64,000 nt of DNA from Arcobacter lacus (GTDB taxonomy: Bacteria > Campylobacterota > Campylobacteria > Campylobacterales > Arcobacteraceae), in NCBI RefSeq assembly GCF_003063295.1, contig NZ_MUXF01000010.1:186001-250000 (forward strand), in the 5' to 3' direction. Positions 1-64,000 of the stretch are shown here, piece after piece; position 1 is the first letter of the stretch, and every line of letters begins with the position of its first letter. A program made the translations under genes and the position numbers. The notes beneath the pieces were generated by a model, which saw nothing but the letters and a program-made list of their open reading frames with translations, made no database searches and was not told the DNA's origin.

Positions 1-210
1 AATTTTAATTGGATCTTTAAATAAAACCATATCAACAGAAAGTGTTACAGCATAAGTTCCTGAATATCTTGCTGCACAAGCATATGCTACGTGATCAAGC
101 ATTTTTAGTATTTCACCACCATGTACATATTTTCCAGAGAAATTTGCTTTATCAGGTGTCATCAACATAGTCATTGTAAGAGATTTTTCTCTTTTTATAT
201 TTTTTGCCAT
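1..210 (-). CDS. Acyl-CoA thioesterase (hotdog fold), C-terminus cut by window edge
   Basis: Seventy codons are visible on the minus strand from an ATG at 210; the rest lies beyond position 1. The translation contains YVHGGEILKMLDHVAY followed by SGTYAVTLSVDMVLFKDPI. This is the layout of the YciA/Acot-type hotdog thioesterases: a glycine-bearing helix start with a catalytic Asp/His region, then the central strand. Such enzymes hydrolyse acyl-CoA to free acid and CoA in the cytoplasm. An AAGG element lies a little far upstream of the ATG. It is separated from the chemoreceptor gene by about 80 bases and shares its strand, so co-transcription is possible. The substrate cannot be inferred from this fragment. 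Confidence 0.8.
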   Translation of the reverse strand, partial: MAKNIKREKSLTMTMLMTPDKANFSGKYVHGGEILKMLDHVAYACAARYSGTYAVTLSVDMVLFKDPIKI

Positions 211-288
211 TTAATAAAAACCTTATTTATTTAATATTGATATTATAAATTAAGTATATAATAAAATATATTAAATTATAAGGGAAGC

Positions 289-2250
289 TTAAAAGCTTTC
301 CCATTCATCATTAGAAGAGTCTTTAGATTTTATAGGTGTATTTTTAGGAGTAGTTTCTTCAACTTTAATTTCTACTTTAGGAGTTATATTTTTTGTAGCT
401 TTTTTTTCTATATCTTTAGCTTTCACTTTATCTTTACCTGCAAACTCTTTTTCATCTGCATCACTTACTATTAGTTTTGATATTTCATCTGTTACTATTG
501 CAATATCATGTGTTTGGCTTGCTATCATCGCATTTTGTTGAGTTTGTCTATCTAAACTATTTACAGCATCATTTATTTGTTCTATTCCTAGTAATTGTTC
601 TTTTGAAGCATTTTGAATATCACTTATTAAATTCATTGTTTGTGAAATGTTTTGATTTAATTCTTTATAACCATTTATCATATTTGAAGCTATTGATTTA
701 CCATCATTTGCTTTATTTGTAGCATTTTCTACAAGTTCTTTTATCTCTTTTGCTGCTTCTGCACTTCTTGCTGCTAGATTTCTTACTTCTGCTGCAACAA
801 CTGCAAATCCTTTTCCTGCTTCACCTGCAGTTGCAGCTTCAACAGCAGCATTAAGTGAAAGAATATTTGTTTGAAATGCTATTTGATCAATTACACTAAT
901 TGCTTCATTGATTGCTGTTACTTGTGCATTTATTTCATCCATTGATACATTTGTCTGATTTGCTAATTTTTCACCTTGATTTGCTGATGCTGTTACACTT
1001 TTTGAAAAATCTGCCATTTTTGCAATACTTTCTGTATTGTTTCTTATATTTGAAGTTATCTCTTCAAGTGCAGCTGCTGTCTCTTCTAAAGATGCTGCTG
1101 CTTCATTTGAACTTAAGTTCAATTTATCAACATTTGCTAATAAAATGTTTGAACTTTTATCTAAAGTCAATCCATTTGTTTTATTTTCTATTAGCATTTC
1201 AGTTATTGAATCACCTAAGCTATTTACTCCACTTGCTAATTTCAATAAGTGCTCTTTTAAACCTTTTTGATCTATTTTATCTAGATAGTTATATTTAGAA
1301 TATTGTTCTAATACTTTTAATACATTTTCTATATTACTTTCTAAAATATTTGCCATATTATTTAAAACATCTTTTAGCTGGTTTAAAGTTGGATTTGAAA
1401 CTTTTGTATGTAATCTTTGATATAAGTTTCCTTGTTCAAACTCTCCTAAAACAGCTATTGTTTCATCTATTAGTTTTCTATCTTCTTCAATACCTTTTTG
1501 TGTTTTTACAATATTTTCATTTACAAGTTTTGACATTTGTCCAAATTCGTCTTTTGCACTATCATCTAGTAAATTTACGCTATTTGATTCTCTATTTAAA
1601 TATGAAAAGAAACTTAGTAAGCCTTCTTTAAAACTATTTATAGAGTTTATTACAGAATTAGAAATAATTAATGAAATTGCTATAAAAATAATTGTTGAAA
1701 ATACAACTAAGATTATTAAGTCAATATTTAAAGTCTGATATGCTTCATCTCTTAATTCTATTGCACTTTGATTTATTTCTTGAATTTTACTTTCTACATC
1801 AACTCCCACTTTAACCATTTGAGCAATGTCTTTTTTTATCTCTTCACCTTCAATAGTTATATTATTTGAAAAATCAACAATCTTATCTTGAGCAAAACTT
1901 TCAAAACCAGTTACATAATTGTCTATTAAAGAAATTATTTGATTAGCTAATTCTATATTATGAGGACTTGTAAATTCTGCTTTTGTTTCAATAACATTGT
2001 CTTTTAAATATTTTAAATTCATTAAAACATGTTGTCTATTTTCTTCATTTGAAACTCTAAGAAATTGATAAACAGATATTCTTGATTTTGCAACATATTG
2101 AATAAATCTTTCTGTTTCAATAGCAGCATGATTTCTTTGGTTTGCCAGATTATTATAATATACATAAACGAACCCTGATACTATAATGATTAAAATAAAT
2201 AGAGCAGGGAATAAAAGCAGTTTTTTCCTTGTGTTAAAACTTTGTAACAT
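289..2250 (-). CDS. Methyl-accepting chemotaxis protein
   Basis: A 653-residue transducer that would sense a signal outside the inner membrane and control CheA through CheW. It has an N-terminal membrane segment at about residues 11-31, a roughly 140-residue helical periplasmic domain, and a second membrane segment near 175-197. A long linker with HAMP-like character follows, then a signalling domain whose hairpin tip reads [19 protein letters not shown] and [18 protein letters not shown]. The periplasmic part is a plain helical bundle with no recognisable Cache or PAS signature, so the ligand is unknown. The C-terminus is a Lys/Thr-rich flexible stretch ending in EWESF, which resembles the NWETF tether bound by CheR/CheB in enterobacterial receptors. 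No che genes are adjacent. Confidence 0.93.
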
Positions 2251-2344
2251 TTTATACCTTTTTATTAATAATGAACATAGGAGAACCTTGTCATAATTTT
2301 TATTTGAATAATAATTTAAAAAAGCTTTAAAAATAATTATTTTT

Positions 2345-4297
<1,953 letters not shown>

Positions 4298-4309
4298 TTA
4301 TCTTTCTAC

Positions 4310-5488
4310 TTATTTGATGATGTGCCCTACAAACTTTGACATATTGTTTAAGATTTTTCCACCTTTTCTAAATCCCAAACCACAAGCTTCATAAGCATAG
4401 AATACTCCGGCTTGATAGCAATCACCTTTTTCATCTTTTGGAAACTCTACATACTCTTGATAAATAGCTTTATGTCCTTCATAATCTCCTGAAGTTTGTG
4501 TATCAATAGAACCATCAGCATTTATGATTTTTGTATTTGCTCCTTCTCTTCCAAAAGCTCTTTTTTCTACTTGTTTTTTACCTTTTAAAGGTTCAAAAGA
4601 TGTCTCTAAAAGTAAAGGGTGATTTGGATATAAATCCCATAAAACTTTCATAAATGCTTTTGATTGGAACATAAGAGTATATGCTGGATTGAAAATAATT
4701 GCTTTTTTCTCTTTTATAATTTCTGTTAAAATTAAAGCTAATTCACTTTCTTGTATTGCAATATCTTCCCAAGGAATAAGTTTAAACCAAAATTCAAAAA
4801 GTTCATCATCTTTGAAAATACCATCATCACTAAATTGTACATTTTCAATATATTCAAAATCTGTATTAAATCCAGCTTCACTAGCAATATGTTGTAGAAG
4901 TTTTGTAGTATTTATATCTTCAATTGAGCTCGATATTGATGAAAATAAAATTTTCCAACCAAGATTTGAATAATACTCTTCAAATTTTTCAATATCGCTA
5001 TTTAGTGTAATAATTCTTTTGAAATTATCTTTTAAAGCTTCATATAAATTGTTAAATTGACTAGCTTCATCTAAGCCATTTGCTTTTAAAATTGCCCATT
5101 GAATAATTGCAGTTTCAAAAAGTGAAGTTGGTGTATCTGCGTTAAATTCTATCAATTTTATTGGATGACCATCTATTCCACCAGCTAAATCAAATCTTGA
5201 ATATAAATGCCAATGAACTTCATTTTCCCAAGACTCTTTTATAATCTCTACTAAATTAAAAGGAATATTTAATTCATGAAATAAATCATTATCGATTACA
5301 TATTGACCAGCTTCTACGAACATATCGTAAAGTTCATTTGTTGCTTCATAAAAAGCATTAGCTTCATCTTCATTTATTACGACTATTTCATCACTTATAT
5401 ATGAACTATTATCTTTATCTGTGTGCCAAATAAAGCCAATTGATTCTAAATATTCGTCTGTTAACGGTTTTAATTTTTCTAATTTCAT
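4310..5488 (-). CDS. Glutathionylspermidine synthase family protein (YgiC/YjfC-like)
   Basis: A 392-residue protein matching the ATP-grasp synthetase domain of glutathionylspermidine synthase, without the amidase domain that E. coli GspS carries. Recognisable stretches are the early WHTDKD, the core VHWHLYSRFDLAGG followed by KLIEFNADTPTSLFE, and the late LKGKKQVEKRAFGREGANT and YQEYVEFP. Enzymes of this fold ligate a peptide carboxylate to an amine with ATP. The true substrate of the short YgiC-type members is uncertain, so the name indicates family only. The Shine-Dalgarno GGAAG lies in the end of the preceding lipoprotein gene. The pairing with a lipoprotein recalls the ygiB-ygiC arrangement of E. 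coli. Confidence 0.85.
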   Translation of the reverse strand: MKLEKLKPLTDEYLESIGFIWHTDKDNSSYISDEIVVINEDEANAFYEATNELYDMFVEAGQYVIDNDLFHELNIPFNLVEIIKESWENEVHWHLYSRFDLAGGIDGHPIKLIEFNADTPTSLFETAIIQWAILKANGLDEASQFNNLYEALKDNFKRIITLNSDIEKFEEYYSNLGWKILFSSISSSIEDINTTKLLQHIASEAGFNTDFEYIENVQFSDDGIFKDDELFEFWFKLIPWEDIAIQESELALILTEIIKEKKAIIFNPAYTLMFQSKAFMKVLWDLYPNHPLLLETSFEPLKGKKQVEKRAFGREGANTKIINADGSIDTQTSGDYEGHKAIYQEYVEFPKDEKGDCYQAGVFYAYEACGLGFRKGGKILNNMSKFVGHIIK

Positions 5489-5491
5489 ATT

Positions 5492-6127
5492 TTAACTTCC
5501 AAAACTTGATGAATTTGTAGTACTAGATGATGTATTTCCACCAAAGAAACCAGTTTTTTTAGCACCTGTACTAGAATTTGTTGTAGCTGCAGGTTTATTA
5601 AACGAACTTTGAGATTTGCTATATGTTTGAGGAGATTTGTATTGTGCTGCTTTTTGATTTTGGAAATTTTGATTATTAAATAGTTTATTACCAAGCCAAG
5701 AACCAATCATTGCTCCTGCAATTGAAGATAATAAAACTCCACCAAGTCCCATTCCACCGCTTGACATTTCAGAATTTGTAAGTGGTGAAGTTCCTGCATC
5801 AATTTTTGCTTCTTCTTCTTTAACTAATTTATCTATTTCTTCTTGAGATAAAATTCTTTCATTTCCATCTGGAGTTCTTAATACAATTGTTGTTTTTGAT
5901 GCTGGAAATTCATCTGCAATTTTATATTGACCATCTGCGCTTTGTTCTACAACTACGAAAGCTCCTTGTTGTTGGCTAGCATTTGTAAATGTTGAGTTAT
6001 TTTGATTTTGTTGTTGATTATTTGATGAGTTGTCTCCACAACCAACTAAACCTACAACTAAAAGTGAACCTAAACCACCAACCATCGCATAGTCTGATAT
6101 TTTTTTAATATGATTTTTTTTCTTCAA
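5492..6127 (-). CDS. UPF0323 family lipoprotein
   Basis: A 211-residue lipoprotein of a family I know from Campylobacter, Helicobacter and relatives. The start is TTG at 6127, chosen because AAGGAA sits about seven bases upstream and no ATG fits better. The signal segment ends in a lipobox LVGC with the lipidated cysteine at residue 30. The middle contains a conserved ADEFPASKTTIVLRTPDG block and ERILSQEEIDKLV, then a glycine-rich hydrophobic patch (about residues 124-146). The C-terminal third is a low-complexity Ser/Asn/Thr tail. It lies three bases upstream of the glutathionylspermidine-synthase-like gene, so the two probably act together at the envelope. The molecular function is unknown. 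Confidence 0.85.
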   Translation of the reverse strand: MKKKNHIKKISDYAMVGGLGSLLVVGLVGCGDNSSNNQQQNQNNSTFTNASQQQGAFVVVEQSADGQYKIADEFPASKTTIVLRTPDGNERILSQEEIDKLVKEEEAKIDAGTSPLTNSEMSSGGMGLGGVLLSSIAGAMIGSWLGNKLFNNQNFQNQKAAQYKSPQTYSKSQSSFNKPAATTNSSTGAKKTGFFGGNTSSSTTNSSSFGS

Positions 6128-6260
6128 TTTTAATTCCTTATTTTAGTTTTAAAATTTATTTATATTTGAAACTCTTTTATTATATAAAATTAATAATTAA
6201 AATATATAAAACAGTGAATTAATCGAATTTTTAGTAGAATTAAATTTTTAAGGAAAAGAT

Positions 6261-7706
6261 ATGATAGATTATAAAGAAAAATTTATTTTAGATAGAGAAT
6301 TTTACCCTTCAAAAGATATAGAAATAACAGTTGAAAGTGATAGAGGTAGAGTTTTATCTTCATCTGCTTTTAGAAGACTTCAAAAAAGAACTCAAGTTTT
6401 TGCTTTAGAGTTAAATGCTTCTATTCGTTCACGACTTACACACTCTATGGAAGTTTCGCAAAATGCAAGGTTTATAGCTAGAACTATTTTAGCTGAATTA
6501 AAAAAAGAGAGTTTAGAAAAGTTTGGATTAGAAGAGTTTGAAAATGCTTTTATTTCAACTTCTGAAATGACTAGTTTACTTCACGATATAGGAAATCCAC
6601 CTTTTGGACATTTTGCAGAAGAGACTATAAATAAATGGCTAAAAATGAATGTTTTACCTATTTTAGATAAGTTTGAAGCATCTACAAATGAATTGAGAAA
6701 TTTAAAAGAACTAATTTCAAAAGATATTTGTAACTATGATGGAAATGCACAAGCAATAAGAATTATCACAAAACTTCAAAGACTAAATCTTTCATATTTT
6801 CAAATAATTTCAGTTTTAAAATATACAAGAGGAGCTTTTGAAGAAAAACCTTCAAAAGAAGAAAATCTATCATATTTGAAGAAAAAGCCAGGTTTTTATT
6901 TTAGTGAAAAAGATTTGGTTGAAAAGATACAAAAAAGTTTAAAAATAGAAGCTGGTCATAGATTTCCAATAACTTATATTATGGAAGCAGCTGATGATAT
7001 TTCTTATTTAACTGCTGATTTGGAAGATAGTGTTGAAAAAGGTATTTTATCTTTAGATGAAGTTTATAACATCATAAAAAAAGAGTGCCAAAAAGAGAAA
7101 GAAGAGTTTCTTTTAGGAATAATTGAAAAACAGTATGAAAAAGCAAAAAGTAGTGAAGAACCATATCAATTTAATATGTTTTTCACTTTTTTAAGAGTTG
7201 GTTTGGTTACAAATTTTGTAAATTATGTTTCAAAAGTTTTTGTACAAAATCATGAGGCAATTTTTGAAGGAAGTTTTAATTATGCACTTTTAGAGTTTGA
7301 TAAACAAAGCGAATATTATAAAACTTTGAAGATTTTACAAGATATTTCTACAAAATATATCTATCAAAATGCAGAAGTTCAAACTTTGGAACTTCAAGCT
7401 TATACGATAATAAACTCTTTATTTGAAATATATAAACCACTTTTAGAACTCGATGAAGTTGATTTCTCAAAACTTTTAAAAGATGAAAAAATAGATTGTT
7501 TTATCTCAAGAAGATTGATAAAAAGAATCTCAAAAAAACAAATAGTTGCTTATAAAAATGATGTTGAAAAATTAGATAAACAAAATCTACAAGAGTATAA
7601 AATCTTAGAATTTTACTTTAGAGTAAGACTAATAATAGACTATATAAGCGGTATGACAGATGATTTTGCACTTGAAGAGTATAAGGTTTTATTGGCGATG
7701 AAATAA
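6261..7706 (+). CDS. dgt: Deoxyguanosinetriphosphate triphosphohydrolase (dGTPase), HD superfamily
   Basis: A 481-residue HD-domain enzyme expected to hydrolyse dGTP to deoxyguanosine and triphosphate, which limits the dNTP pool. The metal-binding residues are visible: His61 in SRLTHSMEVSQ, the HD pair 108-109 in LLHDIGNPPFGHF, His117 just after, and a later AADDISYLTADLEDS motif that supplies the last Asp. The N-terminal SSAFRRLQKRTQVF stretch is typical of the family. The ATG at 6261 follows AAGGAAAAG. A TAGAAT-like -10 lies about 25 bases upstream. The gene is transcribed divergently from the UPF0323 operon and ends in a shared hairpin with aroE. Confidence 0.93.
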   Translation: MIDYKEKFILDREFYPSKDIEITVESDRGRVLSSSAFRRLQKRTQVFALELNASIRSRLTHSMEVSQNARFIARTILAELKKESLEKFGLEEFENAFISTSEMTSLLHDIGNPPFGHFAEETINKWLKMNVLPILDKFEASTNELRNLKELISKDICNYDGNAQAIRIITKLQRLNLSYFQIISVLKYTRGAFEEKPSKEENLSYLKKKPGFYFSEKDLVEKIQKSLKIEAGHRFPITYIMEAADDISYLTADLEDSVEKGILSLDEVYNIIKKECQKEKEEFLLGIIEKQYEKAKSSEEPYQFNMFFTFLRVGLVTNFVNYVSKVFVQNHEAIFEGSFNYALLEFDKQSEYYKTLKILQDISTKYIYQNAEVQTLELQAYTIINSLFEIYKPLLELDEVDFSKLLKDEKIDCFISRRLIKRISKKQIVAYKNDVEKLDKQNLQEYKILEFYFRVRLIIDYISGMTDDFALEEYKVLLAMK

Positions 7707-7730
7707 AAGAAGAATTTTTATTCTCCTTTT
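7705..7730. terminator. Bidirectional hairpin terminator between dgt and aroE
   Basis: The arms AAAAGAAGAAT (7705-7715) and ATTCTCCTTTT (7720-7730) pair at ten of eleven positions around a four-T loop. A-rich and T-rich flanks face both directions. Both stop codons abut or fall inside it. Confidence 0.6.
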
Positions 7731-8509
7731 AAACCTTTTCTCATAGCTTCTATTACCGTATTGTCGGATTTATGACCCGTAAATAATTCGAACGCTAAAA
7801 CACCTTGATATAAAAGCATATCTTCACCATCTTTTATTTGGCAACCATTTTGTTTTGCTAAAGCTAAAAATGGTGTGATTTTCCCATAAATACAATCAAA
7901 AGCAAAAGAAGCATTTTTTAGTATTGGTTCAAGAAGTTCTTTTGGAGCAGGAAGAAGTTCATCTTTTAGTCCTGCACTTGTAGAGTTTACTACTAAATCA
8001 TAAATTTCAGGTTCAAACTCTGCCCAAGTGTAAGCTTGTATATTATTTTCAATAAAAAATTTCAAGTTATTTTCACTTCTATTTAAAACAGTTACTTTGA
8101 TATTTTTTTCTTGTAAAGCTATTGCAATAGCTTTTGCAGTTCCTCCTGCCCCTAATAAAAGTACATTTTTTACTTCACCAAAACTTTCAATTGCTTTTAA
8201 AAAACCAGGAGCATCAGTATTATATGCTTCTATTTTTCCATCTACTAATTTATAAGTATTTACTGCTTTTATTTTTTGAGCTAAACCTTTTACTGTATCC
8301 GCATTTATAAATGCAACTTCTTTATGTGGTACAGTTATATTTGCACCACTGTAACCATTTTTTAAAAAAGTCTCTTTTATTTTACTTCCATCTTCTAAAT
8401 GATGCTTTTCATAAACTCCATTGTAGTTTATGTGATTTAATCCTGCATTTTGCATCTGAGGTGATTTTGAGTGAACTACTGGGTTTCCAAATATTACAAA
8501 TTTTTCCAT
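7718..8509 (-). CDS. aroE: Shikimate dehydrogenase (NADP+)
   Basis: A 263-residue enzyme that reduces 3-dehydroshikimate to shikimate in aromatic amino acid synthesis. The substrate site has NPVVHSKSP with the two shikimate-binding serines (residues 14 and 16) and ITVPHK with the catalytic lysine at 63. The second Asp is in NTDAPGF (about residues 97-103). The NADP-binding loop is GAGGTAKA (120-127), followed by NRS, which is typical for NADP preference. NSTSAGL and the late YQG motif complete the fold. The ATG at 8509 follows an AAAAAAGG that is part of the end of the methyltransferase gene, so translation of the two is probably coupled. Confidence 0.96.
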   Translation of the reverse strand: MEKFVIFGNPVVHSKSPQMQNAGLNHINYNGVYEKHHLEDGSKIKETFLKNGYSGANITVPHKEVAFINADTVKGLAQKIKAVNTYKLVDGKIEAYNTDAPGFLKAIESFGEVKNVLLLGAGGTAKAIAIALQEKNIKVTVLNRSENNLKFFIENNIQAYTWAEFEPEIYDLVVNSTSAGLKDELLPAPKELLEPILKNASFAFDCIYGKITPFLALAKQNGCQIKDGEDMLLYQGVLAFELFTGHKSDNTVIEAMRKGLKGE

Positions 8510-8511
8510 TT

Positions 8512-9123
8512 TTAAGCCTTTTTTGCTATGAAATTAAAGATTGGAAAATTTCCATTTTCTCTTTTATAAATATAAACTATATCAAAAGAAAAGTCACTAA
8601 AACCAATCTTTTTAGCAGTTTCCAACAATTCATCTTCACTAAATCCAAAGTGATAAACTCCTTCATTATTATGCTTTACATGAAATGAGCCATCTTCTTT
8701 ATCCAAATCATTTATACAAATATATCCGCCATTTTTTAAAGCTTCAAAGCTTTTTTTTAAAAACATATCAATATCTTCAATATGATGAAGTGACATAGAA
8801 ATCACTATCAAATCAAAACTATTTTTTGGTAAATTTTCTTCTAAAATATTGTGTTTTTTTGCTTTTATGTTTGATAAATTTTTTTCTTTTACTTTTTTAT
8901 TAAACTCCTCTATCATTCCAGTAGAGTTATCAAGTCCTAAAACTTCATTGTTTTCTTCTACTAAATTAAAAGCTATAAGTCCTGTTCCACAACCATAATC
9001 TAAAATATTTTTTATATTTGAAAAATCAATTTTTTCTTTTAAGTGATTTATACAAGCATCACTTTTATCAAGAGTTGTTTGCTTTTTATCCCAATCTTTT
9101 GCTCTTTCATCAAATCTACTCAA
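8512..9123 (-). CDS. Class I SAM-dependent methyltransferase
   Basis: A 203-residue single-domain Rossmann methyltransferase. Motif I is DYGCGTGLI (residues 42-50), the acidic residue that ends strand 2 lies in VLGLDNS, and motif IV is FDLIVISMSLHHIED. A later ICINDLDKEDGSFH fits motif VI. The N-terminal FDERAKDWDK is found in UbiE/Methyltransf_11-type proteins of this phylum. The gene lies two bases upstream of aroE on the same strand. The substrate, whether a small molecule, quinone precursor or RNA, cannot be decided from the sequence. Confidence 0.85.
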   Translation of the reverse strand: MSRFDERAKDWDKKQTTLDKSDACINHLKEKIDFSNIKNILDYGCGTGLIAFNLVEENNEVLGLDNSTGMIEEFNKKVKEKNLSNIKAKKHNILEENLPKNSFDLIVISMSLHHIEDIDMFLKKSFEALKNGGYICINDLDKEDGSFHVKHNNEGVYHFGFSEDELLETAKKIGFSDFSFDIVYIYKRENGNFPIFNFIAKKA

Positions 9124-9183
9124 AGTTAGTCCTTAAACAATTTTTGGATAAATTATAACTAAATCAAAATTAAGAGAATAAAG

Positions 9184-9855
9184 ATGGGTGTAAAATACTT
9201 TTTTAGTGATAAAACTGATGGAAATTTAGCTTATCATGTTGATGATATAAAAGAAAATGTAGATAAAAATAGGCAAAAATTAGCTTTAAAATATGATTAT
9301 AAAAATGAAGATTTATCTTATATGAATCAAATTCATAGCGCAAATGTCGTAGTTGTAGATGAAAATTCACCAAAATATATAGATAATTGTGATGCACTTA
9401 TAACAAAAACAAAAAATCTTCCTTTGATGGTTATGGTTGCTGACTGTATTCCTATTTTGATGTTTGATGAAATAAAAGGAGTAATTGCAGCTATTCATGC
9501 AGGAAGAAACTCAACTTTTTTAAAAATATCAGAAATAACTGCAAAAAAAATGATAGAAGATTTTTCTTGTAAAACAGAAAATATAAAAGTAATTATGGGA
9601 CCAAGTATCCAAAAATGTTGTTATGAAGTAAATGATGAACTCAAAAATATTGTTGAAAAATCTTTTGGAAAAGAGTTTGTTTTTGGAAATAATATTGATT
9701 TACAAGGAATAAATAAAAAACTTTTAGAAAATTTGGGAATAAAAAATATAGAAATTTCTTCTATTTGTACAAAATGTTCAAATAAACCATATTTTTCATA
9801 TAGAAAAGAGAAAAATACAGGAAGATTTGCCGGAATTATAATGCTAAGTAATTAA
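9184..9855 (+). CDS. pgeF: PgeF/YfiH family protein (multicopper-polyphenol-oxidase fold, LACC1-like)
   Basis: A 223-residue member of the DUF152/LACC1 family. Bacterial relatives have been described as a peptidoglycan editing factor and as purine nucleoside-processing enzymes. The three zinc ligands expected of the fold are visible: His51 in NQIHSAN, Cys88 in VADCIPI and His105 in AIHAGR. The typical GPSIQKCCYEV block follows at about residue 140, and a CTKC pair near the end precedes FSYRKE. The start ATG at 9184 is preceded by a purine-rich AAGAGAATAAAG. It stands divergent from the methyltransferase gene across about 60 bases. Confidence 0.88.
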   Translation: MGVKYFFSDKTDGNLAYHVDDIKENVDKNRQKLALKYDYKNEDLSYMNQIHSANVVVVDENSPKYIDNCDALITKTKNLPLMVMVADCIPILMFDEIKGVIAAIHAGRNSTFLKISEITAKKMIEDFSCKTENIKVIMGPSIQKCCYEVNDELKNIVEKSFGKEFVFGNNIDLQGINKKLLENLGIKNIEISSICTKCSNKPYFSYRKEKNTGRFAGIIMLSN

Positions 9856-9940
9856 ATTGTTATTTATTTATATAAGATATATTTATTTAAGTATCCTTTT
9901 GTTACTATTTGTCAATTTTAATAATCAATAAAGGAAAAAA

Positions 9941-11200
9941 ATGGGTGTAAAAGTTACAAAAGATGAAGCTTTGGATTATCATAAATTCCCAAATGCTGGA
10001 AAACTTGCTATTCAAGCTACTAAAAAAATGGAAACTCAAAGAGATTTATCATTGGCTTATACACCAGGTGTTGCTTATCCTTGTGAAGAGATACAAAAAA
10101 ATCCTGAATTAGCCTTTGAATATACATCAAAAAGAAATCTTGTAGCAGTTATTTCAAATGGAACAGCTGTTCTTGGACTTGGTGATATTGGTGCTCTTGC
10201 TTCAAAACCTGTTATGGAAGGAAAATCTGTATTATTTAAAAAATTTGCAGCTATTGACTCTTTTGATATTGAAGTTGATGAAAAAGATATTGATAAATTT
10301 TGTGATATTGTAAAAGCTATTAGTCCAACATTTGGTGGAATAAATCTTGAAGATATAAAAGCTCCTGAATGTTTTGAAATAGAAAAAAAATTAGTTGAAG
10401 AGTTAAATATTCCAATTATGCACGATGATCAACATGGTACAGCGATTATTACAAGTGCTGCGTTGATGAATGCAAGTGAAATGATTGGTATAAAAATTGA
10501 AGATATGAAAATAGTTGTTGTTGGAGCTGGTGCAGCAGCTATTGCTTGTTCAACTATGTATAAAGAACTTGGAGTAAAAAATTTAATTATGTGCGATTCA
10601 AAAGGTGTGATTCATAAAGGAAGAACTGATTTGAATAAATATAAAAAAGAGTTTATCACACAAACTGACATTACAACAATGGAAGAAGCATTTAAAGATG
10701 CAAATATGGTATTAGGTTTATCAAAACCAGGAACTTTTTCTCAAGAACATATAAAACTTATGAGTGAAGAACCAATAGTTTTTACTTTAGCAAATCCAAC
10801 TCCTGAACTTTTCCCTGAAGAGGTATTTGAAGTTAAACCAAAGGCTATAGTAGGAACTGGTCGTTCAGATTATTCTAATCAGGTAAATAATGTTTTAGGC
10901 TTTCCTTTTATTTTTCGAGGAGCACTTGATGTTCAAGCAAGAACAATAAATATGCAAATGAAACTTTGTGCTGCTAAAGCAATAGCAAATTTGGCAAAAG
11001 AGCCAATAACTGAACAAATAAAAGAATCTTTTGGAAATTTAACTTATGGTAAAAACTATATTATTCCTATTCCATTTGATAAAAGATTGATGGTTGAAGT
11101 TTCATCGGCTGTTGCTTTGGGTGCTGTTGAATCAGGAGTTGCTAGAGTAAAAGATTTTGATTTAGAAAAGTATAAAGAAAAACTTATTTCTATGATATAA
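9941..11200 (+). CDS. NAD(P)-dependent malic enzyme (oxaloacetate-decarboxylating)
   Basis: A 419-residue short bacterial malic enzyme that decarboxylates malate to pyruvate with reduction of NAD(P)+. The conserved [13 protein letters not shown] (near residue 40) supplies the catalytic tyrosine. [19 protein letters not shown] carries the catalytic lysine. [12 protein letters not shown] and MHDDQHGTA hold the divalent-metal ligands. The cofactor loop is [16 protein letters not shown], and [14 protein letters not shown] is the usual late motif. There is no phosphotransacetylase extension as in MaeB, so the protein is full length for the short class. AAAGGAAAAA precedes the ATG. It appears to be monocistronic, with a TATAAG-like -10 in the upstream gap. 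Confidence 0.94.
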
Positions 11201-11267
11201 CTATTAATCTATAAAATGGTATCATTCAAGCTTTAAAAATTTAAACTTGAATAATCATAGGATAAAT

Positions 11268-12101
11268 ATGGAAGAATATATACTTTTAATTGATACAGAA
11301 GATGCAAAAGGTTTGGTTTATAACATTTCAAAAGTTCTTTTTGCAAATAACTTAAATATAGAACAAAATGCTGAATATGTTGATCCAGATAGCAAAAAAT
11401 TTTTTATGAGAAGTATAATTTCTGGAAAAGTATCAAAAAATATTTTATTAAAAGAACTTACTGAAGTTTTACCTTCAGGTGCATCAATCAAACTAAACAA
11501 AAAAGAGAAAAAAGATGTTGTAATACTTGCAACTAAAGAGTCTCATGTTTTAGGTGATTTACTTATTCGATACATTGCTGGTGAATTAAATGCAAATATA
11601 AAAGCTGTTATTGCAAATCATGAATATTTAAAAGAGTTAGTTGAAAAGTTCAATATTCCTTTTACATGTATTAGTGCTGAAGGTCTTAGCAGAGAAGAAC
11701 ATGAAGATAAAATGATTGCAAAAATCAACGAATATGAACCAGAATTAATTGTTCTTGCAAAATATATGAGAATCTTAACTCCAAAATTCGTAGAAAATTT
11801 CCCTAAAAAAGTATTAAATATTCATCACTCATTTTTACCAGCATTTATTGGAGCAAATCCATATAAACAAGCTCATGAAAGAGGAGTTAAAATCATAGGT
11901 GCAACTGCACATTATGTAACAAATGATTTAGATGAAGGTCCGATTATTTTTCAAGATGTTGTAAGAGTTGATCATAGTTATTCTTGGGAAGATATGAGAA
12001 ATGCAGGAAGAAATGTAGAAAAAATCGTTTTATCAAATGCTTTTGAATTACTTTTAAATGATAGAGTTTTTGTTCATGGAAATAAAACGGTGATTTTATA
12101 A
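11268..12101 (+). CDS. purU: Formyltetrahydrofolate deformylase
   Basis: A 277-residue enzyme that releases formate from 10-formyl-THF, balancing one-carbon pools and supplying formate for purine synthesis. An N-terminal ACT domain (EEYILLIDTEDAKGLVYNIS) is followed by a formyl-transferase domain. The latter has the active-site LNIHHSFLPAFIGANPYKQA and the DEGPIIFQD block containing the catalytic Asp. I chose ATG 11268 because AGGATAA lies at the right distance and the ACT domain begins at once. The longer reading from TTG 11247 adds seven residues and would absorb the Shine-Dalgarno. The next gene starts one base after its stop. Confidence 0.94.
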   Translation: MEEYILLIDTEDAKGLVYNISKVLFANNLNIEQNAEYVDPDSKKFFMRSIISGKVSKNILLKELTEVLPSGASIKLNKKEKKDVVILATKESHVLGDLLIRYIAGELNANIKAVIANHEYLKELVEKFNIPFTCISAEGLSREEHEDKMIAKINEYEPELIVLAKYMRILTPKFVENFPKKVLNIHHSFLPAFIGANPYKQAHERGVKIIGATAHYVTNDLDEGPIIFQDVVRVDHSYSWEDMRNAGRNVEKIVLSNAFELLLNDRVFVHGNKTVIL

Positions 12102-12102
12102 A

Positions 12103-12567
12103 ATGTTTAATATAGTTTTATTAGAGCCACGAATTCCAGGAAATGTAGGAACAATAGGAAGATTATGTTTTGCATTAAATTGTAAACTTCATCTTATAAA
12201 ACCTTATGGTTTTGGTGAAATTACAGAAAAAGAAGTTCGTCGTGCTGGACTTGATTATTGGTATGATTTAGAAGTTTTTGAATATGAAAATATTGAAGAT
12301 TTTTGGGCAAAAAATCCATTTAATGATAGACATTTTTTAGCAACTACTAAAACAAAACAAGTATATTTTGATGTTAAGTTTAATGTAGGTGATTATTTTT
12401 ATTTTGGAAGAGAAGATGCAGGACTTCCAGAAAGTTTACTATCATTAAGCCCTAAGACTTGTATAACAATTCCTATGACAAATGATGCAAGAAGCTTAAA
12501 TATCGCTAATTCAGTTTCAATAGTCGCTTATGAAGCTTTGAGACAAAATTTTACAAGTTTTAAATAA
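12103..12567 (+). CDS. trmL: tRNA (cytidine(34)-2'-O)-methyltransferase TrmL
   Basis: A 154-residue SPOUT-class methyltransferase that modifies the wobble position of certain leucine tRNAs. The family motifs are in order: IVLLEPRIPGNVGTIGRLC at the start, the FGREDAGLP loop near residue 105, and the knotted SAM site IPMTNDARSLNIANSVSIVAYE near the end. The length is typical. It is in an operon with purU (one-base gap). Its last eight bases overlap the end of the convergent coiled-coil gene. Confidence 0.94.
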   Translation: MFNIVLLEPRIPGNVGTIGRLCFALNCKLHLIKPYGFGEITEKEVRRAGLDYWYDLEVFEYENIEDFWAKNPFNDRHFLATTKTKQVYFDVKFNVGDYFYFGREDAGLPESLLSLSPKTCITIPMTNDARSLNIANSVSIVAYEALRQNFTSFK

Positions 12568-12787
12568 GAGTTTTACTTTTTTCGATTAGATTGATAATTG
12601 CATCAAGCTCTTTTTGAAGTTTTTCTTTATCTTTTTGTTTTTCAGATTCTTTTATCTCTTTTTTTATTTTTTCTTTTTTTTCTTCTAATCTTTCGATTAT
12701 TTCTTTTACTTTCTCTTTTTTTGAATCTTTTAAACTATCTTGTTTTAAATACTTTTTTACTTTATCTACGATTTTACTTAGTTTCAT
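12560..12787 (-). CDS. Small Lys/Glu-rich coiled-coil protein, unknown function
   Basis: A 75-residue protein that I do not recognise. Nearly the whole chain after residue 10 is Lys/Glu/Asp-rich with heptad-spaced Leu/Ile, so it should form a single helical coiled coil. It has no signal peptide or membrane segment. The ATG at 12787 overlaps the last 14 bases of the Na/Pi cotransporter gene, and a GGAGAACAAAAAC in that gene's end serves as ribosome site. This supports translational coupling and a role linked to the transporter. The composition alone could arise by chance in AT-rich DNA. The overlap and in-register start make it likely real. Confidence 0.6.
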   Translation of the reverse strand: MKLSKIVDKVKKYLKQDSLKDSKKEKVKEIIERLEEKKEKIKKEIKESEKQKDKEKLQKELDAIINLIEKSKTLI

Positions 12788-14537
12788 GTTTTTGTTCTCC
12801 TATCTCTTTTAAAAGATTATTATTAATAAATAAAATTGTTGCAACTTCAACAAGTTTTTTCTGAATAGAATAACCTGTTGCACTATCATTCATATATGAA
12901 GTTGCCATTGTTGCTTTGATTTTATCTTCTCTTATTAATGCACCAATTTCTTCTGAACTTGCTAAATCATTTTCAGCTAAAGTTGTCTTTATAACTTCTA
13001 ATTGAGTTAGTTGTTCGATATCTGTTTCAATAGTTGATAAAGTATTTATATCTATTAAAATTTCGGCAATCTCTTTTCTTAATATATTATACTCTTCTTT
13101 TATATATTCATTTTTACTTTTTAAATAAAAGTTTACATTTTTTTGAATATCTCTTGTATCTTTTAACACTTCAATTATTAAAGCAGCACTTCTTTTCAAA
13201 TCACCAATTTCTGTATGATGGAAATCTAGCATATTTTCTTGTGCAAATGATGAATATTCTATAATTTCACTATAAAGATTTTTTATATTTGTTTGATAAA
13301 TTTCATCTATATTTGTATCAATTATTGTAAGTTCTTTTGATAATTGTGCATTTAAATTTTCTTTTGTTAAATTTGTTGTATGTAAATTTAAAGCATGAAG
13401 CATTGCTTTTTGACAGTTTTCATAAAGATTTATTATCTCTTTTCTAATAGAAACAACAGCAACGTCAGGAACATCTAAATTTGATTTTAATAAATATTTT
13501 GGTTTTGATGCAGCTGATACTTTTTTCTTGATTAAATTTTCAGATATTTTTACTAACTGCTTTATAAATGGTGTTAAAAGGATAATTCCAACAGCACTAA
13601 ACATAGTATGAAATAGTGCTAATTTCATACCATAGTTATTATTGCTAATACCTAAATATGGAGCTAGAAAGTCAACTAATATTTGAAACTGAAATATAAA
13701 TATAGTTACAAAAACTGCAGAAATAATATTAAAAGTGAAATGAACAAAAGCTACTCTTTTCCCATTTTCATTTGATGTAAATGAAGCTAAAATAGCAGTT
13801 AATGTTGTACCAACATTTGCTCCTATAGCTAAAGCTAAAGCATTTAAGTATGTGATACTATCAGCATTTAGTGCTGTAATAACTATTGCTAAAGTTGCAG
13901 CACTTGATTGGATAACAACAGTAACAAAAATACCTATTAAAATATAAATGATTATTCCAAGATAACCTTCCATAGCAAAAGAAGCTAAATCAATAGATTC
14001 TTTCATTACATCAAATCCATCTTTCATATAAGCAATTCCAAGGAAGATAAATCCTAGTCCTAATAGAACATTTCCACTACCTTTTAGCCCATTTGTTTTT
14101 GTAAATCTTAAAATAACTCCAAATACAATCATAGGAAAAGCATATTTAGATATTTTTACATCAACTCCTAAACTTGAAACAATCCAAGCTGTTGTTGTAC
14201 TTCCAAGATTTGAACCAAAGATTATTCCAATACCTTGAACTAATGTTAAAAGCTCAGCACTTAAAAATGAAATAACTACTAAAGTAATAATTGTGGAACT
14301 TTGAACAATTGATGTTGAAAAAAAACCAGTTGCAATAGCATAAAAAGTGTTACTTGTAAACTTTTGAAGTAGTTTTTCTAAAATACCACCAGAAAGTTGT
14401 TTAAAACCATCTTGCATAAAAAACATTCCAATTAAAAAGATTGCAATTCCACTTAAAATTACTGTAAAATTTTCATAAGCCACTACAATGTAAGCAAGAA
14501 TTATAAAGCCTAAAAAAATTAAAAAATTTTTTGTCAC
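12774..14537 (-). CDS. Na+/phosphate cotransporter family protein with PhoU-like tail
   Basis: A 587-residue inner-membrane protein of the NptA/YjbB type. The N-terminal 350 residues hold two inverted Na/Pi cotransporter repeats, each with the QSS signature: FSTSIVQSSTIITLVVISF near residue 80 and VTVVIQSSAATLAIVITAL near residue 210. Several further hydrophobic segments flank them. The C-terminal part (about 380-560) is helical and soluble, resembling the PhoU-like domain often fused to these carriers. It is expected to move inorganic phosphate with sodium; direction and control by the tail are unknown. The gene is first in a two-gene transcript with the coiled-coil protein. Confidence 0.9.
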   Translation of the reverse strand: MTKNFLIFLGFIILAYIVVAYENFTVILSGIAIFLIGMFFMQDGFKQLSGGILEKLLQKFTSNTFYAIATGFFSTSIVQSSTIITLVVISFLSAELLTLVQGIGIIFGSNLGSTTTAWIVSSLGVDVKISKYAFPMIVFGVILRFTKTNGLKGSGNVLLGLGFIFLGIAYMKDGFDVMKESIDLASFAMEGYLGIIIYILIGIFVTVVIQSSAATLAIVITALNADSITYLNALALAIGANVGTTLTAILASFTSNENGKRVAFVHFTFNIISAVFVTIFIFQFQILVDFLAPYLGISNNNYGMKLALFHTMFSAVGIILLTPFIKQLVKISENLIKKKVSAASKPKYLLKSNLDVPDVAVVSIRKEIINLYENCQKAMLHALNLHTTNLTKENLNAQLSKELTIIDTNIDEIYQTNIKNLYSEIIEYSSFAQENMLDFHHTEIGDLKRSAALIIEVLKDTRDIQKNVNFYLKSKNEYIKEEYNILRKEIAEILIDINTLSTIETDIEQLTQLEVIKTTLAENDLASSEEIGALIREDKIKATMATSYMNDSATGYSIQKKLVEVATILFINNNLLKEIGEQKHETK

Positions 14538-14665
14538 TATATGATACTCCTAAAATATATTGATAAATGCTTCGATTATAACCAAATTATTATGTTATTA
14601 ATATTAATAACTATTTTGGTAGAATAATACAAAATACTCTTTGATTTATAAGGATAGAGAAATAT

Positions 14666-15043
14666 ATGTTTTCAAAATATCAAAAAGAGTTGAACATCAT
14701 AAAAGCTAAGCTAAAAACTATAGATTTCTATTTAGAAGAGGATAGTGATTATAAAGCAACTTTTGGAAATGGAACAATTTGGAAAATAGATATAAATGGA
14801 AAGTGGTATGATGATTATTATATCACTATTAGAAATGAAGCTTTTTATGATATAAAAATTGGTAAAATGGGATTTCCTTTATGGATTTTAATGAAAATGT
14901 TTGGAGTAAATCCAATAAATAAAACAACAGATGAAAAGATTGATTTTCTAATTGAATACAAAGATCAAATATTTGATGAAAAATTTCAATATAAAAAAAT
15001 GTATAAAGAGTTTGAAGAAAATATCAAAAATAAAAAGGAATAG
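14666..15043 (+). CDS. Hypothetical protein, first gene of a two-component operon
   Basis: A 125-residue protein with no family I can name. It has no signal peptide. Its middle is rich in Asp/Tyr/Trp with alternating hydrophobic residues (TIWKIDINGKWYDDYYITI), suggesting beta strands, and the last 25 residues are charged and helical. Start at ATG 14666 follows ATAAGGATAGAG. Two bases separate it from the next reading frame, and the two genes precede a response regulator and kinase without gaps. It is therefore likely part of the same transcript. A role connected to that signalling pair is inference from position only. Confidence 0.75.
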   Translation: MFSKYQKELNIIKAKLKTIDFYLEEDSDYKATFGNGTIWKIDINGKWYDDYYITIRNEAFYDIKIGKMGFPLWILMKMFGVNPINKTTDEKIDFLIEYKDQIFDEKFQYKKMYKEFEENIKNKKE

Positions 15044-15045
15044 AT

Positions 15046-15387
15046 TTGGATATTGTTATTATAACTTTTGTTGTAACAATTGTATTTTTTGTAATTTATA
15101 AATATGATATTTTTAAAAGTCTTTCAACAAAAGGTGTAATTGAAAAAGATTTTTCACAGTGTTATATTTTAAATTATCCAAGACGAATAGAACTTCATAA
15201 TAAAGGCGTTGTTTATGAAATTAAGGATTTAGATGAATTTTTTGAACTAAATCCAAAACTCAAAGGAAAAATTCCTATTGAAAAAAGAGAAGGTATTAAT
15301 ACTTCAGATCCAGATGCTGTTAAAAAAGAGTTTGAAGAAAGAAAAAGATTAAAAGAAAAGTATTCTCAAAAAAAGAAAAAAAAGTAA
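15046..15387 (+). CDS. Small membrane-anchored hypothetical protein
   Basis: A 113-residue protein read from TTG at 15046. This start is supported by AAAAGGAA six bases upstream and by the lack of any ATG before the membrane segment. Residues 2-18 form one hydrophobic helix. The remainder is cytoplasmic by the positive-inside rule, with a short predicted beta-rich domain and a strongly basic C-terminus of alternating Lys and Glu ending in six lysines after a glutamine. The last codon directly abuts the ATG of the response regulator. I do not recognise the family. Confidence 0.72.
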   Translation: MDIVIITFVVTIVFFVIYKYDIFKSLSTKGVIEKDFSQCYILNYPRRIELHNKGVVYEIKDLDEFFELNPKLKGKIPIEKREGINTSDPDAVKKEFEERKRLKEKYSQKKKKK

Positions 15388-16050
15388 ATGTATAAAATAT
15401 TGATATTAGAAGATGACGAGCTTTTTGCTTCAACTTTAGAAGATTTTTTAGCTGAAGAAAAATTCACTGTAGATATTGCAAAAGATGGTGAAGAGTGTCT
15501 GAGTTTAAATTATGAAAAAAATTATGATTTATATATTTTTGATATAAATGTTCCTAAAATAAATGGTTTAGAACTTTTATCAAGTTTAAGAAAAGGCGAG
15601 GACAACACACCAACTATATTTTTAACTTCATACAAGGATAAAGATACTTTGCATGATGCTTTTTTAAAAGGTTGTGATGATTATTTAAAAAAACCAGCTG
15701 ATTTAGATGAGTTACTTTTAAGAATAAAAGCTCTTTTAAAAAGAAATAAAAAACAATTTGAACTTATTAATTTAACAGAAACTTTAGATTTTAATCCTAT
15801 AAATAAAAGAATTTATGAAAATGGTGTAGATTTAAATCTTCCTACAAAAATCTTAGATTTGATTGAATTATTTATTGAAAATAGGGGAGATATTGTTACA
15901 AAAGAGATGATTATAAATAGGCTTTGGGCAGCAAATGAAGATTATAGTGAAGGCTCAATTAGAGTTTATATAAATCAAATTAAAAAACTTTTTTCAGATG
16001 CAAATGTGATTGTAAATATAAAAGGAATAGGATATAAAATTGAATTCTAA
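15388..16050 (+). CDS. OmpR-family response regulator
   Basis: A 220-residue two-domain transcription factor. The receiver has the acidic pair EDDE (residues 8-11), the phospho-acceptor Asp in LYIFDINVP (about residue 52), Thr in FLTSYK and the conserved Lys in LKKPAD (about 102). The C-terminal winged helix begins around residue 130 and contains VTKEMIINRLWAANEDYSEGSIRVYINQIKKL followed by GIGYKIEF. It directly precedes its presumed kinase partner, with an 11-base overlap. Targets are unknown; autoregulation of the operon would be usual. Confidence 0.93.
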   Translation: MYKILILEDDELFASTLEDFLAEEKFTVDIAKDGEECLSLNYEKNYDLYIFDINVPKINGLELLSSLRKGEDNTPTIFLTSYKDKDTLHDAFLKGCDDYLKKPADLDELLLRIKALLKRNKKQFELINLTETLDFNPINKRIYENGVDLNLPTKILDLIELFIENRGDIVTKEMIINRLWAANEDYSEGSIRVYINQIKKLFSDANVIVNIKGIGYKIEF

Positions 16051-16894
16051 AAAAAGAGATTTTTTAATTTCTATTTCTATAATTTTTACTTTTTGTTTAG
16101 TAATAATTTTATATTTAAACTATTTTTTTATCTCTAAATTTGGTTTAAATCAAGAACTTTTTATTTATATTATAGTTCCATTGATAATTTTAGGATTAGC
16201 TATATTTTTAACTTTTTCAAACTCTTTATTAAAACCTTTATTTAAAAGTGATGAAAAACTTGAGCAAAATTTGAAAGAAACAATTCATGAGTTAAATATT
16301 CCTGTTTCAACTATAAAAATGAATGTACAACTTTTGGAAAAAACTATAAATGATGAAAAAAGTTTAAAAAGGTTACAAAGAATAGAACAAGCAAATAATA
16401 GTCTTTTAAAACTTTATGAAAATATGGAATATGAGATAAAAAAAGAGATAGATAAAATAGAAAAACAAGAGTTCTTTCTTGATGAAATAATAAAATCTTC
16501 TATTGAAAAGTTTGAAGATATAAAAGAAAATACAAAAATTAATATTGATTTACCAAATATAAAAGTTTTAACTGATTTAAATGGTTTTGTAAAAACTATT
16601 GATAATTTGATATTAAATGCTATTAAATATAATGATAAAAATACTCCATTAATAGATATATCATATAAAGAAAATATATTGTCAATTTTTAATAAAGGCG
16701 AAAAAATAGACACAAAAAATCTTTTTATAGTTTTTGATAAATATTTTCAAGAAAATCCAAAAAATGATGGTTTTGGACTAGGGCTTGCTATGGTAAAAGA
16801 GTTTTGTGATAAAAATAGAATTTTTATTACTATCGAACCATTAGAAATGGGAAATAGATTCAATTTAAATTTAAAAAACATAATAAAAAAATAA
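16040..16894 (+). CDS. Sensor histidine kinase
   Basis: A 284-residue kinase with two membrane helices (about residues 8-30 and 41-63) and almost no periplasmic loop, so it probably senses within the membrane or through a partner. The H-box is KETIHELNIPVSTIKM. The ATPase domain shows N-box NLILNAIKYND, and G boxes FGLGLAMVKEF. The start is TTG at 16040 inside the end of the regulator gene, with AAAGGAATAGGA upstream. The short sensor region makes the two unknown proteins encoded upstream attractive candidates for accessory sensors, which is inference. Confidence 0.9.
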   Translation: MNSKKRDFLISISIIFTFCLVIILYLNYFFISKFGLNQELFIYIIVPLIILGLAIFLTFSNSLLKPLFKSDEKLEQNLKETIHELNIPVSTIKMNVQLLEKTINDEKSLKRLQRIEQANNSLLKLYENMEYEIKKEIDKIEKQEFFLDEIIKSSIEKFEDIKENTKINIDLPNIKVLTDLNGFVKTIDNLILNAIKYNDKNTPLIDISYKENILSIFNKGEKIDTKNLFIVFDKYFQENPKNDGFGLGLAMVKEFCDKNRIFITIEPLEMGNRFNLNLKNIIKK

Positions 16895-16939
16895 ATTACA
16901 GTATAATAATAGTAATTTATATCAAAATAAAGGATTTTT

Positions 16940-17869
16940 ATGGAAGGAAGTATTGCATTTGCAGTTGCAATAATATTTTTTGCAATTATTATTATTTCAA
17001 AAGGTGTTAAAATAGTTTCTCAATCTGATTTATATGTAGTTGAAAGACTTGGAAAATTTAATAAAGTTTTACATGGAGGTTTTCATATAATTATTCCAGT
17101 TGTTGATAGAGTAAGAGCAATTCTTACTTCAAGAGAACAATTAGTTGATATTGAAAAACAATCAGTAATCACAAAAGATAATGTAAATATTTCAATTGAT
17201 GGAATAGTTTTTTGTAAAGTTGATGATGCAGTTCAAGCAACTTATAATGTAATGAATTTTAAAGATGCAATAGCAAATTTAGCAATGACAACTTTAAGAG
17301 CTGAAATTGGAGGAATGGATTTAGATGATACTTTATCAAATAGAGAAACTCTAAATGCAAAACTTCAAAGTGAACTTGGAAGTGCAGCAACAAACTGGGG
17401 AATAAAAGTAACAAGAGTTGAAATAGCTGATATTTCTGTTCCTCCTTCAATAGAAAAAGCTATGAATATGCAAATGGAAGCTGAAAGAGAAAAAAGAGCT
17501 ATTCAAACAAGAGCAGAAGCTCAAAAAGAGGCACAAATCAGAGAAGCAGAAGCTTTTAAACAAAGTGAGATTTTAAAAGCAGAAGCAATTGAAAGAATGG
17601 CAAATGCAAAAAGATATGAGCAAGAACAATTAGCAGCTGGTCAACAAGAAGCTATGAGACTTATAAATATCTCTATGATGGAAAATGAAAAAGCAGCAGA
17701 GTTTTTACTTGCAAAAGATAGGATAGTTGCATTTAAAGCACTTGCAGAAAGTAGTTCAACTGATAAAATGATTTTACCTTATGATGTAACTTCTATGATA
17801 GGTTCAACTTCTGTTTTGGGAGACGCATTTTTTAAAGGGGTAAGTAATGGAAACTCTAACAATGCTTAG
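16940..17869 (+). CDS. SPFH/Band 7 membrane protein (QmcA/stomatin-like)
   Basis: A 309-residue protein with one N-terminal membrane helix (residues 3-22) followed by the SPFH domain starting at SQSDLYVVERLGKF. The domain has the usual prohibitin-fold stretches ILTSREQLVDIEKQSVITKDNVNISIDG and MDLDDTLSNRETLNA. Residues 190-250 form an Ala/Glu/Arg-rich coiled coil (EREKRAIQTRAEAQKEAQ), which oligomerises in relatives. These proteins organise membrane microdomains and often bind FtsH-type proteases. It overlaps the NfeD-like gene by 23 bases, the standard SPFH/NfeD pairing. TTTATATC and AAAGGA lie upstream of the ATG. Confidence 0.93.
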   Translation: MEGSIAFAVAIIFFAIIIISKGVKIVSQSDLYVVERLGKFNKVLHGGFHIIIPVVDRVRAILTSREQLVDIEKQSVITKDNVNISIDGIVFCKVDDAVQATYNVMNFKDAIANLAMTTLRAEIGGMDLDDTLSNRETLNAKLQSELGSAATNWGIKVTRVEIADISVPPSIEKAMNMQMEAEREKRAIQTRAEAQKEAQIREAEAFKQSEILKAEAIERMANAKRYEQEQLAAGQQEAMRLINISMMENEKAAEFLLAKDRIVAFKALAESSSTDKMILPYDVTSMIGSTSVLGDAFFKGVSNGNSNNA

Positions 17870-18287
17870 TGTAATTGATCCATATACTTTATTGGCTATT
17901 GGAGTGACTTTAGTTGCTCTTGAGGCTTTTATTGCCTCTTTTATAATTATTTGGTTTGGAGTTGGATTTTTAGTTGTTGCCATCATTAGCTTTTTCTTTA
18001 TTTTTTCAGGAGCTATTTGGCAACTTGCAGTTATATCTTTACTCTCTTTAATTTTTCTTTTTTTATTTAGAAGAAAATCTTTGGATAAATTTTTCAAATC
18101 TCAAACTGAAGTTTCAGATAATTTTTTTGATGAAAAAGGAATAGGGGAAATTAAAAACTCTAAAGTTTTTTATAAAGGAACTTATTGGGAGATTGATTCA
18201 ATCCTTGATGCAAAAGAGTTTGTAGAAGGTGAAAAAGTAGAAGTTTTGAAAACTTCAAATAATATGGCAACTATTCAAAAAAGGTAA
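17847..18287 (+). CDS. NfeD-like C-terminal OB-fold membrane protein
   Basis: A 146-residue short NfeD protein that partners the preceding SPFH protein. The N-terminal half has three closely spaced hydrophobic helices (about residues 12-74, including IASFIIIWFGVGFLVVAIISFFF). After the basic RRKSLDKFF the C-terminal 60 residues form the OB-like domain with GIGEIKNSKVFYKGTYWEI and a late GEKVEVLK. It begins inside the end of the SPFH gene in another frame. Its TAA falls within a hairpin terminator. Confidence 0.9.
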   Translation: METLTMLSVIDPYTLLAIGVTLVALEAFIASFIIIWFGVGFLVVAIISFFFIFSGAIWQLAVISLLSLIFLFLFRRKSLDKFFKSQTEVSDNFFDEKGIGEIKNSKVFYKGTYWEIDSILDAKEFVEGEKVEVLKTSNNMATIQKR

Positions 18288-18306
18288 GAAAATTTTCTTG
18301 CCTTTT
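18279..18306. terminator. Bidirectional terminator after the NfeD-like gene
   Basis: A fully paired 14-bp inverted repeat, with one G-T wobble: AAAAGGTAAGAAAA (18279-18292) directly followed by TTTTCTTGCCTTTT (18293-18306). T-rich sequence follows on the plus side. It separates the SPFH/NfeD operon from the convergent cyd operon. Confidence 0.7.
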
Positions 18307-18309
18307 ATT

Positions 18310-18846
18310 TTAAATAGTTAAAAATGATTCGATTACACATTTTATTCTAGATTTTATATCACTTGTATCTATGTTTAGATAGTCAAGTTGTATTTTATAT
18401 AATAGTTCATTTCTAAGTTTAAATTCAAAAACTAAATAACCAGCATATGAAAAAGCTTCTTTATTTTTTTTACCTTCATCCTTTTTATCATTTTCATAAA
18501 TATAATATGAAATTGTCAATTTTTCATTATAGTTTTTATCTAAAGATTTAAAACTATTTAAAATTTCGTACAAAATTTTGTCACTCTCTTTAGTCGAAAA
18601 ATTGCCCAAAAGATTGCTTTGCATATTATTCGAATATTTAATATCTGATTTTATTTCATAGTTTGAACTTACAAGAAGTTTTTTTGCAAAATCTAAATCT
18701 TTAGTATAATTTTTTTCAAAAGTTGTAGTACTATTTTGGCAAGCCAATCTTTTTGCTTTAGTGTCATAATTTTTTTGATTTATAATTCCATATACTAAAA
18801 ATGAAATAAAAGCAATTATAAAGAGTAAATATAATTTAATTCTCAT
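18310..18846 (-). CDS. Hypothetical single-pass membrane protein at the end of the cyd operon
   Basis: A 178-residue protein with an N-terminal membrane helix (residues 4-20) and a roughly 155-residue domain expected in the periplasm. That domain has two cysteines (in RLACQNS and RIKCVIES) that could form a disulfide between its two ends. I do not recognise a family. The ATG at 18846 has AAGGAA at the right spacing and lies 18 bases after the CydX-like peptide, so it is the last gene of the cytochrome bd transcript. Its position suggests a role in oxidase assembly or in the same stress response, but nothing in the sequence proves that. Confidence 0.75.
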   Translation of the reverse strand: MRIKLYLLFIIAFISFLVYGIINQKNYDTKAKRLACQNSTTTFEKNYTKDLDFAKKLLVSSNYEIKSDIKYSNNMQSNLLGNFSTKESDKILYEILNSFKSLDKNYNEKLTISYYIYENDKKDEGKKNKEAFSYAGYLVFEFKLRNELLYKIQLDYLNIDTSDIKSRIKCVIESFLTI

Positions 18847-18864
18847 TTATCATTTCCTTAAAAA

Positions 18865-18966
18865 TTATTTTATATCTTTAGTTGCATTTTTTATCGAGAT
18901 TTTATATGCCAAATATATAACAATTGGCCAAAGACTTAACCAAATTAATTCACTAATATATTCCAT
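18865..18966 (-). CDS. Candidate CydX-like small subunit of cytochrome bd oxidase (33 residues)
   Basis: A 33-codon frame read from the ATG at 18966 to TAA at 18865. AAAGGAG lies six bases upstream of the ATG, among the best ribosome sites in the window. The peptide starts MEYISELIWLSLWP, continues as one membrane helix to about residue 22, and ends in a Lys-rich cytoplasmic tail. This is the size, topology and position (directly after cydB, 11 bases from its stop) of CydX/CbdX peptides, which stabilise the haem groups of the bd oxidase in proteobacteria. I see no strict match to the E. coli peptide apart from the tryptophans and the helix, so the assignment rests on context. Confidence 0.65.
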   Translation of the reverse strand: MEYISELIWLSLWPIVIYLAYKISIKNATKDIK

Positions 18967-18977
18967 AAAAACTCCTT

Positions 18978-20108
18978 TTAATAATTATGAGAATCTTTTG
19001 ATTCAATTTCATCTTTTGTTATTTTTACTCTATCCATACTATACCAAGCAAAAGCTATATAAGCTAGTACAAAGGGTACCATTAAAGAAACATAACTCAT
19101 AGTCATAAGTGTATAATGACTTCCAGAACTATTCATAATAGTTAAACTGCTTTGTAGGTCACTTGTTGATGGATAATACGAAGTATTGTTAAATCCAACA
19201 TTTAATAAAAGTGACATAACAGTTAAAACAATTCCACCTCCACCTGTTTTTATACAACAAGTTTTTTTGAATATAATTGTCATAAATACTGCAACAATTA
19301 CCATAATTACACCAATCAAAAACATACCTAAAATGATTGGCATTTCAATAAAATTAAATAAATATTTATATTTTTCTATAAAAACAATGCCATTTTTTAG
19401 TGCAAATCCATCTTTTGTAAGAATCCAAAACATAAATCCTAAAAAGAAAAAAAGAAATAAAAGCATATTTATTTTTATAGAATTAACAGCTTTTTCTCTA
19501 ATCTTTTCATAATCTATGTTATTTATAAAATATAAAGCTCCACTTATTTTTGCTAAAAAAACAAGTGAAAATCCAAGTAAATAATTGTATGGATTTAAAA
19601 GTGCTTCTAAACCTCTTAAAGGATTTTGCCAACCTACAAAGTTATTACTATCAATTATAAATTCACTTCCACTAAAAAAAGTACTAATAGCAACTCCAAG
19701 TAAAAATGTTCCAATATTTCCATTAATTTTTAAAAACATTTCATATGTTTTTTGACCTAAAAAGTTATTTGGTTTTGTTCTATATTCATAACTAACTGCT
19801 TGAATAATAAAACAAAATAAAATTGCTAACCAAACCCAATAAGCTCCTCCAAAACTTGTAGAATAAAAAAGTGGAAAAGCAGCAAATAGTGCTCCACCAA
19901 AAAGAACTAAAGTTGTAAAACCAAGTTCCCATTTTCTTCCTATACTATTTATTAACATAGTTTTTTCAGTTTCATTTTCACTTAATTTGTCTATTAAAGT
20001 TTGTCCTCCTTGAACAAACATAATAAATACAAAAAGACCACCTAATAAAGATATTATTATCCACCAATATTGTTGAAGTGTTATAAGTTCTAAATTACCA
20101 AATCCCAT
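18978..20108 (-). CDS. cydB: Cytochrome bd ubiquinol oxidase subunit II
   Basis: A 376-residue polytopic subunit that pairs with CydA in the high-affinity quinol oxidase. I placed the start at ATG 20108 (GFGNLELITLQQYWW) because AAGGAG lies seven bases upstream and this matches the family N-terminus; an upstream in-frame start would add eight residues inside cydA. About eight hydrophobic segments are present. Typical CydB stretches are the early GGLFVFIMFVQGGQTL, WELGFTTLVLFGGALFAAFPLFYSTSFGGAYW near residue 60, and the late NNTSYYPSTSDLQSSLTIMNSS. One base separates it from the cydA stop codon. Confidence 0.95.
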   Translation of the reverse strand: MGFGNLELITLQQYWWIIISLLGGLFVFIMFVQGGQTLIDKLSENETEKTMLINSIGRKWELGFTTLVLFGGALFAAFPLFYSTSFGGAYWVWLAILFCFIIQAVSYEYRTKPNNFLGQKTYEMFLKINGNIGTFLLGVAISTFFSGSEFIIDSNNFVGWQNPLRGLEALLNPYNYLLGFSLVFLAKISGALYFINNIDYEKIREKAVNSIKINMLLFLFFFLGFMFWILTKDGFALKNGIVFIEKYKYLFNFIEMPIILGMFLIGVIMVIVAVFMTIIFKKTCCIKTGGGGIVLTVMSLLLNVGFNNTSYYPSTSDLQSSLTIMNSSGSHYTLMTMSYVSLMVPFVLAYIAFAWYSMDRVKITKDEIESKDSHNY

Positions 20109-20109
20109 T

Positions 20110-21636
20110 TTAATGCTCCTTATTTGGACCAATTTGTATTTGTTTGGTCATAATTTTGATTTCTGCAATAAGTAACACAGTAAATAAAATAGCAAATATG
20201 AAAAAGCTGATGATTACGTTTGTTGAGGCTATTTTTGTTGCAGCAACTCCAACAGGCATCAAATCTTGAATAGCCCAAGGTTGTCTTCCAACTTCAGTAA
20301 CAATCCATCCTGCTTCACTTGCTACATATCCTAAAGGAATACTAAAAAGTGCTGATTTTAAAACTAAAGGATAATTCATAATATCTTTTTTTAAAAGTAA
20401 AAATAAAACTACGATAAAAAGTAAAATAAACCAAATACCAAGTCCTACCATTATATGAAATGAGTAAAAATTAAGTGTGATAGGTGGGATTACATCTTCT
20501 ACATTTTTAATATGTCCGTATCCAAAATATTTTATATTTTCTCTTAAAATTGTTTCTGCTTCTTGCATTTTAATAGAGTTATTAATTTTTTTAGCTTCTT
20601 TATACTCTTCTAATGCTTTTATTGCTATTTTACCCCTATTTATTTTTTCTTGAGTGCTAATTATTCCTTGTTCTTCATTTCCATAAACCAAATCTTTAAT
20701 TCCTGGAACAAAAGCATTTTTATCATGATAAGATAAAAGTGAAAGAGCATAAGGAAGAGTGAACTCAAATAGAAATGGTTCTTCGTTATTTTCTAAAGTT
20801 TTATTAGGATTTAAAATTCCAACTGCAACAATTCCAGCGTTTTTTTTCCCTTCATAAAGTCCTTCCATTGCTGCAAGTTTCATTGGTTGCTTAAGAGCTA
20901 CTTGATGTGCTGATTCATCACCACTTAAAACTAAAAATAGTGAAGTAATAAGTCCAAAACTTGCTCCAATAATCATAGATTTTTTTGCAAACAAAATATC
21001 TCTTTTTTTAAGTAAAAACCAAGCACTAACTCCTATAACAAAAAGTGAAGATAAAACATATCCACTTCCAATAGTATGTAAAAATTTGCTAACAGCAACA
21101 GGTGAAAGTAATACATCCCAAAAATTATTCATTTCATTTCTTACACTATCAGGATTAAAAGTCATTCCTGTTGGATATTGCATCCAACCATTTGCAACAA
21201 GAATCCATAAAGCAGATAGATTTGAACCAATTGCAACTAACCAAGTTGATAATAAGTGAAAACCTTTTAATACTTTATTCCAACCAAAAAACATAACTGC
21301 AAAAAAAGTACTTTCCATAAAAAATGCTAAAATACCTTCAACTGCAAGTGGAGCTCCAAATATATCTCCTACAAACCAAGAATAATTTGCCCAGTTTGTA
21401 CCAAATTCAAACTCCATTATTATTCCTGTTGCAACACCAATTGCAAAATTTATTGCAAATAAACCCATCCAAAATTTTGTAGTTTTTTTCCAAAATTCAT
21501 CATTTGTTTTTACATATATTGTTTCCATAATAGCAACAATAAATCCAAGTCCAAGTGTCAAAGGCACAAAAATCCAATGATACATTGCTGTTAGTGCAAA
21601 CTGTGCTCTTGACCAATCAACTAAATGTTCTTCCAT
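20110..21636 (-). CDS. cydA: Cytochrome bd ubiquinol oxidase subunit I, long Q-loop type
   Basis: A 508-residue haem-bearing subunit that oxidises quinol and reduces oxygen. The haem b595 ligand is His20 in MYHWIFVPLTLGL. The b558 ligands are His in SKFLHTIGSGYV (near 185) and Met in FHIMVGLG (near 390). The region between GDESAHQVALKQPMKLAAMEGLYE and PPITLNFYSF is about 130 residues long and contains a Lys/Glu-rich insertion. This places it with the long Q-loop class, like E. coli bd-I. It is the second gene of an operon headed by the DUF4492 protein, 13 bases downstream of that gene. Confidence 0.97.
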   Translation of the reverse strand: MEEHLVDWSRAQFALTAMYHWIFVPLTLGLGFIVAIMETIYVKTNDEFWKKTTKFWMGLFAINFAIGVATGIIMEFEFGTNWANYSWFVGDIFGAPLAVEGILAFFMESTFFAVMFFGWNKVLKGFHLLSTWLVAIGSNLSALWILVANGWMQYPTGMTFNPDSVRNEMNNFWDVLLSPVAVSKFLHTIGSGYVLSSLFVIGVSAWFLLKKRDILFAKKSMIIGASFGLITSLFLVLSGDESAHQVALKQPMKLAAMEGLYEGKKNAGIVAVGILNPNKTLENNEEPFLFEFTLPYALSLLSYHDKNAFVPGIKDLVYGNEEQGIISTQEKINRGKIAIKALEEYKEAKKINNSIKMQEAETILRENIKYFGYGHIKNVEDVIPPITLNFYSFHIMVGLGIWFILLFIVVLFLLLKKDIMNYPLVLKSALFSIPLGYVASEAGWIVTEVGRQPWAIQDLMPVGVAATKIASTNVIISFFIFAILFTVLLIAEIKIMTKQIQIGPNKEH

Positions 21637-21649
21637 TTTGATTTCCTAT

Positions 21650-21862
21650 TTAATTTTCTCTTGTTAGATTTTTATAAACAAAATCTACCTTTTCTTCGTA
21701 AGTTTTATATTCTGTTTTAAAAGATTTATCATGAATAAAGAATTTAAGAAAAATAAGAATTACAATAAGTTTTATAATTATAATTTTCCATAAAGTTTTA
21801 CCTAAAGTCATGTTTTTAAAACCATTGATATAAAAATAATAAATATTTCTTATGATATTCAT
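21650..21862 (-). CDS. DUF4492 family small membrane protein
   Basis: A 70-residue protein with the block YYFYINGFKNMTLGKTLW followed by a hydrophobic helix (about residues 27-42). That layout is characteristic, from memory, of DUF4492, a small family found beside cydAB in Campylobacterota and Bacteroidetes. It is the first gene after the strong promoter at 21892-21920. GAGG lies upstream of its ATG. The conserved position suggests an accessory or assembly role for the bd oxidase; no function has been demonstrated as far as I know. Confidence 0.8.
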   Translation of the reverse strand: MNIIRNIYYFYINGFKNMTLGKTLWKIIIIKLIVILIFLKFFIHDKSFKTEYKTYEEKVDFVYKNLTREN

Positions 21863-21891
21863 ATAAGTACCTCTTATTAATATCTTTTTGA

Positions 21892-21920
21892 ATTATAATA
21901 CTTTGAATAGCAAAAGTCAA
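21892..21920 (-). promoter_or_regulatory. Near-consensus promoter of the cytochrome bd operon
   Basis: Read on the minus strand, TTGACT (21920-21915) and TATAAT (21897-21892) are separated by exactly 17 bases. A transcription start near 21885 gives a leader of about 20 bases. A near-consensus -35 is unusual in this window, where most promoters show only a -10. Confidence 0.7.
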
Positions 21921-21987
21921 TAAAATATGAAATTATTTTATATTTAATATAAAATATACTAATATGAATTGATAAAATTAAGAGAAA

Positions 21988-22012
21988 AGAAGAAACTTAT
22001 AAAGCTCCTTCT
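21988..22012 (-). terminator. Terminator of the TsoY/TehA-like gene
   Basis: On the minus strand an 11-bp stem with two G-U pairs (arms at 22012-22002 and 21998-21988) closes a short loop and is followed by TTTCTCTT. It begins two bases after the stop codon. Confidence 0.6.
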
Positions 22013-22013
22013 T

Positions 22014-23174
22014 TTAAAAAGAAAATTTTTTGTAAAGTCTGAAAAAAAGTAAGATGGTTTTAATTTGAATGTAGATAAATGGAATCATAAGAATAAAATA
22101 AGAAAATGAATATTTTTCAAGAATTCCATTGTATGTTAACCCTAAGTTTATAAAAAACATTCCAAAAACAAAAAAAGCAACACCAGGACAAATTAAAGAA
22201 AAAGATATAGCTGATTTTTCATTTGATTCTATAAACTTTTCAAAATATCCCATCTTTTTCATCACTGAATATCCCAAAACACCAAATATTATTTGTAAAG
22301 ACAAAATAACAGAAGTTAGTACAAAAAGTGACGATTTATTTGTTAAAGTATGGAAATTATGTTCTAATCCAAAAATTACTCTAACAAAAGTAATTCCAAG
22401 AAGAGTTAATATTGGAATAATAATCCACATTGATGGTGCAGTTTCAAGTCCAACACCTTGTTCAAACATATTTTTAAAACCTAAAATAAGTTTTAGTACT
22501 ATAAGAAGTATTGAAACTGAAGCGAAAAATATAGCAAAGAAAATACCGATTGCATTTATTACTATATTATGACTCATAGCTCCAGGAGCAGCAAATCCAA
22601 CTGCAATCATTGATAATGCAAAAATCGAAATCATTTGTGTAAGATTATTGTTTTTAGTAAAATCAAAATCACCTTTTATTATAAGTCTTGAGAAATAATC
22701 AAAAAATATTTTCAAAGCATAATAACCATTTATAGCAAAACCTAAAAGTGCAAATGGAAATAAATATTCAACTATGCTCCATAAATTTGGTACAAAAACA
22801 GCACCTAAAACAAAAGATACATTAATTGTCATTGTATATGTCAAAGGTAAAGTCATAAGCGAAATTTGTGCATTAGAATTTAATAAATCTTCATAAGCTT
22901 TAGTTTTTTTATACATTAGATATTGTTTTGTATTCCAGATAAGTAATTTAAAATGTAAAAAAGCAAAAGCTAAAATAAAAACTAAAGAAAAAGCCACTAT
23001 AAAAGATAACCAATTACCTTTAAGTAAAGCTTCTATAACATACTCATAAGTTGCCATTGGTGTATTTGGATGTGGAACTAAGAACATTAAATACATAAAA
23101 AATGAAACACTTAATCCTCCAGCTCCAAGAGCAGCTAAAAAACAAGTGGGAGAGAATTTTTCTCTTAATTGCAT
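22014..23174 (-). CDS. Ten-helix membrane protein, TsoY-like / TehA-SLAC1-like
   Basis: A 386-residue inner-membrane protein with about ten hydrophobic segments arranged as in the tellurite-resistance/dicarboxylate (TehA/SLAC1) transporter fold. The N-terminal FSPTCFLAALGAGGLSVSFFMYLMF and VPHPNTPM recall the family that I remember being annotated as TsoY in Campylobacterota, some members of which contain selenocysteine. Here the frame has no internal TGA, and cysteines at residue 11 and in SLICPGVAF are candidates for the redox or Sec position. That family name is from memory and should be treated as tentative. It is monocistronic with its own terminator; the AAGGAATTATC before the ATG is an adequate ribosome site. 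The substrate is unknown. Confidence 0.7.
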   Translation of the reverse strand: MQLREKFSPTCFLAALGAGGLSVSFFMYLMFLVPHPNTPMATYEYVIEALLKGNWLSFIVAFSLVFILAFAFLHFKLLIWNTKQYLMYKKTKAYEDLLNSNAQISLMTLPLTYTMTINVSFVLGAVFVPNLWSIVEYLFPFALLGFAINGYYALKIFFDYFSRLIIKGDFDFTKNNNLTQMISIFALSMIAVGFAAPGAMSHNIVINAIGIFFAIFFASVSILLIVLKLILGFKNMFEQGVGLETAPSMWIIIPILTLLGITFVRVIFGLEHNFHTLTNKSSLFVLTSVILSLQIIFGVLGYSVMKKMGYFEKFIESNEKSAISFSLICPGVAFFVFGMFFINLGLTYNGILEKYSFSYFILMIPFIYIQIKTILLFFRLYKKFSF

Positions 23175-23275
23175 GATAATTCCTTTATAAAATTTTGTGT
23201 ATCTTATAAAAAATTATATTAAAAACTTATAAATATAATATTATAAAATATTATATTTATAATAAATAGTAAACT

Positions 23276-23818
23276 TTATTTTGGAAGTTTTAGAGTGAGT
23301 TCTTTAACTGCAGCAAGTGATTCTTCATCTCCTAAATCAGCAGCTTTTTGATACCATTTGATAGCTTCAGGAATATTTTTTCTTACACCAAGTCCTTCTT
23401 CATATAATAAACCTAAATTATAATAGGCATCAATATATCCTTTATCTGCTGATTTTAAATACCATTTGATGGCTTCAACATAATCTTGTTTTACACCATG
23501 TCCTTCATGATACATACTTCCAATGTTAAATAAACATTGTTCATCATTTAAATCAGCACATTTTTTATACCATTTAAAAGCTTCTTCTAAATTTACATTT
23601 ATACCTTTATGTTCTTGGATATTGTCGTAAATAAACCCTAAAGACCAGATAGCATCAACATTATTTTTATTTGCTGCTTTTTCATAAAACTTTATAGCAG
23701 TAGTATAATCTTGTCTATCATAAGCTTCCTGAGCTTTTTCAAAATCTTCATCACCAAAATCATTGTGAGCAAATAAACTTAGACTCAAGAATAAAATAGT
23801 AAACAGTAGTTTTTTCAT
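23276..23818 (-). CDS. Periplasmic Sel1-like repeat protein
   Basis: A 180-residue secreted protein. Residues 1-17 (MKKLLFTILFLSLSLFA) are a signal peptide. After an Asp/Glu-rich stretch there are about four Sel1-type repeats of roughly 36 residues, recognisable by recurring GxxYxxGxGVxxDYxxAIKWYxKAAxxG patterns such as GSMYHEGHGVKQDYVEAIKWYLKSADKG. Such alpha-solenoids mediate protein-protein contacts, and related Campylobacterota proteins include the Hcp cysteine-rich family. Here each repeat lacks the paired cysteines. It is monocistronic, and the partner is unknown. Confidence 0.88.
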   Translation of the reverse strand: MKKLLFTILFLSLSLFAHNDFGDEDFEKAQEAYDRQDYTTAIKFYEKAANKNNVDAIWSLGFIYDNIQEHKGINVNLEEAFKWYKKCADLNDEQCLFNIGSMYHEGHGVKQDYVEAIKWYLKSADKGYIDAYYNLGLLYEEGLGVRKNIPEAIKWYQKAADLGDEESLAAVKELTLKLPK

Positions 23819-23875
23819 TTTTTACCTTTTTTATTTTAAAATACAGAAAATTATATCATAAATTGTGGATAAAAA

Positions 23876-24253
23876 ATGAAAATGAAAAATAAAGAAAAGA
23901 TAGTTCTTTTTTATGATGAAGAGTGCCCATTTTGCAAAAGTTATGCAAAATATCTAAAATTAAAAGATAATTTTGATTTAGATATTAAAGATATTAGGAT
24001 AAATATAAATACTATAAAAGATAATACAAATTTGAATATAAATAATGGATTTATCATTTTACATAAAAATACATATTATCAAGGCACTAAAGCTTTAGAA
24101 TTTTTAAATAGTGCTGTAAAAAAGAATACAATTCTCGGTAAATTGCACTTTTTATTTAAATATGATAATAAATTTTCAAGAATTTTATATAATATATTAC
24201 TTTTTACAAGAAAAATTGTACTTTATATTTTAAGAAAAGATAGTAAAATTTAA
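23876..24253 (+). CDS. DCC family thiol-disulfide oxidoreductase-like protein (DUF393)
   Basis: A 125-residue thioredoxin-fold protein. The DCC signature is visible near the start as YDEECPFCKSYAKYL (Cys21 and Cys24 from the first ATG), followed by a strand pattern and YYQGTKALEFL, equivalent to the usual xxGxxAL helix. The C-terminus is hydrophobic and basic, so membrane association is possible. Two ATGs six bases apart could serve as start. Its last four bases overlap the end of the convergent aat gene. Electron donor and target are unknown. Confidence 0.8.
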   Translation: MKMKNKEKIVLFYDEECPFCKSYAKYLKLKDNFDLDIKDIRININTIKDNTNLNINNGFIILHKNTYYQGTKALEFLNSAVKKNTILGKLHFLFKYDNKFSRILYNILLFTRKIVLYILRKDSKI

Positions 24254-24918
24254 CTTTCTTTTAAAAGATTAAAGTATTCATTTCTAGTTATTTCAAAAGC
24301 ACCTAAACTTGCTAAATGGTCATTATAAACTTGACAATCAATAATTTTTATTCCATTTTGTTTGGCTTGTTGACAAAGATGATAAAATGCAACCTTTGAA
24401 GCATCAGGAACTAAAGAAAACATACTTTCTCCACAAAAGATATCGCCGATTAAAACTCCATAAAGCCCACCAACTAACTCATCTTTTAAATAGCACTCTA
24501 TACTAAAAGCGATATCAAGTTTATGTAGATTTGTATATGCTTTAATAAACTCTTCACTTATCCAAGTACCATCTTCATGTTTTCTTTTTATTTTGGCACA
24601 AGATCTAATAACTTCTTCAAAATTTTCATTTGATTTTACGATAAATCCTTTGTTTGTTATTGATTTTCTAAGGCTTTTTGATACTTTAAAATTTTCTGGG
24701 TATAAAATCATTCTTTTTTGTGGACTAAACCAATGAATATATCCTAAATCATCTATAAACCAAGGAAAAATCCCATTTTCATAGGCATTTAACAATCTTT
24801 GAGGATGAAAATCTCCACCAATAGCAACTAAATCATCATTCATCATATTTAAAGTTGGAAAATCAAATTTCTCTTCATCTAGCAAATAAATTTTATGTTT
24901 TTTATCAATTAATTTCAT
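24250..24918 (-). CDS. aat: Leucyl/phenylalanyl-tRNA-protein transferase
   Basis: A 222-residue N-end rule enzyme that attaches Leu or Phe to proteins with N-terminal Lys or Arg and marks them for ClpAP. The family motifs are AYENGIFPWF followed by IHWFSPQKRMILYPENF, then DGTWISEEFIKAYTNLHKLDIAFSIE, LVGGLYGVLIGDIFCGESMFS and IDCQVYNDHLASLGA. The order and length are normal. It stands alone between convergent DCC and divergent rsuA genes. Confidence 0.96.
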   Translation of the reverse strand: MKLIDKKHKIYLLDEEKFDFPTLNMMNDDLVAIGGDFHPQRLLNAYENGIFPWFIDDLGYIHWFSPQKRMILYPENFKVSKSLRKSITNKGFIVKSNENFEEVIRSCAKIKRKHEDGTWISEEFIKAYTNLHKLDIAFSIECYLKDELVGGLYGVLIGDIFCGESMFSLVPDASKVAFYHLCQQAKQNGIKIIDCQVYNDHLASLGAFEITRNEYFNLLKES

Positions 24919-24976
24919 ATTTGTATTTTATTCAAAAAAATGTTAATATCCAAACTATTTTAAATAAAGAGAAATA

Positions 24977-25666
24977 ATGTCAAATAGTTATAAAAGAGTA
25001 GATGCACACCTATCTAGTTTAGGATATTGTACAAGAAGTGAAGCAAAAAAATTTTTAAGAATGAATGAAATTTGTATAAATGATAATAGAGTTTATAATA
25101 CTTCATTAAAAGCTTATCATGATGATATTAAAATAAATGGAGAAGTTTTAGATGATGAAACTTTACTTATACTATTAAATAAACCACAAGGTTATATCTG
25201 TTCTCATAATGATTCAGGAAAATTGATTTATTCTTTATTGCCTCAAAGATATAGTAGAAGAAATCCAAAAATTTCAACAATAGGAAGATTGGATATTGAT
25301 ACAACAGGAGTTATTCTTTTAACTGATGATGGAGTTTTAAATCACAAATTAACAAGTCCCAAAAAAGATATCTCAAAAATTTATGAAGCAACTTTAGAAA
25401 AGCCATTAAAAGGTGATGAAATAGAGATTTTTGCGAGTGGAACTTTGATGTTAAATGGAGAAGAAAAACCTCTTTTTCCTGCAAAGCTGGAAGTTATTAC
25501 TCCTACTTTTGTAAAGATTGAAATTGTTGAAGGAAAATATCATCAAGTAAAACGAATGTTCGCAGCAGTTTCTAATAAAGTGATAAAACTTCATAGAACA
25601 AAATTTGCAGATTTTGAGCTTGAAGACTTAAAAGAGGGTGAATTTAAAATTATAAAATCTAAATAA
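24977..25666 (+). CDS. rsuA: 16S rRNA pseudouridine synthase, RsuA type
   Basis: A 229-residue synthase with an N-terminal S4 RNA-binding domain (RVDAHLSSLGYCTRSEAKKFL) and the catalytic domain. The catalytic Asp is in GRLDIDTTGVILLTDDG (near residue 105). LLNKPQGYICS, LEVITPTFVKIEIVEGKYHQVKRMFAAV and LHR match the RsuA branch more closely than RluB/E, so position 516 of 16S rRNA is the likely target. The ATG at 24977 follows AAAGAGAAATA. Its end overlaps the convergent HAD gene by eight bases. Confidence 0.88.
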   Translation: MSNSYKRVDAHLSSLGYCTRSEAKKFLRMNEICINDNRVYNTSLKAYHDDIKINGEVLDDETLLILLNKPQGYICSHNDSGKLIYSLLPQRYSRRNPKISTIGRLDIDTTGVILLTDDGVLNHKLTSPKKDISKIYEATLEKPLKGDEIEIFASGTLMLNGEEKPLFPAKLEVITPTFVKIEIVEGKYHQVKRMFAAVSNKVIKLHRTKFADFELEDLKEGEFKIIKSK

Positions 25667-26285
25667 AAAATTTAGATTTTATTCTTTTTTCAAGTTCACT
25701 TACAGATTCAATAGCATCTTTTGTATGATTTGAAAATCCCCAATTAACCAATACAGAATCAACTCCAGCATTTGTTGCTGCCATAATATCTTTGTGAGAA
25801 TCACCAATAAGTTGTGCATTTTGTTTTTTTATTTGATGAATATCTAAAAGTTTATTTACCATTTCAGGATGGGGTTTTGGATTTTTTACATCGTTGTAAC
25901 CTAAAATTGATGAAAAATAGTGATTTAATTCAAGATGAGTTAACATTTTGTTTGCATAAATTGAATTTGCATTTGTTGCAACTGCTAAAGTAAAATCACT
26001 TTTTAAATCATCAAGTAGCTTTAATATACCATCATAAATAACTAAGTCAGTTAAACAGTGTTTATTATAATACTCTTCAAAAAGTTTTGCTTGTTGTTCT
26101 GTAAACTCTTTTGTTCCATAGAAAAATTCTGCAGAGTTTATTTTTGGATCATTTACATTTTCTAAAATATAATCTTTTTCTAATTTTTCAAATCCTAAAT
26201 TTTCTCTTACATAATTTATTGTATTTGCAATAGCAAATCCACTATTTATAAGAGTTCCATCCATATCAAATATTATCAATTTCAT
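25659..26285 (-). CDS. HAD-family phosphatase, phosphoglycolate phosphatase-like
   Basis: A 208-residue HAD hydrolase with motif I DMDGTLINSG (nucleophile Asp7 or so), a helical C1 cap, motif II VATNANS, the lysine of motif III in KNPKPHPEMV and motif IV LIGDSHKDIMAA. The cap type and length match Gph/PGP-like enzymes that remove phosphate from 2-phosphoglycolate or related small substrates. Substrate specificity cannot be read from the sequence. AGGAA precedes the ATG, and a TATAAT -10 that reads on both strands lies at about 26320. Confidence 0.85.
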   Translation of the reverse strand: MKLIIFDMDGTLINSGFAIANTINYVRENLGFEKLEKDYILENVNDPKINSAEFFYGTKEFTEQQAKLFEEYYNKHCLTDLVIYDGILKLLDDLKSDFTLAVATNANSIYANKMLTHLELNHYFSSILGYNDVKNPKPHPEMVNKLLDIHQIKKQNAQLIGDSHKDIMAATNAGVDSVLVNWGFSNHTKDAIESVSELEKRIKSKFFI

Positions 26286-26413
26286 TAAAATATTTCCTAT
26301 ATTATTATTGAGTTGGCATTATAATATTAAAAATATAAGTTAAAAATTAAAAATTTTTCTAAAATAGGATAGAATTTATCTTATTTTAATTTTTCTACTA
26401 TTATAATTACATT

Positions 26414-26537
26414 CATAGGATATTTATATTAAATATTAAATCCTCCTTCTACTAAATAAATAATTTAGTATCCTATATTTGTGAAATAATTTGAATACGG
26501 GCTTTACAGTTTTTCCCTCTGTAAAGCCTTTTTTTTT
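26414..26537 (+). ncRNA. Candidate small RNA with C/U-rich loops
   Basis: This 315-base gap holds no credible reading frame but a full small-RNA layout. A TATAAT box at 26402-26407 predicts a start near 26414. The transcript would begin with ATAGGATA (26415-26422), which pairs perfectly with TATCCTAT (26469-26476). An 8-bp hairpin TACTAAAT/ATTTAGTA (26450-26470) competes at its edge. TCCTCCTT (26441-26448), an exact complement of AAGGAGGA, lies unpaired. The 3' end is the strong terminator at 26500-26537 with a loop of UUUUUCCCU. Just upstream, another 11-bp hairpin (26361-26387) contains a second ATAGGATA. The next gene has its own promoter after the terminator, which argues against a leader. 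Confidence 0.5.
26500..26537 (+). terminator. Strong Rho-independent terminator of the candidate small RNA
   Basis: GGCTTTACAG (26500-26509) and CTGTAAAGCC (26519-26528) form a perfect 10-bp stem with a nine-base pyrimidine loop, followed by nine T. No plus-strand gene precedes it within 800 bases, so it must end an unannotated transcript. Confidence 0.88.
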
Positions 26538-26600
26538 GCTCATGAATAATCTTAAATTTATATACAAATCAATATAATATTACTTTATTTAGGAGTTCTT

Positions 26601-27104
26601 ATGAAAAAATATATGCCTATAATTACAGTTGTTATTGTTATTGCAATAATAGTAATAATCTTTTTATCAATGTTTAGTAGTAAACAAATGGTTGTTATTA
26701 AAGAAGGAAATATAGATCAAAATCCATTAGAAATAGTACTTGGAAAATATCAAGATAGTGATTGTGGAATGGTAATAGATAGTTTAAATTATGCGTCTCA
26801 AGTTATTGCTCCTGATGGAAAAACTTGGTTTTTTCATGATCATGGTGGAATGGTAAATTGGCTTAAAGATAAACCATTTAAAGATACAGCAAAAATTTGG
26901 GTTATGTCTAGAGATTCAAAAAGATATATAGATGGTAGAAATGCTTGGTATACTAGAAATGAAGATACTCCAATGCGATATGGATTTGGTGCTTATGAAG
27001 AATTAAAAGATGGATTAATATCTTTTGAAGAAGTACAATTAAGAGTTCTAAGAAATGAAACTATGGCAAATCCAGCATATAGAAAAGAGTTAATTAAAAA
27101 ATAA
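26601..27104 (+). CDS. NosL-like membrane-anchored protein
   Basis: A 167-residue protein with one N-terminal membrane helix (residues 5-24) and a periplasmic domain. The DCGMVIDS stretch (about 51-58), preceding the SQVIAPDGKTWFFHDHGGMVNWL block, is the pattern of NosL, a copper-binding lipoprotein of nitrous oxide reductase clusters. Here the usual first cysteine of CxxCGM is absent, as is a lipobox, so metal binding may differ. A TATAAT at 26573-26578 and AGGAG before the ATG give it a short private leader. The TauE/SafE-type gene starts on its last base. No nosZ is present in the window, so a copper or thiol delivery role is inference. Confidence 0.72.
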   Translation: MKKYMPIITVVIVIAIIVIIFLSMFSSKQMVVIKEGNIDQNPLEIVLGKYQDSDCGMVIDSLNYASQVIAPDGKTWFFHDHGGMVNWLKDKPFKDTAKIWVMSRDSKRYIDGRNAWYTRNEDTPMRYGFGAYEELKDGLISFEEVQLRVLRNETMANPAYRKELIKK

Positions 27105-27814
27105 TGGAAACAATTAGCATAATAACTATCATAAGTATTGCTTTTTTAGGATCTTTTGGTCACTGTGTTGGAATGTGTGGAGGAATAGTAATAGCTTATT
27201 CAAGTACAAAAATAAAAAATGAATATTCAAAAAAAACTCAAACTTTTGCACATTTATTATACTCGTTTGGAAGAATTACAACTTATACGATTTTAGGAGC
27301 TTTATTTGGTCTTGTTGGTGGAGTTGTAAGTTTTGATAATTTAACAAGTGGTATTTTACTATTAATTACAGGTATTTTGATGGTTTTAGTTGGATTTTCA
27401 CTTCTTGGAAAAATCAAATTTTTAACTATTTTAGAACATAGCTGTTCTAAATCACCACTTTATCAAAAAACTTTTAAATCACTTTTAGCTTCAGATTCTT
27501 TATTTAGTTTTTATCTTTTAGGAATGTTAAATGGACTACTTCCTTGTGGTTTTGTGTATGTTTTTGCAATAACAGCAGCTAGTACTGGAAGTACATTTTG
27601 GGGTGCTTTTGTAATGTTTATTTTTGGACTTAGTACTATTCCTGCACTTTTTTCTCTTGGATTTTTTGTAGGATTATTTAAACAATCAAATTTAAGAGAT
27701 TTATTTATCAAAATAGCTTCTATTTTAGTAATAATTTTTGGAGTATATATTGCTTACAAAGGTTATGAATATATTATTGATCCTACAAAAACAATTTTAA
27801 ATTGTCATATTTAA
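27104..27814 (+). CDS. TauE/SafE-type (DsbD_2) six-helix membrane protein
   Basis: A 236-residue membrane protein of the family usually annotated as sulfite exporter TauE/SafE, Pfam DsbD_2 type. Six hydrophobic segments are seen. The diagnostic GHCVGMCGGIV lies in helix 1 (about residues 19-29) and the matching GLLPCGFVYVF in helix 4. These paired cysteines at helix starts resemble DsbD/CcdA. Relatives neighbour cytochrome oxidase and copper-handling genes. The start ATG overlaps the stop of the NosL-like gene, so the two are translated together and probably act on the same cargo. Confidence 0.82.
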   Translation: METISIITIISIAFLGSFGHCVGMCGGIVIAYSSTKIKNEYSKKTQTFAHLLYSFGRITTYTILGALFGLVGGVVSFDNLTSGILLLITGILMVLVGFSLLGKIKFLTILEHSCSKSPLYQKTFKSLLASDSLFSFYLLGMLNGLLPCGFVYVFAITAASTGSTFWGAFVMFIFGLSTIPALFSLGFFVGLFKQSNLRDLFIKIASILVIIFGVYIAYKGYEYIIDPTKTILNCHI

Positions 27815-27850
27815 TCAAATAATTAAATTTTATAAAGGAGGAAAATGATT

Positions 27851-28030
27851 ATGAAAACAAAAAAATATTTTAGTTTTTTTGGAATTTTATGTGCAACAGC
27901 AAATAGAAAACTTTTAAGTATTGGCTGTAAAATTAACTCAGTTTTGTCAAAAATGCCAAAAATTATAAAACAATTGTTAGAAAAACAATTAAAACCAATC
28001 AAACTATATTCAACAAACAACATAAAATAA
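27851..28030 (+). CDS. Small basic peptide of unknown function
   Basis: A 59-codon frame between the SafE-like gene and the TonB receptor. I chose ATG 27851 over ATG 27845 because AAAGGAGG (27834-27841) is nine bases from it but only three from the other. The peptide starts MKTKKYFSFFGILCATANRK, has two cysteines, about fourteen basic residues and few acidic ones, and no similarity that I recognise. It ends 19 bases before the next ATG. The near-perfect ribosome site and in-operon location argue that it is translated. It could be a leader peptide, a secreted peptide with a short signal, or a regulator; none can be proved here. Confidence 0.55.
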   Translation: MKTKKYFSFFGILCATANRKLLSIGCKINSVLSKMPKIIKQLLEKQLKPIKLYSTNNIK

Positions 28031-28049
28031 ATAATTAGGAAAATAAAAA

Positions 28050-29909
28050 ATGAAAAAAATATCTACAAGCTTAGTTGCAAGCTTTTTTTTAGCAACAAAT
28101 CTTTTCTCAACTGATACTTTGGAAACTATTACAGTTACAAGTGCTACAAAAACAGAACAATCAATCAAAGATGTTACTTCAAATATTGATGTTATAACAG
28201 CAGAAGAAATTGAAGAAAGACATTATACAACAGTAGTTGAAGCGTTAAACACAATTCCAGGAATAAGTTTTACAAGTAATGGTGGTATAGGACAAACAAC
28301 ATCTGTTTATTTAAGAGGTATGGACTCTAATAAAACTTTAGTTTTAATCGATGGTATAAGATACAACGATCCAACAGGATTAAGTGGAGCAAATTTTGCA
28401 CATTTAATGATAACTGATATTGAAAGAATCGAAGTTATAAAAGGTGCACAGTCAAGTATTTGGGGAGCAGATGCTAGTGCTGGGGTTATAAATATTATCA
28501 CAAAAAAATCAAAAGAAGGTACTTTTACAAATATTTCAACAGAATATGGAAGTTATAATTTTAAAAAAGTAAATGCTGGAGTTTCTCATAAAAATAAAAA
28601 ATTTGATGTAAAACTTAATGTTTTGAGAGTTGATACAGATGGCTTTACATCAATATCACCAAAAGGTAGTGATATTGATGACTTTGAAGATGATGAATAT
28701 AAAAATACATCAATAGATTTGAAAGCAGGATATAATTTCAATGAAAATAATAGATTGAGTGTAGGGCATAATATAATTAAAAGTAAAACAAATTATGACA
28801 GTATTCTTTCTGATGCTAGTTGGAATACCGATCCAATAGCTTCTGCAAATTCAAAAGCAAAAGTAAAATCTAATAATAGTTATAGCAACATAAATTATGA
28901 AAATGTAAATAGTTTTGCCACAACAAATGTTTATGCAAATAGATCAACTTTTGAAAGAAGAGATGACAATCCTAGTATATCAGATTTCGATGGTAGTGTT
29001 GATGAATATGGTATAAAAACAACAATTCCTTATTTAGATAATAGTTCTTTTGTTACAGTTGGTGCTGATTATAAAGAGTATGAGCATGAAAATAATTTGA
29101 AAAAAACTTATGATAGTAAAGCTATTTATCTTACAAATAATAATAAATTTTTTAATGATAATACAATTTTTACACAGTCGTTGAGATTTGATGATTATGA
29201 TAAATTTGATGACAAAACAACTGGAAAAGTTGGAATTAAACAATATATTGTTGATGAATTAAATATTAGTTCAAATTATGGAACAGGATATAATGTACCT
29301 ACAATATATCAACTATTTGAGCCTGCACAAGATTGGGGATGGGGACCAAGTCCTGTTGGAAATGCTGATTTACAACCTGAAAAAACAAAGGGGTATGATA
29401 TAGGAGTTGAATATAAAGGTTTTTCAATAACTTATTTTCATACAAAAGTTAATAATATGATAGGTTGGGGAAATGGATATGAAAATATTGAAGGTGATAG
29501 CAAATTAAAAGGTACAGAAATTGCATATAAAAATGGTATTACAGAAGATATTTTTCTAAACTTAGGATATACAAACTTAAGCGCAAAAGATGCTGATGAT
29601 GAAAGATTACTAAATAGACCAAAAAATAAATTTACATTTGGTGCTGATTATTATGGTATAGAAAAATTTCATTTTAATATAAATGGAGAGTATGTTGGAA
29701 GTAGAAAAAGCCCTGGTTTTGTAGATTATAATGAAAATGTTAAAACTGGAAATTATACTTTATGGAATACTGTTATCAATTATGAAATAAATAAAAACTT
29801 TTCAGCCTTTATAAAAATTAATAATATATTTGATAAAGAATATCAAGTAATTGATGGTTATGCAACAGAAGAAAGAAGTGGATATTTAGGATTAAAGGCA
29901 ACTTTCTAA
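28050..29909 (+). CDS. TonB-dependent outer-membrane receptor, BtuB-like
   Basis: A 619-residue receptor with signal peptide (residues 1-19), a TonB-box-like ETITVTSATK, a plug domain with VLIDGIRYNDPTG and the conserved IERIEVIKGAQSSIWGADASAGVINIITKK, and a 22-strand-type barrel ending in an aromatic residue (GLKATF). Length and the SSIWGADA stretch resemble BtuB, the cobalamin receptor. The downstream binding protein, ATPase and permease follow with a one-base gap and overlaps, so the four form one uptake system. The substrate could be cobalamin or another metal chelate; no cobalamin riboswitch was recognised upstream. Confidence 0.9.
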   Translation: MKKISTSLVASFFLATNLFSTDTLETITVTSATKTEQSIKDVTSNIDVITAEEIEERHYTTVVEALNTIPGISFTSNGGIGQTTSVYLRGMDSNKTLVLIDGIRYNDPTGLSGANFAHLMITDIERIEVIKGAQSSIWGADASAGVINIITKKSKEGTFTNISTEYGSYNFKKVNAGVSHKNKKFDVKLNVLRVDTDGFTSISPKGSDIDDFEDDEYKNTSIDLKAGYNFNENNRLSVGHNIIKSKTNYDSILSDASWNTDPIASANSKAKVKSNNSYSNINYENVNSFATTNVYANRSTFERRDDNPSISDFDGSVDEYGIKTTIPYLDNSSFVTVGADYKEYEHENNLKKTYDSKAIYLTNNNKFFNDNTIFTQSLRFDDYDKFDDKTTGKVGIKQYIVDELNISSNYGTGYNVPTIYQLFEPAQDWGWGPSPVGNADLQPEKTKGYDIGVEYKGFSITYFHTKVNNMIGWGNGYENIEGDSKLKGTEIAYKNGITEDIFLNLGYTNLSAKDADDERLLNRPKNKFTFGADYYGIEKFHFNINGEYVGSRKSPGFVDYNENVKTGNYTLWNTVINYEINKNFSAFIKINNIFDKEYQVIDGYATEERSGYLGLKATF

Positions 29910-29910
29910 C

Positions 29911-30741
29911 ATGAAAAAACTTCTTTTTATAGTTTTATTTTCTATAAATTTATTTGCTGAGACTAGAGTTATAACTCTAAGTCCAGCAATAAATGAGATA
30001 GTATTTGCTTTAGATGAAGGTAAAAATGTAGTTGCAAATACAAAATTTTGTGATTTTCCAGAGGAATCAAAATCTATTCCAAAAATTGGAAGTTATAATA
30101 ACATCTCTTTGGAAAAAGTATTAAAGTTAAATCCAACAGTTGTAATAACTCAGAATTATGATGATAAGTTAAATTCAAATTTAGAAGCTTTAAATATAAA
30201 AGTTAAAATCTATAAAACACAAAGTTTAAGTGATATAAAATATTCTATAGAAGATTTAGGAGAGTATTTTAATAAAATAGAAAAAGCAAAAAAATTAAAT
30301 CAAGACATAGATAATGCATTAAAAGAGTTAGAAAATATAGTAACGAATCAAAAAATTCTAATAGTTTTTAGTCCTCAAAAAACATTATCAAATGATATAT
30401 ATGTTGCAGGAAATTATGTTTATTTTGAAGATATCATAAATGCAAGTTCAAATCAAAATGCCTATAAATCAAACTCAAAAGCACAACCAGTTTTAAATAC
30501 AGAAAAAATTATAAATCTAAATCCTGATATAATAGTTTTATTAACTCCATTTTTAGAAAACAATAAAAATGAGCAAGAAAATATTATAAATTTGTGGAAA
30601 AGTTTACCTATAAATGCAAGTAAAAATAGTAATATTTATACAATTGATAAGCTTTATGCAGGAATTTCTAGCCATAGAGTATCACTGTTTATAAAAGATT
30701 TTAAAAAGATTTTGGAAAATGTTAGAGATAAAAAATTATAG
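29911..30741 (+). CDS. Periplasmic substrate-binding protein, BtuF-like
   Basis: A 276-residue class III binding protein. Residues 1-16 are a signal peptide ending LFAE. The start RVITLSPAINEIVFAL, then KIGSYNNISLEKVLKLNPTVVITQNY, and a later LNPDIIVLL mark the two lobes joined by a long helix, as in BtuF and ferric-siderophore binding proteins. There is no lipobox cysteine, so it should be free in the periplasm. It hands substrate to the permease encoded two genes downstream. Its last 23 bases overlap the ATPase gene. Confidence 0.88.
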   Translation: MKKLLFIVLFSINLFAETRVITLSPAINEIVFALDEGKNVVANTKFCDFPEESKSIPKIGSYNNISLEKVLKLNPTVVITQNYDDKLNSNLEALNIKVKIYKTQSLSDIKYSIEDLGEYFNKIEKAKKLNQDIDNALKELENIVTNQKILIVFSPQKTLSNDIYVAGNYVYFEDIINASSNQNAYKSNSKAQPVLNTEKIINLNPDIIVLLTPFLENNKNEQENIINLWKSLPINASKNSNIYTIDKLYAGISSHRVSLFIKDFKKILENVRDKKL

Positions 30742-31417
30742 TAATTCAATTTTAAAAGATATATCATTTTTTTTAAATAGTGATGAAAATTTGCTAATTT
30801 TAGGTGAAAATGGAGCAGGAAAATCAACTTTAGCAAAGGTTTTATCAAATCTTATTTCAAACAATAGTGTTAAAATATTTGGAAAAAATTTATCAAAAAT
30901 AAGTAGTTTTAAAAGGGCAGAATATATAAATTATATTCCACCAAAACTTTTTATTTTTGATGAATATATGACAGTAAAAGAGTTTTTAGAAAATTCTTTT
31001 ATAAAAAGTGTGGATATTAATAAGCTTGAAAATACTATAAACCTATTAAAATTAAAAGATTTAGAAAATAGATATTGTACTCTTTTAAGTTCAGGTGAAA
31101 AGCAACTTTTATTAATGGCTAGTGCAATTTTGCATAATGCAAAGATAACAATTTTTGATGAATTGACTGCAAATCTAGACTTAAAAAGATTAAAAGAAGT
31201 ATATGGTATTTTTAACTCAAATTCCTTACAACAAAAAATTATTATAACTCATAATCTTGATTTAGCTTATGCTTTAAAATACAAGGTTTTATTTATAAAA
31301 AGTGGTAAAATAGAATTTTTAGGTAGTTGTGAAGAATTCTTTACAGATAAAAATTTACTAAAATTTTATAATAATTCAATCAAAAAGATACAAAATCATT
31401 TGGTGGTAGATTTATGA
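30719..31417 (+). CDS. ABC transporter ATP-binding protein (FecCD-type importer)
   Basis: A 232-residue ATPase. Walker A is GENGAGKSTLAK (about residues 34-45), the signature is LLSSGEKQLLLMASAI instead of the canonical LSGGQ, and Walker B is ITIFDELTANLD with the H-loop IITHN. The deviant signature SSGEKQ is still found in importers of this class. The start ATG lies inside the end of the binding-protein gene. It overlaps the permease gene by four bases (ATGA). Confidence 0.9.
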   Translation: MLEIKNYSNSILKDISFFLNSDENLLILGENGAGKSTLAKVLSNLISNNSVKIFGKNLSKISSFKRAEYINYIPPKLFIFDEYMTVKEFLENSFIKSVDINKLENTINLLKLKDLENRYCTLLSSGEKQLLLMASAILHNAKITIFDELTANLDLKRLKEVYGIFNSNSLQQKIIITHNLDLAYALKYKVLFIKSGKIEFLGSCEEFFTDKNLLKFYNNSIKKIQNHLVVDL

Positions 31418-32376
31418 AATTTTTTTTATATAGTCTAGGATTAATAATAATTTTTATATCGCCATTTTTAGGTGAAACTCAAATAAATATAAAGGATATA
31501 TTTGATTTTTCAAACAGTTCAAATATTGTATTTTGGGATTTAAGAGTTTCAAGAGTGATTTTAGCTTTTTTTGTTGGTGGAATTTTAGCTTTAAGTGGAC
31601 TTGTTTTTCAAATTATTTTTAAAAATGAATTAATAACTCCTTACACTTTAGGAATTGCAAGTGGAACTACGCTTTTTACCGCAATTGGTATAATATTTTT
31701 ACCAACAATATATTTATTTATTCCTTCAATATTTGGCTCAATTTTTACAATTTTGATTTTATATATTATTTCAAAAATTATAAATAAAACTTCTATTGGA
31801 AGCTCTACAAACTCAATATTACTTATTGGAATTGCTTTATCATATTTTTATGGTTCTGCTTTGATGTTAGTTTTTTATATGAGTAGTTTACAAGAAAACT
31901 ATTCAATAGTTAGATTTACTCTTGGAAGTTTAGATGTAGTTGGTTTTTCTAATAGCTTTATAATCTTTTTTGTAAGTATAGTTTTTTATCTGATAATTTA
32001 TTTATATAAAAATAAAATCAAACTATTGCTTATTTCAAATGATACAGCATTTTTAAAAGGCTTGAATGTTGATAAAATAAATTTAACTTTGTTAATAATT
32101 GTGTCTTTATGTGTTGGTATAACTATTAGTTTTACTGGACCTATTGGCTTTATAGGACTTGTGATTCCTCATATTGTAAAAATAATTTATAAAAAAAGTG
32201 CAGAAAAACTTTTTTTCCCAACTTTCTTTTTGGGTGGAGTTTTTTTAGTTTTTAGTGATTTAATTTCAAGAAATTTAAATACAGATTCAACTTTACCTAT
32301 TGGAGTTGTAACAGCTTTTATTGGAGCACCATTTTTTATATATTTGCTTATCAAAAGAGATAAAAAAATTTATTGA
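31414..32376 (+). CDS. FecCD-family ABC permease
   Basis: A 320-residue inner-membrane permease with about ten hydrophobic segments. Family stretches are LRVSRVILAFFVGGILALSGLVFQ, ELITPYTLGIASGT near residue 70, and SFTGPIGFIGLVIPHIVK near residue 245, which forms the coupling helix region. Such homodimeric permeases import cobalamin, haem or siderophores. It is the last gene of the uptake operon and overlaps the convergent sixA-like gene by seven bases. Confidence 0.92.
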   Translation: MKFFLYSLGLIIIFISPFLGETQINIKDIFDFSNSSNIVFWDLRVSRVILAFFVGGILALSGLVFQIIFKNELITPYTLGIASGTTLFTAIGIIFLPTIYLFIPSIFGSIFTILILYIISKIINKTSIGSSTNSILLIGIALSYFYGSALMLVFYMSSLQENYSIVRFTLGSLDVVGFSNSFIIFFVSIVFYLIIYLYKNKIKLLLISNDTAFLKGLNVDKINLTLLIIVSLCVGITISFTGPIGFIGLVIPHIVKIIYKKSAEKLFFPTFFLGGVFLVFSDLISRNLNTDSTLPIGVVTAFIGAPFFIYLLIKRDKKIY

Positions 32377-32861
32377 TATTTTTTAGGATATTCGAAAGAG
32401 GCAAGATTAGAATTCTTTTTTGATATATCTTGCCAACTTTTTGCATTAAAATCAATTTCAACTATTCCACAAGTTGGAATGTTTTCAAAATGTTTATCTA
32501 ATAAAAAGTTTACTAAATCACAAAGTCCAGGATTATGTCCTATTAAAAATATTATTTTATAGTTATTTGATATATTTTTTATAACTTTTAAAAGATTTTC
32601 AAAAGGTGCTTCATAAATAGATTCTTCAAATCTTACCTCATCTTTATAGTTTAACTGTTTTATAAAATATTCTAAAGTTTGTTTTGTTCTGATTGAAGGT
32701 GACGATATTATTAAATCTGGTTTTATATCTTTCTTTTCTAAAATTTTTGCCATAAAAGGTGCATTTTTTTCTCCTCGTTTATTTAAAGGTCTTAAAAAAT
32801 CTTCTAAAAGTGGATTTGACCAATCAGATTTTGCATGTCTAATTAAAATTAATTTTTTCAT
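32370..32861 (-). CDS. SixA-like histidine phosphatase
   Basis: A 163-residue phosphohistidine phosphatase of the branch-2 histidine phosphatase fold. The catalytic motif LIRHAKSDWSNP is at residues 5-16, with the second arginine in SSPSIRTKQTLEYF (about 54-66), acidic proton donor in FEESIYEAP and the second His in IGHNPGLCDLV. SixA dephosphorylates phosphohistidine in phosphorelay or PTS Npr proteins in E. coli. The target here is unknown. It lies 12 bases downstream of the ABC exporter gene and is likely co-transcribed. Confidence 0.9.
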   Translation of the reverse strand: MKKLILIRHAKSDWSNPLLEDFLRPLNKRGEKNAPFMAKILEKKDIKPDLIISSPSIRTKQTLEYFIKQLNYKDEVRFEESIYEAPFENLLKVIKNISNNYKIIFLIGHNPGLCDLVNFLLDKHFENIPTCGIVEIDFNAKSWQDISKKNSNLASFEYPKKYQ

Positions 32862-32873
32862 TTTATCTTTTCT

Positions 32874-34643
32874 TTAAATTAATTGTTGTTTTACAAACTC
32901 TAAGTAATGACCTTCTTTTTGTTCTAACTCTTTATGAGTTCCTTGTTGAACTAATTTTCCATCTTCAAGTACATAAACATAAGAAGCATTTTTAACTGTA
33001 CTTAATCTATGAGCTATTGTAATAACAGTTTTATCTTCTAAAAACTTTTCTAAATCGCTAAAAAGTTTTGTTTCTGTATGAACATCAAGTGCAGAAGTTG
33101 ATTCATCAAATATTATTACATTTGGATTTGCTATTATCATTCTTGAAATAGATAATCTTTGTCGTTGACCTCCACTTAATCTAATTCCATATTTTCCAAC
33201 AATAGTATCAAGTTTTTCACTCATATTAATAACTGTATCATAAAGTTGTGCTATTTTTAAAGCTTCATATATTTTTTCATCACTTATACTATCATCTCCC
33301 ATAGTGATATTAAATCGTAAAGTATTATTAAATAATATAGGCATTTGTAAAACTAAAAAAATATTATCTCTTAAACTATGTTTATCTATCTCATCAACAC
33401 TTATATTGTTATATAAAATATCTCCACTTGTTTTTGCATAAAATCCTGAAATTATTTGTGAAATTGTAGTTTTTCCACTCCCACTTGAACCAATTATTGC
33501 TATTTTTTCACCACTTTTTATATCAAAAGAGATATCTTTTAAAGTTTCTTTATCTTTTTTATATGAAAAAGATAAGTTTCTTATAGAAATATCTACTTTT
33601 TTACTATTTTTATCAAGCGATATTTTTCCAGTTTTTTCACACTCTAAATCTAAAATCTTATTTATTCTATTTATAGCAGCTTTTGCACTTGCAAGTGAGT
33701 ATTGAATAGTTAATATATCTTGAATTGGAGTCATAATAAACCAAATATATCCAAACATTGCAAACATTAAACCAATTGATAAATCACTGTATGCAACCAT
33801 AATCAAACCAACCCCTCTAAATATTTCAAAAGCAAATAAAAAAATAGTAAAAGAAAATCTTTCGTAAGCTACACTTTTATAGTTGAACTCATTTGAAGCT
33901 ATTTGAATATCTTTTGCTTTTTTTATAGAGTTTTCAAAAAAGAAATTCTCTTTATTACTTGCTTTTATTTGCCCAAAAAGATCCAAAGTTTCATTTATAT
34001 TATTTTGAAATAGTTCTATTGTTTTATTTTCTTCTTTTTTTAATTCTCCTGTTTTATTTACAATTTTTTTTGATAAAATCATAATAATTGGTTGAATAAA
34101 TAAAATCATTAATCCTAAAATCAAATCTATTTTTATAACAACAATAGCAACAGCTAATAATGTTAGTGTTGAAGCCACAAGTTTACTTGAACTTGAAACT
34201 ATAAAATTATCTAAAGTATTAACATCCGTTATTAAATTTGCAGCAATACTACCACTTCCTAAACTTTCATATTCATTCATATTTACTATTTTTAGATGAT
34301 TTAAAAGTTTTTTTCGTATATTGAAAGTTACATATTTTGAAATTTTTGTAAATATTTTTGTTGTAATTACACCTAAAATTAAATATGCAAATCTTAAAAA
34401 TATAACTATAAAAGTTATGATTACAATATAATATAATATAGATTCTATTCCTATATTTTTTAAATTATTTACTATAAAAGCTGGTTTTTCAAGTAGAACT
34501 TCATCTACAAGTAAAGGTAAAAGTAGGGGAATTGGAATACTTATCAAAATAGCAAATATTGTTATTATTTGTCCAAATATAAGTGATTTTTTATTTTTTA
34601 GTAAAAGTTTAAATATATATTTTAAAGATATTTTCTCATTCAT
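32874..34643 (-). CDS. ABC exporter, fused membrane and ATPase domains (MsbA-like)
   Basis: A 589-residue half-transporter with six membrane helices in residues 15-310 followed by an ATPase domain. Walker A is GSSGSGKTTISQ (about 375-386), signature LSGGQRQRLSISR, Walker B VIIFDESTSALD and H-loop AHRLST. This type exports lipids, peptides or drugs as a homodimer. MsbA-type lipid flipping is possible, but the linked genes do not identify the cargo. Start at ATG 34643 (NEKISLKYIFKLL). Confidence 0.9.
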   Translation of the reverse strand: MNEKISLKYIFKLLLKNKKSLIFGQIITIFAILISIPIPLLLPLLVDEVLLEKPAFIVNNLKNIGIESILYYIVIITFIVIFLRFAYLILGVITTKIFTKISKYVTFNIRKKLLNHLKIVNMNEYESLGSGSIAANLITDVNTLDNFIVSSSSKLVASTLTLLAVAIVVIKIDLILGLMILFIQPIIMILSKKIVNKTGELKKEENKTIELFQNNINETLDLFGQIKASNKENFFFENSIKKAKDIQIASNEFNYKSVAYERFSFTIFLFAFEIFRGVGLIMVAYSDLSIGLMFAMFGYIWFIMTPIQDILTIQYSLASAKAAINRINKILDLECEKTGKISLDKNSKKVDISIRNLSFSYKKDKETLKDISFDIKSGEKIAIIGSSGSGKTTISQIISGFYAKTSGDILYNNISVDEIDKHSLRDNIFLVLQMPILFNNTLRFNITMGDDSISDEKIYEALKIAQLYDTVINMSEKLDTIVGKYGIRLSGGQRQRLSISRMIIANPNVIIFDESTSALDVHTETKLFSDLEKFLEDKTVITIAHRLSTVKNASYVYVLEDGKLVQQGTHKELEQKEGHYLEFVKQQLI

Positions 34644-34738
34644 AATTTTTTTAGCCTATTTTTTGATTTATTCTACGATTATTATACATTTGTTATGCTA
34701 CAATCAAACAAAAAAAAGTGTTGGAAAGAGTTGAATTG

Positions 34739-34987
34739 ATGAAAAAGATTTTTCTTGTGGGGTTATTGGTTGCTGGTTTTGCTTTTGCAAAAGAAAATTA
34801 TTCAGAAATGAGTACGCAAGAGTTAATAGAAATTATTGGTTTTGTAGATGAAAAAGACAAAAGTGCTTTTCAAAAAGAGTTGGATTTTAGGATTCCTAAA
34901 ATGACTGTAAATGAAAAAACGCAATATGAAAAAAGATTAAATGAAGACAAAAACCCCCAAGAGAAGCAAGTAGATGATGAAGAGTAA
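34739..34987 (+). CDS. DUF1104 family small periplasmic protein
   Basis: An 82-residue protein. I chose the ATG at 34739, which gives a clean signal peptide MKKIFLVGLLVAGFAFA and has GGAAAGAG upstream; the in-frame GTG at 34718 would add seven non-signal residues. The mature 65 residues contain YSEMSTQELIEIIGFV and a Lys/Glu-rich helical pattern, which I recall as DUF1104 of Campylobacter and Helicobacter. The end overlaps the response regulator gene by 14 bases. It could be the periplasmic sensor partner of the kinase encoded downstream, by position. Confidence 0.78.
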   Translation: MKKIFLVGLLVAGFAFAKENYSEMSTQELIEIIGFVDEKDKSAFQKELDFRIPKMTVNEKTQYEKRLNEDKNPQEKQVDDEE

Positions 34988-35642
34988 AATTTTATTACTG
35001 GAAGATGATTGTAACTTAAGTGAAACAGTAAGTGAATATTTAATAGATGAAGGTTTTGATGTAACTTGTGTTTATGATGGTGATGAAGCAATCGAATCAA
35101 TTTATGAACATAATTATGATTTACTTCTACTTGATGTAAATGTTCCAAATAAAAATGGTTTTGATGTTTTAAAAGAAGTTAGAGTTCAAAATGATACAGT
35201 TCCAGCTATTTTTATAACATCTTTAAACTCTGTAGATTCACTTGAAGAAGGATTTTCTAGTGGTTGTGACGATTATATTAGAAAACCTTTTGCTTTAAAA
35301 GAGCTTTTAATTCGTATTCAAACTTTACTAAAAAGAGAGTTTGTAAAAAAAGATGAAATAGTTATTACTCCAAATATAAGTTTTAATGTAATTTCAAATG
35401 AATTAAAGTGTGATGGTGAAGAGATTAAACTTAATTTAAAAGAGTTAAAACTTTTAAAGATACTTTTACAACATCCAAATGAACTTTTGCCACATGATAA
35501 AATATATAGTTATGTTTGGGAATATGACGAAGAGTATAGTGATAACTCTTTAAGAACTTATATTAAAAATCTTAGAAAAATATTAGGAAGTGAAAAAATT
35601 GTTAGCGTTAAGAAACTTGGATATAGATTTAACCAAGAGTGA
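34974..35642 (+). CDS. OmpR-family response regulator
   Basis: A 222-residue regulator. The receiver has LEDDCN (acidic pair), the phospho-acceptor in LLLLDVNVP (about residue 54), Thr-equivalent Thr in FITSLN and Lys in IRKPFA. The winged-helix domain (about 130-222) contains LLPHDKIYSYVWEYDEEYSDNSLRTYIKNLRKIL and KLGYRF. Start ATG 34974 lies inside the DUF1104 gene. The first codon ATGATGAAG offers a second ATG three bases later. It shares high overall similarity in layout with the regulator at 15388. Confidence 0.93.
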   Translation: MMKSKILLLEDDCNLSETVSEYLIDEGFDVTCVYDGDEAIESIYEHNYDLLLLDVNVPNKNGFDVLKEVRVQNDTVPAIFITSLNSVDSLEEGFSSGCDDYIRKPFALKELLIRIQTLLKREFVKKDEIVITPNISFNVISNELKCDGEEIKLNLKELKLLKILLQHPNELLPHDKIYSYVWEYDEEYSDNSLRTYIKNLRKILGSEKIVSVKKLGYRFNQE

Positions 35643-36786
35643 AACTAGAACACTTTTAGGATTTAGTCTTTTATACTCTTTTTTAGTTCTTGTTATTCTT
35701 TGTGTTATGTTTTTTTTATATTATCAGTTTCAAAAAGATTTAATGTTACAAGAAAAAAGACAAATCTTACAAACTTATTCAAATAGTTTAATTTCAAATT
35801 TAAAAGAACTTCACATAAATATTGATAAAGACAATATTTATCCAAGAGATGAAAAATACAAATCTGCTATTTATGATAGTGATAAAAAAAAGATTTTTTC
35901 AACTTTACAATCACAAACAGTTAAATTAGATGATGTAATATATTTAAAAAATGACAAAATCCATTTTATAAAAGAACCTGAGTCTTACTATTTAGGTTCA
36001 AAATATGTTATTGTTGAAATTCCTGATGACCATATATGGTTTGAAAATATTAAATATAAGATGATTGTAGGTTTTTTATTAGCATTTTTATTTATGATAT
36101 TTGTAGGATATTTTATTTCGAAACTATTTTTAAAACCAATGCGTGATGCTTTACATCTACTTGATAGATTTATAAAAGATACAACTCATGAATTAAATAC
36201 TCCTGTAACTGCAATAATTACAAATATAGAAACAATAGATAAAAGTTTGTTAGATGATAAAACTTTACGAAAAATAAATAGAATAGAAATAGGAGCAAAA
36301 ACTATTTCAAATATATATGAAGATTTGACTTTTGTTACTTTAAATAATCAGATAATCTCAAATAATGAAAATATAAATCTGTCAAATATAGTAAGACAAA
36401 GAGTTGATTTCTTCTTAAGTATTGCAAATATGAAGAAGATTAGATTTGAAACAAATATAAAAGATAATGTATTTATTTTTTGTGATGTTAAAAAAATATC
36501 AAAATTAATAGATAATTTACTTTCAAATGCGATTAAATACAATAAAAATTCTGGATTTATTAAAGTTATACTTACAAAAAATAGTATGATAATTGAAGAT
36601 AGTGGAAAAGGAATGAGTAGTGAAAATCTTGAAAACCTTTTTGATAGATATCAAAGATTTGATAAAAGTGTAGGTGGTTTTGGAATAGGTTTAAATATTG
36701 TATCTTTAATAGCAAAAGAGTATGATTTTAAAATAGATGTAACTTCACAGTTAGGAGTTGGTACAAAGGTAAAAATAAGATGGTAA
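35590..36786 (+). CDS. Sensor histidine kinase
   Basis: A kinase of up to 398 residues with two membrane helices (about 24-46 and 155-177) and a roughly 108-residue periplasmic sensor domain between them. The H-box is IKDTTHELNTPVTAI, the N-box NLLSNAIKYNKN and the G boxes DSGKGMSSENL and FGIGLNIVSLIA. The longest reading starts at GTG 35590, only two bases after AGGA. TTG 35599, ten bases after that AGGA, is the more natural start. The gene overlaps the regulator by up to 53 bases and the cytochrome gene by seven, so the four genes are tightly coupled. Confidence 0.9.
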   Translation: MKKLLALRNLDIDLTKSETRTLLGFSLLYSFLVLVILCVMFFLYYQFQKDLMLQEKRQILQTYSNSLISNLKELHINIDKDNIYPRDEKYKSAIYDSDKKKIFSTLQSQTVKLDDVIYLKNDKIHFIKEPESYYLGSKYVIVEIPDDHIWFENIKYKMIVGFLLAFLFMIFVGYFISKLFLKPMRDALHLLDRFIKDTTHELNTPVTAIITNIETIDKSLLDDKTLRKINRIEIGAKTISNIYEDLTFVTLNNQIISNNENINLSNIVRQRVDFFLSIANMKKIRFETNIKDNVFIFCDVKKISKLIDNLLSNAIKYNKNSGFIKVILTKNSMIIEDSGKGMSSENLENLFDRYQRFDKSVGGFGIGLNIVSLIAKEYDFKIDVTSQLGVGTKVKIRW

Positions 36787-37121
36787 GAGTTCTTTTAATT
36801 TTTAGTTTATTTATTATATTTTCATTTGCAAAGGATGAAAAAGATATTTATGAAACAAATTGTGTGAAATGCCATAATAGATTGCCTGTATCAATTGATA
36901 AATACTTTTATAGGTATTTATTAGATTATAGTAGTGAAAAAGCTGTAAAAAAAGCAATGTTTGATTTTTTGAAAAATCCAACTGCTGAAACTACAATAAT
37001 GCCAGAATCATTTATTAAAAGATTTGGTGTAAAAAAGAAAACAAAACTCTCTGATGAAGATTTAAACAAGGCTTTGGATAGCTATTGGGAAGAGTATAAA
37101 GTCTCTGGAAAATTAAAATAA
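36780..37121 (+). CDS. Small periplasmic c-type cytochrome-like protein
   Basis: A 113-residue protein with signal peptide (residues 1-17) and one haem attachment motif CVKCH (about residues 28-32) shortly after it. A distal methionine may be supplied by TIMPESF (near residue 74), which is typical of class I monohaem cytochromes. The rest is helical and ends in a basic tail. Its start overlaps the kinase stop by seven bases. A redox role tied to the signalling operon is likely: it may be the sensed component or a target. Which one is not visible. Confidence 0.82.
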   Translation: MVRVLLIFSLFIIFSFAKDEKDIYETNCVKCHNRLPVSIDKYFYRYLLDYSSEKAVKKAMFDFLKNPTAETTIMPESFIKRFGVKKKTKLSDEDLNKALDSYWEEYKVSGKLK

Positions 37122-37189
37122 TTTTCACAATAAATACACAATTTGCATCTATTATTTTGAAGTTTTAATATAAAAGAAAGGATATAAGA

Positions 37190-37642
37190 ATGAAAAAGAT
37201 TCTAGCAATGTTTTTAGTTTCTGGTTCTTTGGTTTTTGCAGACAATAATTCTATTGGTTTAGATACTGTTGTTGGAGCAACTCTTGGTGTTGCTATTGGA
37301 AATCAAATTGGAAGTGGAAATGGTAAAGATGTTGCAAAAGTAGCTGGTGGATTGTTAGGTGCAGTTATTGCAAATAATTCAAGAAATACAGCTCCCACAA
37401 CATATTACAATAATAATTACCCAAATAGTGGATATAGTACAGGAACAACTTATGTAAATAATAACTATTATTCTGATCCTTATTATACTCAACCAAATTC
37501 TCAAGTGACGATTATTTATAATGACCCATATCCTCCAAGATATGTTGTTCCTATAGGATATTATAGACCTTATTATCCACCTCACAGATATGGTCCTCCT
37601 CCAAAAAAAGGGGTTCATGGTGGATTTTATTATGGAAGATAG
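37190..37642 (+). CDS. Glycine-zipper envelope protein
   Basis: A 150-residue secreted protein. The signal peptide is MKKILAMFLVSGSLVFA. Residues 22-62 form a glycine-zipper hydrophobic region (VVGATLGVAIGNQIGSGNGKDVAKVAGG), similar to the 2TM glycine-zipper of YMGG/Rick_17kDa-type proteins. The remaining 85 residues are Asn/Tyr/Pro-rich and of low complexity, ending HGGFYYGR. AAAGGATATAAG precedes the ATG. It is monocistronic and followed by a strong hairpin terminator. An outer-membrane or surface location is likely; the function is unknown. Confidence 0.82.
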   Translation: MKKILAMFLVSGSLVFADNNSIGLDTVVGATLGVAIGNQIGSGNGKDVAKVAGGLLGAVIANNSRNTAPTTYYNNNYPNSGYSTGTTYVNNNYYSDPYYTQPNSQVTIIYNDPYPPRYVVPIGYYRPYYPPHRYGPPPKKGVHGGFYYGR

Positions 37643-37670
37643 GTTTGAGTTTTAACTCAAACCTTTTTTT
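37641..37670 (+). terminator. Terminator after the glycine-zipper gene
   Basis: GGTTTGAGTT and AACTCAAACC pair around a two-to-four-base loop (37642-37663) and are followed by seven T. The gene's TAG is the first part of the structure. Confidence 0.85.
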
Positions 37671-38484
37671 ATTTAAGAAGTTTTGAAACCATATCTTGAT
37701 TCAAATTTGCTTGAGATAGCCCTATTGAACCTGCAAGTGAAAAGATATTTTGTTTAGAAAAACTTGTTGAATCTTTTGAATAATCAGCAAAAAGATTTGT
37801 TGTGTTTATTGTTGTTTCTCTTTTTGAGAGTAAATCTTTTCTTGTATCTTCAAGTTTTTCTTGAGTTTTCTTAAAGTCTGTTATATTATCATCTACTTTT
37901 TTAATAGCATCATTTACATTTGTTAAAAAACTTTGAGCATCTTCAACACCAAAATTTGTTGGGTCTTGATTTACTAAAGTTGTAAGATTTAATCCTTGCG
38001 TATTTGACTGTAAAGATGGAATCTCTACAACTTGACCTTTACCTAAACCAACTTGATATTGAGTTGCTACTGATGCTGAACTATCCGTAGAACTATTCTG
38101 AAGTAAATTACTATTGTTAAAAGTTGTGTTTTTTGCAACATTATTTAAATCTTCTAACTTTGTTTGAATATCTTTTAAAAGATTTTGTCTATCTTCTTCA
38201 TTTGTTGTTTCACTAGCTTTTTGTAGTTTATCTTTTATATTATCTAAAAGTTCTGATTGTTTTTCCATAGCATTTGTTGCAGTTTGATTTGCTGCCATTG
38301 CCTGATTCGTGTTTTTAATCTCATTTTCATAAGTATTAACAGCTCTAGTAGATAATTGAGGATTTACATTTATACTATAAGCAGAATTTTCTTCTTGTGT
38401 TCCATAAGAAGAAGGATTTGCTAAAGTACGAGAAGCATTTATGTATAAATCTTGATTTAACGAGAGAGAATCATTTACCTTCAT
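37669..38484 (-). CDS. Flagellin-like protein
   Basis: A 271-residue flagellin-family protein. I placed the start at ATG 38484 because AAAGGAG lies six bases upstream; TTG 38502 would add six residues that include that site. The middle (about 55-135) matches the flagellin D0/D1 coiled region: AMAANQTATNAMEKQSELLDN and a NNVAKNTTFNNSNLLQ block. The C-terminal helix ends SQANLNQDMVSKLLK, like the D0 terminus. The N-terminus lacks the usual INTNVxSLxAQ segment and begins MKVNDSLSLNQ, so polymerisation into a normal filament is uncertain. No other flagellar gene is nearby. Confidence 0.75.
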   Translation of the reverse strand: MKVNDSLSLNQDLYINASRTLANPSSYGTQEENSAYSINVNPQLSTRAVNTYENEIKNTNQAMAANQTATNAMEKQSELLDNIKDKLQKASETTNEEDRQNLLKDIQTKLEDLNNVAKNTTFNNSNLLQNSSTDSSASVATQYQVGLGKGQVVEIPSLQSNTQGLNLTTLVNQDPTNFGVEDAQSFLTNVNDAIKKVDDNITDFKKTQEKLEDTRKDLLSKRETTINTTNLFADYSKDSTSFSKQNIFSLAGSIGLSQANLNQDMVSKLLK

Positions 38485-38544
38485 AATAAACTCCTTTTTC
38501 AATATATTTAATCCATTTTAGCTTAAATATTATAAAATATCATC

Positions 38545-39060
38545 ATGATAATTTTAGATTTTGAAACAAATAGTTCAAATATTGGTGACGTAATAGAAAT
38601 TGCTGCTGTTAAAATAGATAAAGAATTTAATATTTTAGATAAATTTCATAGATATTATCTTTCAAGGTTTCCTCTAAATTTTTATTCTTATGCTGTTCAT
38701 AGATTAACTCCTGAATTAATTCTTGATTATAGAAAAGATAAAAATTATAGTTCTTATTTCAGTGAAGATGAAGATTTTGAAGAGTTTTGTTTTGGAAGTA
38801 AGACTTTAGTTGCTCATAATATAAAGTTTGAATTAAGACATATAAACAATCGAGTTAAATTTGAAAATCATATTTGTACAATGAATGAAAATAAAAAAAT
38901 TGTAAATGTTTTTGGAAAAAATGGAAGAGTAAAAAATCCAAAGCTTGATGAAACTTGTTTATATTATGGAATAGAATTTGATGGCGAAAAATATCATAGT
39001 GCAACTTATGATGTAACAAAGACTTATGAAATTTTAAAAAGAATGAATTTAAATCTATAA
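38545..39060 (+). CDS. DEDDh 3'-5' exonuclease domain protein
   Basis: A 171-residue single-domain exonuclease resembling the DnaQ/PolC proofreading fold. Exo I is ILDFETNSSNIGDVIEIAAV (acidic residues at 4 and 6), Exo II is LVAHNIKFELRHI, and Exo III is HSATYDVTKTYEIL with the His and Asp. In exo II the usual Asp after AHNxxF is replaced by Glu (NIKFELRH). It may act in repair or RNA turnover rather than as the replicative subunit. A weak ribosome site is present. It is separate from the YbgA-photolyase operon by 65 bases. Confidence 0.82.
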   Translation: MIILDFETNSSNIGDVIEIAAVKIDKEFNILDKFHRYYLSRFPLNFYSYAVHRLTPELILDYRKDKNYSSYFSEDEDFEEFCFGSKTLVAHNIKFELRHINNRVKFENHICTMNENKKIVNVFGKNGRVKNPKLDETCLYYGIEFDGEKYHSATYDVTKTYEILKRMNLNL

Positions 39061-39125
39061 AGTGAAAAAATTTACCTACAAATAGACCTTTTTTTGTTAT
39101 AAAATAAAATAAAAAAGGATTTCTT

Positions 39126-40082
39126 ATGAAATTAGGAGTTTCTGCATGTTTACTAGGAACAAAATGTCGATATGATGGTGTAGGAGCAACTGATAAATTT
39201 ATAGTTGATGTTTTGCAAAAATATTTTGAAACGTCATCTTATTGTCCTGAAACTATAATTTGGGGAAGTCCTCGAGAGGCTATTAGACAAACTTTGGATG
39301 AAAATGGACAACTTAAAATTGTAACTTCAACAAAAAATCCAAAAGATGTGACAACTGAACTTGAAAATATTTCAACTGAATGTGTAAATATAATTGAAAA
39401 TGATGATTTGTGTGGTTTTATTTTAAAATCTGCGTCTCCTACTTGTGGAATGGAGAGGGTAAAAGTTTATAAACCTTTTAATGCTCCTAGCGTGAAAAAT
39501 GGTGTTGGAGTTTTTGCAAAAAAAATAAAAGAAAAATATCCATATTTACCAGTTGAAGAAGAGGGAAGATTGATTGATCCTTGGCTTAGGGAAAATTTTT
39601 TGATGCAAATTTTTGCATATCAACATCTATTTGAGTTTTTAAAATCAAAACCAACTTTGAATGATTTAGTGATTTTCCACACTTCTTATAAATATTTAAT
39701 CTATTCAAAATCTCAAAAAGCATATACAACTTTAGGAAGAATTGTTGCAAATAAAGATAAAAAACAATTAAATGAGATTTTAGAAAAGTACAAAGAAGAG
39801 TTTTTAAAAGCAATTAGTTTAAAAGGAAGTCTGAATAAAACTTACAACGTACTTCTTCATATTTTTGGATATTTTAAAAAACTTATTACTAAAGAGGAAA
39901 AAGAAGAAATTTTACAAGCTTTGAGTGAGTATAAAGAGAAGATTATTCCTTTGATTGCAGTTATGAAACTTATAAATTTGTATGTAAAAAGATTTGATGT
40001 AGCGTACTTAAAAATTCAAAAATTTTTAAATCCATATCCAAGTGAATTAGCTTTACGAAGTGACATTAAGGCTTATAAATAA
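39126..40082 (+). CDS. DUF523-DUF1722 protein (YbgA-like)
   Basis: A 318-residue fusion. The N-terminal DUF523 domain begins LGVSACLLGTKCRYDG and includes FILKSASPTCGMERVKVY, with cysteines at about residues 8, 14, 39, 79, 92 and 105 that could bind a metal or cluster. The C-terminal DUF1722 domain (about 180-310) contains FHTSYKYLIYSKSQKAYTTLGRIVA. The family is often found next to photolyase, as here: the stop and the phr start share one base. Its biochemical role is not settled; the linkage suggests DNA repair or photolyase support. Confidence 0.9.
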   Translation: MKLGVSACLLGTKCRYDGVGATDKFIVDVLQKYFETSSYCPETIIWGSPREAIRQTLDENGQLKIVTSTKNPKDVTTELENISTECVNIIENDDLCGFILKSASPTCGMERVKVYKPFNAPSVKNGVGVFAKKIKEKYPYLPVEEEGRLIDPWLRENFLMQIFAYQHLFEFLKSKPTLNDLVIFHTSYKYLIYSKSQKAYTTLGRIVANKDKKQLNEILEKYKEEFLKAISLKGSLNKTYNVLLHIFGYFKKLITKEEKEEILQALSEYKEKIIPLIAVMKLINLYVKRFDVAYLKIQKFLNPYPSELALRSDIKAYK

Positions 40083-41434
40083 TGAAACAAATTTTATGGT
40101 TTAGAAGAGATTTAAGAATAACTGATAGTGCAATATTAGCTAATGCTAAAGATGAAGTGTTGCCTATATTTATATTCGATAAAAATATCTTAGATAAACT
40201 TTCTAAAGATGATAAAAGAGTTACATTTATTTATAAAAGCGTTTTAAAATTAAAAGAAGATTTAAAAAGTATTGGACTTGATTTAGCAATATTTTATGGA
40301 ATTCCCAAAGAAGTTTTTGAAAATCTAAAAATCAAGGGCTTTGATTCTGTTTTATGTTCAGTTGATTTTGATAATTATGCAAAAAAAAGAGATAAAGAGA
40401 TATCTAAAATTATTCCAATACAAACTTTTACAGATTCATTTATAATTCATCCAAAAGATGTTTTAAAAAAAGATGAAACTCCATACAAAGTTTTTACTCC
40501 TTTTTATAAATCACTTAGTTTTATTTGGGAAAGTGAGAGTTTAGTTTTATTTGAAAGAAATAAAAATCTAAAGAAACTAGAGTTTGATTATGAATTTGTT
40601 CCAACGTTAAAAGAGTTGGGTTTTATTGAGCAGAAATTACCAGAGTTTTTAGAAAAAAGTGTAGATGAACTTATAGATGAATTTTCTTTAAAAATTTCAA
40701 ATTATCAAGAAGATAGAGATTTTTTTTATAAAAATGCAACTTCTTCTTTAGCTGTTCATTTAAGATTTGGACTAATAAGTCCTCGAGAACTTTTTAATAA
40801 AATAAAAAAAGTAAGAGCAATTCAAAGTCAAAAAGATTTTTATATACGAGAGCTTTTTTGGAGAGAGTTTTATAACTATATTTTGTATCATTTTCCAAAA
40901 AGCGAGTTTGAAAATCTAAATGAAATAAAAGTAAATTGGTCTTTAAATGAAGATAATTATCAAAAATGGTGCGAGGGAAATACAGGTGTTCCACTAATTG
41001 ATGCAGCCATGAGATATTTCAATCAATCTCATACTATGCACAATCGTTTAAGAATGATTGTTTCTTCATATCTAACAAAAAATTTGTTAATAGATTGGAA
41101 AAGAGGTGAAGAATATTTTGCTTCAAAACTACTTGATTATGAAGCAAGTTCAAATATCGGTTCTTGGCAATGGGCAGCTAGTACTGGAGCTGATTCAGTT
41201 CCTTATTTTAGGATTTTTAATCCATATTTACAAAGTGCAAAATTTGATAAAGATGCAATTTTTATAAAATCAGTAATCTTAGAACTAAAAGAGGTAAATC
41301 CTAAACTAATCCATACTGAAAATGGTGTTCAATCAAATTTATTTTTAAATTATCCAGCTCAAATAGTAAGTATTGAATTTTCAAGAAATAGGGCAATTGA
41401 AGAGTTTAAAAGAGCAAACAATGAAAAAAGTTGA
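40082..41434 (+). CDS. phr: Deoxyribodipyrimidine photolyase (class I)
   Basis: A 450-residue light-dependent repair enzyme that splits cyclobutane pyrimidine dimers using FADH-. The N-terminal antenna domain starts ILWFRRDLRITDSAIL. The FAD/DNA-binding domain shows ELFWREFYNYILYHFP, then VPLIDAAMRYFNQSHTMHNRLRMIVSSYLTKNLLIDW and the WQWAASTGADSVPYFRIFNP block, all of class I type. AATAATG joins it to the YbgA-like gene. Its last 14 bases overlap the oxidoreductase gene. Confidence 0.96.
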   Translation: MKQILWFRRDLRITDSAILANAKDEVLPIFIFDKNILDKLSKDDKRVTFIYKSVLKLKEDLKSIGLDLAIFYGIPKEVFENLKIKGFDSVLCSVDFDNYAKKRDKEISKIIPIQTFTDSFIIHPKDVLKKDETPYKVFTPFYKSLSFIWESESLVLFERNKNLKKLEFDYEFVPTLKELGFIEQKLPEFLEKSVDELIDEFSLKISNYQEDRDFFYKNATSSLAVHLRFGLISPRELFNKIKKVRAIQSQKDFYIRELFWREFYNYILYHFPKSEFENLNEIKVNWSLNEDNYQKWCEGNTGVPLIDAAMRYFNQSHTMHNRLRMIVSSYLTKNLLIDWKRGEEYFASKLLDYEASSNIGSWQWAASTGADSVPYFRIFNPYLQSAKFDKDAIFIKSVILELKEVNPKLIHTENGVQSNLFLNYPAQIVSIEFSRNRAIEEFKRANNEKS

Positions 41435-42842
41435 AATTGCAGTTATTGGTAGTGGAATTGGTGGGGCAATGATTGCTTCACTAAATCAAAAAAAAGATTT
41501 AATACTTTTTGAAAAAGATAAAAACTTAGGTGGTTGTGCTTCTACATTTAAACGATTTGGAGAGTTTTTTAACACAGGAGCAACAACTTTTGTAGGATAT
41601 GAAGAGAATCATGTAATAAAAAAAATATTTGATGAAGTTGGATTAAAACCTGATTTAATTGAAAGTAACGTGGCAATTAGAACAATTCAAAATAAAAAAA
41701 TAGTTGATAGAGTTGAAAATTTTGAAGAGTTTTTATCAAATTTAAATAGTGTTTATTATCATGAAAACAATAGAATTTTTTGGAAAACTATAAAAGAGAT
41801 AGATGAAAAATTTTGGAGATTAAAAAATATATATTATTCAAAATATAGTTTTAAAGCATACGTTAAAACAGCACTTTTTATAGTTGAACTTTTCAAAGAG
41901 TTCGGATTTTTATTGTTCAAAACTGCCAATGGATATATAAATGAAGTTTTACCAAATATTTCAAAAGAGTATAAAGCTTTTATAGATTCACAACTTTTGA
42001 TAACTTTGCAAACAACTTCTAAAGATTTGTCACTTCTTGCTTTGAGTTTAGGATTATCTTATCCTTTTCACAAAGTTTATTACTCAAATGGTGGAATGGG
42101 AAAAATAGTTGAAGATTTATTAAAAGAGGTAACTGTACAAAAAAAAGAAGAGATAATTTCTATAGAAAGATTTGAAGATAAATATAAAATAATTTCAACA
42201 AAAGATGAATATTTAGCTTCAAAAGTTATATTAAATTCTACAATATTTGAGAGTTCAAAACTTTTTTTAGATGAAGATATAAAAAGATATTATGAAAAGT
42301 TTTCATTTAATGACCAAAGTGCTTTTGTTGTTTATTTAAAACTAAACTCAAAAGAGAACTTTTTACATCACTATCAAATAATTTTAAAAGAGAATATTCC
42401 AAATTGTATATCAAACTCTTTTTTTGTTTCATTTTCCCATAAAAATGATGAAAAACTCTCAAAAGATGGTTATTCTATAACTATTTCAACTCATATAAAA
42501 GCTTTATTTTGGCAAAATCTTTCAGAAATTGAATATGAAGAAAAAAAAGAATTTACAAAAAATTATATTATAAATCAATTTCTAAATAATTTTGAAAATA
42601 TAAAATTTGAAGATATAAAAATTTCTTTTTGTGCAACATCTAAAACGTTTAATAGATATATAAATAGACTTAATTGTGGTGGAAAAGCAATTACAATCAA
42701 GAATTTGACTGAACTTCCAAGTTGTAATACTCCTTTTAAAGGTTTATATAATATTGGAGATACAGTTTTTGCAGGACAAGGTTGGCCAGGAATAGCAATA
42801 GGTGTTAATGTTTTAAACAAGGAATTAAATGCAAATAGTTGA
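41421..42842 (+). CDS. FAD-dependent oxidoreductase, phytoene-desaturase/CrtI-like
   Basis: A 473-residue flavoprotein. The start ATG 41421 immediately precedes the dinucleotide-binding site VEIAVIGSGIGGAMIA and LFEKDKNLGGCASTF; upstream in-frame TTG 41373 would add 16 residues inside phr. The middle has YPFHKVYYSNGGMGKIVEDLL and the end GLYNIGDTVFAGQGWPGIAIG, the C-terminal FAD motif of the CrtI/CrtD/RetSat group. No carotenoid synthase is in the window, so the substrate is unknown. It overlaps both neighbours by 14 bases, indicating one tightly coupled operon with photolyase and a two-component pair. Confidence 0.83.
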   Translation: MKKVEIAVIGSGIGGAMIASLNQKKDLILFEKDKNLGGCASTFKRFGEFFNTGATTFVGYEENHVIKKIFDEVGLKPDLIESNVAIRTIQNKKIVDRVENFEEFLSNLNSVYYHENNRIFWKTIKEIDEKFWRLKNIYYSKYSFKAYVKTALFIVELFKEFGFLLFKTANGYINEVLPNISKEYKAFIDSQLLITLQTTSKDLSLLALSLGLSYPFHKVYYSNGGMGKIVEDLLKEVTVQKKEEIISIERFEDKYKIISTKDEYLASKVILNSTIFESSKLFLDEDIKRYYEKFSFNDQSAFVVYLKLNSKENFLHHYQIILKENIPNCISNSFFVSFSHKNDEKLSKDGYSITISTHIKALFWQNLSEIEYEEKKEFTKNYIINQFLNNFENIKFEDIKISFCATSKTFNRYINRLNCGGKAITIKNLTELPSCNTPFKGLYNIGDTVFAGQGWPGIAIGVNVLNKELNANS

Positions 42843-43818
42843 ATTAAAAATATCACCAAAAGATTGGCTTTATATAATCATAATTGGAGCATTTTTTGGA
42901 TTTTTTATATCACTGTTTTTTTATTTTTTAAATAAAGATTTACAAAATTTGAATACAATTTTTTTTAGTACAATTAGTGCTTTTTTTATCTCTTTATTTG
43001 CATTTTTTTTAATTACTATTTCTAATAAATTTATTCTTCCAAAAATGAATAAAAAGTTTTGGTATTTGATAAGTTTTATTTTCTCTTTTTTGGCAGGGTT
43101 TTTAGGTTTTTCTTTTAGTTTTTTTATTTTTTCTAATAGTGAATATAAAATTATTGAATTAATAACCTCTTTTTGGTTAAATATTTCTATAACTATTGGA
43201 TTTTTGACTTTTTTGGTTGGATTGATTTTGCATCAGTTTATTTCTATGAAATATAAAAATGAAGAGATAAAAACAGAGATTTTAGAAACAAAACTTAGAG
43301 CCTTAGAAAATGAATTAAATCCTCATTTTTTATTTAATGCTTTAAATTCTGTTTCAGAGTTAATTTATCAAAATCAGCAAAAAGCAGAAAATGCTATTAT
43401 TGAAATATCAAAATTTTTAAGAAATGCTATAAATAAAGAGAGTTTAATAACTCTAGAAACAGAACTTTCTATGGTGAAAACTTATGTAAATATTGAAAAT
43501 ATAAGATTTGATGAACAAATTGTTTTATATATAAGTGATTTTGAAAAAATAAAAAGTATAAAAGTTCCAAAGTTTTCTGTACAACTTTTAGTTGAAAATG
43601 CTATTAAACATGGATTTTTAGGTAAAAAATTAGAAATTTATATAAAATTTGAAAATAATAATATTATTGTTTTAAACAATGGTAAATTAACTGAAAATTT
43701 AAAATTTGGAACAGGATTGTCAAATTTAGAAAGAAGATTAGTTTTACAAAAAATTGGTAAACTTAAATTTCAAATTGAAGAAAATATGATGAAATTTATA
43801 ATTATATTAAAGGATTGA
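42829..43818 (+). CDS. LytS-like sensor histidine kinase
   Basis: A 329-residue kinase with four hydrophobic helices in residues 12-140, no sizeable periplasmic loop, and a short coiled coil at about 145-165. The His_kinase domain contains the phospho-acceptor in NPHFLFNALNSVSELI, then RNAINKESLITLETEL, and the ATPase has QLLVENAIKHGFLG and GTGLSNLERRL. This is the LytS/YehU class, which pairs with LytTR regulators. No photosensory domain is seen in spite of the linkage to photolyase. Start ATG 42829 lies in the end of the oxidoreductase gene. Confidence 0.92.
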   Translation: MQIVELKISPKDWLYIIIIGAFFGFFISLFFYFLNKDLQNLNTIFFSTISAFFISLFAFFLITISNKFILPKMNKKFWYLISFIFSFLAGFLGFSFSFFIFSNSEYKIIELITSFWLNISITIGFLTFLVGLILHQFISMKYKNEEIKTEILETKLRALENELNPHFLFNALNSVSELIYQNQQKAENAIIEISKFLRNAINKESLITLETELSMVKTYVNIENIRFDEQIVLYISDFEKIKSIKVPKFSVQLLVENAIKHGFLGKKLEIYIKFENNNIIVLNNGKLTENLKFGTGLSNLERRLVLQKIGKLKFQIEENMMKFIIILKD

Positions 43819-43820
43819 AT

Positions 43821-44531
43821 TTGAAAGTTATGATTGTTGATGATGAAAAACTAGCACTTAGTAGACTAAAAAGGCTTTTAAATGAAAACAATGTTGATGA
43901 TATTGTAGAATTTAATAATCCAATAGATGCTTTAAAAGAGATAACAAAAACAAAATTTGATGTTGTATTTTTAGATATTTCTATGCCAAATATAAGTGGT
44001 TTTGAACTTGCTGATTCGATTATAAATATTGAGCCAAAAACATTTATAGTTTTTCAAACAGCTTTTGAGGAGTTTGCTTTAAAGGCTTTCCAAAGTGGAG
44101 GAATGGGTTATTTAGTAAAACCAATTGAATCAAAAGATATAAAAAATATTTTAGAAAAAATCAGATTATTTAAAAGTTCAAATTTAGATGAATCAAAAAA
44201 GATATTAGGAAAAAGAGGTGATAAACTATATTTGATTGATATAAATGATATTTATTATATAAAAGCTGATTTAGACGAAGTAATTATTAAAATAAAAGAA
44301 GCAGATGCTTATGTAAGAAGAAAAATAGGTGATTTAGAAGAGTTATTGAAAAATAAAAACTTTTTTAGAATACATCGTTCTTATATAATAAATGTTGATA
44401 AGATTAAATCTATGAGAAGTATAGAACAATCAAAACTTGAAATATCTTTTGATGGAATTAGTGAAATAATTACAAGTTCAAAAGAGGGAGCTAAAGAGTT
44501 TAGAGAATATTTAGAAAGAAGAAGTTTGTAA
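43821..44531 (+). CDS. LytTR-family response regulator
   Basis: A 236-residue regulator read from TTG 43821, which has AAAGGA seven bases upstream; TTG 43815 is an alternative only two bases from that site. The receiver has MIVDDEKLALSRL, phospho-acceptor in VVFLDISMP (near residue 55) and Lys in LVKPIE. The LytTR DNA-binding domain (about 138-235) includes YIKADLDEVIIKI, RRKIGDLEELL and FRIHRSYIINVDKI. It partners the preceding kinase. LytTR proteins bind paired short direct repeats; I did not find a convincing copy at this operon's start. Confidence 0.93.
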   Translation: MKVMIVDDEKLALSRLKRLLNENNVDDIVEFNNPIDALKEITKTKFDVVFLDISMPNISGFELADSIINIEPKTFIVFQTAFEEFALKAFQSGGMGYLVKPIESKDIKNILEKIRLFKSSNLDESKKILGKRGDKLYLIDINDIYYIKADLDEVIIKIKEADAYVRRKIGDLEELLKNKNFFRIHRSYIINVDKIKSMRSIEQSKLEISFDGISEIITSSKEGAKEFREYLERRSL

Positions 44532-44544
44532 ATTAATAAAAAAG

Positions 44545-44577
44545 ATAGAAGATTTAGTTATTTTCTAAAACTTCTAT
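44545..44577. terminator. Bidirectional terminator between LytTR and helicase genes
   Basis: ATAGAAG (44545-44551) pairs with CTTCTAT (44571-44577), and the inner TTTAG pairs with CTAAA. T-rich sequence follows on both strands, and the helicase stop lies inside the loop. Confidence 0.65.
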
Positions 44578-45865
44578 TTTGATCTCTTTTTGTAGTTTTT
44601 TTCTTTTTAGAAGATTTTTTTGGTGTATTTGTTTTTGTAAATTCACTTTTTTGAGTTGCTTTTTTAGCTTCTGCTTTTTTTTGACTTAATGGTTTTGGTC
44701 TTGCTTTAAATAATCTTGGTTTTTTTTCTGTTGTTTCAAAACCTTCAACTTCAATTCTTGGAATATTTAAGATTAACTCTTTTTCAATCTCAATCATAAA
44801 TTTATAATCTTTTACACTTAAAAGTGTGATTGCAGTTCCAGCATTTCCAGCTCGTCCTGTTCTTCCAATTCTATGAGTATAATCTGCAATTGTTTCAGGA
44901 AGTGCAAAATTTACAACAACAGGTAAAAGTTCGATATCAATTCCACGTGCAGCTATATCAGTTGCAACTAAAACTCTAATATCACCTGATTTGAATTTTC
45001 TTAAAGCTTTTGCACGTGCAGTTTGTCTAACGTCACCATGAATACACTCTGCTGGTAATCCATCAAGATTTAGATGAGTTACTAAATCATCAGCTTCTTT
45101 TTTCATATTTACAAAAACTAAAACTTGAGAATAGTTTCTTGAACCAATTAGGTATGATAAAAGTTCTGCCTTTTTATCAAGATCTACTAAAACAATTTGT
45201 TGCTCAATTATTTTTACACTTGAACGTTGACTTGCAACTTCAATTACAACAGGGTCTTGTAAAAATTCTTTTGCAAGTTTTTTTACATTTTGATTCATTG
45301 TTGCACTAAACATCATGATTTGTCTATGTGGTCCAACATTTGGAAGAATTTTTTCAATATCTTCTAAAAACCCCATAGCAAGCATAGTATCAACTTCATC
45401 AATAACAACAGTAGAAACACTAGATAAATCAACACTTTTATTTCTTAAGTGTTCCATTAATCTTCCACTTGTTGAAACTAAAATATCAACTCCTTTAGAA
45501 AGTTTTCTCATCTGTTCTGTTGATGAAACTCCACCAAAAACAGCAAGTTTTTCAACATTCATATATTTTGCATAATCTTCAATTGCTTTACTGATTTGAG
45601 TTGCAAGTTCTCTTGTTGGAACTAATATTAAAGCTCTTAGAATAGCTAACTCATTTTTTTGTTTTTGCTCTAATAAATCTTCTAATATTGGCAATAAAAA
45701 AGCAGCTGTTTTTCCTGTCCCACTTTGAGCAGCAGCTAAAATATCTCTTTTTTTAAGTGCAAGTGGAATCGCTTTTTGTTGAATTTCTGTTGGTTCTTTG
45801 TATTCTAATTCTTCAATAGCTTTTAGTATATTTTCATTTAATTCTAATGATGTAAAAGTTTTTAT
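44558..45865 (-). CDS. DEAD-box RNA helicase (RhlE-like) with apparent AUA start
   Basis: A 435-residue DEAD-box helicase if read from the ATA at 45865. The protein then opens KTFTSLELNENILKAIEEL with a normal Q motif (PTEIQQKAIPLAL), Walker A AAQSGTGKTAAF, motif Ia PTRELA, DEVD as motif II (the DEAD box variant), SAT motif III, and the second RecA domain ending with the HRIGRTGR motif. A basic Lys/Arg-rich tail of about 60 residues follows. The first canonical start (TTG 45694) would delete the Q motif and Walker A and cannot give an active enzyme. AGAAGGA lies six bases before the ATA. No ATG, GTG or TTG occurs in frame between the upstream stop (45916) and TTG 45694. It unwinds RNA, for example in ribosome assembly or decay. 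Confidence 0.85.
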   Translation of the reverse strand: MKTFTSLELNENILKAIEELEYKEPTEIQQKAIPLALKKRDILAAAQSGTGKTAAFLLPILEDLLEQKQKNELAILRALILVPTRELATQISKAIEDYAKYMNVEKLAVFGGVSSTEQMRKLSKGVDILVSTSGRLMEHLRNKSVDLSSVSTVVIDEVDTMLAMGFLEDIEKILPNVGPHRQIMMFSATMNQNVKKLAKEFLQDPVVIEVASQRSSVKIIEQQIVLVDLDKKAELLSYLIGSRNYSQVLVFVNMKKEADDLVTHLNLDGLPAECIHGDVRQTARAKALRKFKSGDIRVLVATDIAARGIDIELLPVVVNFALPETIADYTHRIGRTGRAGNAGTAITLLSVKDYKFMIEIEKELILNIPRIEVEGFETTEKKPRLFKARPKPLSQKKAEAKKATQKSEFTKTNTPKKSSKKKKTTKRDQNRSFRK

Positions 45866-45914
45866 AAGAGATCCTTCTAATCTTAATTTTATTAGATTAT
45901 ATCTAAAAAGATAT
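45866..45914 (-). promoter_or_regulatory. Structured leader of the DEAD-box helicase mRNA
   Basis: Two small hairpins lie in tandem upstream of the helicase: ATATCT/AGATAT with a four-base loop (45914-45899) and TCTAAT/ATTAGA (45896-45876). The 3' arm of the second runs into the Shine-Dalgarno AGAAGGA, so the ribosome site is partly paired. Confidence 0.45.
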
Positions 45915-45995
45915 TAGTTCTAAATTTTTGTTTTTTTATAGAAAATTACAATTTAGTAGATTTTTTGTAAGAATTTTATAGAATAAAATATCTAA

Positions 45996-47393
45996 ATGAA
46001 AAGAGAGTTAGTATTGAAATATCTTTTATTGATTTTTTATTTTTTTAATTCAAATCTCTATTCTAACGGTGATTCTTTAGATTCAAAAAAAATTTTCGTT
46101 TTTTTAGAAAATTCTCTTTTAATAAATAATCAAATTGAAATAGACTATGAATCAATTATACAAATAGCACTTCTAGCATTGATTTTAGTGGGTACATTTA
46201 TATATTGGAATTTTAAATTAAAAGAGAGTGAAGCAAAGTTTAGAACGCTTTTTGATATTGCACCAATTTTTTTAAATTCATTTGATAAAAATGGAAAAAT
46301 TATTTTATGGAATAAAGAGTGTGAGAAAGTTTTTGGTTGGACTTTTGACGAAATAAAAAATAAAAAGAACTCTTTGAGCCTATTTTATGATGATCCAAAA
46401 GTTTGTGAAGATGTTATGAAATCATTTGAGAATATAAGTAATAGCTTTGAAGAGTGGTATCCAAAAACAAAAAAGGGAGAAACATTAGTTGTAAAATGGG
46501 CAAATATAAAACTTCCAAATGGTGAAACTATAAATGTGGGATTAGATATTACACAACAAAGAAACTATGAAATGTCAATTAGTGAAAATGCTTTAGAACT
46601 AAAACTTGCAAAATCACAATTAGAAAATTTAAATAGTTCTTTAGAAAAAAGAATTGAAAATGAAATAACAAAAAATACAAAACAACAACTTATGATAATG
46701 CAACAAAATAAATTAGCTCAAATGGGTGAAATGATAGAAAATATCGCACATCAATGGAGACAACCTTTAGCTCAAATAAATTCATCGGTTATTTTAATTG
46801 ATGCAATGTTGGAAAAGTATAATTTTAAAGATGCTATGGTAGAAAATAAATTAACAGAAATAGAATCTTTAACTTCTTATATGTCAAAAACTATTAGCGA
46901 TTTTAAAAATTTTTTTAATCCAAATAAGAAAAAAACTATTTTTAAAGTAGAAGAAGCCGTACAAAAAGCTAGTGATGTTTTAAAAGGATTAATTCACTCT
47001 TATCATATTCAAATGGAAATAAGTGTTGAAAAAGACTTAAAAATCAATAGTTATCTAGGAGAATTACAACAGGTTATTTTAATAATTGTAAATAATGCAA
47101 TAGATGCTCTTATTCTCATGAATGTTCATTTCCCAAAAATTTTAATAAATGCATATACTGATAATGAAAATATAGTTATTTCTATAGAAGATAATGCATT
47201 AGGGATAAATTCAGATTTATTGGATAAAATTTTTGAGCCATATTTTACAACAAAACATAAAGCTCAAGGAACAGGATTGGGACTTTATATTGCTAAAATG
47301 GTTGTTGAAAATAGTTTATTAGGTTTTTTAAGTGTTGAAAATAAGGTAAATGGTGCTTGTTTTATCATTAGAATACCAAAAGGAAAAGTATGA
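45996..47393 (+). CDS. PAS-containing sensor histidine kinase
   Basis: A 465-residue kinase. It has an N-terminal signal-like hydrophobic segment (about 8-22), a short periplasmic stretch, a membrane helix (about 53-70), one PAS domain (about 78-185; FRTLFDIAPIFLNSFDKNGKIILWN), a coiled coil, and a kinase domain. The H-box is EMIENIAHQWRQPLAQINSS, characteristic of Campylobacterota, with NNAIDAL and TGLGLYIAKMV in the ATPase. The ATG at 45996 has no clear ribosome site; TTG 46014, preceded by AAGAGAG, is a reasonable alternative. It overlaps its partner regulator by four bases, and the pair lies directly upstream of the adhesin secretion operon. Confidence 0.92.
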   Translation: MKRELVLKYLLLIFYFFNSNLYSNGDSLDSKKIFVFLENSLLINNQIEIDYESIIQIALLALILVGTFIYWNFKLKESEAKFRTLFDIAPIFLNSFDKNGKIILWNKECEKVFGWTFDEIKNKKNSLSLFYDDPKVCEDVMKSFENISNSFEEWYPKTKKGETLVVKWANIKLPNGETINVGLDITQQRNYEMSISENALELKLAKSQLENLNSSLEKRIENEITKNTKQQLMIMQQNKLAQMGEMIENIAHQWRQPLAQINSSVILIDAMLEKYNFKDAMVENKLTEIESLTSYMSKTISDFKNFFNPNKKKTIFKVEEAVQKASDVLKGLIHSYHIQMEISVEKDLKINSYLGELQQVILIIVNNAIDALILMNVHFPKILINAYTDNENIVISIEDNALGINSDLLDKIFEPYFTTKHKAQGTGLGLYIAKMVVENSLLGFLSVENKVNGACFIIRIPKGKV

Positions 47394-48079
47394 TGGAAGA
47401 AATATATCCATACAAAATTTTATTTGTTGAAGATGAAGATGCAATTAGAAAAAATTATATAACATATTTGAAAATGTTTTTTAGTGAAGTTTATGAAGCT
47501 TCAGATGGTGAAGAAGCTTATAAACTTTATGAGTTATATAAACCAGATATTTTGATAGTAGATATAAATATTCCAAAAATAAATGGATTAGAATTACTCA
47601 AAAAAATAAGAGAAAAAGATATGACTACAAAAGCTATTATAATGACAGCTCATAGTGATAGAACATTTTTACTGGAAGCTGTGACATTAAAACTTACGAA
47701 ATATCTAATAAAACCGGTTAATAGAAAAGATTTAAAAGATGCTTTAGAATTAGTTATTGACGAATTGTTAAATTATGATATTCAGTCGATTCAAAAAATA
47801 GAATTACCAGAAAAATATAGTTGGGATTTAACTATAAAAGAATTAAAACATTATAATAAAGTAATTGATCTTACAAATAAAGAAAAACTCTTTTTAGATT
47901 TACTTCTTTCAAAAAGAAATAAAGTATTTACTTATGATGAAATTTTTGAATATGTTTGGAACTTTGAGGATGAAATAAATTTAAATGGACTTAAAAATAT
48001 GGTGAAAAGATTAAGAAAAAAAGTTCCAGAAAATCTAATTTTGAATATTTTTAATGAAGGATATAAAATTAATTTTTAA
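47390..48079 (+). CDS. OmpR-type response regulator upstream of the secretion operon
   Basis: A 229-residue regulator. The receiver has FVEDEDA (acidic pair near residue 14), the phospho-acceptor in ILIVDINIP (near 57), Thr in MTAHSD and Lys in LIKPVN. The C-terminal winged-helix domain (about 140-229) contains LTNKEKLFLDLLL, VFTYDEIFEYVWNFEDEINLNGLKNMVKRLRKKVP and a final EGYKINF. The next gene, 240 bases downstream, begins the type I secretion operon, and a tandem direct repeat lies in that gap. Control of the secretion operon by this regulator is a strong inference from arrangement. Confidence 0.93.
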   Translation: MMEEIYPYKILFVEDEDAIRKNYITYLKMFFSEVYEASDGEEAYKLYELYKPDILIVDINIPKINGLELLKKIREKDMTTKAIIMTAHSDRTFLLEAVTLKLTKYLIKPVNRKDLKDALELVIDELLNYDIQSIQKIELPEKYSWDLTIKELKHYNKVIDLTNKEKLFLDLLLSKRNKVFTYDEIFEYVWNFEDEINLNGLKNMVKRLRKKVPENLILNIFNEGYKINF

Positions 48080-48209
48080 TTTTTGATATAAAAATATAAA
48101 TAATAAAAATATTATTAAAATATTTATAATAAAAAAATAATTCTTAATAAATCCCTATTTAAAGGTATTTATTTAAATATAACAATTTTAGTGGAATTAT
48201 AAAAGAATT

Positions 48210-48289
48210 TGTATTTACCTTGATACTTTTATGATACTTCAGGTATATATAATAACGAAAATATTATTATTTTACTTTCTAATAATATT
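48210..48289 (+). promoter_or_regulatory. Promoter and candidate operator of the type I secretion operon
   Basis: TATAAT at 48248-48253 forms part of an extended TATATATAAT -10. At its -35 region two identical TGATACTT copies (48221-48228 and 48232-48239) are spaced 11 bases start to start, one helical turn, as expected for an OmpR-type dimer. A weak third copy, TGTATTTA, is in phase at 48210. The leader contains a 10-bp A/T-only inverted repeat (48260-48289). Confidence 0.55.
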
Positions 48290-48318
48290 GCTCAATAGAA
48301 TAAAAAAAGAGGTAGTTA

Positions 48319-50889
48319 ATGAAATTGAAATCAAATAAGAGATTAATTAGTGTTGTTGCAAGTGCAATATGTTTATTGGGTGTTAACCTTAATGCCTTAA
48401 CACTAAAAGAGAGTGTTCTAGAAGTTTTAGATACAAATCCTGTAGTACAAGAAAGATTAAAAAATTTTAATGAAACTCAACAAGATTTAGAAATAGCAAA
48501 GTCAGAATGGCTTCCATCTCTTGATTATTCAGCTAGAATAGGAAGAAATAATAGTGGTGACTTAAAAGATAGTGGTAACTCAAAATTTGACCATACAGTT
48601 CAAGATAGTACATATTCTCATTATACAAACTCTTTAAAACTTACACAAAATATTTTTAATGGTTTTAGTACAACTCATAAAATAAATTATCAAGAAACTA
48701 GAATATTAGGGGCAGCATATCATTATCTAGAAAATGCAAATGATATCGCATTTCAAATGGTTGGAGCTTATATAGATGTTATCAGAAGTTACCAGTTATA
48801 TCAAAATGCAAAAGATAATGTTGACATAAATCAAAAAATTTATGACGATGTAAAATCTTTATATGAACAAGGTTTAACAACAAAGTCTGAAATGACAAAA
48901 ATTTATGCTTCTTTATCATTGGCAAATTCAAATTTAGTTGTTCAAAAAAATAATACTATGGATAAAGAGTTTAGATTTAAAAGACTTTTGGGTAGAGATG
49001 TAAAAGTTTCTACTTTAACTTTACCTGCATTAAACTATGCAATGCCAGAGAGTAAAGAGAGAGCAACTATGGTTGCTATTCAAAATAATCCTTCAATCTT
49101 AGTAAGTAGTTTTAATATAAAAGGTGCACAAGAGTTATACAAACAAAAAAAATCTGCATTTATGCCAACAGTAGATTTAGAGTTAGAACAAGTATTTAAT
49201 GATTACACAACAGAAAATGCTTATGATAGTGCTGATGATAGACAAAAAGCTTATGTTGTTATGAATTGGAATTTATATAAAGGTGGAGCTCACGAAGCTG
49301 ACTTACAAAAAAGTAAAAGTTCAATAAGTAAAGAAGTTGAACTACAAAGAGATTTAAAAAGACAAACTATTGAAAGTTTAGAACTTTCTTGGTCAGCTTA
49401 TGAAATGCTTGGAAAACAGCTAGAAGAATTATATAAATATTATCAATATTCAGAAGATACTTTAGAAAGTTATAGAAGTGAATATGAGATGGGAAGAAGA
49501 ACGCTTCTTGATTTATTATCAGCACAAAATGACTTAGTAAATTCAAAAAGTCAAATTATAAATGCACAAATGGACAAACTTTTTGCACAATATAGAGTTT
49601 TAGATGCGATGGGAGTTTTAGTAAGTTCAGTTGTAGATGAAACAGAATATAACAAACTTATTAAACCAACATTAAAACCATTTGATATTGTAAAAGATGA
49701 ATTACCAGTAAATCTTGATGTAGATAAAGATGGAATTGTTGATAATTTAGATATTTGTGATAATAGTGTGGTTGGAAATGATGACATAAAACCGGATGGA
49801 TGTTCTCAACAACAAAAAGATTCAGATTTTGATGGAATTCCTGATTTCAAAGATAAATGTCCAAATACGCCATTTGGAAGCTTAGTTGATGAAAATGGTT
49901 GTGAAACGGGAGAAAATAGTGAAAATGGTTTTAAAGCTAATGAAGATTATTTAAAATCTATTATAGCATACACAGAAGAAAGTCCTAAAAAATCACCAAA
50001 ATTGGGTTTATATGATTATGAATTTAATGTTGCTGCAAATAAAAATATTCAATCAACAGCTTTAGATAACCACTTAATGTATGATGATTTTACAATGATT
50101 AAAAGATTTGAATTTATTAATATGAGCAAATCAAGAGAATCTCAAATTGAAAAAATTGCAAATGAAATCAAACAATACAATGATAAAAATGTAGTTGTAA
50201 CTATTATTGGAAATACTGAAATTACAAAAAATAAAGATAAGAGTTATAATAAAGCAATGGAATATGCAAATACAATTAAAAATGATTTAGTAAATAAAGG
50301 TGTAAATAAAGATATCTTAGTAACTCAATCAAGAGTTGATTATGATAGAAGTTATTTAGAAACATCTTTAGGTGATGGAAATTTAAACAATGTAGTTGCA
50401 GTTGCTTTATATGTTCCAAAAACTATTCAAAAAGCTACTGACACTAATGATATAGCTGATAGTGATAAAGATGGAGTAATTGATTCTTTAGATAAATGTC
50501 CAAATACGCCAGTTGGATATACTGTTGATGAAAATGGTTGTACAAATACTATAAATTTAGAAGTTTTATTTGAAAATAATTCAGCTGTAATAAAAGAAGA
50601 TACAAAAGGAAAAGTATTGTCTTTTGCAAAATATTTAGTAGATAATAAAGAGTTTGATACGATAATTGAAGGACATGCAAGCAAAGATCCAACAGCATCT
50701 GCAGCACATAACCAAAAACTATCAGAACAAAGAGCAAATGCTATAAAAAATTTATTAATTGCAAATGGAGTTGAAGCTTCAAGAGTTCAAAGTGTTGGAA
50801 AAGGACATAATGAACCAATAGCAGATAATTCAACAGTAGAAGGTCAAGCTTTAAATAGGAGAATTGATGCTATACTTATAAGAAAATAA
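48319..50889 (+). CDS. TolC-family outer-membrane channel fused to OmpA domain
   Basis: An 856-residue type I secretion channel with a C-terminal peptidoglycan-binding extension. Residues 1-26 are the signal peptide. Residues 27-445 are the TolC fold, with two internal halves (VQERLKNFNETQQDLEIAKS and a later NPSILVSSFNIKGAQELYKQKKSAFMPT). Calcium-type thrombospondin-3 repeats follow (about 468-530; DKDGIVDNLD, DSDFDGIPDFKDKCPNTP). A divergent OmpA-like domain (about 568-705) comes next, then a second TSP3 repeat (DSDKDGVIDSLDKCPNTP), and a canonical OmpA domain (about 748-856) with LSEQRANAIKNLL and NRRIDAIL. It heads the secretion operon, 26 bases before the ABC gene. Confidence 0.92.
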   Translation: MKLKSNKRLISVVASAICLLGVNLNALTLKESVLEVLDTNPVVQERLKNFNETQQDLEIAKSEWLPSLDYSARIGRNNSGDLKDSGNSKFDHTVQDSTYSHYTNSLKLTQNIFNGFSTTHKINYQETRILGAAYHYLENANDIAFQMVGAYIDVIRSYQLYQNAKDNVDINQKIYDDVKSLYEQGLTTKSEMTKIYASLSLANSNLVVQKNNTMDKEFRFKRLLGRDVKVSTLTLPALNYAMPESKERATMVAIQNNPSILVSSFNIKGAQELYKQKKSAFMPTVDLELEQVFNDYTTENAYDSADDRQKAYVVMNWNLYKGGAHEADLQKSKSSISKEVELQRDLKRQTIESLELSWSAYEMLGKQLEELYKYYQYSEDTLESYRSEYEMGRRTLLDLLSAQNDLVNSKSQIINAQMDKLFAQYRVLDAMGVLVSSVVDETEYNKLIKPTLKPFDIVKDELPVNLDVDKDGIVDNLDICDNSVVGNDDIKPDGCSQQQKDSDFDGIPDFKDKCPNTPFGSLVDENGCETGENSENGFKANEDYLKSIIAYTEESPKKSPKLGLYDYEFNVAANKNIQSTALDNHLMYDDFTMIKRFEFINMSKSRESQIEKIANEIKQYNDKNVVVTIIGNTEITKNKDKSYNKAMEYANTIKNDLVNKGVNKDILVTQSRVDYDRSYLETSLGDGNLNNVVAVALYVPKTIQKATDTNDIADSDKDGVIDSLDKCPNTPVGYTVDENGCTNTINLEVLFENNSAVIKEDTKGKVLSFAKYLVDNKEFDTIIEGHASKDPTASAAHNQKLSEQRANAIKNLLIANGVEASRVQSVGKGHNEPIADNSTVEGQALNRRIDAILIRK

Positions 50890-50914
50890 TTTATAAGTAT
50901 ATAAAAGGGAAAAA

Positions 50915-53077
50915 ATGGTTAATCAGAATTTGAGAAAAAATGATAGTTTATTAGAGTGTTTAGTTTTGTATACAAGGCTTTTTCATAAGCCATTTTCTTC
51001 CGAATCTTTGCTTCAAGGGTTGCCGTTAGGATCAAATATAACTGATCAGATGCTCTTTTCTAAAAATAGTTCAAAATCTATGTTTAGCAGGGCAGCCGCA
51101 AGAGCAGGACTTAAGACTACAATTATTGAAAAACCAATTAAAGATATATTGAGTTTACAACTGCCTGTAATTTTATTTTTATCAAATGAAAATAGTTGTA
51201 TTTTAGACTCATTTAATGAAGATAAAACAAAAGCAAAAATAATTTTTCCAGGTGTTGATGATCCTTTACAAGATTGGGTAGAAATTGAAAAATTAGAAGC
51301 TGAATATTTAGGTTATGCTTTTATGTTAAAAAAAGCATATGAGTATGAACATGAAAATGGACAAAAAACACTCGATATAAATAATCAAAAACATTGGTTT
51401 TGGAGTACATTAGGTTTTTCAAAATCTATTTATCTTGATTGTATTTTAGCTTCAATTTTGATAAACCTTTTTGTTTTAGCAACACCACTTTTTACAATGA
51501 ATGTTTATGATAGAGTTATTCCAAATAATGCTCAAGAAACATTAGTTGTATTTACCGTAGGTATTGTTATTGTATTTTTGTTAGATGGTATTTTGAAATT
51601 TTTAAGAACATATTTTTTAGAAATTGCGGCTAAAAAAAGCGATATTATCATGTCATCTATTATTTTTGAAAAAGTTTTAGATTTACAATTAAGTTCTCAT
51701 CCAAAATCAGTTGGTTCATTTGCAAATAACTTAAAAAGCTTTGATAGCATAAGAGGTTTTTTAACAAATTCAACATTGAGCGTACTTGTAGATTTTCCTT
51801 TTGCACTTTTATTTTTAATAGTAATATTTTATATATCTGGTATGTTAGTATTTATTCCTATTTTTATAATATTTTTGATTGTTATTTATGCAAAAATGAT
51901 AAAAGATCCTTTAAAAGCAAGTATTGAAAGCACTTATGAAGCAAGTGCTAAAAAAAATGGAATATTAATTGAAGCTTTACAAAATATTGAAACAATAAAA
52001 GCACAAGGTATGCAAGGAAATATTCAATATAACTGGGAAGAATCAACAGGTGAAATTGCAAATAAAAGTTTGAAATCAAAAATAATATCTGCTTCAATTC
52101 CTACAGTTACTGGTATTTTAGTTGGGTTAAATACAGTTTTGATTATTTGTTTTGGTGTTTATCAAATTCAAGAATTTCATTTAACAATGGGAGGATTGAT
52201 TGCAACTATGATTTTATCAGGAAGAGCAATAGCTCCTATGGGACAAATAGTAAGTTTAATTACAAACTATGAAGATACAAAACAATCTTTTAAAATGTTA
52301 GATGATATTGTAAATAGACCAATTGAACGACCATTAGCTAAAGAGTTTGTAAAAAGACCAGCTTTAAGAGGTAATATTGAGTTTAGAGATGTTTCTTTTA
52401 AATATCCAGATAGTGATTTATATGCTTTAAAAAATGTAAGTTTTACTATAAATGAAGGTGAAAGAGTTGCATTTATTGGAAGAATTGGTTCTGGTAAAAG
52501 TACAATTGCTAAGTTATTGTTGAAACTTTATGAACCTGAAAGTGGTTCAATTTTAATTGATGGAATTGATATTGCACAAATTGATCCTGCAGATTTAAGA
52601 CAAAAAATGAGTTATGTTCCTCAAGATGTTCATTTATTTAGAGATACTATAAAGAAAAATATTTTAGGTATTCATAAATTTGTTGATGATGAGTGGATGC
52701 TAAAATGTTCAAAAATTAGTGGAACAGATGAGTTTGTGAAACTTCATCCAATAGGTTATGATATGCCAATTGGTGAAAGAGGACAAGGTTTATCAGGAGG
52801 GCAACGACAAAGTGTAGCAATTGCAAGATCTTTGATAAATAATGCTGATATTTGGTTATTTGATGAGCCAACGAATGCTATGGACCAAACAAGTGAAATG
52901 AATGTTCTAAAAAATTTAAAAGAGAATTTAGATGATAAAACTCTTTTAATAGTTACACAAAAGATGAATATGTTAGATTTAGTTACAAGAGTTATTGTTA
53001 TGAATTTCGGTGAAAAAGTTTTAGATGGAAGTAAAGAAGAAGTTATAAAAAAATTAGGAGGAGTTTCAAATGAATAA
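50915..53077 (+). CDS. LapB-type type I secretion ABC transporter
   Basis: A 720-residue ATPase/permease that would drive export of the downstream adhesin. The N-terminal 130 residues are a C39-like domain (LLECLVLYTRLFHKPFS) without the catalytic Cys-His arrangement of a true peptidase, which binds substrate in relatives. Six membrane helices span about 155-440. The ATPase has Walker A GRIGSGKSTIAKL, signature LSGGQRQSVAIARSL and Walker B WLFDEPTNAMD. AAAAGGG precedes its ATG. Its end overlaps the adaptor gene by eight bases. Confidence 0.94.
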   Translation: MVNQNLRKNDSLLECLVLYTRLFHKPFSSESLLQGLPLGSNITDQMLFSKNSSKSMFSRAAARAGLKTTIIEKPIKDILSLQLPVILFLSNENSCILDSFNEDKTKAKIIFPGVDDPLQDWVEIEKLEAEYLGYAFMLKKAYEYEHENGQKTLDINNQKHWFWSTLGFSKSIYLDCILASILINLFVLATPLFTMNVYDRVIPNNAQETLVVFTVGIVIVFLLDGILKFLRTYFLEIAAKKSDIIMSSIIFEKVLDLQLSSHPKSVGSFANNLKSFDSIRGFLTNSTLSVLVDFPFALLFLIVIFYISGMLVFIPIFIIFLIVIYAKMIKDPLKASIESTYEASAKKNGILIEALQNIETIKAQGMQGNIQYNWEESTGEIANKSLKSKIISASIPTVTGILVGLNTVLIICFGVYQIQEFHLTMGGLIATMILSGRAIAPMGQIVSLITNYEDTKQSFKMLDDIVNRPIERPLAKEFVKRPALRGNIEFRDVSFKYPDSDLYALKNVSFTINEGERVAFIGRIGSGKSTIAKLLLKLYEPESGSILIDGIDIAQIDPADLRQKMSYVPQDVHLFRDTIKKNILGIHKFVDDEWMLKCSKISGTDEFVKLHPIGYDMPIGERGQGLSGGQRQSVAIARSLINNADIWLFDEPTNAMDQTSEMNVLKNLKENLDDKTLLIVTQKMNMLDLVTRVIVMNFGEKVLDGSKEEVIKKLGGVSNE

Positions 53078-54539
53078 ATTAGAAAAACTCCAAAATGTTT
53101 TTAAAAAACTTTTTGATTTACCTAAAAAAAAGCTTGAAGAGTTTTTAGATAAACCATCAAATGAGAAGTATAAAGAGATTTATGAATCATTTTTTGATAA
53201 TAGTATAAAACTTCCAAAAGAACCACTTAACGAAAATGACTATGATTATATGAAGAGTTTAAGTGCTGCTGTAGTTTTTCACCATTCAAAAAAACTTCAT
53301 TGGGTAGTTATAGCTTTTTTAGTAACAATATTTACTTTTATAATTTGGGCTTCATTTGCTGAAATTGATGAAATAGCAAGAGGTAGTGGAAAAGTTGTTC
53401 CAAGTGGGCAAAATCAAATAGTTCAACATTTAGAAGGTGGAATAGTTCAAGAGATTTTAGTAAAAGAGGGTGATTTTGTAAATAAAGACCAAGTTTTAAT
53501 AAAAGTTTCAAATGAAAAATCAACATCAACAGTTGCTTCAAATGAAATAAAATCTTATTACTATAAAGCACAAATAAAAAGACTTGAATCTGAATTAAAA
53601 AGAGAGCCTTTTGTTTATGAAACAACAGATAATGAACAACTCAATGAGTTTTTAAATAATGAAAATGAATTTTATCTTACAAATACAAAACAACTTGAAT
53701 CAAAAGTTAATATTTTGAAAGAGCAAATTAAACAAAAAGAAAATGAATTAAAAGATGCTCAACAAACAATTGAACATATGAAATTTTCTGTTGGTGCTAT
53801 TTCAAAAGAAGTTCAAATGACGAAACCAATGGTTGAAAGAGGTATTCGTTCTCAAGTTGATTTTCTAAAACTTCAAAGAGAAGAGAGTGATGCTAAAAAT
53901 AAACTTCAAAGCGTTATTTTGAGTGTTGATAAAATAAATTCAGAAATTATTGAATTAAATAAAAAGATTGATGAAACAAATGGAACTTATGATGCTCAAA
54001 TTAGAGAAAAATTAAATGAAATATATAGTCAATTAAAAGATGTTGAAGCAAATAATGTAGCTTCTTTAGATCAAGTTACAAGAAATACTGTTATTTCTCC
54101 ATCAAATGGAATAGTACAAAAACTTCATGTAAATACAATAGGAGGAGCAATAAAACCTTCTCAAGATTTATTAGAAATTGTTCCAACGGATCATAAATTG
54201 ATAGTTGAAGTGAAAATTTTACCTAAAGATATTGCTTTTATTTATCAAGGACAAAAAGCAATAGTGAAATTTTCTGCCTTTGATTTTTCTATTTATGGTG
54301 GACTTGATGGGCATGTTATAAATATAAGCCCAGATACTATTACAGAAAAAGATGAAAAAACTTTTTATATAGTAAGAATTGAAACAGAAAAGAATTATAT
54401 AGGAAAAGAAGAAAATTCTAAACATATAATTCCAGGAATGGTTGCAGATGTTGATATTATGACAGGTAAAAAAACTGTACTTGATTATATATTAAAACCT
54501 ATTTTAAAAACAAAAACATATACTATGACGGAGAGGTAA
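53070..54539 (+). CDS. HlyD/LapC-type membrane fusion protein
   Basis: A 489-residue periplasmic adaptor that bridges the ABC transporter and the TolC channel. After a cytoplasmic N-terminus of about 75 residues there is one membrane helix (HWVVIAFLVTIFTFIIWASF). A lipoyl half follows (GSGKVVPSGQNQIVQHLEGG and VKEGDFVNKDQVL), then a long coiled-coil hairpin (about 185-330), and a beta-barrel domain with SPSNGIVQKLHVNTIGGAI and VDIMTGKKTVLDYILKPI at the C-terminus. The AGGAGGAG ribosome site lies in the ABC gene. It is typical of the LapBC/HlyBD system. Confidence 0.94.
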   Translation: MNKLEKLQNVFKKLFDLPKKKLEEFLDKPSNEKYKEIYESFFDNSIKLPKEPLNENDYDYMKSLSAAVVFHHSKKLHWVVIAFLVTIFTFIIWASFAEIDEIARGSGKVVPSGQNQIVQHLEGGIVQEILVKEGDFVNKDQVLIKVSNEKSTSTVASNEIKSYYYKAQIKRLESELKREPFVYETTDNEQLNEFLNNENEFYLTNTKQLESKVNILKEQIKQKENELKDAQQTIEHMKFSVGAISKEVQMTKPMVERGIRSQVDFLKLQREESDAKNKLQSVILSVDKINSEIIELNKKIDETNGTYDAQIREKLNEIYSQLKDVEANNVASLDQVTRNTVISPSNGIVQKLHVNTIGGAIKPSQDLLEIVPTDHKLIVEVKILPKDIAFIYQGQKAIVKFSAFDFSIYGGLDGHVINISPDTITEKDEKTFYIVRIETEKNYIGKEENSKHIIPGMVADVDIMTGKKTVLDYILKPILKTKTYTMTER

Positions 54540-54545
54540 AGAAAA

Positions 54546-55142
54546 ATGCAAAAATTGGCACTCTACACAAAAGATAATTTATTATTAAATAGATGGGAAA
54601 ACTTTTTGACTAACTATGAAATAAAAATTATTGAAGATTATGAAGATTTGATTAATTTGGAAAATTCTTTATTAATTTTAAGTAGTTGTGTTGATTTAGA
54701 AAATGAGGAATTTATTCTTTCTAATATACTTAAAAAAGAGAATAAAGTTTTGTTTTTAGAAAGAGTTCCTAATTTACAAAAAGCCAAAAATTGGTTTGCT
54801 TTAGGTATCCAAGGATATGGAAACTCTATGATGGCATCAGTTTATTTAAATTCGGCAATAGAAACGATTTTGAATGGTTATATTTGGTTACTTCCTGAAA
54901 TAACAACTCAATTAATAAAAAATATAAATATTGAAAAAAGTCAAAATACTAATGAAATATTTAAAGATTTGACAAAAACAGAAGAAAAAATAGCTATTTT
55001 AATCAAAAATGGATATACAAATGTACAAATTAGCGATGAATTAAATATTTCAGTAAATACTATAAAAACTCATATCAAACATATCTACGAAAAACTTCAA
55101 GTAAATGACAGATTGTCGTTTATAAATCTTTTTTTTAAATAA
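54546..55142 (+). CDS. LuxR/NarL-type regulator with degenerate receiver domain
   Basis: A 198-residue protein. The C-terminal 60 residues are a LuxR-type helix-turn-helix (LTKTEEKIAILIKNGYTNVQISDELNISVNTIKTHIKHIYEKL). The N-terminal 125 residues have the length and strand pattern of a receiver but begin KLALYTKDNLLLNRW without the acidic pair, and the usual phospho-acceptor strand reads SLLILSSCVDLEN with no Asp at its end. Phosphorylation is therefore doubtful. It is the last gene of the secretion operon (six bases after the adaptor stop) and lies 91 bases before the adhesin start, next to a 20-bp palindrome. It is most likely the regulator of the adhesin gene. Confidence 0.85.
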   Translation: MQKLALYTKDNLLLNRWENFLTNYEIKIIEDYEDLINLENSLLILSSCVDLENEEFILSNILKKENKVLFLERVPNLQKAKNWFALGIQGYGNSMMASVYLNSAIETILNGYIWLLPEITTQLIKNINIEKSQNTNEIFKDLTKTEEKIAILIKNGYTNVQISDELNISVNTIKTHIKHIYEKLQVNDRLSFINLFFK

Positions 55143-55152
55143 ATTTTATCAA

Positions 55153-55217
55153 TATCACCCTTGTGGGTGATAGACAAGCCCTTCTTAAAATATTATAATT
55201 TGTTATTAAATTATAAT
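55153..55217 (+). promoter_or_regulatory. Palindromic operator and promoter of the adhesin gene
   Basis: TATCACCC (55153-55160) and GGGTGATA (55165-55172) form a perfect 20-bp inverted repeat with a TTGT centre. TAGACA (55171-55176) and TATAAT (55194-55199) are separated by 17 bases, so the palindrome is centred about 43 bases upstream of the predicted start. A second TATAAT occurs at 55212-55217. Confidence 0.6.
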
Positions 55218-55233
55218 TTTTGGAGATGATATA

Positions 55234-58200
55234 ATGTCACAAGTAGGAATAATCAAAACTTTAAGTTCAGGAAAATTTTATTTAAAAGATAATTCTGGAA
55301 ATATAAAAGAACTAAATATTGGTGATACAATATCAGAAAATCAAATAGTTTATGGTGATAGTTCAAATTCAACTTCGGCAAAAGTAGAGATATTGCTTTC
55401 AAGCAATGATGTAATAGTCCTTAGTAATGGGCAAAAGCAGTTAATTGATTCTTCTTTAGTTAAAACAGCTTTTGGAAATGAAGAATTGTTTTTTACTAAA
55501 GAAAATTTAGATTCAACTTTTGATAATCATAATTCAAATTCTAATATAATAAGTGACTTAAGAAATGCAGAATTTGGTGCTGATGTAGAAAAAATTTTAG
55601 AAGAGTCTGCAAATGGTGAGAATCAAGCAACAGGAGATGTTACTGAACAAGAGACTACAGAAGGAAAAGAAGAAGTAGAAGATCAAGAAGAAGGTAATGC
55701 AGAATTTCAAGCCAGAGATGGTAATGAAACAGATGTAAACAGTGATTTAAGAGAAACAAAATTCCCAAGAACTCAATCATATAGAGAAGTAGAAAAAAAT
55801 GAAGAAATTTTAGAACAAGGTTTAAAAGATTTAGGTAGTAACATTTCTAATAATTATTTTAATTCAACTTCTCCTTCAATTATTAGACCAGAATCTGGAG
55901 GAGGAAGAGAAAATAATATAACTCCTACTCCAACTGCTCCTACTCCAGTTGCTCCTATTACAATTCCTCCCGTACAACCAGAAGAATCACAACCTGTAGT
56001 AACATATAAGCAAATGATTTTTATAAAACTTTTTGCAGCTGATAAAAATGGAAATGTATTAAAAGATATTAATGGAAATTATCTTGATGCAAATAAAGCA
56101 GAAGAAGGTACGTTTGCTAAATATATAGCTTATGCTTTTAAAGATGGCGAAACTATTTTTAAAGACGATACAAAATTAAATACTAAAATAGGAAAAATAA
56201 ACATCTCTTTTTATGATAATACAGCAACTGGTAATTCTTCTTCAGATGAAAATGATATTACTGGTTTAAAAGATTACAATAATCTTTCAAAGTCACAAGT
56301 AGAAGTAGGTGTTGCTTTTAGTACCGAAGTTTTTAGAGATAAAATTGATGAACCAGAAGAACTTTATAATGTGATAATTGATCAAAATTCATATATTGGT
56401 AATTATGAAAATGTAAAAATAGATTCAAATCCAGTAACTACAACTATTTTTGATGAAATTATATTTGTAAAAATAGAACCTATAACAACTATAACAAATG
56501 AAGGATTAAATTTAAAATATAAAATTGTAGTGGTAAATAGTTCAGGAGAAGAAGTAAAAGTACCAATAGGAAAAGATATAAAAGTAGATTTATTTTATGA
56601 AGGGAATACTTCTAATCCTGCAACTGTAAATACAGATTATACACCAGTAACGAGTGTTACTATAAATGGAGGAACGAGTTATACAGAATTTGAAATAGTA
56701 ACTAAAGATGATTATTATGCAGAGGGTAATGAAGGATTAAAAGTTACTATTACAAATATAGATAATTCAAGTAATGCCTTTAAAGATATATCACTTCATA
56801 CCGTATTAAATGGAGCGTCAAGTGATAAAATAACAGCTATTGGCACAATAAAAGACAATCCTTCAAAAATTGATCAACCAGATACAAGTACAACTTCTGA
56901 TGACTCAACGAATGGAAGTTATGGGCAAGATGATACAGTTTATGCAATTATAACTGGACCAGCGAATGTAAATGAGGGTGATACAACAACAAATTATACT
57001 ATAAAACTTGTAGATAAAAATGGTGTTGAAGTTATAGTTACAAAAAATACGCAAATTACTGTAACTTATAACAATGAAACAACACAAAATGGTGATACAC
57101 AATATGATAATGGTAATACGATAGCTATAACAATCCCTATTGGTAGTTCATCAAATACTTTTACTGTTGACACAATTGATGATCCATATAAAGATAATGG
57201 AGAAAAATTTAAACTTACAATAACTAATGTACAAAATACAGGTGAGTTTGAAAATGTAAAAATTGGTGATAAAAATGGTGATTATAAAAATGTCACTACA
57301 ACAATTCATGATAATTCAAATAATCAAACAACTGAAACAAATGTAGATTATGTAAAAATCGTACTTGTAGCAGTACCTTCTTCTACAACAAAAATAGCAG
57401 ATATTACAAATTTAGATGGAACTCTAAAAATAGATAATGCAAATGAAACTCCTGAAGGTGGGAACCTTTATTATATAGCAGTTGCTGTTGATAATAATGG
57501 AAAACCTCTTTCAACACAAGAAGGAACTGTAACTGTAAACTATGGAACAACTACTGATAATACAGATAAAGATGCAACAGCTGGAACAGATTATGATAAT
57601 ACGACAGTTGTATCAACAACATTAGGCACAGTATTTAGTGTAAATACAAAAGATGATTATTATGCAGAAGGTGACGAAAACTTTACTGTTAAAATTACAA
57701 ATTTAATAAATTCACCATATGAATCACCATCTATTGATACTTCAAAAGATACTGTAACTTCAACTATAAAGGATAATCCAGCAAAAGTAGAGCAACCAGA
57801 TACTGGAACAGGAAACGATAATCCAACAGATGGAAATTATGGAAAAGATGATACAGTTTATGTAAAAATTACAAAAACACCTTCAACAGTAGAAGGAGGG
57901 AATTTAGTACATACAATAACTTTAGTTGACAAAAATGGGGATCCAGTAACTGTTCCAGCTGGACAAACAGTGACTGTAAATTTGACTTATTCAGCGAATA
58001 GTGGAAATTTTACCGAAAGTGATTTATCTACAATAATAAAAAGTGTAACAATTACAGGTGGAAATAGTTCTGTAAACTTTACAAATATAACTAAAGATGA
58101 TTTTACTTATGAAGGAGATGAAGTTTATAATGTAACTATCTCTAGTGTTACTCAATCAGGAGCTTTTGAAAATGTTGCAATTCATACAGATAAAACTACA

Positions 58201-61200
58201 ACAGGAACTATCAAAGATGGTGTAACTATATATAAAGATGGTGTATATATAGATCCTCAAAATGCAATAGTTGATGAAGATGATTTTGATGTAACTGATT
58301 TAAGTTCTTCAATTAGTAATAAAGATGGAAATGCAAGTGATGGGGTAAATACTTATCAAGGTGAATATTTAAATATTATAAAACCAAATACAGATGATGG
58401 ATATAGTTTAGTATTTGATGATACGATAAATATTTACAAAGGTAATAAAGATAGTCTTGAAGATTATGGTTTGTCAAATTTAAAATCTGGTGGACAAGAT
58501 ATTCATTATCAAATTGTGGGAAATAAAATTATTGGATATATTGGTGCAGATGTAGGAAACGGTATAGTAGCTCAAAATAATAAAGTATTTGAGATTACTT
58601 TAGATAAAGATGCTACTATTAGAGATAATTTAAATAAATTAACATCAGATTCATATACATACATTCAATACAAAAATATCGATCATCCAAAAGCAGGAGA
58701 TGCAACAAATCCTATAAATGATGATAATTTAACTTTTGAATTTGGATTTAAAATAACAGATCAAAATAATTCTGAAAGTGAAGTTATTACATTTAAAGTA
58801 ACAATAAATGACTCTTTACCAAAAACAGTAGATTGGACAGAAAATGTAAATGAAGATGAAAGTCTACAAATTGTTATTTCTCCAGAGAATTTTTTAAATG
58901 GAGAAATCAATATTAGAGTAAATGGTTATGACTCAGCAAATGGAAATAATGGTTATACAACACTTTCAAATGGACAAATTATTAATGTAACAGATCCAAC
59001 TGATAGTTCAAAAGTTATTGGAACATTGACAAATAATGGAAATGGAACAGTAACATTTATTCCAAAAGACGATTATAGTAATTATGCTACTAATCCTTGG
59101 TTTGAATATGCTGTTAGTGATTTTGATGGCGATACAGCAGGTGCAAGAGTAAGTATAAATGTAAAACCAGTAGCTGATGCACCAACAATTTTTGTAAAAG
59201 ATATAACAACAACAGAAGATGCAGGAAATACACAAGAAGGGACAAATAAAGTAGTTTTAGAACTTAAAGTTCCAAATTTATCAAAAGATAGTGATGCAAT
59301 ATCTCAAACGTCCCCAGCTGGTTATACTGCTAAACAAAATAGTAATATAACAGTATCTACACCTACTTTAAATGGTACAGGTGATTATAATGGCATTCAA
59401 ACAGGAGATAATCCAGAAAGAAATGGAGAGATAACTTTAACGTTTATAAATGGAAATAGTGTAACAGGTGCAAAAATTTTTAAATCAGATGGTATTACTC
59501 AGGTTGGAGCAGATATAACAACTGCAAATCAAACATTAAAAATTGTAATAGTAACTGTATCTGGTGATTCTAGCACTATAGATTATACTTATCATCATAA
59601 AGATATTATGGCATCAAATCCAAGTGATGCTATTTATCTTACTCAAGCAGAATATGAATCATTAAAAATTCAACATGCAGAAGATAATGATACAGATATA
59701 AAAATAGGTATAAGTGTAACATCTTATGAACTTGATGATAATGGTAAACCATTGAGTACAGCTACTTATGGAACTCAAGTAGAAAAAGAAACAACAGCAA
59801 ATATGACTGTAAAAATCAATCCTATAACAGATGATATCAAATTAGAGTTTGATAATAATGCAAGCTTAGGAACTATTTCTTCAACAAATAGTACAAATGA
59901 TACTTTTACATTTACAAATAAAATAATAGAAGGTTCAGGAGAAATTATATTAAATAATATTCTTTCAAATACAAGTGGTGGTATTGGAGCTACTCCTGAT
60001 TTAGATGGAAGTGAAAAACGAACTTATACTATTGAAGGATTACCTGAGGGAACTATTGTAAAAATAGGAAATACTGAAGCCATAGCAGGATCAGATGGAA
60101 AAGCTACTCTTACATTTAAAGATGCTGAAAATAAATTATTAGATCCACAATTTACAATACAATTTCCAGAGCATTTTGGTGGTGGAGTAAAAGCTACAAT
60201 TACACTTAGTGTATATGATAAAGGTATGGATAGTACGGATACAAAAGGTGCAACAATTTCTAAAACAGTTTATCTAAACTTAGACGTGGAACCTGTCGTA
60301 ACAACTCCAGATATAAATACTATTCAAGTATCACAAGCTATTGGATATGAAGATGCTGGAAGAAGTCAAGGAAATAGTGCTACTCCAAATTCAACTATAA
60401 ACCAACCACAAAATGGAATACCTTTAAATATTAAAGTTAGTTCAACTGATACAGATGGAAGTGAGAAAGCAAATATAAAAATAGGTGATATTCCAAATGG
60501 AAGTGCCTTATATGTATTTGATAACAATTTAAATAGTGGTGCTGGTGCTTGGGTTTTAGTGGATAAAGACTTTATAAGTTCAGGAAATATCTCTGTAACT
60601 CAAAGTGCTGGGAAATATACAGTTGAGATAAAAGATTATCAAAATGATAAATCACCAAAATTTATTCCAGCATTTAATGAAGATAGTGATCCAACGCTAA
60701 AAGTACAAGTTCAATTTATAGATACAGTAATTTACAATGATGGCACTACAAAAACAGAAACAAGTACTTGGAGTGCTACAAAAGATATAGATGTAATTGT
60801 AAAAAATGTTGCAGATGCTCCTATGGGAACAGAATTAAAAGCAAATATAAGTGTAGATGAAGATAGTGAACTTAATCTACAAAGTATTTACACAACTCCA
60901 GCAAATCTTAAATCAACAGATGCTACTGAAGATTTAACAGTTAAAATAGAGTTACAAACTGGATTTACTATAGTTTCTGGTAGCCCATATTATATAGAAG
61001 ATGGATTATATGTTGTAAAAGCTAGTGATATTGCATCTGGAAATATAAAAATAGTTCCTCCAAAAGATTTTAGTGGAAATGCAAGTTTCTATTTGACTTA
61101 CGTAACTACTGAAAAAGCTGGAGAAAATGATAGTAAAACTTGGCAGACACAAACTGTAAATATTTTTGTAGAGCCACAAGCTGATGACGTAAATGTAAAT

Positions 61201-64000
61201 AGTAGTACAACTATGTATGAAGATGTATCTACAAAAGTAGATTTAGTTGCAACATTAAAAGATAGTGGAACTACATATGGAACTGAAACTATAAATAATG
61301 TTTATATCTTGAAAACTACTATTGATGATATGATATCAAAAGGTTATAAATTAAGTGTAAATGGAGTTGATATTGTTACTAAAACACCACAAAATATAAC
61401 AGGTATAGAAAATGGTGTAGATGGTGAGTATTATGTTTTAACAAACGCCGAAGCAGACCAAATAACTGTAATAAATACTATTGAAAATAAGATAGATGGT
61501 AATTTTACACTTAACGTGGCATATAAAGTTACAGACACAAATGGATCAAGTTCTGATACTAAAATATATGCTCATACTCATGAAGTGATTGTAAAAGCTG
61601 TAACAGACCAGCCAACTTTAACTTTAGGTAATATAACTACAACTTCAGGAACAGATGTAGAAATAAGTGGTACAAATGTAACAGTAAAGGCTGACAGTAA
61701 TACTAATTTTACTATTCCTATAAATACAACAAGTAATGATAACGATAGTAGTGAAACTGTACAAAAAATAGTGATAACTGGTGTACCAATGGGTGTATCT
61801 GTTGAAGGTGCAACATATTATGGGTATTCGGGAAGTGAGCATAATGGTATTTGGGTAATTTTAAATCCAATAGATAATCTTTTAGATTCAAATGGAACTT
61901 TACAGAATATAAAATTTATAATAAATCCTGGTGCAGATTTTGAAAATAGAACAGTTTCAATCACAACTTATACAAAAGATAGTGGTGATGCAAATGTTGA
62001 AAGTGATACAAAAACTATTAACATAATAAAAGATTATGATACTCCAAGTGGCTTACAAGGAAATCCGCCTCTATTTAATTTAAGTACAAAACCAGCAATT
62101 ATTTATGAAGATAATAATGATGGTACACAAGATGTAATTTATAATCTTGGTAAATCTATAAATGTAACAAATAGTGGTGGAGGGACAAGTGGTTATTGGG
62201 CTATAACTATTACTGATTTTCCTGAAGGTACAAAAGTTTCTGGATATGATTATTTTTATGAAGAAGCTGGAAAAACATATTATGTAATAACAGGAACAAC
62301 TACAACAGGAAATGCAGCAGATATTGAAACAAGACTTTCTAATGTTATAGTTACTCCTCCAGAAAATAAAAATTCAGAACAAATTGGAAATCTAAAATCT
62401 GATATGACATTTAGTGCAACTATTTCTACTTCTGATAATGGAACATTTAAAACAGGACAAGGAATTACAAATTATTCAAATTCTATAACAGCTGTTACAG
62501 ATGAAATGACTGTAAATATAAATGTAAGTAATACAAATGAAGATACACCAACAAACCTTACTATTAGATTGACAAATCCAAATGATGCAACAAAAACAAC
62601 ACTTATAGGAAATAGTATCATTATAAAAGTAACTGAAACTTGGGCAGATATTGCTACTGGTGGAGTTGGAGAAAAAGGAACTTTAACAGATTCTAGCGGA
62701 AAGTATAACATTGTTGATAATGGAAATGGAACGTATACAATTACTCCAAAATCTGGAATACCTGCATTTACTGTTGATACTGATATTACTGGTTTAGTTT
62801 ATACTCCTGCATCAAATAGAGATGGAGATGTGAAATTTGAAGTAAGTGTACAAAATAAAGAAGGAAATTCTATAACATTAACTTCAAAAGGTGAAACAAC
62901 AATAAGTATAATTCCAATAGTCGATATGAAACCAAATGTTACAGTTGTAACTGCAACTAGTATAGAAGATTCAGAAATTACTAATGGTAGTACAACTCTA
63001 AAAAATTCAGTAAAACTAGAAGTAACTACATCAGTTAGCCCTGATAGTTCAGAAGAATTTACAAACATAGTATTAGATGAGGTGCCAAATGGTTTTACAG
63101 TTTGGTATATAGATGATTCTAATAATCTTGTAATGGCTACAAATATTGGACAATCAGGTATAACAACTTTTGATTTAACACCAAATATAAATACAGATGA
63201 TGAAGTTCATAGAAATAAGTGGTTAATTCCAGCTTCTTCAGATGGAACTATGCCAGAAATTTATATTAATGCACCAGAAAATTGGTCTGGAGATTTTGAT
63301 TTTAAAGCACAATTTACCTTAAAAGAACAAAATTTAAATACTACAGAAAAAACAGTTGTTAATGTAATAGGGCATATTGATTCTATTGCAGATGGAGTTA
63401 CAATAGATCCAACACTTACATTTGGAAAAGCATTTTCTTGGATAGATTTAAAATTAAATGCAAATATGCAAGATGTAGATGGTAGCGAAACTATGAGTTT
63501 AAAATTAACTGGTCTTAGTGAAAATGCACAGTTTAGATTTAGCGATGGTACAGTTTTAAGTGATGCAACTTGGGATAGTACAACTAATAAATGGACAATA
63601 AATGGAATAACTTTTGATCAAATTAATAATATTCAATTTACAAATGATAAAAATGTATCAAATGTAAGTGTTGAAGCATGGACACAAGAAATAGATAAAA
63701 ATGGAAATCCTATTGATGGTATTATTTCTACGAGTGATACAAAAACATTCAACGTAGATATTAAAGATGTTGGTGGTGTTTTATCTCTGGAAGAAAAAGT
63801 AAATTTAGATTTCACTAAACTTAGTACAGAATCTTTAAAAGGTATAAATATTATAGATTTAAGTGTCACTGGTGAAAACAAACTTGAGAATTTATCATTA
63901 CAAGATGTTTTAAATATAACAAATAATAGTGGAGAACTTACTATAAAAGGTTTGAGTGAAGATAAAGTATCTTTTAAAAATGATGGCTTAAATACATGGA
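55234..64000 (+). CDS. Giant LapA/Bap-like type I secreted adhesin, C-terminus cut by window edge
   Basis: At least 2,922 codons without a stop, continuing past the window. The first 90 residues resemble the retention module of LapA-like adhesins (GKFYLKDNSGNIKELNIGD followed by VEILLSSNDVIVLSNGQ), which keeps the protein plugged in its TolC channel. A charged Glu/Asn-rich stretch and a Pro/Thr linker (residues about 230-250) follow. Residues about 400-1000 hold four Calx-beta-like domains with recurring TKDDYYAEGxE and ITNxxN motifs. From about residue 1000 there are Ig/cadherin-like repeats with VxPVADAPT, EDxS and DGSE signatures. No RTX repeats are visible yet. The final SLQDVLNITNNSGELTIKGLSED resembles the block preceding the C-terminal RTX/secretion signal of relatives. 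GGAG precedes the ATG. It is likely to mediate attachment or biofilm formation. Confidence 0.88.
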   Translation, partial: MSQVGIIKTLSSGKFYLKDNSGNIKELNIGDTISENQIVYGDSSNSTSAKVEILLSSNDVIVLSNGQKQLIDSSLVKTAFGNEELFFTKENLDSTFDNHNSNSNIISDLRNAEFGADVEKILEESANGENQATGDVTEQETTEGKEEVEDQEEGNAEFQARDGNETDVNSDLRETKFPRTQSYREVEKNEEILEQGLKDLGSNISNNYFNSTSPSIIRPESGGGRENNITPTPTAPTPVAPITIPPVQPEESQPVVTYKQMIFIKLFAADKNGNVLKDINGNYLDANKAEEGTFAKYIAYAFKDGETIFKDDTKLNTKIGKINISFYDNTATGNSSSDENDITGLKDYNNLSKSQVEVGVAFSTEVFRDKIDEPEELYNVIIDQNSYIGNYENVKIDSNPVTTTIFDEIIFVKIEPITTITNEGLNLKYKIVVVNSSGEEVKVPIGKDIKVDLFYEGNTSNPATVNTDYTPVTSVTINGGTSYTEFEIVTKDDYYAEGNEGLKVTITNIDNSSNAFKDISLHTVLNGASSDKITAIGTIKDNPSKIDQPDTSTTSDDSTNGSYGQDDTVYAIITGPANVNEGDTTTNYTIKLVDKNGVEVIVTKNTQITVTYNNETTQNGDTQYDNGNTIAITIPIGSSSNTFTVDTIDDPYKDNGEKFKLTITNVQNTGEFENVKIGDKNGDYKNVTTTIHDNSNNQTTETNVDYVKIVLVAVPSSTTKIADITNLDGTLKIDNANETPEGGNLYYIAVAVDNNGKPLSTQEGTVTVNYGTTTDNTDKDATAGTDYDNTTVVSTTLGTVFSVNTKDDYYAEGDENFTVKITNLINSPYESPSIDTSKDTVTSTIKDNPAKVEQPDTGTGNDNPTDGNYGKDDTVYVKITKTPSTVEGGNLVHTITLVDKNGDPVTVPAGQTVTVNLTYSANSGNFTESDLSTIIKSVTITGGNSSVNFTNITKDDFTYEGDEVYNVTISSVTQSGAFENVAIHTDKTTTGTIKDGVTIYKDGVYIDPQNAIVDEDDFDVTDLSSSISNKDGNASDGVNTYQGEYLNIIKPNTDDGYSLVFDDTINIYKGNKDSLEDYGLSNLKSGGQDIHYQIVGNKIIGYIGADVGNGIVAQNNKVFEITLDKDATIRDNLNKLTSDSYTYIQYKNIDHPKAGDATNPINDDNLTFEFGFKITDQNNSESEVITFKVTINDSLPKTVDWTENVNEDESLQIVISPENFLNGEINIRVNGYDSANGNNGYTTLSNGQIINVTDPTDSSKVIGTLTNNGNGTVTFIPKDDYSNYATNPWFEYAVSDFDGDTAGARVSINVKPVADAPTIFVKDITTTEDAGNTQEGTNKVVLELKVPNLSKDSDAISQTSPAGYTAKQNSNITVSTPTLNGTGDYNGIQTGDNPERNGEITLTFINGNSVTGAKIFKSDGITQVGADITTANQTLKIVIVTVSGDSSTIDYTYHHKDIMASNPSDAIYLTQAEYESLKIQHAEDNDTDIKIGISVTSYELDDNGKPLSTATYGTQVEKETTANMTVKINPITDDIKLEFDNNASLGTISSTNSTNDTFTFTNKIIEGSGEIILNNILSNTSGGIGATPDLDGSEKRTYTIEGLPEGTIVKIGNTEAIAGSDGKATLTFKDAENKLLDPQFTIQFPEHFGGGVKATITLSVYDKGMDSTDTKGATISKTVYLNLDVEPVVTTPDINTIQVSQAIGYEDAGRSQGNSATPNSTINQPQNGIPLNIKVSSTDTDGSEKANIKIGDIPNGSALYVFDNNLNSGAGAWVLVDKDFISSGNISVTQSAGKYTVEIKDYQNDKSPKFIPAFNEDSDPTLKVQVQFIDTVIYNDGTTKTETSTWSATKDIDVIVKNVADAPMGTELKANISVDEDSELNLQSIYTTPANLKSTDATEDLTVKIELQTGFTIVSGSPYYIEDGLYVVKASDIASGNIKIVPPKDFSGNASFYLTYVTTEKAGENDSKTWQTQTVNIFVEPQADDVNVNSSTTMYEDVSTKVDLVATLKDSGTTYGTETINNVYILKTTIDDMISKGYKLSVNGVDIVTKTPQNITGIENGVDGEYYVLTNAEADQITVINTIENKIDGNFTLNVAYKVTDTNGSSSDTKIYAHTHEVIVKAVTDQPTLTLGNITTTSGTDVEISGTNVTVKADSNTNFTIPINTTSNDNDSSETVQKIVITGVPMGVSVEGATYYGYSGSEHNGIWVILNPIDNLLDSNGTLQNIKFIINPGADFENRTVSITTYTKDSGDANVESDTKTINIIKDYDTPSGLQGNPPLFNLSTKPAIIYEDNNDGTQDVIYNLGKSINVTNSGGGTSGYWAITITDFPEGTKVSGYDYFYEEAGKTYYVITGTTTTGNAADIETRLSNVIVTPPENKNSEQIGNLKSDMTFSATISTSDNGTFKTGQGITNYSNSITAVTDEMTVNINVSNTNEDTPTNLTIRLTNPNDATKTTLIGNSIIIKVTETWADIATGGVGEKGTLTDSSGKYNIVDNGNGTYTITPKSGIPAFTVDTDITGLVYTPASNRDGDVKFEVSVQNKEGNSITLTSKGETTISIIPIVDMKPNVTVVTATSIEDSEITNGSTTLKNSVKLEVTTSVSPDSSEEFTNIVLDEVPNGFTVWYIDDSNNLVMATNIGQSGITTFDLTPNINTDDEVHRNKWLIPASSDGTMPEIYINAPENWSGDFDFKAQFTLKEQNLNTTEKTVVNVIGHIDSIADGVTIDPTLTFGKAFSWIDLKLNANMQDVDGSETMSLKLTGLSENAQFRFSDGTVLSDATWDSTTNKWTINGITFDQINNIQFTNDKNVSNVSVEAWTQEIDKNGNPIDGIISTSDTKTFNVDIKDVGGVLSLEEKVNLDFTKLSTESLKGINIIDLSVTGENKLENLSLQDVLNITNNSGELTIKGLSEDKVSFKNDGLNTW

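Follow-up and report, generated by a model that had tools for sequence, protein, structure and literature searches.

A palindrome in front of type I-secreted adhesin genes of Arcobacter lacus is very probably a binding site of the LuxR-type regulator encoded with the adhesin export machine

Organization of the locus

The window analyzed here is a 64,000-nt stretch of the Arcobacter lacus genome (nearest named relatives in the comparison: Aliarcobacter, Poseidonibacter, and Arcobacter), in which a run of genes for a TolC-type protein, an ABC transporter, an HlyD-type protein, and a LuxR-type regulator, conserved in relatives, is followed by a giant adhesin gene (Table 1). The TolC-type protein contains thrombospondin-type repeats besides its OmpA domain, a combination that is unusual for an export channel and was also found in relatives. 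A histidine kinase with a PAS domain and an OmpR-type response regulator are encoded just upstream of the export operon (45996-48079, with the OmpR-type gene at 47390-48079), and this pair is a candidate regulator of the export operon.

Table 1 Features of the export operon, the regulator gene, and the adhesin promoter
Feature	Position	Strand	Basis or remark
TolC-type outer membrane protein, C-terminal OmpA domain, first gene of the export operon	48319-50889	+	No box upstream
Type I secretion ABC transporter	50915-53077	+	Sequence annotation of the window
HlyD-type membrane fusion protein, sole copy of its type in the genome	53070-54539	+	
LuxR-type regulator, 198 aa, degenerate receiver and GerE helix-turn-helix; specificity residue T175, invariant H176	54546-55142	+	Pfam, alignment, tree, model
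Adhesin box, inverted repeat TATCACCC-TTGT-GGGTGATA, proposed operator	55153-55172	.	Centre at -43.5; recurrence in genome and family
-35-like TAGACA, overlaps the end of the right arm	55171-55176	+	Promoter scan; poorly conserved in relatives
-10 TATAAT, predicted transcription start near 55206	55194-55199	+	Promoter scan and promoters of relatives
Probable ribosome-binding site of the adhesin gene, GGAGA region	55220-55225	+	Read from sequence
Giant type I-secreted adhesin gene, proposed target; extends past the window end	55234-64000	+	Open frame of 2964 aa in the genome

The initial annotation had described a perfect 20-bp palindrome directly after the LuxR-type gene. Read from the sequence, the arms TATCACCC (55153-55160) and GGGTGATA (55165-55172) were indeed exact, but the central TTGT is not self-complementary, and 16 of the 20 bases pair. 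The described placement was correct, since the repeat starts 10 bases past the stop codon of the regulator gene and ends 61 bases ahead of the adhesin ATG. The promoter named beside it, TAGACA-17-TATAAT, was also present 3' of the palindrome, where it matched the consensus at 11 of 12 positions and was the top promoter-like match of the region; relative to its predicted start, the palindrome is centred at -43.5. An A+T-rich inverted repeat at 55183-55226 (19-nt arms, 84%) spans the -10 hexamer and reaches the ribosome-binding site of the adhesin gene, and the RNA part of this repeat could influence the adhesin translation start.

Copies of the box in the genome and in relatives

Owing to its A+T richness (26% G+C), the window contains a number of inverted repeats of the form 8-N4-8, 8 in all, hence the size of the palindrome alone is not rare. 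With up to three mismatches, the box itself occurred only once in the window (0.07 expected). A base-composition estimate gave approximately 6 × 10−5 perfect copies for the 2.2 Mb genome, in which two were observed, together with one copy that had a single end mismatch and one match with three mismatches within a coding frame, while the reversed-pattern control search of the genome gave no copies. This genome search, which had been proposed in the initial annotation, placed all three good copies at adhesin promoters: each box precedes a gene for a giant type I-secreted adhesin, 56-62 nt from its start codon, each is followed by TAGACA-17-TATAAT, and the N-termini of the three adhesins are alike (MSQVGIIKTL.., MSQVGIVKTL.., and MAQVGVVKSL..). 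The gene before the second genomic box encodes a membrane-transporter-like protein, which means that the box belongs with the adhesin promoter and not with luxR.

The core ATCACCC-N4-GGGTGAT was then searched with at most one mismatch in 104 Arcobacteraceae genomes and was found at 32 places in 24 genomes. Adhesin promoters accounted for 29 of these 32 sites, at the same place before this adhesin family, and the remaining three (in G064, G109:C7, and G010:C7) had one mismatch each and lay within open frames. This recurrence, genome-wide and family-wide, rules out a chance inverted repeat. Outside the Arcobacteraceae, an order-wide sample contained two perfect sites only, one of them in a coding frame. 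The other (L295, 1501-1518), in genome G244 of another family of the order, lies 82 nt before a secreted lipoprotein gene and has a TATACT hexamer 21 nt downstream, so outside the Arcobacteraceae the box may serve other surface proteins too.

A box that also drives the export operon was considered and rejected: no site with three or fewer mismatches was found upstream of tolC, where the best match had six. The single export system is shared by three adhesin genes that have a box and lie at different loci. Both findings support the earlier suggestion that adhesin production would be separable from the secretion operon.

Promoter geometry at adhesin genes

For an analysis from the adhesin side, upstream DNA was taken for 60 adhesin N-termini obtained by protein search, and boxes were scored at up to two mismatches. 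Besides ATCACCC-N4-GGGTGAT (class 1), a second form, AGTACCC-N4-GGGTACT (class 2), was defined at the same place of the promoter. Class 1 or class 2 boxes were present upstream of 38 of the 60 N-termini, and shuffled upstream DNA gave 1 in 12000. One oddly placed copy in G004 was left out, which gave a geometry set of 37 promoters. The distance from the box to the -10 hexamer was 20-22 nt in all 37 (sd 0.6), while the distance to the ATG had an sd of 5.8. The offset was picked within 19-23, and a free scan also peaked at 22 (29/37); because some promoters have a second TATAAT-like hexamer 11 nt downstream, the -10 call was restricted to the conserved offset. With starts predicted from the -10, the box centre fell at -41.5 to -43.5, which is the place of class II activator sites and bears out the LuxR-family activator position that had been assigned to the palindrome.

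The -35 hexamer was weak in most relatives (four or fewer of six matches in 28 of the 37 promoters) and the -10 was good, as expected for an activated promoter. The adhesin promoters of the own genome have a near-consensus -35 (5/6). Two adhesin copies of G013 had no box upstream. These copies (L217 and L218, G013:C1:1253490-1253903 and 1850252-1850660) are shorter, with frames of 1211 aa, and share identical upstream DNA that differs from that of the boxed copy; their N-terminus scores equal to that of the boxed copy, and they are possibly silent or mobile copies.

The regulator and related systems

The GerE domain of the regulator was recognized by Pfam at residues 142-193 (PF00196, 53.3 bits), and its N-terminal part matched neither Response_reg nor an autoinducer-binding domain. 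The predicted model (mean pLDDT 90.4) showed a receiver-like N-terminal arrangement of alternating strands and helices, and fold matches over both domains were LiaR, VraR, VpsT, and NarL, the first three being the closest to this model. At the end of receiver strand 3, the site of the acceptor Asp varies among S, D, T, N, and E, and the Lys after GY is replaced (GYGN). With these active-site residues lost, phosphorylation is probably not what controls the regulator. No other clear GerE protein was found in its genome; three weaker matches were rejected as binders of the box, as they resemble ECF sigma factors in length and appearance. Judged by its sequence and predicted model, the regulator is a NarL/FixJ-type (CsgD/VpsT-like) pseudo-receiver protein and not an autoinducer LuxR, so the name "LuxR-type" holds for a GerE protein that adjoins the box but not for an autoinducer-binding LuxR.

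CsgD controls matrix and large-adhesin genes in Enterobacteriaceae biofilm; its recognition motif is VKTH, and reported CsgD sites contain GGGTGAG. The regulator described here also has a GerE helix-turn-helix, a pseudo-receiver, and a VKTH helix, but it belongs to the Campylobacterota, its gene accompanies those of a type I secretion system, and its putative operator is a clean 18-20 bp dyad that is nearly confined to adhesin promoters. CsgD has been listed as a GerE-type helix-turn-helix behind a pseudo-receiver (PMC12632262). VpsT, which ranked second by sequence among solved structures and was one of the top fold matches, has the VKTH helix in common with our regulator. In Vibrio cholerae, VpsT binds a palindrome (PMC8754643), its activity needs H193 in the DNA-binding domain, and it requires c-di-GMP through R134 (PMC3359988). 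H176 is probably the counterpart of H193. Control by c-di-GMP as in VpsT was rejected and is not expected, since the W-[FLM]-[TS]-R motif is absent and P117 (WLLP) aligns with R134 of VpsT (WLTR). VpsT also differs in that its sites are degenerate and that it controls polysaccharide genes.

In the LuxR-LuxI system, the lux box is a 20-bp inverted repeat near -42.5 that is read by a GerE-type helix-turn-helix. The term "lux-box-like" in the initial annotation is apt for the dyad of about 20 bp near -42.5 of the predicted promoter; it does not extend to the sequence, since ATCACCC-N4-GGGTGAT, as we take it, is unlike the classical lux-box consensus, and the regulator has no autoinducer-binding domain. 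NarL, LiaR, and VraR share the fold, the domain order, and inverted-repeat sites with the system described here, but the receiver of our regulator is without a conserved acceptor Asp for phosphorylation and without the Lys that follows GY. A search of the open-access literature gave nothing usable on NarL contact residues, the CsgD consensus, or the box in Arcobacter.

Recognition helix and box class

In NarL, bases are contacted by the residue that follows TVK, and the corresponding residue of the adhesin regulators (175 in the regulator of the window) was compared with the box classes. T or S was accompanied by a class 1 box in 25 of 26 genomes, against none of 10 other genomes, and K by a class 2 box in all five genomes, against none of 31 others; the Fisher values (4 × 10−8 and 3 × 10−6) ignore relatedness and overstate the pairing, which rests on few independent events, the switch to K being one event in one clade. 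A VK-T/S-H helix pairs with ATCACCC-N4-GGGTGAT and a VK-K-H helix with AGTACCC-N4-GGGTACT. The exception was the S-type protein G114.1, which goes with a different box; the remote K-type homologue G015.2, without a class 2 box, was left out of the test. In the tree, the K-type regulators formed a clade nested within the T/S type, so that the helix residue and the operator changed as a pair. The two regulator types occur together, along with the two box classes, in three genomes (G002, G022, and G027), and by coordinates the K-type gene of G002 and G027 lies directly after the class 2 adhesin gene. Where the T/S-type luxR has no adhesin gene beside it, as in G005, G011, G015, G022, and G024, the remote adhesin genes still carry the box. 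This tracking of the box by the helix, together with the unlinked genomes, makes a DNA site for a trans-acting protein far likelier than a hairpin or terminator.

Proposed mode of action and alternatives

The palindrome is very probably the landing site of the LuxR-type protein encoded with the adhesin export machine; the promoter and the link to the LuxR-type gene that the initial annotation had proposed held up across the Arcobacteraceae. Given the site, the recurrence of its copies, their constant promoter position, and the match between box class and helix residue, we infer that a dimer of the regulator would bind ATCACCC-N4-GGGTGAT with one recognition helix per half-site, and that it would sit immediately upstream of the -35 region, touching it, with its centre at about -43. 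As a class II-type activator, it would recruit RNA polymerase to the adhesin promoter, and the two further adhesin genes with a box would be controlled by the same regulator in trans. We are fairly confident of this reading, in which the palindrome is the operator for class II-type activation by the protein encoded just upstream. The single tolC-ABC-HlyD-luxR cluster without a box would allow export capacity and cargo supply to be set independently, and something other than receiver phosphorylation would control the regulator.

The same protein at the same site might instead be a repressor, which, bound at -43 over the -35, would block the polymerase until a signal comes. The site touches the -35, and the own-genome promoter, with its 11 of 12 consensus positions, might work without an activator, so its good -35 leaves repression some weight. 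In most relatives, however, the -35 is poor and yet the box has been retained in the same phase with the -10, which fits activator dependence, and VpsT and CsgD, biofilm regulators related to this protein, are activators of matrix genes. Given where the box lies and how poorly the -35 of most relatives matches the consensus, we prefer activation and consider repression unlikely.

Much less probable is that the arms act as an RNA hairpin, either as a terminator or processing site of export-luxR operon transcripts or as an attenuator in read-through RNA. The initial annotation had pointed out that the arms could form such a hairpin, and the 93-nt region does fold well (-23.8 kcal/mol, z -4.1); the changes from class 1 to class 2 are symmetric and preserve the pairing. 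As the main function it is nevertheless hardly to be expected: the box stands at a constant spacing from the -10, on the upstream side of the predicted start, it recurs ahead of an adhesin gene whose preceding gene is unrelated, and selection on pairing would not track a residue of the recognition helix. An intrinsic terminator, which as the sole function of the palindrome would have refuted the initial annotation by its own terms, was rejected, as a scan for a G+C-rich stem with a T run found none and the palindrome has no T run. Least probable of all is another regulator at the box, such as the OmpR-type protein encoded with a histidine kinase immediately ahead of the export operon, since the box class follows the helix residue of the LuxR-type protein and genomes with two LuxR-type paralogues have two box classes.

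Significance

Arcobacteraceae are transmitted by water and food, and some of them cause opportunistic infections. No regulator of large adhesins in this family turned up in the open-access literature, and the analysis now offers an identified protein with a well-delimited putative operator and a predicted regulon comprising three adhesins. If the regulator acts at the box as proposed, adhesin production could be controlled apart from export, and the pseudo-receiver raises the question of which signal controls attachment. Helix residue and operator have changed together, which offers a natural experiment in how NarL/FixJ-type proteins select their sites.

Diversification of regulators and boxes

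It may well be, and we put it forward tentatively, that the adhesin regulators of Arcobacteraceae diversify at the single helix position after TVK (T/S, K, or A), that the operator changes symmetrically along with it, and that paralogous regulator-adhesin pairs in one cell are insulated from each other while keeping the same design. Most proteins with A after TVK go with other dyads at the same distance, which have the form TTGYACC..GTACAA or CTGTCC..GGACA. Such dyads were seen before adhesin genes of A-type regulator genomes at L248, L251, L254, L264, and similar loci.
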